This document shows, piece after piece, positions 1 to 31,865 of a stretch of DNA of 31,865 nucleotides. The notes beneath the pieces were generated by a model. That model was given only the letters and a program-made list of their open reading frames with translations, made no database searches and was not told where the DNA came from. Position 1 is the stretch's first letter; every line of letters begins with the position of its first letter. The position numbers were made by a program, and so were the translations under genes. Source of the DNA: a virus; IMG/VR virus record IMGVR_UViG_3300025601_000070, positions 1 through 31,865 of that record. One strand, given 5' to 3'.

Positions 1-490
1 TATCTCTAATTATAAGTCCGTATTTGTAACTCCACTTGAGCCCTCTTGCTTTAGCAATACTTGCTAATAGTATGTGCCTATGCACACCTTTAAATTCACT
101 ATTGCCGACAACATTTAAACTAAACTTTTGCCAGACTGGATTACCAAACATAAAGTCTGTTTGTACATAACCGTTCTTGGGATCACCGTTTATAGGTGCT
201 TTGTAATGAACACTGTCGCCCGACTTAGCGATATCTTTATCGTCGATACCCTTTGCCTTCAATGACTGTATTAATTGGTCTTTTGTTATTTTTACAACGT
301 CAACTGCTAGATCTAAGTCTCCACTGGTTGCAGTGTTTCCTGTACTACCTAACATATTATCTAATAGAGACAGTCCAGTAAGTTTTTCTAACTGTTGTAC
401 TGTTGGTTTGACATCCGCAAGGTTAATCCTTTGTGTTAAAGGCTGGCCGTTGGCATCTTTGAATACGTTGCCGCCTTCAAGTATTATCAT
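1..490 (-). CDS. Nucleotidyltransferase-fold protein, C-terminus cut by window edge
   Basis: Reading is open from an ATG at 490 to the left edge, so about 163 codons are visible and the C-terminus is missing. Residues 47-64 hold a Gly-Ser followed by a D-L-D triad (G48-S49 ... G57-D58-L59-D60), the layout of the nucleotidyltransferase superfamily active site (hG[GS] then DxD). Further on there is a conserved-looking stretch (FMFGNPVWQKFSL), then a region rich in His/Lys. The start overlaps the stop of the upstream gene as ATGA, which implies translational coupling. The substrate is unknown. Assignment to the fold rests on one motif; the missing C-terminus prevents a firmer call. Confidence 0.55.
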   Translation of the reverse strand, partial: MIILEGGNVFKDANGQPLTQRINLADVKPTVQQLEKLTGLSLLDNMLGSTGNTATSGDLDLAVDVVKITKDQLIQSLKAKGIDDKDIAKSGDSVHYKAPINGDPKNGYVQTDFMFGNPVWQKFSLNVVGNSEFKGVHRHILLASIAKARGLKWSYKYGLIIRD

Positions 491-1068
491 GTTATAATGC
501 CCTTGTTTTGGCCCCACTCAGCTCTAAATTTATTATATAATTCTAGTTGTTCTTTATCCCTTAAATCTAATTGCAAATTGCCTGCTGTGGCAATCTTATT
601 AACAACGTTAAATGGGGCAGTATCTCCTGGTGATGTTTGTCCTTGTGGATTAAAGTTTGGTTTTCCTGCTGAAGGATCCAATGCGACTTTGCTTGCAACA
701 TTTAATATTTGTTGGAATGAATTTTCTGCTTCTCCAGGTTCACTAATTATTCTAGTGGCCATTGTGTCAACAACCTTGTTCAGCATATTTCCGCCGTTGG
801 CTAAGGAATAAGATCCTAATAGATTATCGTCTATCCAACTTTTTAGTAGTCCTAGTAATTTGGCATTTGATAAGGGAGTGTAATTGTTAATACGTTCTAA
901 ATTTTGTTTCATCTTGCCCCAAGCTCTTGCGGCCACTTGCGACATTTGTGCTATTGCCTGAGCGTTTACACGAGTGTCTCTATTTTGTGTGTATCCTTGT
1001 ACGGCCGCTTTGGCTCCTTTAACAAGTCGATCTAGTATCTCTGCTTCTGTAATTTCATTAATCTTCAT
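487..1068 (-). CDS. Unknown protein of T4-like marine phage type
   Basis: A 193-residue protein of unknown function. It is helical and Ala/Asn/Gln-rich by eye, with no cysteine, membrane segment or signal peptide. It starts with the MKINEITEA type of N-terminus that recurs in proteins of T4-like marine phages; a similar ITEF stretch occurs inside the protein at 30310-31865. It overlaps the upstream 81-residue gene by 11 bases and the downstream nucleotidyltransferase-like gene by 4 bases (ATGA), so the three genes probably form one unit read from the late promoter box at 1329-1336. A virion or assembly role would fit late expression but is inference. Confidence 0.6.
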   Translation of the reverse strand: MKINEITEAEILDRLVKGAKAAVQGYTQNRDTRVNAQAIAQMSQVAARAWGKMKQNLERINNYTPLSNAKLLGLLKSWIDDNLLGSYSLANGGNMLNKVVDTMATRIISEPGEAENSFQQILNVASKVALDPSAGKPNFNPQGQTSPGDTAPFNVVNKIATAGNLQLDLRDKEQLELYNKFRAEWGQNKGIIT

Positions 1069-1303
1069 CTTTACGTCTCACTGATCTATAAAACTTCTTA
1101 GGATCTCTAGTTTTAATAGCATTAATAAACTTGCGTTGAAGATCATCTGCTTGGGCTCTGTCATATGATGCTTCTATCTGTTCAAACAGATTGATTGCTG
1201 ACTGTATAATATTACTCGCACGACTTTCGACGAGGTGTGTCTTGTCTTTGTTAATGTGCAAGTCATTTAACTCGTCTAATATACTTCTAGTTTTTTTTTG
1301 CAT
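1058..1303 (-). CDS. Small conserved phage protein, function unknown
   Basis: An 81-residue charged, helical protein. Its C-terminal half (AINLFEQIEASYD then KFINAIKTRDPKKF) follows a pattern I associate with small proteins next to gp41 in T4-like marine phages; no function is known to me. The ATG at 1303 sits 25 bases after a T4-type late box (GATAAATA at 1329-1336), with only a weak purine-rich ribosome site between. It is followed by a gene overlapping it by 11 bases. Confidence 0.6.
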   Translation of the reverse strand: MQKKTRSILDELNDLHINKDKTHLVESRASNIIQSAINLFEQIEASYDRAQADDLQRKFINAIKTRDPKKFYRSVRRKDED

Positions 1304-1328
1304 GGTTAGTTGTTCTCTCTAGTTTGTA

Positions 1329-1336
1329 TATTTATC
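1329..1336 (-). promoter_or_regulatory. T4-type late promoter box (GATAAATA)
   Basis: On the minus strand the sequence reads GATAAATA, matching the T4 late -10 element TATAAATA at seven of eight bases. It lies in the short gap after the helicase gene and 25 bases before the ATG of the 81-residue gene, leaving room for a leader. The phage's own late sigma (gp55-like) is not in this window. Confidence 0.6.
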
Positions 1337-1342
1337 GTAACT

Positions 1343-2749
1343 CTATTGAGTTTTGATCTGACTTAACAAACTTTTTAGTTTACTGCTTTGAAGTTCAGCT
1401 GTGACCTTACCATCTTCTTTTTCTACAGTAGATGTACCATCTGCTACTGTGCTAGTGGCTTTAACTGAATCTATTATCTTACTACCGCTAGGTCCTTGTC
1501 TACCATAGTCGCTTTGTCCTTCTTCACCAACATCAGTAATCCGTAATGTGTCAACATTAAACTCTAGATCTACTTTCTGCCCCACACCACTTGATGACCT
1601 AGTCTTCATTAACTGTATTTGATAACGCCCACGTTCTCGCATTGCTCGACTTGTAAATATACCGAACACATTATCAGCAGTATTAATTTTACTCAATCCA
1701 CCAGCAATATGGCTATGATCAAACTCTACTTCTTCAACTGCAGATCTGTTTAACTGAGATGCTGTAACAAATATAATATCTAATTCTTTTGCTAGATTAC
1801 GTAGTTCTTCAGACACGTACTTGTCTTTAACAAATAAGTCGTTGGGAGATACTTTAGCACTTACAGGCATTAACAAATCTAAGTAGTCAACACAAAGGAA
1901 GTCTGGCTTCTTACCAGTTTGTATTTCTAATTCTTTCATGTATGCCCTGATGTCATTTACTGTTGACTGTGCTGGCATGTATTTGATACGTAAGTGTCCT
2001 GCTTTCTTGCCCGCTAACTTAACTTTCATTTCAACATTATCAATGTCTCTAAATATTTCTTTTGATGATGTGTTAGTCATCATACTGTCCATACGCATAG
2101 CACACAGTCCTTCACTTAACTCTAGTGTTAAGTAACAACCATTCATACCTTGCATTGCCCAGTTAACTGCTAGGTTCTGCATAAACAAACTTTTACCTGA
2201 GCCGGAGCCACCTGCCCATATCTGTAATTCCCCTCTGTTAAATCCGCCATACAATAATCTATCTAACATTGGCCAGCCGGTACTTACTTGTCCGTTGCTA
2301 GACTTAATTAGCAGTAGTCTACCCTTAGGATCTAAGAAGTAATCTGTCCCCATATCTTTTGTTAATGATATTTGTACCGCATCTTTGATTAATTTCTCTA
2401 CAGGATCGTAGTCACCTTTTTCTAATAGGTCAGCTGATTTTAGAATTGCACGTTCTAGTTCTTGTCTACGTGTAAACTTTTCAAACTCTTCCATAAACCA
2501 TTCATAATGGCCTTCTTTAAGATCTGGAATTTCGTCAAATCTAGTTTTAGTAACTGCTTCAACTTGTTTACGGTCTGGCATAACCTGATGTGTGTCAGCA
2601 TGCTCTTTAATGAAGGCGGCCGCATTCACTAAACTTCTATCAAAGTTTTCAGGATTAAAGATGTTCTGAACCCTAACATAACTCAATGGGTCCTGTAACA
2701 TCATTTCTAAAAATAGTTTTTGTACGTTAAGCCCGTAATCGTTTACCAA
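1343..2749 (-). CDS. 41: Replicative DNA helicase, T4 gp41 / DnaB family
   Basis: A 468-residue hexameric 5'-3' helicase that unwinds the replication fork and works with the primase encoded just upstream. An N-terminal helical domain of roughly 150 residues is followed by a RecA-type motor. Walker A GGSGSGKS is at 180-187, Walker B (VDYLDLL, D288) at 287-293, and the motif TASQLNR at 329-335 matches the DnaB sensor/H3 region. The length is close to T4 gp41 (about 475). The C-terminal 60 residues are low-complexity and polar. The start lies inside the 3' end of the primase gene (23-base overlap), the order also seen in T4 (61 next to 41), suggesting coupled synthesis of the primosome. Confidence 0.95.
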   Translation of the reverse strand: MVNDYGLNVQKLFLEMMLQDPLSYVRVQNIFNPENFDRSLVNAAAFIKEHADTHQVMPDRKQVEAVTKTRFDEIPDLKEGHYEWFMEEFEKFTRRQELERAILKSADLLEKGDYDPVEKLIKDAVQISLTKDMGTDYFLDPKGRLLLIKSSNGQVSTGWPMLDRLLYGGFNRGELQIWAGGSGSGKSLFMQNLAVNWAMQGMNGCYLTLELSEGLCAMRMDSMMTNTSSKEIFRDIDNVEMKVKLAGKKAGHLRIKYMPAQSTVNDIRAYMKELEIQTGKKPDFLCVDYLDLLMPVSAKVSPNDLFVKDKYVSEELRNLAKELDIIFVTASQLNRSAVEEVEFDHSHIAGGLSKINTADNVFGIFTSRAMRERGRYQIQLMKTRSSSGVGQKVDLEFNVDTLRITDVGEEGQSDYGRQGPSGSKIIDSVKATSTVADGTSTVEKEDGKVTAELQSSKLKSLLSQIKTQ

Positions 2750-3701
2750 GTTTCTTCCTCGCTAGTTCAATTTTAATTTTACTTGTTTCTCTTGCTGTTA
2801 TAATAGTTATCAATGTTCCTAATCTACCATATCGTTTTACTGCATCATTTACATCTTTAATTCCTGCATGCCATTCAGGAATACTAACAGCAAATCCTAA
2901 TGCAATAGCACGATCAATTAGTTTAAGTCCTGCATCATCTTGATCTGGAACTACTATTATATCTTTACCTAAACTCTTTAATAATTGTGCTTGCTTGTTA
3001 TTAATATCATTATGTAACAATGCTACACAATTCAAACTAAGTGCATCAAATACACCTTCAACTACTATAGCCTGTGTCCAATGATCTTGTTGTAAATCTG
3101 TACCAAACACATAGCCTGGCTGTTGCTCATTGATGAACTTTGGTTTCCGATCATCTAAGTATCTCGACGACCATCCAACTATTCTATCATTATATGTATA
3201 TGGTATAACAATACGGTCTGCTTGTCTACCTTTTTGGTCTGGCGATATCATATATGGATAATCACCTGGGTCAACTGCTCTAGATTCTAGATAGTCAACA
3301 TACCGTGTATCTGATTCTTCAATTAATCTCAACTCTTTCGGTAATTCAACATTGTTAAATGTAACTTCGGTGACCTGAGTTGTTCTATCTTCTACTAATT
3401 GTGTAATATCTTTGTTTTTGAGGCTTTCTAAGTTAAGAGCTGATATTGTTGCTTGATCTACACCGAACCAGGATAACAGTTTACGTACTTTGAAACTTAA
3501 TGTACGACCTAGTTTGAAGCTAGCTTTGTATCCACAGTTAAAACAGTGATAGCTCCAGTCATGCCCATTTTGTTTTATACCACCACGTTGTCTTTTGTCA
3601 ACATTATCACCATTGTGTTGGCAACACACAGCATTGAACGATACCCATCCACTGGATGTCCTCTTATGCTTACCTGGTAATATTGATATGATATCTAACA
3701 T
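2727..3701 (-). CDS. 61: DNA primase, T4 gp61 family
   Basis: A 324-residue primase that makes RNA primers for lagging-strand synthesis with gp41. The N-terminus carries a zinc-binding set (C26/C27, H29, C53, C56). A TOPRIM fold follows, with the catalytic Glu in VVEGVFD (E215) and the metal-binding Asp cluster in VVPDQDDAG (D253, D255, D256). I place the start at the ATG at 3701, which shares its A with the stop of the upstream gene (TGATG), rather than the in-frame TTG one codon earlier. It overlaps the helicase by 23 bases. Confidence 0.93.
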   Translation of the reverse strand: MLDIISILPGKHKRTSSGWVSFNAVCCQHNGDNVDKRQRGGIKQNGHDWSYHCFNCGYKASFKLGRTLSFKVRKLLSWFGVDQATISALNLESLKNKDITQLVEDRTTQVTEVTFNNVELPKELRLIEESDTRYVDYLESRAVDPGDYPYMISPDQKGRQADRIVIPYTYNDRIVGWSSRYLDDRKPKFINEQQPGYVFGTDLQQDHWTQAIVVEGVFDALSLNCVALLHNDINNKQAQLLKSLGKDIIVVPDQDDAGLKLIDRAIALGFAVSIPEWHAGIKDVNDAVKRYGRLGTLITIITARETSKIKIELARKKLGKRLRA

Positions 3702-4432
3702 CAAGTTAGTATAACAGAATTTATCTCCGGAATCAACTGTTTTGAAATTATTTCATGCCCATTTTCATTAGGGTGCCCACCAGGTGATGTAATTAGCTCT
3801 TTTTCAGGGTGTCTAACTATCCAACTACAATAGTTACGCTCTGGCCAAAGCAGTGTAGGTACGTTCTGGGGAGTAGTCGGAGGCATAATATGGAATTGTA
3901 TCATTGGTATGTGTAGTCTAGCACTTTTACCATCAAATAAGCCGACGGCTTGTTCGTAATTGTATTGGCGTAGTTCTTCACAGTCACTATACGCAATTAA
4001 TTTTTTCCCTACGTCACGGAAATGATCAGGAATAACACTACTGCCATATTCTATCCAGGCTGAATGTATAAACTTGTTCCAGACAGGGTCATTTGAATAA
4101 TATTTGTGCTCGGGGTCAAATAAACTGAATCGATCGTTGTCTGTTGTTCCGTGTAATACTAAACATTCTTCTGGATTAGATTCGTGTCTTAACCACCAAA
4201 GAAAAGTCCACATGGCACTTTGTAAACTACCGCCAGGGATTCCGAAATTTTCAACAGGTACATCGTAGTGCTGACCCAATAGACCTAAGAAGCAACGACT
4301 TTCTCTATAGTCAACATTCTGAGTCCAACAAGAATGTGCTTCTTTATCTTGTTTACTAAGGTTGGGGTCTAATAGTTCATCGCCGTAGATCCAACTGTCG
4401 CCAAATCCAACGATTTTTTTAATTTTGTTCAA
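3701..4432 (-). CDS. SGNH/GDSL-type hydrolase
   Basis: A 243-residue SGNH hydrolase, the fold of esterases and carbohydrate deacetylases. Block I (GFGDSWIYG) places the nucleophile at S13, and block V (GGHPNENGH) supplies the catalytic His at 220. Block III is less clear but may be the HGTTDNDR stretch. There is no signal peptide, so the enzyme is cytoplasmic or virion-borne. The start codon is a TTG at 4432: the GDS motif begins nine residues in and no ATG lies between, and an AGATAGG ribosome site overlaps the stop of the preceding structural gene. The neighbouring virion protein and the phage's many glycan enzymes suggest an acyl group on a surface sugar as substrate; that is inference. 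Confidence 0.8.
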   Translation of the reverse strand: MNKIKKIVGFGDSWIYGDELLDPNLSKQDKEAHSCWTQNVDYRESRCFLGLLGQHYDVPVENFGIPGGSLQSAMWTFLWWLRHESNPEECLVLHGTTDNDRFSLFDPEHKYYSNDPVWNKFIHSAWIEYGSSVIPDHFRDVGKKLIAYSDCEELRQYNYEQAVGLFDGKSARLHIPMIQFHIMPPTTPQNVPTLLWPERNYCSWIVRHPEKELITSPGGHPNENGHEIISKQLIPEINSVILT

Positions 4433-4439
4433 ACAGTAC

Positions 4440-5195
4440 CTATCTTATTTTAAGTTCTGATATGCTACCACTTGTTTCTTCTATTCTCAATCTAAGATAC
4501 GGATGGTAACCTGATACAGTTATATATCCAGTTGAACTCGTTGCGGTCAAAGAAATTTCACTTCCTAAATTGTACCATAGGTTATCATCTGCTGTTGCTC
4601 CTTCGACCTGAACACTACCTGTAAATGCACTAGGTTTGTATTGCAGGGATTGTACATCATTCGTTCCTTGCCACTCACTTGAATAATGAGTAGTGATTCC
4701 GTCGGAATCGAAGAAACTTGGAATAGTAACTGTCTGACTTTGTGTGTGTACTGGCATTATTGAATCTACAATAGTAACAACCCCTCGACCACCAAGATTG
4801 TCATCAACAAACACAGCATCATTTAGATCACTGGTTGTAAGACTACGCTCAATTGTATAGTGTGCTCTTTGCGTATCTATCGAATCTAATTCTTGTTCAG
4901 TTATTGTAACTGACGCAGTACCTAGAGTAGAACTTATATGAGTCATTGTTTTAGCAAGAATTAAATCACTACCCTCGCCATTAATCAACCTGAATGTAAA
5001 GGTTGCTGTGGAATTATTAACAGGTTTTTGGTCCTGATTAACAAATGTAAACACTAAGACATTGTCTGTGCCTTTGTGTAGTTTTAAATTTTTTGCATAC
5101 ACGGGATTGTACCTCATTGATGTTAGAGCCTGAGTGGTGTCACGTAATACCACTTGGTGTTTTTGCTTATATAAATAGACTTGAGTTGTAAACAT
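4440..5195 (-). CDS. Putative virion structural protein, beta-rich
   Basis: A 251-residue Ser/Thr-rich protein with alternating hydrophobic beta-strand patterns and no cysteine. Around residues 35-95 it has a layout like the N-terminal domain of phage baseplate/receptor-binding proteins (KNLKLHKGTDNVLVFTF then a polar loop and TFRL). The C-terminal third looks like a second beta domain. It is preceded by a late box (5202-5209) only six bases from its ATG, consistent with a late virion gene. The exact virion location is not readable. The downstream SGNH hydrolase could be co-expressed as a tail-associated enzyme. Confidence 0.6.
   Translation of the reverse strand: MFTTQVYLYKQKHQVVLRDTTQALTSMRYNPVYAKNLKLHKGTDNVLVFTFVNQDQKPVNNSTATFTFRLINGEGSDLILAKTMTHISSTLGTASVTITEQELDSIDTQRAHYTIERSLTTSDLNDAVFVDDNLGGRGVVTIVDSIMPVHTQSQTVTIPSFFDSDGITTHYSSEWQGTNDVQSLQYKPSAFTGSVQVEGATADDNLWYNLGSEISLTATSSTGYITVSGYHPYLRLRIEETSGSISELKIR
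5170..5177 (+). promoter_or_regulatory. T4-type late promoter box (TATAAATA), + strand
   Basis: An exact TATAAATA, the T4 late consensus, 37 bases before the ATG at 5215. It lies inside the first codons of the divergent minus-strand virion gene. Confidence 0.7.
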
Positions 5196-5201
5196 ATAGA
5201 G

Positions 5202-5209
5202 TATTTATC
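5202..5209 (-). promoter_or_regulatory. Late promoter box abutting ATG (GATAAATA), minus strand
   Basis: The minus strand reads GATAAATA then CTCTAT and the ATG at 5195. The box and the following ACTC match extended T4 late promoters. A start about six to seven bases after the box would fall at the ATG, so the mRNA would be leaderless or nearly so. Confidence 0.6.
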
Positions 5210-5214
5210 GATCA

Positions 5215-5592
5215 ATGAGCCATGAGTTCTTTAAAGAGTTATCAGACAAGTATCCATTCATTACTGTAATTAGTTATGCTGGTGCAGAATACGTCGGTAT
5301 TATGCAAAACAGGGACGCTACTGTTACTACTCTATACGACTTTGGCAGAATTGTAGACCTGAAGTTAAAAACTAAGTTCTTAGATCTTGCTAATGTCTGG
5401 TGGTGGGAATCAAATCGATCAATTCCAATTAATATATTCTTACGTGAAGAATGGAGTGTGTTCAGACCTTACTTACAGACATTTATTAATAAAGATTTAG
5501 TAATATTATTAGGCCCAAGTATTAGTTTAAGTGATTTAGCAAAGAAACGTACTAAGAAAAAATCAATTACACTTGTTCGTCGAGTTGACTAA
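5215..5592 (+). CDS. Conserved T4-like marine phage protein, function unknown
   Basis: A 125-residue protein on the + strand, opposite to its neighbours. It has a distinctive VWWWESNRSIPINIF core at about residues 61-75 and a strongly basic C-terminus (KKRTKKKS). I recall this pattern from unannotated proteins of T4-like cyanophages but know no function. It is read from the late box at 5170-5177. Its last 26 bases overlap the convergent gene at 5567-6586. The basic tail could bind nucleic acid; this is inference. Confidence 0.75.
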   Translation: MSHEFFKELSDKYPFITVISYAGAEYVGIMQNRDATVTTLYDFGRIVDLKLKTKFLDLANVWWWESNRSIPINIFLREEWSVFRPYLQTFINKDLVILLGPSISLSDLAKKRTKKKSITLVRRVD

Positions 5593-6586
5593 GAAACTGT
5601 TCAAGCTGTTCTGTAGTATCATCTTTGTAGCTGTCCCATAATTTCCAAAAGTGGTCAATATTATAATCTACTATTTTCTGACAATCTCTAATAAACTGGT
5701 CAAGGTCTAAACTTAGTAATCTTTTTATCTCTTCTACTAACCAAGTTCCGCTGTCCATCCATCTATTCATGCCTGCAAAGTCTTCTCTGATAATACCGTT
5801 AAATGTTTTAAATCCTAGTTCGTGCAATCTGTTATAATGATTAGCACTGGCTAATGCTAAGAAAGGATGTCCTGCTATAATAGGCTTCCAGGTTTTTTCA
5901 GATATTAAACTATATCTATGCAACACAGTACTTTCAGCAAACACTGAAAAGTACGTATCGGTATATTGTTTAATTATAACAGGTCCAGCGGCCCAAGTGT
6001 CCCAATCTATTAGATTTTTTCCAGTTTGCGGATCATACTCTGACGGCAATTTATTTCCATGAGTCGCTTTTGGGTCATCCATATTAATATTTGACCATAA
6101 CGCATTATCAAGTAGGCCTTGCCCATGTAGATCCCTAATCAATCTACTCCTATGCGTTCTTATCCTGTTATTAAGAAATAAAAACGTATAAGGTTTCTGA
6201 TAATGCCGTATCATTAAATGTCTGTTGTCTTGATTAGCGTTACCAGTTAGCCACATTAGATATTCAATATTTAATGAATTCATTTTCTCCGGCATTTGTC
6301 CTGAACATATAATACTAAACTTTTTGTCTAATGCTAACAGTAACAAACCATCCTGATCCAGGTGCCTAATTAGCGTGCTAGAGCCTTCTATGCAGTTTTC
6401 TAATACAACATGCTCATTGGTATTCTTTATATAATCGATATGGGCCTTATTGTCGTTACAATAGGTAGCCACTGGAATTATCTTTATTGCATCTTTTGGT
6501 AGGTTGGGTAGTTCTGCTGTTGTGTAATGGTCAGCACGGTTATAAAAGTCTTTAAGTTTACTGCTCTCGTGTATGTAAATTTTCAT
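5567..6586 (-). CDS. Fucosyltransferase-like glycosyltransferase (putative)
   Basis: A 339-residue protein without membrane segments. Residues 139-165 (NNRIRTHRSRLI then GLLDNALWS) and 217-262 (FAES, SEKTWKPI at 229-236, PFL, GFKTF at 258-262) give a C-terminal layout resembling GT10-type alpha-1,3-fucosyltransferases, where an E-K-T/I motif binds the nucleotide sugar. The gene at 13502-14485 shares the same signature (TEKTTRPL, GFKTW) and is a distant paralogue. It overlaps the upstream DnaE-like gene by 29 bases and converges on 5215-5592. A role in modifying a glycan is likely; donor and acceptor are unknown. Confidence 0.5.
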   Translation of the reverse strand: MKIYIHESSKLKDFYNRADHYTTAELPNLPKDAIKIIPVATYCNDNKAHIDYIKNTNEHVVLENCIEGSSTLIRHLDQDGLLLLALDKKFSIICSGQMPEKMNSLNIEYLMWLTGNANQDNRHLMIRHYQKPYTFLFLNNRIRTHRSRLIRDLHGQGLLDNALWSNINMDDPKATHGNKLPSEYDPQTGKNLIDWDTWAAGPVIIKQYTDTYFSVFAESTVLHRYSLISEKTWKPIIAGHPFLALASANHYNRLHELGFKTFNGIIREDFAGMNRWMDSGTWLVEEIKRLLSLDLDQFIRDCQKIVDYNIDHFWKLWDSYKDDTTEQLEQFLSQLDEQV

Positions 6587-7145
6587 CTAATAATTTCATA
6601 TGTAAGGTTACTAAGACTGCATAACTTACAGCATGTGACTTCTTAAAGAAATACTGCTCGTCTGTTTTGGTCCATATGTCTTTACTTATATCTGACCAAT
6701 TCTTTCCTACTAGATGTCGTTTACCAGGACGTATCAATGCTAAGAACATTGCCATACGAGGTATTGAATCTAATTCTAAATTACTATTAAGATCATAATG
6801 ATTACCAATGTGTATGACCTGTTCAAAGAACTCACGTTCTTGTAATCTATGCCAGGGAGTGTCACGTACCATTAGTTCATCATAATGTGCCTGGTCTTTA
6901 ATTAACTTATAGACATTTACGTTAAGAAAGTCAATTTTAAAATAACCACGTTCTTCTGCAGATTGGTAATCAATTGATGATGTATCCGTTAATGGATTAT
7001 AAGGAATATCAGTAACATACACACCAGAGTTATGTTTACGCATGCCCTGTTCATTATTCTGCATTGCAGAAGTATGCTTAATTAATTTAAGTATATCTTC
7101 GCGATCTGCAAAGTCAATATCAACATCTGTATTAAATTTTACCAT
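6558..7145 (-). CDS. Miniature DnaE-like protein with Pol III alpha catalytic motifs
   Basis: A 195-residue protein containing, in the right order, short motifs of the bacterial C-family polymerase DnaE/PolC: DVDIDF at 7-12 (compare PDFDVDF with the catalytic D401 and D403 of E. coli DnaE), HNSGVYVTDIP at 38-48 (compare the H-A-x-G-V-V-I-S region), ERGYFKIDFL at 65-74 (compare the K-x-DFLGL stretch with D555), LALIRPG at 135-141, and KKSHAVSYA at 168-176 (compare FNKSHAxxYA). All three catalytic aspartate positions appear present (D9, D11, D72), yet the protein is about a sixth of DnaE length and lacks room for PHP, tau-binding or OB domains. T4-like phages replicate with a B-family polymerase, so the role is unclear: a cut-down palm, a regulator or an inhibitor of host Pol III. 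The motif comparison was made by eye. Confidence 0.6.
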   Translation of the reverse strand: MVKFNTDVDIDFADREDILKLIKHTSAMQNNEQGMRKHNSGVYVTDIPYNPLTDTSSIDYQSAEERGYFKIDFLNVNVYKLIKDQAHYDELMVRDTPWHRLQEREFFEQVIHIGNHYDLNSNLELDSIPRMAMFLALIRPGKRHLVGKNWSDISKDIWTKTDEQYFFKKSHAVSYAVLVTLHMKLLDENLHTREQ

Positions 7146-7831
7146 CCTGCTTGTTTTAACATTTCCTTAACATATTCAGTATCTCCAGGATAGTCTTTTA
7201 ATAGTTTTGACCATCTATCCGGATTTACAAATTCATAAACAATAGATAGCTGTTCTTGATTTAGGTTCTCTAATAGGTCATGCCCTGTACTACAATTAAA
7301 TATAATCCATCCTGTTACTCTGCCAGTAACTATATAATGACAAAGTTTGTTTGTATTTCCATATCTTAAAAAATCTTCACTTGGGGAGTTAACTTCTTCT
7401 GCCCAATCCAATGACGTTTCCAATGCTCTGGTTAATGCATCTGTAGCATTTTCTCTAAAGATATATTCCTTTAAGAATTCGTCATATATCTTGTCACTGC
7501 CCCAATAGTCTATACGTTTATTGTTTTTTAGTAACCATTCAGTAAATCTAACTGGATTAACAACACGAGAATTTACACAATAATTAGCAAACTTAATAAA
7601 TGCTTTATAGTATGCTGATGTTGCAAAGTCGTCAAACGTTTTTGTCTTTGCTGATCCTTGGGTAGTTTCATAAAACTTTAAGTAACTCTGAAATGCTGTT
7701 CGACTTGCCGGATCATTCTTATGCTGAAAGCGTTTTCTTTGCTCGCAGACATGCACGGCCAGCGTAGTTTCTTTACGAAACTCACGATCACAATACTTAC
7801 ACTTAAAGGTCTGCTTTAATTCGCTGGTCAT
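7139..7831 (-). CDS. Zinc-finger protein of T4-like phages, function unknown
   Basis: A 230-residue protein. The N-terminus forms a C2H2/C2HC-type finger (C11, C14, H27, C29, with a basic tail QRKR), probably binding nucleic acid. The remaining 190 residues are helical with many aromatics and no motif I recognise. It overlaps the upstream gp62-like gene by 29 bases, with an AGGATGGG ribosome site inside that gene, and the downstream DnaE-like gene by 7 bases. Position within a replication cluster suggests a role in DNA metabolism or transcription control. Confidence 0.65.
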   Translation of the reverse strand: MTSELKQTFKCKYCDREFRKETTLAVHVCEQRKRFQHKNDPASRTAFQSYLKFYETTQGSAKTKTFDDFATSAYYKAFIKFANYCVNSRVVNPVRFTEWLLKNNKRIDYWGSDKIYDEFLKEYIFRENATDALTRALETSLDWAEEVNSPSEDFLRYGNTNKLCHYIVTGRVTGWIIFNCSTGHDLLENLNQEQLSIVYEFVNPDRWSKLLKDYPGDTEYVKEMLKQAGW

Positions 7832-8279
7832 CCCATCCTATCTCTTTAACGTATGCGTTAATTGCTTTTTTGTCATTCATTACCAGAAACATATCAATTT
7901 CATCTGTCTTCATATTTGGAAATAATTCACTAACAACTTTTCGTTCTTTGTTAGTTGACTTCCCTTCTTTCTTTTTAGCCGCAAGCCAATAGTGAAACTG
8001 CTTGCCCATGTTAGGACTTACTGCGGTGCACATTAACCATTGTAGTTTTGTATGTTTGTTTAAATCAAAGAAGTGTTTGTTAACAAACTTGTTAGTTGCC
8101 ATTAAGTAATATGCTTGTAGATCTTTATCTCCAGTAACTGATGCACCATAACGTAACATTAGGTATGTTGAAAACTGTTTCTTTTCTTCATCAGTGAACT
8201 TATCATAGTACGCACGATCTTTACGATCAAACGCCGCCATCTCGTTCCCAATGTATAAAGGTGAACTATTATGTGCCAT
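7803..8279 (-). CDS. Candidate clamp-loader small subunit (gp62-like)
   Basis: A 158-residue soluble helical protein. The run of an FSTYLMLRYG segment, then LMATNKFVNKHF, then LQWLMCTA with a following basic FHYW/AAKKK stretch resembles the layout of the small clamp-loader subunit gp62 of T4-like cyanophages, which pairs with the gp44 ATPase to load the gp45 clamp. The match is by memory of pattern, not alignment, and gp44/gp45 are outside this window. Its ATG shares a base with the upstream stop (TGATG). If it is not gp62 it is an unknown replication-cluster protein. Confidence 0.4.
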   Translation of the reverse strand: MAHNSSPLYIGNEMAAFDRKDRAYYDKFTDEEKKQFSTYLMLRYGASVTGDKDLQAYYLMATNKFVNKHFFDLNKHTKLQWLMCTAVSPNMGKQFHYWLAAKKKEGKSTNKERKVVSELFPNMKTDEIDMFLVMNDKKAINAYVKEIGWDDQRIKADL

Positions 8280-8779
8280 CAGAATGATAAAGTATAATTA
8301 ACAATTTCACAGTTACGACTTATGTCCTTAACAAAATAACAACACTTTGGTTTGGGGCCGCTCTCTAGAGGAACTGTTAATAGCTGTCCATTTTTTAATT
8401 TAGGTGAATACCAATTAACATCTTGGTACACATCAACAATTTCAATGTCAAGGAAACTAGGACGAAAGTCAGTTAAGTTATTAAACTGGAATGCTCTAAA
8501 TCCTCTATCATTAATTGAAGTTAATGGTAATACTTCTAGATCACCAACATCAGGTTCACCAATAAGTATCTGCCAATCCACAGGCATTTTAATAGTATGT
8601 TCGCCTATCTTTAATACCAACGCCGGTGAGTTAAACGATTCTAAAAAGATCAATGGAATCCAATGATAGTCTGGGTTAGTTGGATCACTGTTATCTAATA
8701 TACTAAATCGCATATCATCTATTTCATCTGGTAATGTGTCCAGGTCGTATTTTGTATTGTCTAATGTAAGTATTTGCAT
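8279..8779 (-). CDS. Conserved phage protein, function unknown
   Basis: A 166-residue protein, beta-rich by eye, with a DWQILIGEPDVGDLEVLPL core near the middle and a C-terminal CCYFVKDISRN stretch. I do not recognise a family with known function. The reading frame extends upstream to a GTG at 8830, but a perfect sigma70 promoter ends nine bases before the ATG at 8779, so transcription would begin downstream of the GTG; I therefore choose 8779. The stop overlaps the start of the gp62-like gene (TGATG), so this promoter probably serves the block down to 5567. Confidence 0.65.
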   Translation of the reverse strand: MQILTLDNTKYDLDTLPDEIDDMRFSILDNSDPTNPDYHWIPLIFLESFNSPALVLKIGEHTIKMPVDWQILIGEPDVGDLEVLPLTSINDRGFRAFQFNNLTDFRPSFLDIEIVDVYQDVNWYSPKLKNGQLLTVPLESGPKPKCCYFVKDISRNCEIVNYTLSF

Positions 8780-8788
8780 ATTACCCTT

Positions 8789-8817
8789 ATTATAAGTTAC
8801 TGTGTTGTGTCTGTCAA
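8789..8817 (-). promoter_or_regulatory. Perfect-consensus sigma70 promoter (TTGACA-N17-TATAAT)
   Basis: On the minus strand TTGACA (8812-8817) and TATAAT (8789-8794) are separated by exactly 17 bases. Nine bases (AAGGGTAAT) separate the -10 box from the ATG at 8779, so the predicted start lies within about three bases of the ATG. Confidence 0.85.
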
Positions 8818-8820
8818 GAA

Positions 8821-10278
8821 CTATTTCCACTCAATCTTTTCAACTTCAAACGGATAGTTCGCTTCTCTATAAAATGCTTTACGTTTAGTTAAATGTCGTT
8901 TGGCAAATTTGCATGTTGATGTTATGTCCCATATCTGAACAAAGTCTTTATCTTCTGCTTTACGTATACCTCGTCCTATACTTTGTATAACTCTAATAAA
9001 GCTCTTACCAGGCTCAACAAGCACAAGATTGAAAATACGAGGGATATTAATGCCCACAGCGGCAACACCATAAGTAGCAATAATAACTTTACTATCCATT
9101 CTAGCAATTTCGTCATACTCATCCTTTCGGTCCTTGGCTTTAGTAGCCCCTGATACAAACACTGCATCTGTAATTAGTTCAGTTAACATCTTGCCTGGAG
9201 CAATTCTATCTACTAAAACTAAAGTATTTCCACTTGCCCTAATCTTAGTAATCAGATCGGCCATATACTTCATACGGTCTTGTGTCTCTAAGAGATATCG
9301 AAGTTCGTCCTGATACGACGTGTATTCAGTATGATCGACTAACTGCACTACATTTACATGGCAGTTAGCCAACACACCCTCCTGCTGTAGTTCATTTGCT
9401 GATAGTTTACCTATTACGTCACCTATACTACATCGTAAACTCATACGCTCAGATGCTTCTTTAGGTATTGTTCCTGTTAATCCCCAACGGATAGGCACCT
9501 TAGACATTGCACCAGTTAACAAAGTTTTTAACGCATCTGCTTTAGCCATGTGTACTTCATCAACCATGACACAAACAACGTCCTGAAGAAATTCATCTAT
9601 TGTAATATCTACTTCGTGTGCTTTTGATCCTTTGAGCAGAATGTTTAGACTTTGCCAAGTACATATAGTGTGTGTCTTTCCAAATTCTTTACGGTCACCA
9701 AAGTAAACACCTACGTCTAGTCCCATGTTGATATAGTCTGCTTCAGTTTGTGTAACTAAACTTTTATTTGGAACAATAACAATAGTTCTACCATGCTGTT
9801 CGCAACAGTGACTTAGCACTGCCGTGATTAAAGTTTTGCCAGCACCTGTTGCTATTTCTTGTAAGCATTGAGGATTTGATAAAAACTTATTAATTATCTC
9901 AACTTGATAGTCTCTAAGCATTATCGGTTGTCCTGCTATTGGATGTGTTGGATCCCAGACTAAATGACTGTAGCTATCTTCTCTGACTTGAGTAAACTCA
10001 AACGTTCTTTCGTAGTCTCTGTAATCTTCAAGATCAACCTCATAGTTATATTGTTCAAGTACCGGTAATATCTCATCTAACAAGTTGATGTAGGTACTGC
10101 CTCCTAGCTGGAAGTAACCAACTTTTCCGTCCCATCTGCCTAATCTAACTGCGGGCATGTATCGTGCACCAGGAACTTCAAACTTGAACATGTCAACCAG
10201 CTTCTTGCGGACGTCGAGATCAAGTCCTTCAATCTTTACGTTGACTTCATCTTTAATATGTAATAAGGCTTGTTTCAT
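8821..10278 (-). CDS. uvsW: UvsW-type recombination helicase
   Basis: A 485-residue superfamily 2 helicase of the UvsW type, which in T4 processes recombination intermediates and R-loops and switches replication from origin to recombination mode. A short N-terminal domain (about 1-110) precedes the Q-like motif LRDYQ at 121-125, Walker A ATGAGKT at 143-149, DEVH at 240-243, TGT at 268-270 and the motif VI QSIGRGIRK at 432-440. The length matches T4 UvsW (about 500). The ATG overlaps the stop of the molybdopterin oxidoreductase as ATGA, so the two are probably translated from one mRNA. Confidence 0.93.
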   Translation of the reverse strand: MKQALLHIKDEVNVKIEGLDLDVRKKLVDMFKFEVPGARYMPAVRLGRWDGKVGYFQLGGSTYINLLDEILPVLEQYNYEVDLEDYRDYERTFEFTQVREDSYSHLVWDPTHPIAGQPIMLRDYQVEIINKFLSNPQCLQEIATGAGKTLITAVLSHCCEQHGRTIVIVPNKSLVTQTEADYINMGLDVGVYFGDRKEFGKTHTICTWQSLNILLKGSKAHEVDITIDEFLQDVVCVMVDEVHMAKADALKTLLTGAMSKVPIRWGLTGTIPKEASERMSLRCSIGDVIGKLSANELQQEGVLANCHVNVVQLVDHTEYTSYQDELRYLLETQDRMKYMADLITKIRASGNTLVLVDRIAPGKMLTELITDAVFVSGATKAKDRKDEYDEIARMDSKVIIATYGVAAVGINIPRIFNLVLVEPGKSFIRVIQSIGRGIRKAEDKDFVQIWDITSTCKFAKRHLTKRKAFYREANYPFEVEKIEWK

Positions 10279-12311
10279 TTAATATCCGCAAACACAAATT
10301 TATTTTGTGGGTTAAGGTAATCTACATTATCTGTAGAAGTTAGTTTGTTTATTATAGCATGATTTGTTATTCTTAGCAAACCCGATTGGAGATTAGTATC
10401 TACCAAACATTCTAGGTTAACCGCGCCTGCTCGAGTTAACAATGTTCTAATGTCCCCTGATTGAATGCGTAACTTGTTGGCATCCAACGAACTAATCTCC
10501 AATCTTGCTCGTTCGTTGTTTTTGATTAATTCATTCATTGATGTTTTCTGACGATATCCGCACTGTAAAACGTAAGGCCATTTATCATTTGTTAACTTAT
10601 TAGAATTTAATCTTGCCGACAATAACAGTTGCTTAGGAGCTAAATCAACTTTATGAGCTAACTTAACATCAAAATCAGACTGAACAAAGTGTTCTAGTGA
10701 CAACTTGTTGGTTAGATTAGTTGCTATGCTAACACTTTCTTCTAACGATAGTTCCCTCATGCCTGCAATAAAAAATTTCCATGCGGCTATGGGGACCAAT
10801 GGATGTGCTGAAGTGTTGGCAATTTTATACATTGTGTAATAAGCAACTGGGTCTTTCTTAACATAAAGATCATATAATTCTGTAAAGAATTGCAATTGAT
10901 TTTGATCCCACAGGTTACTAAAGTATTCAAGTTGTGTGTGATCTATTAGTTTCCGTCTTTCTAATATATTTTCAAAAATATCAATATTTAATCTTGCTTT
11001 AGTCTTATCAACAACCGGAAAACTTAATTGTGCTTTGTCACTTGTTGATGTAACTATCTCAGACTTTTCCAGGAAAGTAGGAGTAGGCAATACATAATCT
11101 GCTAACTTTGCTGTTTCGCTCATAAAACTATCAAGCACTACCACAAGACCAACTTGACTAATTTGTTCTTTAAATTTTTGTTGATTAGGATATCTAATAG
11201 CTGGATTCGAATTGTCAATGATTACTGTGTCAAATTTATCAATATTATCTGTTACGTAACTAGCATTTGTAATTCCGGCAAGTTGTTTTTGCTTGCCAAA
11301 CGGTACAGTTGGTTGTATAAAGTAATGATCACTAACCATGCCTGGCACTATAGAACCATCAGTGATCAACATGGTGCCGACTCGTTGAAAATTTCCTGTT
11401 ATTAGATATAGCAATGAGATTAGATAACTATTAGCCATCGGATATAATGAGTGGTCAATGCCATTTCCACTTAAAATACTAACACTGTTACTTTGATTAA
11501 TAATGGTAGCAAGTTCTGTAATATCTGCTACGGGTATCCCGCAGACATCTGAATATTCTAATAGATCTAACTGAGAAAAGTGTTTTTTAACTTTATCAAA
11601 ATTATCACAATGATCATTGACGAATTGTTGATCAATGTAATCATTATCAATAATAATTTTTATAATTGCTGATAGTAGCCAGGCGTCTGTTCCTGGCTTT
11701 AGTTGAAAATGTTTATCGGCACGCTTTGTTGTTTCTGTAATACAGGGATCAATTACTAGTAACTGCCTGTCAGGATCTTTCGTTAAAGAATTTATATTAG
11801 CTCTTACTCTAGGAGTGTGTTGTGTTACCCACGGATTCTGACCAATTACAATATGTGTCTGACTGTTTTCTGTGTCGGGCCTGGCCATATTACTAAACAT
11901 CAAACTAGGAACCAACACGGAGTAGGCCATCTCCATTGAATACACATTAGTAACATATTGTATACCTAAACGGTTAATCATTTCATATGCTAATAAACTG
12001 GCATATTCACTATCTGTTTTTGCCATATATATAGATCGATCAGGAGTAAGTCGACGACTAATATCGTTGAGTGCGTCTTCCCAACTAACGACTTCGAATC
12101 CAGAATCTGTTTTCCGTAACGGTTGAGTAATTCTATCCTCGTTGTATTGAAATTCTATCAGCTTCTGACTTTTTTCACAAATGTAACCTTTGCTTATTGG
12201 GTCATCAAAATTTGGCTTAATTTTAATAATCTGATCGTTAGAGTTAAGAGTTGCTTCAATCCCACATAGGGCTTGGCATAAATGACAAAAAGATTTACGA
12301 TTTTGACTCAT
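10275..12311 (-). CDS. Molybdopterin (bis-MGD) oxidoreductase, formate dehydrogenase/BisC-like
   Basis: An intact 678-residue protein, about the size of single-subunit enzymes such as FdhH (715). The N-terminus has the [4Fe-4S] ligand pattern C9-x2-C12-x3-C16-x28-C45. Family-typical elements follow: GYICEKS at 42-48, SWEDAL at 76-81, the cofactor loop IGQNPWVTQHTP at 156-167, and IDPCITETTKRADKHFQLKPGTD at about 187-209 (the D-P-x-x-T-E-T ... A-D ... P-G-T-D signature). The C-terminus matches the MGD-binding domain (LDANKLRIQSGD, then NKLTSTDNVDYLNP). The stretch that holds the Mo-ligating Cys/Sec in formate dehydrogenases aligns by eye with NVYSMEMAYS (122-131) and has no Cys, as in some uncharacterised BisC-like relatives. 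There is no Tat signal, so it is cytoplasmic. It sits between an AAA+ ATPase and UvsW, with its own strong promoter. The host would have to supply the cofactor. Substrate unknown. Confidence 0.88.
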   Translation of the reverse strand: MSQNRKSFCHLCQALCGIEATLNSNDQIIKIKPNFDDPISKGYICEKSQKLIEFQYNEDRITQPLRKTDSGFEVVSWEDALNDISRRLTPDRSIYMAKTDSEYASLLAYEMINRLGIQYVTNVYSMEMAYSVLVPSLMFSNMARPDTENSQTHIVIGQNPWVTQHTPRVRANINSLTKDPDRQLLVIDPCITETTKRADKHFQLKPGTDAWLLSAIIKIIIDNDYIDQQFVNDHCDNFDKVKKHFSQLDLLEYSDVCGIPVADITELATIINQSNSVSILSGNGIDHSLYPMANSYLISLLYLITGNFQRVGTMLITDGSIVPGMVSDHYFIQPTVPFGKQKQLAGITNASYVTDNIDKFDTVIIDNSNPAIRYPNQQKFKEQISQVGLVVVLDSFMSETAKLADYVLPTPTFLEKSEIVTSTSDKAQLSFPVVDKTKARLNIDIFENILERRKLIDHTQLEYFSNLWDQNQLQFFTELYDLYVKKDPVAYYTMYKIANTSAHPLVPIAAWKFFIAGMRELSLEESVSIATNLTNKLSLEHFVQSDFDVKLAHKVDLAPKQLLLSARLNSNKLTNDKWPYVLQCGYRQKTSMNELIKNNERARLEISSLDANKLRIQSGDIRTLLTRAGAVNLECLVDTNLQSGLLRITNHAIINKLTSTDNVDYLNPQNKFVFADIK

Positions 12312-12319
12312 ATGATAAT

Positions 12320-12348
12320 ATTATATAGTCAAGGGGAAAGGGTGTCAA
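12320..12348 (-). promoter_or_regulatory. Perfect-consensus sigma70 promoter for the molybdoenzyme gene
   Basis: The minus strand reads TTGACA (12343-12348), 17 bases, TATAAT (12320-12325), then eight bases to the ATG at 12311. The expected start is about two bases before the ATG, leaving no room for a ribosome-binding site. The -35 overlaps the hairpin at 12337-12363. Confidence 0.88.
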
Positions 12349-12363
12349 CCATCAACACCCTTT
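12337..12363. other. Inverted repeat overlapping the -35 box
   Basis: Nine-base arms AAAGGGTGT (12337-12345) and ACACCCTTT (12355-12363) flank a nine-base loop. It lies just after the stop of the AAA+ ATPase gene, but no T-run follows on either strand, so it is a poor intrinsic terminator. Because the left arm shares bases with the -35 element it could instead be an operator. Confidence 0.5.
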
Positions 12364-12383
12364 ATGAACAAGAAATGAACAAA

Positions 12384-13196
12384 TTATCTTCGTTTCATGC
12401 AGGTTGCTCTTGCTAGTTCTTGCCAATTTGTATTAGATACTTTTCTAAGATCGGCAATCTTAAGTGCCATACGTAAACTAAGTTCATTTACCATCGTTGC
12501 ATTGTCTTGTAAAAAGTTTAACATTTCTTCTTGCTCGTAACCATTAAAATCATAGTCTTGAAATAGAGCACCAGTACCTGCAATCTGTTTGATACGTAAT
12601 AGTTTATCTCTTTCAGTATCAAGTGTAAGATCTAAGTAATGGCATCTAGATTGTATTGCTTCTAAGTGATCTTGTAGTTTTTTACTTTTAACATTTTCAA
12701 ACTTTAAGTTAGTAATAAAAATAGCTGACCCTTCAAAGTTAAACGTATCTGGTACACCTTCATTACGTAACTTGTATGAATCAGTGTTCCAACAAATCTT
12801 TCTTGTTTTCTTTGAATCTAACGCCGCCTTAAGAATGTTTAATGATAATTCATCTTGTAGTATTGAGTCACAATCATCAAACACTAGTACATTGTCTTTT
12901 TCTTTGTAGTTGAATAGTTTACAGTATAAACCAATGGCACTCATTGCACCCTTAACAACATCATATTGTTTAGGTCTTGATGCAACTTCTGTAAACATGC
13001 TTGCTTTCTCTAATTGTTTTTCAACACCATATGACTTACCAACCCCTGGAGGGCCCACAACGATCATTGCTCTTATATCACCGCAAATTGCGGCTTTAGT
13101 CATGTCATCTAATATAGTAAAACGTTTGCTAATACGCTCGATAATTTGCTCATCTGTTTCTTTTTTGAATTTTATAGTTTTAGCTACCATATTCAT
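12384..13196 (-). CDS. Phage AAA+ ATPase
   Basis: A 270-residue AAA+ protein with Walker A GPPGVGKS at 48-55 and Walker B VLVFDDCD at 103-110; IFITNLKF may be sensor 1. It is not the gp44 clamp-loader ATPase by sequence pattern; similar stand-alone AAA proteins occur in marine phages without known role. A sigma70-type promoter (13235-13263) gives a leader of about 30 bases. The GGGGG ribosome site (13199-13203) lies two bases from the ATG at 13196 but eight from the ATG at 13190, so the latter may be the true start. A hairpin at 12337-12363 follows the stop. Confidence 0.8.
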   Translation of the reverse strand: MNMVAKTIKFKKETDEQIIERISKRFTILDDMTKAAICGDIRAMIVVGPPGVGKSYGVEKQLEKASMFTEVASRPKQYDVVKGAMSAIGLYCKLFNYKEKDNVLVFDDCDSILQDELSLNILKAALDSKKTRKICWNTDSYKLRNEGVPDTFNFEGSAIFITNLKFENVKSKKLQDHLEAIQSRCHYLDLTLDTERDKLLRIKQIAGTGALFQDYDFNGYEQEEMLNFLQDNATMVNELSLRMALKIADLRKVSNTNWQELARATCMKRR

Positions 13197-13234
13197 TACC
13201 CCCGTAAATGATTAATTCCTAACTTTCAAATACT

Positions 13235-13263
13235 ATTATAGCAGTTTTGGATTTATTGGTCAA
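13235..13263 (-). promoter_or_regulatory. Sigma70-type promoter (TTGACC-N17-TATAAT)
   Basis: On the minus strand TTGACC (13258-13263) and TATAAT (13235-13240) are 17 bases apart, with a leader of about 30 bases to the AAA+ ATPase gene. The -35 lies in the last codons of the 62-residue gene. Confidence 0.8.
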
Positions 13264-13441
13264 CCGAATTTAATGCTAACGTTCTCATTGAATCGTATAA
13301 TTGTTCAAGTTCATCATCTGGTAATGCAATACCTAACTCCTGTAGCTTCTGTTCAAACATTCCTGATGCGTCTAGGGCTAGCTGATCTATATCATCATAT
13401 AAATCTGCATTGACTTTTTCTAAGTTATAATTATATGCCAT
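13253..13441 (-). CDS. Small acidic protein, function unknown
   Basis: A 62-residue, strongly acidic, helical protein without cysteine. It is supported as a real gene by its own near-perfect sigma70 promoter, whose -10 box ends six bases before the ATG, predicting a leaderless transcript. It is the first gene of the early block, and small acidic early proteins of phages are often inhibitors of host proteins; nothing in the sequence names a target. Confidence 0.6.
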   Translation of the reverse strand: MAYNYNLEKVNADLYDDIDQLALDASGMFEQKLQELGIALPDDELEQLYDSMRTLALNSVDQ

Positions 13442-13447
13442 GTAAAC

Positions 13448-13476
13448 ATTATAACAAATTATAAATTATTAGTCAA
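13448..13476 (-). promoter_or_regulatory. Sigma70-type promoter (TTGACT-N17-TATAAT), leaderless
   Basis: On the minus strand TTGACT (13471-13476), 17 bases, TATAAT (13448-13453), six bases, ATG (13441). The start expected seven bases after the -10 is the A of the ATG. Confidence 0.82.
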
Positions 13477-13488
13477 CCAAAATATAGT

Positions 13489-13496
13489 AGTAAATA
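13489..13496 (+). promoter_or_regulatory. Late promoter-like box abutting ATG (AGTAAATA)
   Basis: AGTAAATA followed by CTCGT and the ATG at 13502. The TAAATACTC core matches T4 late promoters; the first bases are weaker. The same spacing occurs at 5202-5209 and 21876-21883. Confidence 0.5.
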
Positions 13497-13501
13497 CTCG
13501 T

Positions 13502-14485
13502 ATGAAAATGTTCAAATTATCAATCCATGACGAGCAATTGTTGAATACAACTCAGTTAATCGAATTCTTAGAGGCTAATTTAGAAGAAATTGTTCTGATA
13601 GTTACCGACGAGGGTCCTAGTATGTTTCATTGTAATGTTATTAAAATATTAGATGCACACGTTAAGAAACATAACCGCGACCCGTACACGATCAGGATAC
13701 AATCGGAAAATGTAATAGAAAATACCAACTTGTACACTAATATTAATAAGTGGAGAGACCTTAATCATTTTTGGTCTGATGGTGCTCGGAAATATAAACA
13801 ATCTAAAATAACTGCCATTGCTCTAAACAGCCATAATCGACTAGGATGTTTTATTGGAAGAAAGAATATTCCACGACTAAGCATACTATATTGGTTACGA
13901 GATCAAGATTGTTTATTAAGCTCGCAATATTATCCTTCATACAACTATGATATCTTAGATAAAACAGCATACGACCAATGGGTAACTGATGCAGAAAATT
14001 TTGATGATTGGTGTAAAAATATTGACATTACCAGTATAGATGGGATAGAACTGCTTGATCAGTATGTTATTAAAGATTGGGCTGAGGGAGAAGAATATCT
14101 GACTCCACAATTTAACCTTTTAAATTACTATAGAAACTTTGACATTGAGATAGTAGCAGAAACCTGGACGATGGGCACTACATTTTTTGCTACAGAAAAA
14201 ACTACTCGACCGTTGCTTGGTCGTAAACCTATAATAGTGTACGGACCGAAAGATTATCTGCATAACTTAAGACAGCTAGGATTTAAAACGTGGAGCTCGT
14301 GTTGGGACGAAACATATGATCACTATACAGGGCCCCGTCGTTGGCAAGCAATGCAAGAAACTATCAACAACATTCTGTCACTGCCTGGTGATGAATATCA
14401 AACTGTGGTCGAGCAAGCTCACACAATCAGCCTTTATAACAAACAATTTTATCTAGAAACACTAGTCAACAAAACCCCCACATAG
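13502..14485 (+). CDS. Fucosyltransferase-like glycosyltransferase (putative), paralogue of 5567-6586
   Basis: A 327-residue soluble protein. The C-terminal signature VAETWTMG ... TEKTTRPL (231-238) ... GFKTW (260-264) parallels FAES ... SEKTWKPI ... GFKTF in the gene at 5567-6586 and resembles the donor-binding region of GT10 fucosyltransferases. The N-terminal half diverges from its paralogue. It is the first + strand gene of the glycan island and ends in a hairpin whose loop is its TAG stop codon. Late-type box directly before the ATG. Enzyme activity is inferred from motif layout only. Confidence 0.45.
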   Translation: MKMFKLSIHDEQLLNTTQLIEFLEANLEEIVLIVTDEGPSMFHCNVIKILDAHVKKHNRDPYTIRIQSENVIENTNLYTNINKWRDLNHFWSDGARKYKQSKITAIALNSHNRLGCFIGRKNIPRLSILYWLRDQDCLLSSQYYPSYNYDILDKTAYDQWVTDAENFDDWCKNIDITSIDGIELLDQYVIKDWAEGEEYLTPQFNLLNYYRNFDIEIVAETWTMGTTFFATEKTTRPLLGRKPIIVYGPKDYLHNLRQLGFKTWSSCWDETYDHYTGPRRWQAMQETINNILSLPGDEYQTVVEQAHTISLYNKQFYLETLVNKTPT

Positions 14486-14498
14486 TGTGGGGTTGTTG
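14468..14498. terminator. Bidirectional terminator-like hairpin between convergent genes
   Basis: CCCCACA (14476-14482) pairs with TGTGGGG (14486-14492) around a three-base loop that is the TAG stop of the + strand gene. An outer CAACA/TGTTG pairing extends it. On the minus strand the stem is followed by GTTTTGTTG; on the + strand no T-run follows, so termination is more plausible for minus-strand transcripts from 15158. Confidence 0.6.
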
Positions 14499-14516
14499 AG
14501 ATATTACTTTATTTAA

Positions 14517-15158
14517 TTATACTATGCCGACGTGCGTATCAGGAGTATGATTCCATGTACACGTAAATACGTCACTATCTTCAAGAATTGGCCATGCTCT
14601 AGGGTTATAAGTATCATCATCCCAATTCACTAATGCTACACTATTAATTTGTCCATTTACCCTAACGTCATTGGATACAACATACACAGTTGCATCTCTG
14701 TGCAAATTGGCTGAATTAATTGTGTCATTTTGTGCATCAGATGGGTTTGTAACTGATCCAGCTACTAAGGCATTGTAAAGATCTGTGCCTAATGCTGTTT
14801 CACCTAACTCTGTTGCAAGGTGTGTTTGCGCCGCTGTTGAAACAGCAGTTATATCTGGTATGTTTGAATCAAACCAGGTCTTAGCTACGATGTGAGTTTC
14901 TGCTAGATTATATTCTGTTTTTCCTAAGCAAAGTTCACCACCTGTTGCAGTAAGTGAGTATGCTAGGTTACCTGTTGTTGCTTCATCTAATGTGAATGAA
15001 AACAAGTGATTGTTTGTGTCAGGTTGTCCAGATCTGACTGTTGTTGAATCGCTTACTGTGCCGTTAAATACCTCAACGCCACCCACGGATAACACAGCGG
15101 TTACATCACCTGATGATGCGTATGCTTGCCCGTATACTTTAAATGTTCTGTTAGCCAT
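14517..15158 (-). CDS. Putative virion structural / fibre protein
   Basis: A 213-residue Thr/Ala/Val-rich protein with beta-strand alternation. Its start MANRTFKVYGQAY and the carbohydrate-binding-like beta layout of the first 85 residues resemble short virion proteins of T4-like marine phages. Expression looks late: a GATAAATA box at 15186-15193 lies 27 bases upstream, and a good ribosome site (TTGGAGAA) precedes the ATG. No enzyme motif. It lies among glycosyltransferases, so it may be a modified surface protein; that is speculation. Confidence 0.6.
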   Translation of the reverse strand: MANRTFKVYGQAYASSGDVTAVLSVGGVEVFNGTVSDSTTVRSGQPDTNNHLFSFTLDEATTGNLAYSLTATGGELCLGKTEYNLAETHIVAKTWFDSNIPDITAVSTAAQTHLATELGETALGTDLYNALVAGSVTNPSDAQNDTINSANLHRDATVYVVSNDVRVNGQINSVALVNWDDDTYNPRAWPILEDSDVFTCTWNHTPDTHVGIV

Positions 15159-15184
15159 GTGCTATGTTCTCCAATATGTTAACA

Positions 15185-15928
15185 TTATTTATCCAGATGC
15201 CAATGGCGTAGGACTTCTTCGTCATTGATTTCATGCGGATTAGGTACTCCGTGAAATACAACTATACTTAAATCTTTAAAAATATGACTTCGGTCTTTGC
15301 CTCTGTTCGGGTATGATCTGTAAATAAAATCCATTCCGCCGTCCATTACTTCCCATCTATAACTTTTTACATGAGTTTGATCTAACCAACGCTTTTTACT
15401 TTCTGGGACCTCTGCATCTACAAAGTCTTGATCACCATTGTATTGTGTCATTATTGCATGATGATTACGTTTGAACTTTTTCCATAAATCAGAGAATTCA
15501 TCAGTGTTGAATACCATTACGCTACTATTTATTGTCCATTTATTTTTTTTCCATAGATAGCGAAAGTCTCTCACTGCCCAAAACTGCTCGTTGCCTAACC
15601 TAAGCATCCAGTCTAAATTACCTGTTAGTATAATATCTAAATCAAAATAGAATAACCTACCTTGAAAGTCTTTATGTCTAAATAATTGCGTTTTGTACCA
15701 CCAGGATTTTTTGGGTCCGGTAACACCTAGATCTTTGAGTGCATGTTTATGCCAGTGCTTAGGTACTTCTCTAGCTTTTTCTGTCCATATGTGAAAACGT
15801 ATAGGACAACTAAAGTTCCTACGTAGTCCTGCTTCTAATTTCTTAGCATAGTCTAAGGTATAGTATGCACCGTGTAATACACACCCACAGTCTATACCAT
15901 TTTTCATATAGTCATCTACCTGTTTCAT
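15185..15928 (-). CDS. Glycosyltransferase, GT-A type
   Basis: A 247-residue cytoplasmic protein. KSWWYKTQLF (74-83) followed by RLFYFDLDIILTGNL (91-105) with the metal-binding DLD at 96-98, then INSSVMVF and GDQDFVD, is the typical order of GT-A fold sugar transferases of the GT8/GT32 kind, with a nucleotide sugar and Mn2+. Donor and acceptor are unknown. It starts in an ATGA overlap with the GT-B-like gene upstream, and its last codons contain the late box of the next gene. Confidence 0.75.
   Translation of the reverse strand: MKQVDDYMKNGIDCGCVLHGAYYTLDYAKKLEAGLRRNFSCPIRFHIWTEKAREVPKHWHKHALKDLGVTGPKKSWWYKTQLFRHKDFQGRLFYFDLDIILTGNLDWMLRLGNEQFWAVRDFRYLWKKNKWTINSSVMVFNTDEFSDLWKKFKRNHHAIMTQYNGDQDFVDAEVPESKKRWLDQTHVKSYRWEVMDGGMDFIYRSYPNRGKDRSHIFKDLSIVVFHGVPNPHEINDEEVLRHWHLDK
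15186..15193 (-). promoter_or_regulatory. T4-type late promoter box (GATAAATA)
   Basis: Minus-strand GATAAATA inside the last codons of the glycosyltransferase gene, 27 bases before the ATG at 15158, with a GGAG ribosome site in between. This is the conventional T4 late arrangement. Confidence 0.65.
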
Positions 15929-16752
15929 AATGCTGATTCCAATCTAGTGTACCACATACCGTCCTGTATTTCTTCTATAAAATATTCAGTGTGTACCATT
16001 TCTGTAAGCCATTGTCTAGTAGCTCTATTTTTCAGCTTCTTTAGCCTGTCTATTCTATTACTAACTGGGTAGGCTAAACTATATGCACTTGTTATCACTG
16101 GTGTACCTTGTATTGCGGCCTGTATTCCAGGTCCACTTGAATAGTTAACAACGCAATAGTAATTAGCATCAAAGTTAAAATCATCGTAGGTGTTAGCTAT
16201 CTTGTGAGGTTGTTCACTATACATGGACAACGGTGATCTAGGATGACTGCGAACAACAATAGCTCTATCAGTTTGGTCTTGAATAATTTTAACCTGTCTC
16301 TGTATCCAGTCTTCTTGACTGACTAGATGATGTAGTTGATGACTTTTGTGGTGTTGTCCCGCTATTAGTATTTTTCCATTGTTACGGTTACGCATGCCCT
16401 CACTCCACAACTCATAACCAAATAATTTAAGTCTGTCATCTGACAAATTGTCAAGATGTCCGTGGTGACCTTCTGTTGTGATATTATTAACAGATATTTT
16501 CCAGGTAATATTACGCTTAAGAGCACCTACTTCAATTATTATTACAGGTTTGTTCTGACTTCTAAAGTGTTCGTATATTTCTTTGTTAGGTTCCATACGC
16601 CCAGCCCAGAGGCAACTCCATATTACAGCAACATCTGCTGTCATATCATTTTCTACTAAGGTATAATGTTTGCGTGCACCTTCTAAGAATGCGGCCAGAA
16701 TTGGCTTACTGTTTAGTGAGGCATGTGCAGAAAAATAGGTCAGTGTTTTCAT
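15925..16752 (-). CDS. GT-B-like capsule/LPS-type transferase, paralogue 1 of 4
   Basis: A 275-residue protein. It has IVVRSHPR in the middle and, from residue 204, a 72-residue C-terminal module: YSSGPGIQAAIQGTPVITSA, a Tyr/Pro-Val loop, then RQWLTEMVHTEYFIEEIQDG. The same module, of 72-74 residues, ends the genes at 18271, 19172 and 20313. The Y-x-S ... A ... G-x-P-V-I-T layout is that of capsule polysaccharide export/KpsS-like and related GT-B transferases, where it binds the nucleotide sugar. This is the most diverged of the four. Confidence 0.55.
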   Translation of the reverse strand: MKTLTYFSAHASLNSKPILAAFLEGARKHYTLVENDMTADVAVIWSCLWAGRMEPNKEIYEHFRSQNKPVIIIEVGALKRNITWKISVNNITTEGHHGHLDNLSDDRLKLFGYELWSEGMRNRNNGKILIAGQHHKSHQLHHLVSQEDWIQRQVKIIQDQTDRAIVVRSHPRSPLSMYSEQPHKIANTYDDFNFDANYYCVVNYSSGPGIQAAIQGTPVITSAYSLAYPVSNRIDRLKKLKNRATRQWLTEMVHTEYFIEEIQDGMWYTRLESAL

Positions 16753-16754
16753 TG

Positions 16755-16762
16755 AATAAATA
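16755..16762 (+). promoter_or_regulatory. Late promoter-like box (AATAAATA)
   Basis: AATAAATA on the + strand, 49 bases before the ATG at 16812, in the gap between divergent genes. An AAGGTG ribosome site precedes that ATG. Confidence 0.5.
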
Positions 16763-16811
16763 TATGCTAATATAACAATATGTATCCATTTTTAAAGACA
16801 AGGTGTAAAAA

Positions 16812-17627
16812 ATGAAATATACCCTAATTACTACATTTCATCAGGAAGGTATGGAACAGTATGGTCAAAGGATGATAGACACCTTTGAAAAATATTGGCC
16901 AGAGCAAATTAATCTTGTTGTGTATGCAGAAAATTGTACACCAATAACTACTAAATCAAATGTATCAGTCGTTAACTTACTTGCAACAAGTAAAGAATGT
17001 AGAGACTTTGTTAACCGACATAAAAATAATCCTAAAGCACACGGTAAAGATACAACGCAGGATCCTCGTAAACAATTTAAATGGGACGCTGTTCGTTTTT
17101 GTTATAAAGTATTTGCTACAGGACTAGCACTAAACACTATTATGGATACTGATTGGCTAGTTTGGTGCGATGCTGACACACTTACACATACCCCTGTCCC
17201 TGTAGAGTTTATGGGATCAATATCGCCATTTGGAAAAATGATTACCTATCTAGGAAGAGGTGATAGATATCATCCTGAATGTGGGTGGGTGGGTTATAAT
17301 CTAAGACACCCTAATACAAAAATGTTTATTAGAGAATTTGTCAAACAGTATGAAGATGATCTATTGTTTGAGTTAGATGAGTACCATGACAGTTATGTAT
17401 GGAGTACTATTTGGAAACGATATAGAGAAAATCCAGACAACGAATTTTATAATTTAAACCCTACTGACAATAAAGGCTTTGCTGGTCATCCATTTATTAA
17501 CAGTGCTCTTGGAAAATACCTAGATCATGTTAAAGGTAAACGTAAAAACGAAGGACATAGTTGGGGTAGAGATCAAGGAACACACACTGATCACCCTTAT
17601 TGGTCTTCCTTAAAGGAAAGATCTTAA
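16812..17627 (+). CDS. Glycosyltransferase, GT-A type
   Basis: A 271-residue soluble protein. DTDWLVWCDADTLTHTPVP (112-130) contains the metal-binding DAD at 120-122, and GWVGYNL and HDSYVW follow at the positions expected for acceptor and catalytic loops of phage GT-A enzymes. The stop is joined to the next gene as TAATG, so a glycosyltransferase and an FkbM methyltransferase are made together, suggesting a methylated sugar product. The two form the only + strand pair in this part. Confidence 0.7.
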   Translation: MKYTLITTFHQEGMEQYGQRMIDTFEKYWPEQINLVVYAENCTPITTKSNVSVVNLLATSKECRDFVNRHKNNPKAHGKDTTQDPRKQFKWDAVRFCYKVFATGLALNTIMDTDWLVWCDADTLTHTPVPVEFMGSISPFGKMITYLGRGDRYHPECGWVGYNLRHPNTKMFIREFVKQYEDDLLFELDEYHDSYVWSTIWKRYRENPDNEFYNLNPTDNKGFAGHPFINSALGKYLDHVKGKRKNEGHSWGRDQGTHTDHPYWSSLKERS

Positions 17628-18274
17628 TGTATCAAAAACACGGGTGGTGGTTTCCAGACTCTGACACCCATTTTAATAAAATGTTAACTAAAAATGTTGA
17701 AAAAGGTGGGGGTCCGGTGTACCAGGAACCCGTTAGAAAGCGATCATTTCAATTCGTACAACACAAAGGTCTAGCGTTGGACATAGGTGCCAATGTAGGC
17801 TTATGGTCAAGTGATATGGCTAACCAGTTCGACCGTGTTATCGCATTCGAACCAGTAGCAGACTTTCGTGCATGTTATGAGAAAAATGTTAACATGGACA
17901 AGGTTGATTTAAGAACATGTGCATTAGGAAACGAAACAACAAAAATTGACATGATCATTACTCCTGTCAACACCGGCCACAGTCATGTAGATACTAATAC
18001 AATGGGTAACGGAACTATAGATATGTTTAAGTTAGATGATCTTAATCTTCCTAATTTTGATTACTGTAAAATAGATTGTGAGGGGTACGAAGAAAATATT
18101 CTATTAGGCGGTCAAGAGACTTTTAATAAATGCAAACCTGTTGTAGTAATTGAAGAAAAAGGTCACACAGACGTGGGATTTAAAACTGGAAATGAAGCAA
18201 CACGTCTTTTAAAAAGTTGGGGATTTCGAGAACTTGCCCGTGTACGTAACGATATTATATTTGGACGAAACTAA
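17627..18274 (+). CDS. FkbM-family methyltransferase
   Basis: A 215-residue SAM-dependent O-methyltransferase of the FkbM family, which methylates sugar or polyketide hydroxyls. Motif I LDIGANVGLW is at 51-60 with the acidic partner in FEPV (E75), and FDYCKIDCEGYEENIL is the family's typical second signature. I start at the ATG at 17627, which shares its A with the stop of the glycosyltransferase and has an AAAGGAAAG ribosome site, rather than an upstream TTG. The gene ends in a 4-base tail-to-tail overlap with the convergent gene at 18271. Confidence 0.88.
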   Translation: MYQKHGWWFPDSDTHFNKMLTKNVEKGGGPVYQEPVRKRSFQFVQHKGLALDIGANVGLWSSDMANQFDRVIAFEPVADFRACYEKNVNMDKVDLRTCALGNETTKIDMIITPVNTGHSHVDTNTMGNGTIDMFKLDDLNLPNFDYCKIDCEGYEENILLGGQETFNKCKPVVVIEEKGHTDVGFKTGNEATRLLKSWGFRELARVRNDIIFGRN

Positions 18275-19179
18275 AGATATTTTTTAAAGTGTTCCCACAC
18301 TAGTCCTTGCTTTATTTCAGCATCACTCCAATGGCAGGCTGACAAATTATATAACCACTGCGATCTTTCAGGATAGTCTGGAGTCATTATATTGTCAATG
18401 TTATGATTTGCTACTTCCCAAGTTACAGCATCTTCGTCTGCTACAAATACAGGAACACCAGCTAAGATACTAGCAACAGAGCTCGACGAATTATAAAACA
18501 CGCTAGCATGTGCACCTTCGAGATCTTGCTGTAGTGATCCACCTTTTACACTTTCATATACGTTTACTTGTTGTAAGTACTGTGTGATATCACACTTGCG
18601 TTTGGGATGGGGTCTAATTAAAATAGGCATCGGTGTGTGTTTTCTAATCGAAGCAATTGAATTTGCCAACCATTGATCTAAGTCAGCACCCTTCATATTC
18701 CAACCACCGTCACGTTGTAAGCAAATTAAAATATGACTACCAGTGCCGTTTTCTCTCCACGGTTTGATTCCAGGCATGCGTAGATCATGTCTAATTTGAT
18801 TCCATTTAATATTATTACTTCCAGCATTGGCGTATTCGTGCTCATTGTAATAAACACCATCTAGACTATAACGAACATACTGACTATCAGGATCTGCAAA
18901 CTTAAAACAACTGCCATCTATAGGCATGCAGTGATGTCCGTTTTCTCGGGCCCATTCTATTACTGCCTTGCGTAAATGTATATGTGGTCCTGAGAATGTT
19001 TGTCCTACCCAGCCAATAAACACTCCTAGTCGTGCAGGAACAACTTCGCAATTAGTCTGTACAAACACATTAGCACCTACCTTAGTACACCCTTCACTGA
19101 ATGCTTTTAATATTTGTGCTTTGCGGTCATGGTCTGCTATTCTTGGCAAACTTGAGAGATACACAACTACATCATACAT
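18271..19179 (-). CDS. GT-B-like capsule/LPS-type transferase, paralogue 2 of 4
   Basis: A 302-residue protein. ILIRPHPKRK lies in the middle and the shared C-terminal module begins at residue 229 (YNSSSSVASILAGVPVFVAD, then SQWLYNLSACHWSDAEIKQG). The N-terminus (MYDVVVYLSSLPR) has a Rossmann-like beta start. The gene begins within the 3' end of the next paralogue (8-base overlap) with a GGAG ribosome site. Likely a nucleotide-sugar-dependent transferase; substrate unknown. Confidence 0.6.
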   Translation of the reverse strand: MYDVVVYLSSLPRIADHDRKAQILKAFSEGCTKVGANVFVQTNCEVVPARLGVFIGWVGQTFSGPHIHLRKAVIEWARENGHHCMPIDGSCFKFADPDSQYVRYSLDGVYYNEHEYANAGSNNIKWNQIRHDLRMPGIKPWRENGTGSHILICLQRDGGWNMKGADLDQWLANSIASIRKHTPMPILIRPHPKRKCDITQYLQQVNVYESVKGGSLQQDLEGAHASVFYNSSSSVASILAGVPVFVADEDAVTWEVANHNIDNIMTPDYPERSQWLYNLSACHWSDAEIKQGLVWEHFKKYL

Positions 19180-20320
19180 GCCATGTCTCCAATATTTTTT
19201 TAGCAGTTCCGTTTACTAACTCGTCGGTTGTAAATTGACTGTAACTTAAATAGCATAGCCATTGACTTATATCATCTCTGTACAGGTTGTTGATCTTATC
19301 TAAACTGCTTCTACTCACAGGATTTGTTATATGTTTACCTAAGGTGATCACCGGAACACCTGCCCATATTGACTCAGTAAGAGCATTTGAATTATATCCA
19401 ACCACACAATAAATCGATTGGTCTGCAAGTAAGTCTCTATACAAGCTAGTGCGAGTTTTTCTATTGCCAATCTTTTCTCTTACAACAATCTTTTTATCAG
19501 TAAGTGTTCTTAATTTTTTCTCTTGCTCGACTATCCATTTTGTTTGATTTAATCCGTACACAGTACAAATATTCAGACTAGGAGGTATTATTAATATTGT
19601 GTCTCCGCCTGCTCTCCAGTAACGTGGGAATCGAAATCCGTCCAGCCTATTTCGATTATCTAAAATTATTTTTAACAGTCGATCCATCGGAAAGGTATGT
19701 TTAGGTAAGTCAGCATGAATATCGTTACGACATAGTCTATGCCATTCTTTACTTTCGCTATCTCTAATAAAGTTAGTATATCCAGAGTCTATAAACCACA
19801 GTGGAAAATTGTTTGATATTTTATTCTGTAACAGATCTTCATTGTTTAAAATATTCCTAATTAAACAGTCTTGTTCTGGGTAACTATAAGTTACTGTACT
19901 ACGAAATTTACTTTTTTCAAATATGCCAGCTGACAATTTCTTCATATAACTGTCCGATGCACTTTCTAGATATTGGTTTAATATTAATCTCTTACCTTTC
20001 TGCACATTACCATTACCGTACGCACTACATATTCTATCTATATTATCTAAAATAAATCCGGCTAGTTTTCTTCGCTTGTATTTCCATATTGTGCGTGTTT
20101 CTTGTTTTATTTTCTTACGCCATACATCTATGTCTGCATCAACAGCTTTGTTGATCCTCTTAATGCTGTCTGAATAAACTGGTTTGACTCCATTATAGTG
20201 TTGAGTATATACTTTATTGCAGAAATGCCAATTTGGACCGTTACTGTATGTCTTGACAATTAATAAACTTGCTATGTAATCAGATAACTCGTCATCATTA
20301 ATAATAGTGTAATTAGCCAT
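19172..20320 (-). CDS. GT-B-like capsule/LPS-type transferase, paralogue 3 of 4
   Basis: A 382-residue protein, the longest of the four. A very basic N-terminal half (about 60-160) has no recognisable motif; the shared module begins at residue 309 (YNSNALTESIWAGVPVITLG, then SQWLCYLSYSQFTTDELVNG), nearly identical at LSYSQFTT to paralogue 4. I place the start at the ATG at 20320, which overlaps the upstream stop by eight bases and has GGAG eight bases before it, rather than at the ATG at 20344. Confidence 0.6.
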   Translation of the reverse strand: MANYTIINDDELSDYIASLLIVKTYSNGPNWHFCNKVYTQHYNGVKPVYSDSIKRINKAVDADIDVWRKKIKQETRTIWKYKRRKLAGFILDNIDRICSAYGNGNVQKGKRLILNQYLESASDSYMKKLSAGIFEKSKFRSTVTYSYPEQDCLIRNILNNEDLLQNKISNNFPLWFIDSGYTNFIRDSESKEWHRLCRNDIHADLPKHTFPMDRLLKIILDNRNRLDGFRFPRYWRAGGDTILIIPPSLNICTVYGLNQTKWIVEQEKKLRTLTDKKIVVREKIGNRKTRTSLYRDLLADQSIYCVVGYNSNALTESIWAGVPVITLGKHITNPVSRSSLDKINNLYRDDISQWLCYLSYSQFTTDELVNGTAKKILETWHV

Positions 20321-21176
20321 TGAGTATGCTCCACGCATAACCATTTGCCATTTCTTCTGTGGTAAATTGACTATAACTTAAATGTCTCATCCAGGCCTCT
20401 CGTTCATCATTAGAAGGTATGTACGGATTTTCTATTTTAGCAAGATCGTTGTAACAAAGATGCTGGGCGGCATTTGGGCCCAATGTAATTGCTGGTTTTC
20501 CGTGCATCAATGCTTCAACAGCGGCAACTGAATTATATGTAACCAAGCAATGACATTCTTTAAGGTCTTGTTCCATTGTATTAGTTTTTAATCGTTCGTC
20601 TCTTGGTCTCTTTAATCTAATCCTAATAGGTCGGTCGGTGTACTTTTTAATTTCTGCTACTGTTTGTGCTATCCAGTTATCTTGATCTATATCCCATAGT
20701 TTGAAACTTTTTACGCTAGGTGGAGCAAGTAATATACTGCGTCCAGGAGCAAATGGTTTAGTATTAATTCCAAATGTAACTTTTTGTGGCTCTTTTTTAA
20801 AGACCCAATCCATGTACTCTGAAATTTGTTCTAATCTATCTCTAGGTCTTTCAATTATCGGGCGGATGTCGTGTACATGATTTTGTATTACACGGTGCCA
20901 ATTCTTATTATTTTCTATATGCCCTAGATAGCAGTTGTCAATGTAAAAGAATTTAGTATTATGATTCCAACAATGATCAACAGCTTTAACACTACGAGCA
21001 CCGTAGAGTACTACTGTATTGTCATGATATGATTGTGCTTCATCCCAACTTAAAGTTACACCGTTAACACCTTTGGCAAAATTGTATATAGGTGTTCTTG
21101 TTTCTCGATGTGGATGCTTTAGAGGATCGTCTATCTTCTTCCTATTAACACAAAGAATATCACTTGCGTTTATCAT
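20313..21176 (-). CDS. GT-B-like capsule/LPS-type transferase, paralogue 4 of 4
   Basis: A 287-residue protein. The module from residue 214 (YNSVAAVEALMHGKPAITLG, then EAWMRHLSYSQFTTEEMANG at 260-279) matches the other three paralogues. Residues 144-190 (PGRSILLAPPS, RPIRIRLKRP) correspond to the first half of the nucleotide-binding domain. It overlaps the GT8-like gene upstream by 17 bases. Capsule_synth-type fold is my best reading; activity is inferred. Confidence 0.62.
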   Translation of the reverse strand: MINASDILCVNRKKIDDPLKHPHRETRTPIYNFAKGVNGVTLSWDEAQSYHDNTVVLYGARSVKAVDHCWNHNTKFFYIDNCYLGHIENNKNWHRVIQNHVHDIRPIIERPRDRLEQISEYMDWVFKKEPQKVTFGINTKPFAPGRSILLAPPSVKSFKLWDIDQDNWIAQTVAEIKKYTDRPIRIRLKRPRDERLKTNTMEQDLKECHCLVTYNSVAAVEALMHGKPAITLGPNAAQHLCYNDLAKIENPYIPSNDEREAWMRHLSYSQFTTEEMANGYAWSILNG

Positions 21177-21870
21177 TTAACAGATCAATCCTTTGTTGAC
21201 AGTATTCTGTAAATAGTTTTTCTTGGTGCCACTCATTTGCCATATTGGTGTCAGCAAACTCATGGAAACAAGGTGCTCCTAAAGTATAGTGAAGAAGTTT
21301 AGCATCTGGATTTATACCATATTCATCTGGTAACCAGTTCCATTCTCTAGGCAGTTCTGCTATACGATCATCGTTAAGCCAGGTAAATCTATGTAGTTGA
21401 GCACCAGTAGAATTTTCAATAAATTCCGGAGTTACTTTTTTATTTGGGAGTGTAGCACAGTTCCATAGTATAACTGATGACCAGTTCTTACGTGGATAGT
21501 CTTCATTCTTTGTACCTAAGTACTTCTCTTTCATTTTAGTCTTGTAATCATGCTTAACTACAGCAACATCAAATTCTGGCAAACTATCCTTAAGGTTCCA
21601 TAGTTTTTTGATATCATCTTTAACTACCATGTCACCATCTATATAGATAGCATGCCCAGTATATCCGGTAAGGTAAGGAACTAAGAATCTTGAGTAAATG
21701 AAATTATTACTGCCATCTGAATGCTTCTCTTCGTAGCCACCCAACAGGTTTAGTGCCAATGGGTGAAAGCTCACCGGTACTGTTGCATGTCTTATTATTG
21801 AGTTTACACAAGTATGATATGCTACTGCTTCTCTGGGATCGTAGCCAATAAAAATAGGTATAGTTTCCAT
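21160..21870 (-). CDS. Glycosyltransferase, GT8-like
   Basis: A 236-residue GT-A enzyme. It begins IPIFIGYDPREAVAYHTC (4-21), a start typical of GT8-like phage enzymes; HAIYIDGDMVV (73-83) holds the metal-binding DGD at 78-80, and LLHYTLGAPCF near the C-terminus supplies the third metal ligand His. No membrane anchor. It opens a co-directional run with the GT-B paralogues, read from a late-type box (21876-21883) directly before the ATG. Confidence 0.85.
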   Translation of the reverse strand: METIPIFIGYDPREAVAYHTCVNSIIRHATVPVSFHPLALNLLGGYEEKHSDGSNNFIYSRFLVPYLTGYTGHAIYIDGDMVVKDDIKKLWNLKDSLPEFDVAVVKHDYKTKMKEKYLGTKNEDYPRKNWSSVILWNCATLPNKKVTPEFIENSTGAQLHRFTWLNDDRIAELPREWNWLPDEYGINPDAKLLHYTLGAPCFHEFADTNMANEWHQEKLFTEYCQQRIDLLNDKRK

Positions 21871-21875
21871 ACGAC

Positions 21876-21883
21876 TATTTATC
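21876..21883 (-). promoter_or_regulatory. Late promoter box abutting ATG (GATAAATA)
   Basis: Minus-strand GATAAATA, then GTCGT, then the ATG at 21870: five bases of spacing, the same arrangement as at 5202-5209 and 13489-13496. Confidence 0.6.
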
Positions 21884-21894
21884 TGGGTAGTTTA

Positions 21895-22653
21895 CTAGTG
21901 TGTTTTATATGAGTCTATGTGTCCATTGAACCAGGGTAGGACAAGATCTTGCTGTTTAACACATCCCCAACGATTAATACTGTCTACAGCTGAGTCTGGT
22001 AGTAAATCTAGTTCAGCAAGATCCCTCCAGGAAGTGGTTCTAGGGTTCATTGGTTTTACCTTGCCTTTATAGACCACAGCTTTAATCCAAGGATCTCGTA
22101 GACCCTTAGTAAACATTCCACTTTTGCAATCCCAACCGTTAACTGCAAGCATGTAGATTAAATTAACTAATGTGTAATGATAGTACTCACTGCTCGGAAT
22201 TGAAATATCATGCTTGTTATATTTGATATTTGTAGTTTGGGGTATTTGTAAAATTAGCATACCATTAGGATTAGCTAACTTCCACCAATGTTTTAATGTA
22301 GTCACAGGACTTATACATTGTTGAAATGAGTTATGACTGGTTATAACATCATATCTTTCTGGCAATATATCTGTATTTTCCATATCAGCTTTGATATGAG
22401 TTAAATTTTTATGACTAACACCAAGTTTGTCAATTGTGTCAATAACAAAACTTTTAATGTTTAATGGTTGAGGTCGGCCAGTTGTATCAACTTCGGGGTC
22501 TGTTTCTCTAGTAGCCCACCATTCTGCATCTAGGCCTGGGCCTCCACCCATATCAGCAACAGTACCAACAGATATCATAAACTCATAAAAGGACTCAATA
22601 ACATCTAATACTTCACGTGAGTGGGTGTGACTTTCTTGTGGTGACCCAAACAT
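21895..22653 (-). CDS. Class I SAM-dependent methyltransferase
   Basis: A 252-residue protein. Motif I VADMGGGPGLDAEWWA (32-47) binds SAM, DTIDKLG with HIKADMEN follows, and ERYDVITSHNSFQQ matches the motif IV region. The substrate is unknown; similar proteins occur in T4-like marine phages. The ATG shares its A with the stop of the UvsY-like gene (TAATG). It is the last gene of the recombination operon before the glycan island. Confidence 0.8.
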   Translation of the reverse strand: MFGSPQESHTHSREVLDVIESFYEFMISVGTVADMGGGPGLDAEWWATRETDPEVDTTGRPQPLNIKSFVIDTIDKLGVSHKNLTHIKADMENTDILPERYDVITSHNSFQQCISPVTTLKHWWKLANPNGMLILQIPQTTNIKYNKHDISIPSSEYYHYTLVNLIYMLAVNGWDCKSGMFTKGLRDPWIKAVVYKGKVKPMNPRTTSWRDLAELDLLPDSAVDSINRWGCVKQQDLVLPWFNGHIDSYKTH

Positions 22654-23105
22654 TATAGTTGTATGTCTTCCATGCCACTTGCTCTCAATCTAACTACATG
22701 ACCTAACATAAAGTTTTTGCTTTCAAGACCTTTCATTATACCTAACCATTGGTTCCTAAGTAAAGCGATATCATTAATTAGTGTTTCATATTCAATGACT
22801 TCATCTTCTCCATCTACATATTTTTCAGCATCACGACTTGTTAATGCTCGTTGATATGCTTCTAGATATTTTTGAAAGTGCTTACGCCGAATCTTACGTA
22901 ATTGTATGTTTAAGAAATTTAATACTGCTTCTATTTCTTGTAGCTGATGGAAACGATGTTCAGTAATACCTGGCAAGTCTGCTATGTTACGTTCTACATA
23001 TCCATAGATACTAACATCTTTTTTAGCACCTAGTAATTCATTTCGATAGTGCATTAGGAAGTCTGGTAAGTTACTAATATTTTCAACTACCTTATTGTAC
23101 CACAT
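22653..23105 (-). CDS. uvsY: UvsY-like recombination mediator (candidate)
   Basis: A 150-residue, highly charged helical protein. The second half (DAEKYVDGEDEVIEYETLI, 92-110, then NQWLGIMKGLESKNFMLGHVVRLR, 118-141) follows the layout of the UvsY C-terminus, with an acidic turn, a long helix and a final Arg-rich helix. UvsY loads UvsX on gp32-coated ssDNA. Size is close to T4 UvsY (137). UvsX and gp32 lie upstream in the same operon, which supports the call. Sequence identity to T4 UvsY appears low. Confidence 0.6.
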   Translation of the reverse strand: MWYNKVVENISNLPDFLMHYRNELLGAKKDVSIYGYVERNIADLPGITEHRFHQLQEIEAVLNFLNIQLRKIRRKHFQKYLEAYQRALTSRDAEKYVDGEDEVIEYETLINDIALLRNQWLGIMKGLESKNFMLGHVVRLRASGMEDIQL

Positions 23106-24363
23106 CTCTATACTCCTCTAACCATGGAAATAATGTTTTCCAATCTGTTTTTCGTCGTCGGTCTATTTCATCTAAATATGTTATTAATTGTAACACCTTT
23201 CCTTTATCAAGTCTACTGTTTTTGACATTATTTGTTATAGCCGTGAAATGTTCTTTTGCACTCGGGCCATGCCAACTTTCTGTTTCCATAAGGTTTAAAA
23301 TAGTTTTAAAATCGTTGCTAAATTCATCTGCACCTAATATGTCGGGTGCCATGTAGTCTGGATAATATACCTGGGCAAAATAATGTTCTATCTTTCTATC
23401 CTGACTCCACTCTTTTAATTTCTTAAGTAAACCAGGTATTGTTTTAATTGTTAATACTGAGATGGCACCATTGAGATTTAATTTAATCCAGCGTTCACCT
23501 ATTAGGTATCTGAAGTTGTCTTCCCACTGCGTTAATTTAATGCCGTGTCTAGTAAACTCTTGCTGTGGTCCCCAACAATCAATTGAACAGTGCATGTCTA
23601 ATCGTCCTAGTTTCTTTTTTGCAATTAATTGTTTTATTCTACCAATATACTTTTCTAATTTAGATTTTTTAATCATTAAGTTTGAAACTATTTCAAGCTC
23701 TAAATCAGGACAGGGGTTATTTTCTAAAAACTCTAAGAATGTGTCAAATTGGGTTTGATAAAAGGGCTCACCACCTAATAGGTGTAATCTTTTTAACTTG
23801 TGTGCATTGTTTTCCATCCACTCCCAAAACTTTTCTTCAATATGACTAAAATTATCTGGATGTTTAAATTTACTTTCTAATACTAAATTATGTTTTTCAA
23901 ATTTTCCAAACTTTTTCATCTCAGAGTCTATGCCCGAACTTAGCTCAGGTCCACAATACACACATTTTAAATTGCAGGTATTGTCTAAATAAACTTCTAA
24001 TATAGTTGGATCTACGTGTGTTAGTGTAGAATCCTGATCAAGCTCTGGCGGATGTAGGTCCGGTAATGAGTTATAAAATTGTCGATCACTGCGTCCATTA
24101 TTTTTTTCAAACTTACCACAATATTCTTCACAGGTTGTCTCAGTTGGGCCGGGATCACCCGAAGGCCAATGGCCCTGTAACATTGTCTCTCTTTGCTCTA
24201 TCTTCTCAGCAGTATTATGAAAGTTAAATGTTTCTATATCAAATTTATGATCAATAACTCGATGACAGCTAGAAGTTACCCCTAAGTGTAGTGCTATTTT
24301 ACTAAATGACCATTTTGCCAGGCACGACGTGTCTGTTCTAATTGGAAAATACTTTTTTTCCAT
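23092..24363 (-). CDS. Radical SAM protein with N-terminal auxiliary cysteines (twitch/SPASM-like), 1 of 3
   Basis: A 423-residue protein. The radical SAM [4Fe-4S] motif is C130-x3-C134-x2-C137 in DNTCNLKCVYCGPE. Before it, C14, C33, C78 and C82 form an additional cysteine set: the start TSCLAKWSF with SSCHR and later CEEYC is typical of a phage subfamily whose auxiliary cluster region sits at the N-terminus. HLLGGEP (193-199) is the conserved GGEP motif. It directly follows the acidic 90-residue gene and overlaps UvsY by 14 bases. The target is unknown. Confidence 0.85.
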   Translation of the reverse strand: MEKKYFPIRTDTSCLAKWSFSKIALHLGVTSSCHRVIDHKFDIETFNFHNTAEKIEQRETMLQGHWPSGDPGPTETTCEEYCGKFEKNNGRSDRQFYNSLPDLHPPELDQDSTLTHVDPTILEVYLDNTCNLKCVYCGPELSSGIDSEMKKFGKFEKHNLVLESKFKHPDNFSHIEEKFWEWMENNAHKLKRLHLLGGEPFYQTQFDTFLEFLENNPCPDLELEIVSNLMIKKSKLEKYIGRIKQLIAKKKLGRLDMHCSIDCWGPQQEFTRHGIKLTQWEDNFRYLIGERWIKLNLNGAISVLTIKTIPGLLKKLKEWSQDRKIEHYFAQVYYPDYMAPDILGADEFSNDFKTILNLMETESWHGPSAKEHFTAITNNVKNSRLDKGKVLQLITYLDEIDRRRKTDWKTLFPWLEEYRDVVQ

Positions 24364-24636
24364 TTAGTAGTCGTCTTCTTCTTCATCGCCATCGTCTTGT
24401 TCGTCGCCCCAAGTATCTAAGCCATCGTCTTCCTCTACCTCATCTAACACATAGGCTGACAACGCATGTTTGATATCGTTATCCTGACCAAGGTCGCTAG
24501 ATTGAATGGCGTCGCTGGCAACCCCTAAGTTATCAATTAGTGCATTAACAACATCCATTGCGGCTTGTTTTTCATCTGAGACATGATCTTTAACAGCTAA
24601 CCATACTTCAGCCGCTGATACTAATGATTCTGACAT
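24364..24636 (-). CDS. Small protein with very acidic C-terminal tail
   Basis: A 90-residue protein: a helical N-terminal part (about 1-63) followed by 25 residues made almost only of Asp, Glu and Gly, ending in Tyr. The ribosome site (GAGGAAGT) lies in the last codons of uvsX and the stop is directly followed by the ATG of a radical SAM gene. The tail resembles the acidic C-termini of single-strand binding proteins or DNA mimics. Placement suggests partnership with UvsX; function unknown. Confidence 0.65.
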   Translation of the reverse strand: MSESLVSAAEVWLAVKDHVSDEKQAAMDVVNALIDNLGVASDAIQSSDLGQDNDIKHALSAYVLDEVEEDDGLDTWGDEQDDGDEEEDDY

Positions 24637-24637
24637 A

Positions 24638-25762
24638 TTATTTTACTTCCTCTATTGTTACTTCTACTACAGGTTCAGGTGCTTGTTGTTCTATAGCATT
24701 ATCGTCCATAGTCTCTATATCTTCAATACTTATCTTTTCTTCTACTTTTCCGTATGTAGCCATAATCGTGTCAAGACAGCCTTCTTCATTTAGTTCCCAC
24801 GCTTTACGGAACATTTTAATTTCATTAGCACTGTCAGCTTCACCAAAGCGTAATCTATTACCATCTTTAACTAACAGTCCGGCTTTTTCAGCCATATCAA
24901 CTAGTCCACTGTACGGACTCATTCCTGTTGAGTATGGGATTTTAACTTGCACACCTTCAAACGGTTTAGCATATCTAGTCTTCATTACTTTACACCCAGC
25001 TCTAATACCCCTAACATCTGATATTTTATTACCGCCTTCATCTTCTTTAAGTTTAAGTTTCTTCATTGCAACAACAATACTTGATGCGTAAATAAAACCT
25101 TGTCCACCGGATATCTTATCATCTGGATCGAACATATCTTGACTTGCATAGGTATGGTTAGTACATACTATACCAATGTTAAGTGCACCAATCATATTAA
25201 CAGTATTACGTACCAGTGATGTTAGTGCCTTAGGTTTACGACCCATATCACCTTTCATATCACCAGCTTCAAATTGATTAACATCTGTAGGTGTTAGTAA
25301 CATACCTAGCGAATCGATAACAAATAATACCTTAGCTCTATTTTCGGCCGGCATGTCTCTATATTCTTTTACAAATTCAGAAATAGTTTTAGCTACGTCA
25401 TCGATCATGGCCATGTTCAATTTAAGTAGTTTCTCTTCTGTTGTGTCGACACCTAAGGCATGTAGCCATTTCTCATCGAGTGCATTCTCACTGTCAATTA
25501 AGATAACAAATATACCTTGTTCTTGTGCATTTTTAACAATGTTACCTGAACAGATGTAACTCTTACCTGCTCCGGACTCTCCAGCAAACACTGTTACTTT
25601 ACCTAGCGGGATGCCTTTAGTAAAGTCACCACTAATTAAATAGTTTAAGGCATAGTTTCCTGTTGAAACCCAATCTGTTGGGTCATTGAATCCTAAACTC
25701 ATTCCTGGAATGCTTTTAGTAATGCTTTTTCTAAATTTACTTGCGTCAAAGGGTCTGGCCAT
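24638..25762 (-). CDS. uvsX: UvsX recombinase (RecA family)
   Basis: A 374-residue RecA-like strand-exchange protein. Walker A GESGAGKS is at 61-68, the catalytic Glu region at IDSENALD (89-96), Walker B VLFVIDSLG at 145-153, and loop residues follow in the KGDMGRKPKAL segment. The last 40 residues are acidic, as in T4 UvsX. It has a good ribosome site (TAGGAG) overlapping the stop of the preceding radical SAM gene. Functions with UvsY, gp32 and UvsW in recombination-dependent replication. Confidence 0.95.
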   Translation of the reverse strand: MARPFDASKFRKSITKSIPGMSLGFNDPTDWVSTGNYALNYLISGDFTKGIPLGKVTVFAGESGAGKSYICSGNIVKNAQEQGIFVILIDSENALDEKWLHALGVDTTEEKLLKLNMAMIDDVAKTISEFVKEYRDMPAENRAKVLFVIDSLGMLLTPTDVNQFEAGDMKGDMGRKPKALTSLVRNTVNMIGALNIGIVCTNHTYASQDMFDPDDKISGGQGFIYASSIVVAMKKLKLKEDEGGNKISDVRGIRAGCKVMKTRYAKPFEGVQVKIPYSTGMSPYSGLVDMAEKAGLLVKDGNRLRFGEADSANEIKMFRKAWELNEEGCLDTIMATYGKVEEKISIEDIETMDDNAIEQQAPEPVVEVTIEEVK

Positions 25763-25763
25763 G

Positions 25764-26786
25764 CTATTCTCCTAAATTTATATCTGTGTAGTAGTCTTTA
25801 TAACTAATTTTTCGTACTTGATCTTGCTTAGTTATAAACTCTACTAGTTCGTTTGTATTATTATAACTTGATGCAACCGAAGGTGCAAGTTGTTTGAGTA
25901 ACAATATGTCCGATTTCTCAAACTTTTTCCGTGCCTGTTCGGTAAACTCATTTTCGTACTTTATATTCATTTGTTCAGGGTATTCAAGTACTCCGTAACT
26001 AAAAGGAATTCCTACTTGGTCTGCGTACAATAACATATTTGCTAAGTCGTTGATAGTATAAACGTTTAGCGTACTCCAAAAGCCGAGTTCTAAATTTTTA
26101 TGTTTGTCTGCTAAGTGTTTATACTTTCTAACAACCTGGTCCCATTTCCCCCACTTAATCGGAAAACGAGCATACTCGTGTACTTGTTTAGTGCCATCAA
26201 AACTCAATGTTACTATAACTTTTATCTTACGTTCTAGTAGTTGTTCTATCTGTTTAATTACTGTTGTGCCGTTGGTATTAATTCTAACTATCTTAACATT
26301 TTGTGGTAAATTGTCTAACAGTCGAGCATAGTTCTTACTATAGCTAGGTTCTCCACCGTTAATATCTAATTCAACAATACGATCTTTAGGCAGCCGGTCA
26401 AATGCTGTTACATTTTCTAACTTAATAACGTTCTTTTCTAAACTTCCGATAGTTGTTGACAGTCCGGCATAGCAAAACTGGCATGCTGAGTTGCATACGT
26501 TGTCTAAGACGCCACCTATAATGAGATAATCATCTTTAAATGTCTTTAACAACTTGTCTCTACGTATGCTATCGATTCGAATACTGGAGCCTGATGCCAG
26601 CTCGGTTGTTTGACAACGCCGGCATTCTGTAGGCCAGTCTTCATTTTCTTTTATCTCTTTTGCCCAGTCACTGCTTTCCATTTCTTCGTAAGAAGTAAAC
26701 CTAGGAGCATTGACCATATGGCCGCAACGACTAACTGTACTATCTTCATTTAATCGAGCAAAGTGATCAAGGCGTGGGCAAAACAT
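25764..26786 (-). CDS. Radical SAM protein with N-terminal auxiliary cysteines, 2 of 3
   Basis: A 340-residue protein. The radical SAM motif is C98-x3-C102-x2-C105 (VCNSACQFCYAG), with the DINGGEPSYS motif after it. N-terminal cysteines C3, C21, C55 and C58 (FCPRL, RCGH, ECRRC) form a SPASM/twitch-like set placed before the barrel. It overlaps the sulfotransferase-like gene upstream by 20 bases and abuts uvsX downstream. Confidence 0.87.
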   Translation of the reverse strand: MFCPRLDHFARLNEDSTVSRCGHMVNAPRFTSYEEMESSDWAKEIKENEDWPTECRRCQTTELASGSSIRIDSIRRDKLLKTFKDDYLIIGGVLDNVCNSACQFCYAGLSTTIGSLEKNVIKLENVTAFDRLPKDRIVELDINGGEPSYSKNYARLLDNLPQNVKIVRINTNGTTVIKQIEQLLERKIKVIVTLSFDGTKQVHEYARFPIKWGKWDQVVRKYKHLADKHKNLELGFWSTLNVYTINDLANMLLYADQVGIPFSYGVLEYPEQMNIKYENEFTEQARKKFEKSDILLLKQLAPSVASSYNNTNELVEFITKQDQVRKISYKDYYTDINLGE

Positions 26787-27405
26787 GTGTTACCTCCGCT
26801 AGTTTTTGTGATTTACCAATGACTGTAGCATACGCCAATGGGGCTTGTGTCAGTAGATGTGTCATTATTTGATTAGGTGACCAGCTCTGCCCAGTTAAGT
26901 CGTTAACTAGCAAATTATCTAATATCATATACATCTCTAAATTCGGGCTCGTTGGGGATTCTACATTTGATTTTTTAGGTATAGCTACACGTCCAGACGT
27001 ATAGTAACTTAACATCTGTATATTATGTATATGTATCTTAGCATCTGGGGACATATACCTCATAAGATTAATTAACCAACAAAATTGAGGGAGTATATGG
27101 CGATCAAAGATATAACCTTGTTCTCCTAAGTACAAAAGAGTCTGATAATCTAATTTAGGATTTTCGTAAATATATGTCTGAAATCCGCTACGATATCTTT
27201 CTTCTGGATCACGTAAAAATACATCTATATCAGTAAGTTTCTTAATCTGCTCATTGAAAATTAATTTATAATTGTTTTCTTTCTGAATGTTATATATTGA
27301 AGAACTTCCGTTCTTAAATATTGGATATATGTATTTGTTCTGATTAGGAAAGTATACAATTTCTACTTTATTCGGAAATAGTATATCATCTAACTTTGTA
27401 AACAT
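26767..27405 (-). CDS. Sulfotransferase-like protein
   Basis: A 212-residue protein. FKNGSSSI (30-37) matches the 5'-phosphosulfate loop (PKxGSTS) of PAPS-dependent sulfotransferases, and VFLRDPEERYRSGF (62-75) matches the 3'-phosphate-binding RDPxxRxxSG motif; spacing is as in the Sulfotransfer_2 family. Somewhat short for the family. It sits between two radical SAM genes, overlapping both, which suggests a common product or target. PAPS would have to come from the host. Confidence 0.65.
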   Translation of the reverse strand: MFTKLDDILFPNKVEIVYFPNQNKYIYPIFKNGSSSIYNIQKENNYKLIFNEQIKKLTDIDVFLRDPEERYRSGFQTYIYENPKLDYQTLLYLGEQGYIFDRHILPQFCWLINLMRYMSPDAKIHIHNIQMLSYYTSGRVAIPKKSNVESPTSPNLEMYMILDNLLVNDLTGQSWSPNQIMTHLLTQAPLAYATVIGKSQKLAEVTHVLPTP

Positions 27406-28544
27406 TTATACATCTCCGGAAATATTTTTGTACTATCTATCCCTCTGCGTGTGTCTAATTTAGACAACTTATTTTTTAATGTTCTTGGATCTTTAATCAT
27501 TGGTTGTGTTAGGTGTGTTAACATATTACGATAACTATCTTCTATTAAGAAACCTGGTTCTTTTTTAATTCTATTGTTAAGCTCTATCATTAATTCATCT
27601 ATTATATTGTCTGGTAAATGTCTAACGTCCTGCCAGGTAGGTAGAGTTAATGGACCTACTATAAAACTGTTATTATGGTAACCTAGCCCTTTAAGGTAAT
27701 CAACAGTGTCAAATATAGATCTAAAATTCATAGCATACCATAACATATTAAAACTTACCTTGTGTCCTTTATCTGTTATACGTAATAAGTTTTCATTGAA
27801 GTCTTCCCATACACCACCATATCTAATGTATTCAAACTGATCTTCTATAGTATCTAAACTAACTGTCCAGTGTACATTTTTAAACTCCATAATTTTGTCA
27901 AATACCTTTGTACCTGTTTTACTTAGATTAGTGTTCACTCTTATGTTTACATCAGGATTCTTTTCTTGGAGTATTTCTAATAACTCTAAATTCTCTTTCA
28001 TTAATAACGGCTCCCCACCTGCTAGATAGACATGTTTAAGTTGGTGGGCATTATCAAATACTAATTGTTTAAGTTCTTCTACACGTTCAGGTGTAGGCTC
28101 TTGAACTTGTATTTTTAATTCAGTTGCCCATTTACTAGAGTATTCAGGACCGCAATATACACAAGCATGATTACATACGTTTGACCAACGTATATCTATC
28201 TTGTGTAACTTAAAATTGTCAACTTGATCATATAATGTATTGTCTACAGTTTTTAATTCTTTAAGATAAAAGATACGATCACTAATCATGTCATACCCTT
28301 TCTTTTCTCCTTCGAGATCATAACATACATTACACCCTATACCCCCTTTGTGATCAAGCATGTTCTGTTTAGTTGTTGTGTTCTCTTTCAATATATCGTG
28401 TATCGAATTATCTTTTAAATTGCCAATAGGTCGTTGACTACGTATACAGTTTAATACATCACCGTTTGAATTATACATAAAGCCTGTCCAGGGTATAGGA
28501 CAAAACTTTTTGTTGGTTAAATATTCTTTAGCTTTCAAACCCAT
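27390..28544 (-). CDS. Radical SAM protein with N-terminal auxiliary cysteines, 3 of 3
   Basis: A 384-residue protein. The radical SAM motif is C124-x3-C128-x2-C131 (VCNHACVYCGPE), and YLAGGEPLLM carries the GGEP motif. C15, C33, C71 and C74 (FCPIPW, NCIRS, CNVC) form the same N-terminal auxiliary set as in copy 2; FCPxPW plus G-D-V-x-x-C is the SPASM-like signature. It overlaps the SDR gene upstream by 17 bases and the sulfotransferase-like gene by 16. Confidence 0.88.
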   Translation of the reverse strand: MGLKAKEYLTNKKFCPIPWTGFMYNSNGDVLNCIRSQRPIGNLKDNSIHDILKENTTTKQNMLDHKGGIGCNVCYDLEGEKKGYDMISDRIFYLKELKTVDNTLYDQVDNFKLHKIDIRWSNVCNHACVYCGPEYSSKWATELKIQVQEPTPERVEELKQLVFDNAHQLKHVYLAGGEPLLMKENLELLEILQEKNPDVNIRVNTNLSKTGTKVFDKIMEFKNVHWTVSLDTIEDQFEYIRYGGVWEDFNENLLRITDKGHKVSFNMLWYAMNFRSIFDTVDYLKGLGYHNNSFIVGPLTLPTWQDVRHLPDNIIDELMIELNNRIKKEPGFLIEDSYRNMLTHLTQPMIKDPRTLKNKLSKLDTRRGIDSTKIFPEMYKCLQS

Positions 28545-29070
28545 CCTCTGCTATTTGACCTATGCCGATCTCATATATTTGAGTTTTTCCGGTATGCTCT
28601 AAGATATTAACCAACGTTTCTGCCCATTCATCTACATCAACACCATTATGGGAGGTTGCTGTTTTAATCATGCCAGGTTTAACTAAACAAACTCTTGGCC
28701 AGGTATTATTTGTTAACATTTGTCGATGTGTTTCTTCTATTGCTAGTTTTTGTATTCTATATATCTGATAATCTATATTCTGAGCACCTAAATTTGATGT
28801 CATCATGCTACTGATATTAATTATTATGTGATCTTTAAGATTTTTCCAGCGTCTATATACTTCCCACGCCAGTTCTGTTTGAGAATAACCCGCTTGTGCG
28901 TTATTGATAAACATATCACAAGGTTCTATTTTGTCTGCTAGCTTATCAGTATTTTTAATATTATCGCCGTAACGTTTACTGAGACCTACAATCTCATGTC
29001 CGCGATTTTCGTATTGTTTTGCTAGTGATTGGCCTATGCCTGCACTATGTCCTGTGATTGCTATCTTCAT
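28528..29070 (-). CDS. Short-chain dehydrogenase/reductase (SDR)
   Basis: A 180-residue Rossmann oxidoreductase, shorter than classical SDRs (about 250). The cofactor loop TGHSAGIG is at 6-13, NNAQ at 56-59, the catalytic Ser at 87/88 (INISS) and the Y104-x3-K108 pair completes the active site. NAD(P) use is expected; substrate unknown. It starts after a stable hairpin (29079-29109) behind gp32 and overlaps a radical SAM gene, so it belongs to that cassette. Confidence 0.87.
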   Translation of the reverse strand: MKIAITGHSAGIGQSLAKQYENRGHEIVGLSKRYGDNIKNTDKLADKIEPCDMFINNAQAGYSQTELAWEVYRRWKNLKDHIIINISSMMTSNLGAQNIDYQIYRIQKLAIEETHRQMLTNNTWPRVCLVKPGMIKTATSHNGVDVDEWAETLVNILEHTGKTQIYEIGIGQIAEDGFES

Positions 29071-29078
29071 ATCAGTAG

Positions 29079-29109
29079 TTATCAGAGCGATGTTACCACC
29101 GCCCGATAA
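29079..29109 (-). other. Stable hairpin with GNRA-type loop downstream of gp32
   Basis: On the minus strand TTATC-GGGCGGTG pairs with CATCGCTC-T-GATAA (two G-U pairs, one bulged T) around a GTAA tetraloop. It lies nine bases after the 5' neighbour's intergenic start and nine bases before the SDR ATG. No T-run follows, so it is more likely an mRNA processing or stability element than a terminator. Confidence 0.6.
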
Positions 29110-29118
29110 TCTAATCTA

Positions 29119-30126
29119 TTAAGATGCCTGTCTTGAACGGATCATTGCAAGTATATCTTCTGCTTTTGATCCTGTTGCTTTTGGTGCCGCCTCAGCTGGT
29201 GCTACTACTGGAGCAGGTGTTGCTACTGCTTCAGTTACTGGTGCTACTACTGGTGCTACTGGTGCAGGTGTTGCTACTGCTTCAGTCGTTGCTTTTGGTG
29301 TGCTAAATGCTTCTGATGACCCTGTTGAAGCTGGAGCATTCATACCGTATGGACGGAAATATGCACTCCATTTCTCTGCATCATATGGTCTACCGTCTAC
29401 TGATGCTTCAAACATTTCTTTCATAACTCTATGTTCAACTTCGCTTGGTTTCTTAGGAAGATAGTCATTTAAGTTATGTAAGCCATGTGTTTCAATAGCC
29501 GCTTGTTCTACTTCTGTTAGTGCAGTTTCTTTACGTGCCCATGTTGATGTAGTGTAATCAGCATATCCACCTTTTTGTGTTTTAACAACACGGAAATCAA
29601 TACCACGTAAGTAGTCTGTTGGTAATTCTTCCATTTCTGGATCCATTAATGCGGTTTTAATAATATTAAAAATCTGTGGACTCATAACAAATCTACGGAT
29701 TGGATTTTCAGGTGTGTTATCATCTGCTAATGTATTTTCTCTTACAAAGCCTTGGAAAATATAAGATCTTTTCTTCCAGTACTTGCGTCCCATTTCTTCT
29801 AGTGAACTGTCCTTAAACCATGTTCTTACTTCTGCTAGAATTGGACAAGATTCTCCCCACATTTCTATACATGGAATTTGTACTTGAACTTGTTTAGTAT
29901 CCATTTCACCTTTGATACCATTGAATGGTAAGCGGATCATGTTACGTTCTACCCAAAAGAATGAATTAGTTGGGTCTGAGTCAGGTAAAAAGCGTAAGGT
30001 TGATGTTGCTCCTTCTGCGATATTCCAGTGTGGATAGATAGCGTTGTCGCCGCCACCGTGTGAGTTTGATGATGTTCTTGATTCTGCTTGTGTTAACTTA
30101 GCTCGAATTTCTGCTAAAGATGCCAT
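29119..30126 (-). CDS. 32: Single-stranded DNA-binding protein, gp32
   Basis: A 335-residue gp32-type protein that coats ssDNA for replication and recombination. The LAST-like basic N-terminus, the core with FFWVERNMIRLPF (56-68) and the basic KYWKKRSYIFQGFV (115-128) are typical of marine T4-like gp32. Only two cysteines (C86, C94) remain where T4 gp32 has its H-C-C-C zinc site, so zinc binding is doubtful. The C-terminal 60 residues are an Ala/Pro/Val linker with a 17-residue tandem repeat and a short helical end (AEDILAMIRSRQ), not the acidic tail of T4. AAGGAG (30135-30140) precedes the ATG, and a sigma70-type promoter lies at 30191-30219. Confidence 0.93.
   Translation of the reverse strand: MASLAEIRAKLTQAESRTSSNSHGGGDNAIYPHWNIAEGATSTLRFLPDSDPTNSFFWVERNMIRLPFNGIKGEMDTKQVQVQIPCIEMWGESCPILAEVRTWFKDSSLEEMGRKYWKKRSYIFQGFVRENTLADDNTPENPIRRFVMSPQIFNIIKTALMDPEMEELPTDYLRGIDFRVVKTQKGGYADYTTSTWARKETALTEVEQAAIETHGLHNLNDYLPKKPSEVEHRVMKEMFEASVDGRPYDAEKWSAYFRPYGMNAPASTGSSEAFSTPKATTEAVATPAPVAPVVAPVTEAVATPAPVVAPAEAAPKATGSKAEDILAMIRSRQAS
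29213..29286 (-). repeat. 51-base tandem repeat in the gp32 linker
   Basis: A 23-base sequence (gcaggtgttgctactgcttc, then agt) occurs at 29213-29235 and again at 29264-29286, a 51-base period. In protein it gives two copies of TEAVATPAPV in the linker. Confidence 0.85.
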
Positions 30127-30190
30127 GTGTGTTTCTCCTTAATGTGCCTAGTTTTTAGTTTTTAATGTGTATTAATCATACAACAGTTAC

Positions 30191-30219
30191 ATTATATGAT
30201 ACTTTATTTAGCATTGCAA
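30191..30219 (-). promoter_or_regulatory. Sigma70-type promoter of gp32 (TTGCAA-N17-TATAAT)
   Basis: Minus-strand TTGCAA (30214-30219), 17 bases, TATAAT (30191-30196), with a leader of about 60 bases to the ATG. Unlike the promoters at 8789-13476 it leaves a normal leader with a ribosome site. Confidence 0.75.
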
Positions 30220-30227
30220 TGGTTATA

Positions 30228-30244
30228 TTGGTATATTTTACCAA
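30228..30244. other. Short inverted repeat upstream of gp32 promoter
   Basis: TTGGTA (30228-30233) and TACCAA (30239-30244) are separated by five bases, eight bases upstream of the -35 box. Placement suits an activator or repressor site; no protein is known to me. Confidence 0.3.
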
Positions 30245-30250
30245 AGTCGT

Positions 30251-30286
30251 AAAAAAAGAGTATAACTTATCTACAGTATACTCTTT
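30251..30286 (-). terminator. Rho-independent terminator
   Basis: On the minus strand AAAGAGTATA (30286-30277) pairs with TATACTCTTT (30264-30255) over a 12-base loop, followed by a run of T (30257-30251). It ends transcription from the partial gene at the right edge and isolates the gp32 promoter. Confidence 0.85.
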
Positions 30287-30309
30287 CTCTACAGTTCTTT
30301 TTTAAGGAA

Positions 30310-31865
30310 CTATCTAGCCAACCTCAATATTGCTTTTAATTCATCTTCTTGCACTTTGTATGTTTTACCGTCTACTTCAAATTCTTTTTCACCTGCGGAT
30401 CTTGCTTGGGCTAATTTTTCAGTAAAGTCGTTTCCTTCTTCAATGCCTGCCGCTTTAAGGAATCGTTCTCTATCAAAGCGTGGATTTTGTTTAGCAAACA
30501 TGTCAGCATGATGATTTGCTAACTCTTTTTTCTTTGCTTGATCTGGATTTGCTTTTAATAAGTCAGCTACCATTTGGAAGTCTTTACGTGTTGGCCCTTC
30601 ATATACTTCTTGATCTTTATCCTCTGATGCTATTGCTGATGCCCGATCACCTGGTCGCTCATTAAAAACTTTCATTTTTATATATGCTGGCTTAGTCTGG
30701 TCCTGTCTTAGTCCAGGTGTTTTAATTTCTTCCCAGTCTGACTTTTTGTCACCATATTTTTCTTCAAACTCTTTGTCTGATAAGTCGGTTAAGTCCATAT
30801 GCAGGTCTTTCATTTTACCTTCGTCTAACTCCTGATCAGTGTCTGAATTACAGTCCGGACAAGCATGTGTAGCACCGTCAGGAGTTTCCCATGAGCCTTT
30901 TCCGTCACAAGTTTCGCATTTTTCTTCTGCTTCATTGACACATATGCAATCGTCGTGATCACAATCTGGGCAAACATTGCCTTCTGGGTTAGCAATACTT
31001 TCTGCCCAATCGTTAAATTCTGTAATTTCTTTCATAACTGAGTTCCTTGATTCAAGTTTATTTAGCACCGGAATAGCTTCTTCTATTCTAGTGTCTAGCA
31101 ATGTTTCTGTAAACATATCACGTAGTTTATCGGTAATTTCTTCATGTGACTCATTTTTAGTAGGGTCAAATGCGTCAACTTGTTCTTTATATCCTCTACG
31201 ACCTATCATTCTTTTTACTTTCTTTTTAAGATCAGCATAATGTCTTACACCTGCTTCACGCATCATAGCTGTGCCTTCATCTGTAAAATCTTTTCCTCTA
31301 CTTGCTCTCACAAAGTTAGCTAGTACACCAATATCTGATACTAGTTCGCAAATATATTGACCAAACTCATCATGCGGTGTTCCGCCCTCACTTATGTGTC
31401 TTGCCATAGCACGCCCAGCAAACAATTTAGTAAAAGGTAGTTTAAAACGTTCGCCTGCTTTATTTTCAACATATAGAGCTTGTATATTTCTATAACGCTG
31501 ATCACCTTGTTCTTCATCAATTGGTTTTGAATGTATTATCTTAAGTCTAGCTTCTTTAGTAGGCTTAGTATAACTTGTATTTTTATAACCGTAGTATTTA
31601 GATTCTTCTACTTGGCTTCTTGTTTGCATTGCGTATTTTAGTTTATTCATATTTTTTAAGTCAAACCCTAGCATATTGCGTCTGGCAAAGTGTCTTAGTT
31701 GATAAAGGAAATCATACCATTCAGATTTGTGGTTTACCTCCATACCTTTGCCAAGCGAATCACCGTAAAATACTTCTAAACTACCGTTGCTGGTAATAGT
31801 AACTACAACAGTACCGTAGTTAGTATCATCAGCAGTGTAGTCAAAGCTAAACAGTTCTGCTTCTT
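30310..31865 (-). CDS. Conserved T4-like marine phage protein with zinc-knuckle region, N-terminus cut by window edge
   Basis: The frame stays open past the first visible ATG (31743) to the right edge, adding at least 40 codons, so the start lies outside the window. The KSEWYDFLYQLRHFARRN stretch and the following FDLKNMNK resemble large, unannotated proteins of T4-like cyanophages. A middle region has clustered cysteines: CPDCDHDDCIC, CETCDGKG (a single DnaJ-type CxxCxGxG) and CPDC, likely two zinc knuckles. The rest is charged and helical. Function unknown; a virion-associated or assembly role is possible. A terminator follows the stop. Confidence 0.65.
   Translation of the reverse strand, partial: EAELFSFDYTADDTNYGTVVVTITSNGSLEVFYGDSLGKGMEVNHKSEWYDFLYQLRHFARRNMLGFDLKNMNKLKYAMQTRSQVEESKYYGYKNTSYTKPTKEARLKIIHSKPIDEEQGDQRYRNIQALYVENKAGERFKLPFTKLFAGRAMARHISEGGTPHDEFGQYICELVSDIGVLANFVRASRGKDFTDEGTAMMREAGVRHYADLKKKVKRMIGRRGYKEQVDAFDPTKNESHEEITDKLRDMFTETLLDTRIEEAIPVLNKLESRNSVMKEITEFNDWAESIANPEGNVCPDCDHDDCICVNEAEEKCETCDGKGSWETPDGATHACPDCNSDTDQELDEGKMKDLHMDLTDLSDKEFEEKYGDKKSDWEEIKTPGLRQDQTKPAYIKMKVFNERPGDRASAIASEDKDQEVYEGPTRKDFQMVADLLKANPDQAKKKELANHHADMFAKQNPRFDRERFLKAAGIEEGNDFTEKLAQARSAGEKEFEVDGKTYKVQEDELKAILRLAR

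Follow-up and report, generated by a model that had tools for sequence, protein, structure and literature searches.

The 31,865-base IMG/VR record analysed here as the window raises the question of what a gene for a large molybdopterin oxidoreductase is doing among the replication genes of a phage, and whether its product works there as an enzyme. A first-pass annotation had described a complete 678-residue bis-MGD gene with [4Fe-4S] ligands, a DPxxTET/PGTD signature and an MGD-binding C-terminus, lying between an AAA+ ATPase gene and uvsW with an ATGA overlap, and had left the strand unnamed. Both gene and setting hold up: the reading frame is intact and lies on the minus strand, the motifs are all present in our alignments, and the coordinates and Pfam assignments agree with the proposed neighbours (Table 1). 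Pfam analysis of the protein identified the Molybdopterin (2.7e-25), Fe4S4 (2.6e-8) and Molydop_binding (1.5e-6) domains, and since all three exceed their gathering cut-offs, the reading frame is far from a chance one. The domains follow each other as PF04879, PF00384 and PF01568, the architecture of the DMSO-reductase/MopB superfamily, and the N-terminal [4Fe-4S] ligands carried by most members of this superfamily are found in all ten full-length phage proteins. Among the cellular rows of the alignment, C9 is conserved in each of the 77 rows that have a residue at this position, and C12, C16 and C45 in 80 of 80. The window protein also has the C-terminal MGD domain. Its first cysteine is already at residue 9, which leaves no room for a signal peptide. 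Codon usage and GC3 of the gene match those of the neighbouring genes.

Table 1. Features of the molybdoenzyme locus in the window
Feature	Position	Strand	Basis or remark
uvsW helicase gene, downstream, coupled	8821..10278	-	Pfam UvsW_N, ResIII, Helicase_C
Molybdopterin (bis-MGD) oxidoreductase gene	10275..12311	-	678 aa; ATG start at 12311, TGA ending at 10275
ATGA overlap, molybdoenzyme stop and uvsW start codon	10275..10278	-	Sequence
C-terminal domain motif LQCGYRQKTSMN, residues 582-593	10533..10568	-	Sequence alignments
Phage-specific loop GNGIDH, residues 282-287	11451..11468	-	DLGVQM in cellular family
DPxxTET...KPGTD MGD-binding stretch, residues 188-209	11685..11750	-	Alignments; DPCITET in window protein
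Glu127 codon, aligned with Mo-ligating Cys/SeCys of formate dehydrogenases	11931..11933	-	MAFFT and HMMER profile
K47 codon, Cys-x-Lys relay residue	12171-12173	-	Beside [4Fe-4S] ligand codons
[4Fe-4S] ligand codons C9, C12, C16, C45	12177..12287	-	Invariant in 10/10 phage rows
Sigma70-type promoter TTGACA-N17-TATAAT	12320..12348	-	12/12 consensus; -10 ends 8 nt before ATG
Inverted repeat AAAGGGTGT-9 nt-ACACCCTTT after AAA+ gene	12337..12363	-	Overlaps -35 box
AAA+ ATPase gene, upstream flank of hotspot	12384..13196	-	PHROG 1250, E 3.5e-84; weak AAA_16

The window also encodes a DnaB-like helicase, a Toprim primase and a RecA/UvsX-like protein, in keeping with the phage replication block that had been recognised at the outset; the block is of T4-like type. 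A consensus sigma70-type promoter precedes the molybdoenzyme gene and, because its -10 box ends just ahead of the ATG, a leaderless mRNA is predicted. The same promoter layout stands before uvsW in 12 relatives that do not have the gene (L002, L003, L082-L087, L095, L097, L103 and L105), with 10-12 of 12 consensus positions and 6-8 nt to the start codon; for these T4-like relatives, too, a leaderless mRNA is predicted at uvsW. The arrangement in the window predicts a leaderless transcript, made by the host sigma70 machinery, that starts at the molybdoenzyme and runs into uvsW by coupling. Sequence comparison revealed that the inverted repeat is common to relatives without the molybdoenzyme. 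In the contigs nearest to the window, whose AAA+ is 99% identical, the gene is absent and an exact empty site is found: the start codon directly behind this inverted repeat and promoter is that of uvsW, standing exactly where the molybdoenzyme ATG stands in the window. This implies that the gene was gained in the window phage or lost in its relatives, cleanly between promoter and uvsW.

The interval between the AAA+ gene and uvsW is an insertion hotspot, which is either empty or occupied by radical-SAM-like genes, a hydroxylase, formate--tetrahydrofolate ligase (FTHFS) or the molybdoenzyme (e.g. L022, L045, L076). Two tRNA-like sequences were seen by eye in this interval at L085:973-1236, and an aspartyl/asparaginyl beta-hydroxylase-like gene lies between molybdoenzyme and uvsW at L160:9093-9935 and in six more loci (Pfam E 9e-9). 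The usual neighbour of the molybdoenzyme is a 330-420 aa protein encoded before uvsW, here termed X375 (L160:5855-6970; about 50 loci). It was considered as a redox partner and rejected, being present without the molybdoenzyme in dozens of loci and having a helicase-like fold; the weak likeness to XPB-type helicases in a fold search (best E 2e-6, TM 0.25) makes it a possible UvsW partner. Elsewhere in the window, three radical-SAM proteins are encoded at 23092-24363, 25764-26786 and 27390-28544; one has a SPASM match, and the first scores just under the Pfam cut-off.

A viral scan with the window protein as a single sequence found no relative, and the BFVD viral fold library gave no match at E <= 0.001. 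The first other carrier was reached through relatives of uvsW; its homologue, at the same place, is 38% identical. Profile scans then identified 17 IMG/VR contigs besides the window with homologues of 35-47% identity, from about nine lineages. In all 17 the gene precedes uvsW, either immediately or at a distance of one to three genes, and the same locus is occupied in other phages. One carrier contig is 114 kb long and contains Gp23, a T4-type terminase and tail genes; together with the syntenic carriers it places the gene in bona fide phage genomes, as expected of a phage auxiliary metabolic gene. The rarity claimed for such genes in phages is borne out, in that 11 other large relative records, which may be fragments, do not contain the molybdoenzyme. 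One copy, at L159:2286-4373, is split into two reading frames (500 and 178 aa), and the near-identical copy in L158 is intact; the split may be a frameshift, a stop or a sequencing error. No GenBank phage match covers 80% of the window protein, and the one match inspected was a bacterial nitrate/Moco gene cluster. A scan of genomes with the phage profile returned no match; a final viral scan yielded no new contig of the phage clade, and two of the contigs that it added proved on inspection to belong to another family with an S-T/V-D-Q motif. No conserved partner gene accompanies the molybdoenzyme in the phage loci. Searches of the carriers by tblastn did not find MobA, MoaC, MoaE or MoeA, and for MoaA gave only weak matches of the radical-SAM kind; the Pfam listing of the 114-kb contig used in this search comprised 25 of 67 families. 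Cofactor or partner genes may lie elsewhere in the genome, because IMG/VR contigs are fragments.

Structure prediction, proposed earlier as a check, gave a high-confidence AlphaFold model (pLDDT 90.8, pTM 0.91) with the full Fdh/Nap fold. Foldseek comparison with the PDB (best E 4e-38) returned a formate dehydrogenase as top match. The leading hits among solved structures consist of formate dehydrogenases, periplasmic nitrate reductases and acetylene hydratase, so that the nearest solved folds are all catalytic bis-MGD enzymes. Sequence motifs and model suggest that the phage protein binds a Mo or W bis-MGD cofactor. The Mo-ligating Cys/SeCys of formate dehydrogenases, the His that follows it and the RGQNNVQG motif with its Arg are absent from all ten full-length phage proteins and from 80 cellular members. 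At the ligand position, both MAFFT and a 57-row HMMER profile, compared with PDB chains 7qv7 and 9t1s, place Glu127, a residue shared by all 10 phage and all 80 cellular rows. Posterior values at Glu127 are middling, giving a register of moderate certainty, and a single-sequence phmmer alignment puts Ala129 there instead. The AlphaFold model has a long helix beginning at residue 129, which in our judgement is easier to reconcile with residue 127 as the ligand than with residue 129. Glu127 is a likely metal ligand on these alignments, not a certain one, given the middling posteriors and the preference of the single-sequence alignment for Ala129.

A scan of GTDB genomes found at least 80 cellular relatives of 25-33% identity in many phyla. 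In a tree of 95 rows, the exact root of which is uncertain owing to long branches, all ten full-length phage proteins group in a single clade (SH-aLRT 100) on a stem branch of 2.98, and their sister is an uncharacterised bacterial family, widespread in Myxococcota, Pseudomonadota, Acidobacteriota and Actinomycetota, in which no conserved operon partner was found. By this tree and the locus comparison, the phage proteins are an old, phage-only branch at a fixed spot in about nine phage lineages. The phage gene is, as judged from its codons, under purifying selection; dN/dS between phage pairs is 0.09-0.24, with several dS values saturated. Like the bacterial family, the phage proteins have Glu followed by Lys at the ligand position, the Glu being present in 10 of 10 and the next residue being Lys in seven, Arg in two and Met in the window protein. 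The motifs AQEKTGE, GERR and TPWHK of the cellular family are replaced in phages by S-x-E-K/R/M-x-Y/H, G-Y/I/F-R-Q and NPQ-Y/N-K, which makes the phage proteins a sister clade and not members of the cellular E-motif family. Of the positions that the cellular family conserves, the phages retain 53, including all cluster and MGD residues; ten are switched and 69 are relaxed, and the loops 96-103, 124-133 and 282-287 are rewritten. Since these loops near the metal site differ from those of the bacterial family, the comparison suggests that the phage clade acts on a different substrate.

We consider the product to be probably a stand-alone, cytoplasmic Mo- or W-bis-MGD oxidoreductase of a phage-specific clade, serving as an auxiliary metabolic enzyme. 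This reading builds on the intact gene, the cofactor motifs, the predicted fold, the signature of selection, the fixed locus and the promoter and overlap layout. The protein would be made early from the uvsW promoter together with uvsW, and would fold around one [4Fe-4S] cluster and a bis-MGD supplied by the host, no cofactor genes having been seen in the phage. Glu127 would hold the metal in place of Cys/SeCys, electrons would be exchanged with a soluble host carrier through the cluster, and a small molecule would be converted, though not formate by the known mechanism. The use would be metabolic support of infection, with the gene gained and lost at the hotspot between the AAA+ gene and uvsW. 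A narrower version, in which a phage-only Mo/W clade with its metal on glutamate performs during infection a reaction of its own, unlike that of the bacterial sister family, is considered rather unlikely.

The first-pass annotation had allowed that the fold might be used for something else, and in one form this proposal survives as an unlikely alternative: a non-catalytic descendant, similar in kind to NuoG or QrcB, that keeps the cluster and perhaps MGD and acts as a scaffold, an electron relay or a binder of host cofactor. The gene sits within a replication operon, the stem branch is very long and several of the relaxed positions are near the metal site, a pattern that could alternatively reflect loss of catalysis. 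However, the cluster ligands, K47, E127 and the MGD contacts are all invariant despite strong divergence, the gene is under purifying selection, and the protein scores far below the curated NuoG and QrcB models (74.6 against 470 and 100.5 against 440 bits, respectively).

Unlikely, too, is that the protein catalyses the same reaction as its cellular sister family and is an ordinary host-derived auxiliary gene. The sister relationship in the tree and the retention of 53 family-conserved positions, the invariant Glu among them, fit this explanation, but the ten switched positions and three rewritten loops do not, and none of the sampled bacterial lineages nests with the phage clade or represents a near donor.

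That the protein is a formate dehydrogenase or CO2 reductase, supplying the one-carbon pool of nucleotide synthesis or withdrawing from it beside a phage FTHFS, appears quite improbable. The best-scoring curated model is that of the formate dehydrogenase alpha subunit (TIGR01591), and the top fold match is a formate dehydrogenase, yet the protein reaches only 212 bits where the model's cut-off is 666. No phage row has the RGQNNVQG motif with its catalytic Arg, and the stretch that should contain Cys/SeCys and His has no Cys, E127 being followed by K, R or M; the sister family does not have these residues either. On this evidence the active site differs from that of formate dehydrogenases, and the formate-like reaction first envisaged is not sustained. 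A phage FTHFS of about 539 aa occurs at 27 IMG/VR loci, most of them flanked by the AAA+ gene on one side and X375 or uvsW on the other, and thus shares the hotspot in many related phages; it lies two genes upstream of the molybdoenzyme in L161 (206-1825, Pfam E 8e-233) and L175 (2197-3807). These are, however, the only two of the 27 loci that carry both genes, and the window has no FTHFS, so FTHFS was rejected as an obligate partner and the co-location is suggestive only. No paper on phage-encoded FTHFS was found among the journal papers searched, mostly open-access ones.

Finally, an assembly chimaera or bacterial contamination, to which the lack of the gene in the closest phage relatives might point, can be dismissed, and the refuting conditions named in the first-pass annotation do not hold: 17 other contigs carry the same gene at this locus, among them the 114-kb one with Gp23, terminase and tail genes, the relatives have an exact empty site and the codon use is phage-like; this is a real, selected phage gene.

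The protein was compared with the closest known systems. The bacterial 'molybdopterin-dependent oxidoreductase' family (L178-L257; Acinetobacter 'fdhF' in L165), for which no function was found, has its own motifs, A-Q-E-K-T-G, GERR...N and a TPWHKxVPxR C-terminus. The phage proteins share with this sister group the domains, cluster ligands, invariant Glu and stand-alone gene, and differ in their low identity, in having neither GERR nor TPWHK and in the loops next to the metal site. The fold, the [4Fe-4S] cluster with bis-MGD and the MGD motifs are those of formate dehydrogenase alpha and FdhF (PDB 7qv7, 7vw6, 1fdi, 9t1s), which differ in the active-site residues and score described above. NarG, perchlorate reductase and ethylbenzene dehydrogenase are Asp-ligated molybdoenzymes. 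As in these, a carboxylate is expected at the metal of the phage protein if the alignment register is right, but the residue would be a Glu and not an Asp, partner subunits with FeS or haem were not found, and the sequence match is only distant. Molybdoenzyme genes in phage contigs are represented earlier by PHROG 7800, annotated DmsA. A paper on pelagimyophages mentions 'a formate dehydrogenase' for a group from deep water (PMC7029224) and one on Microcystis viruses includes a 'molybdopterin oxidoreductase' among viral genes (PMC12542629), so the enzyme class has already been mentioned in viruses; the passages of these papers that mention it do not analyse active site, clade or locus. In the mostly open-access journal papers searched, we found no description of the phage clade, its fixed locus or the Glu motif, nor of a glutamate metal ligand in the superfamily.

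A large Mo/FeS enzyme is a costly product that relies on the host for its cofactors. That a separate clade is maintained under selection at a fixed place implies that its reaction matters to infection, and would link phage fitness to the molybdenum and Fe-S metabolism of the host. The gene provides a marker to seek in metatranscriptomes. Should Glu indeed bind the metal, the site would be one new to characterisation, shared by phages and their widespread bacterial sister family.
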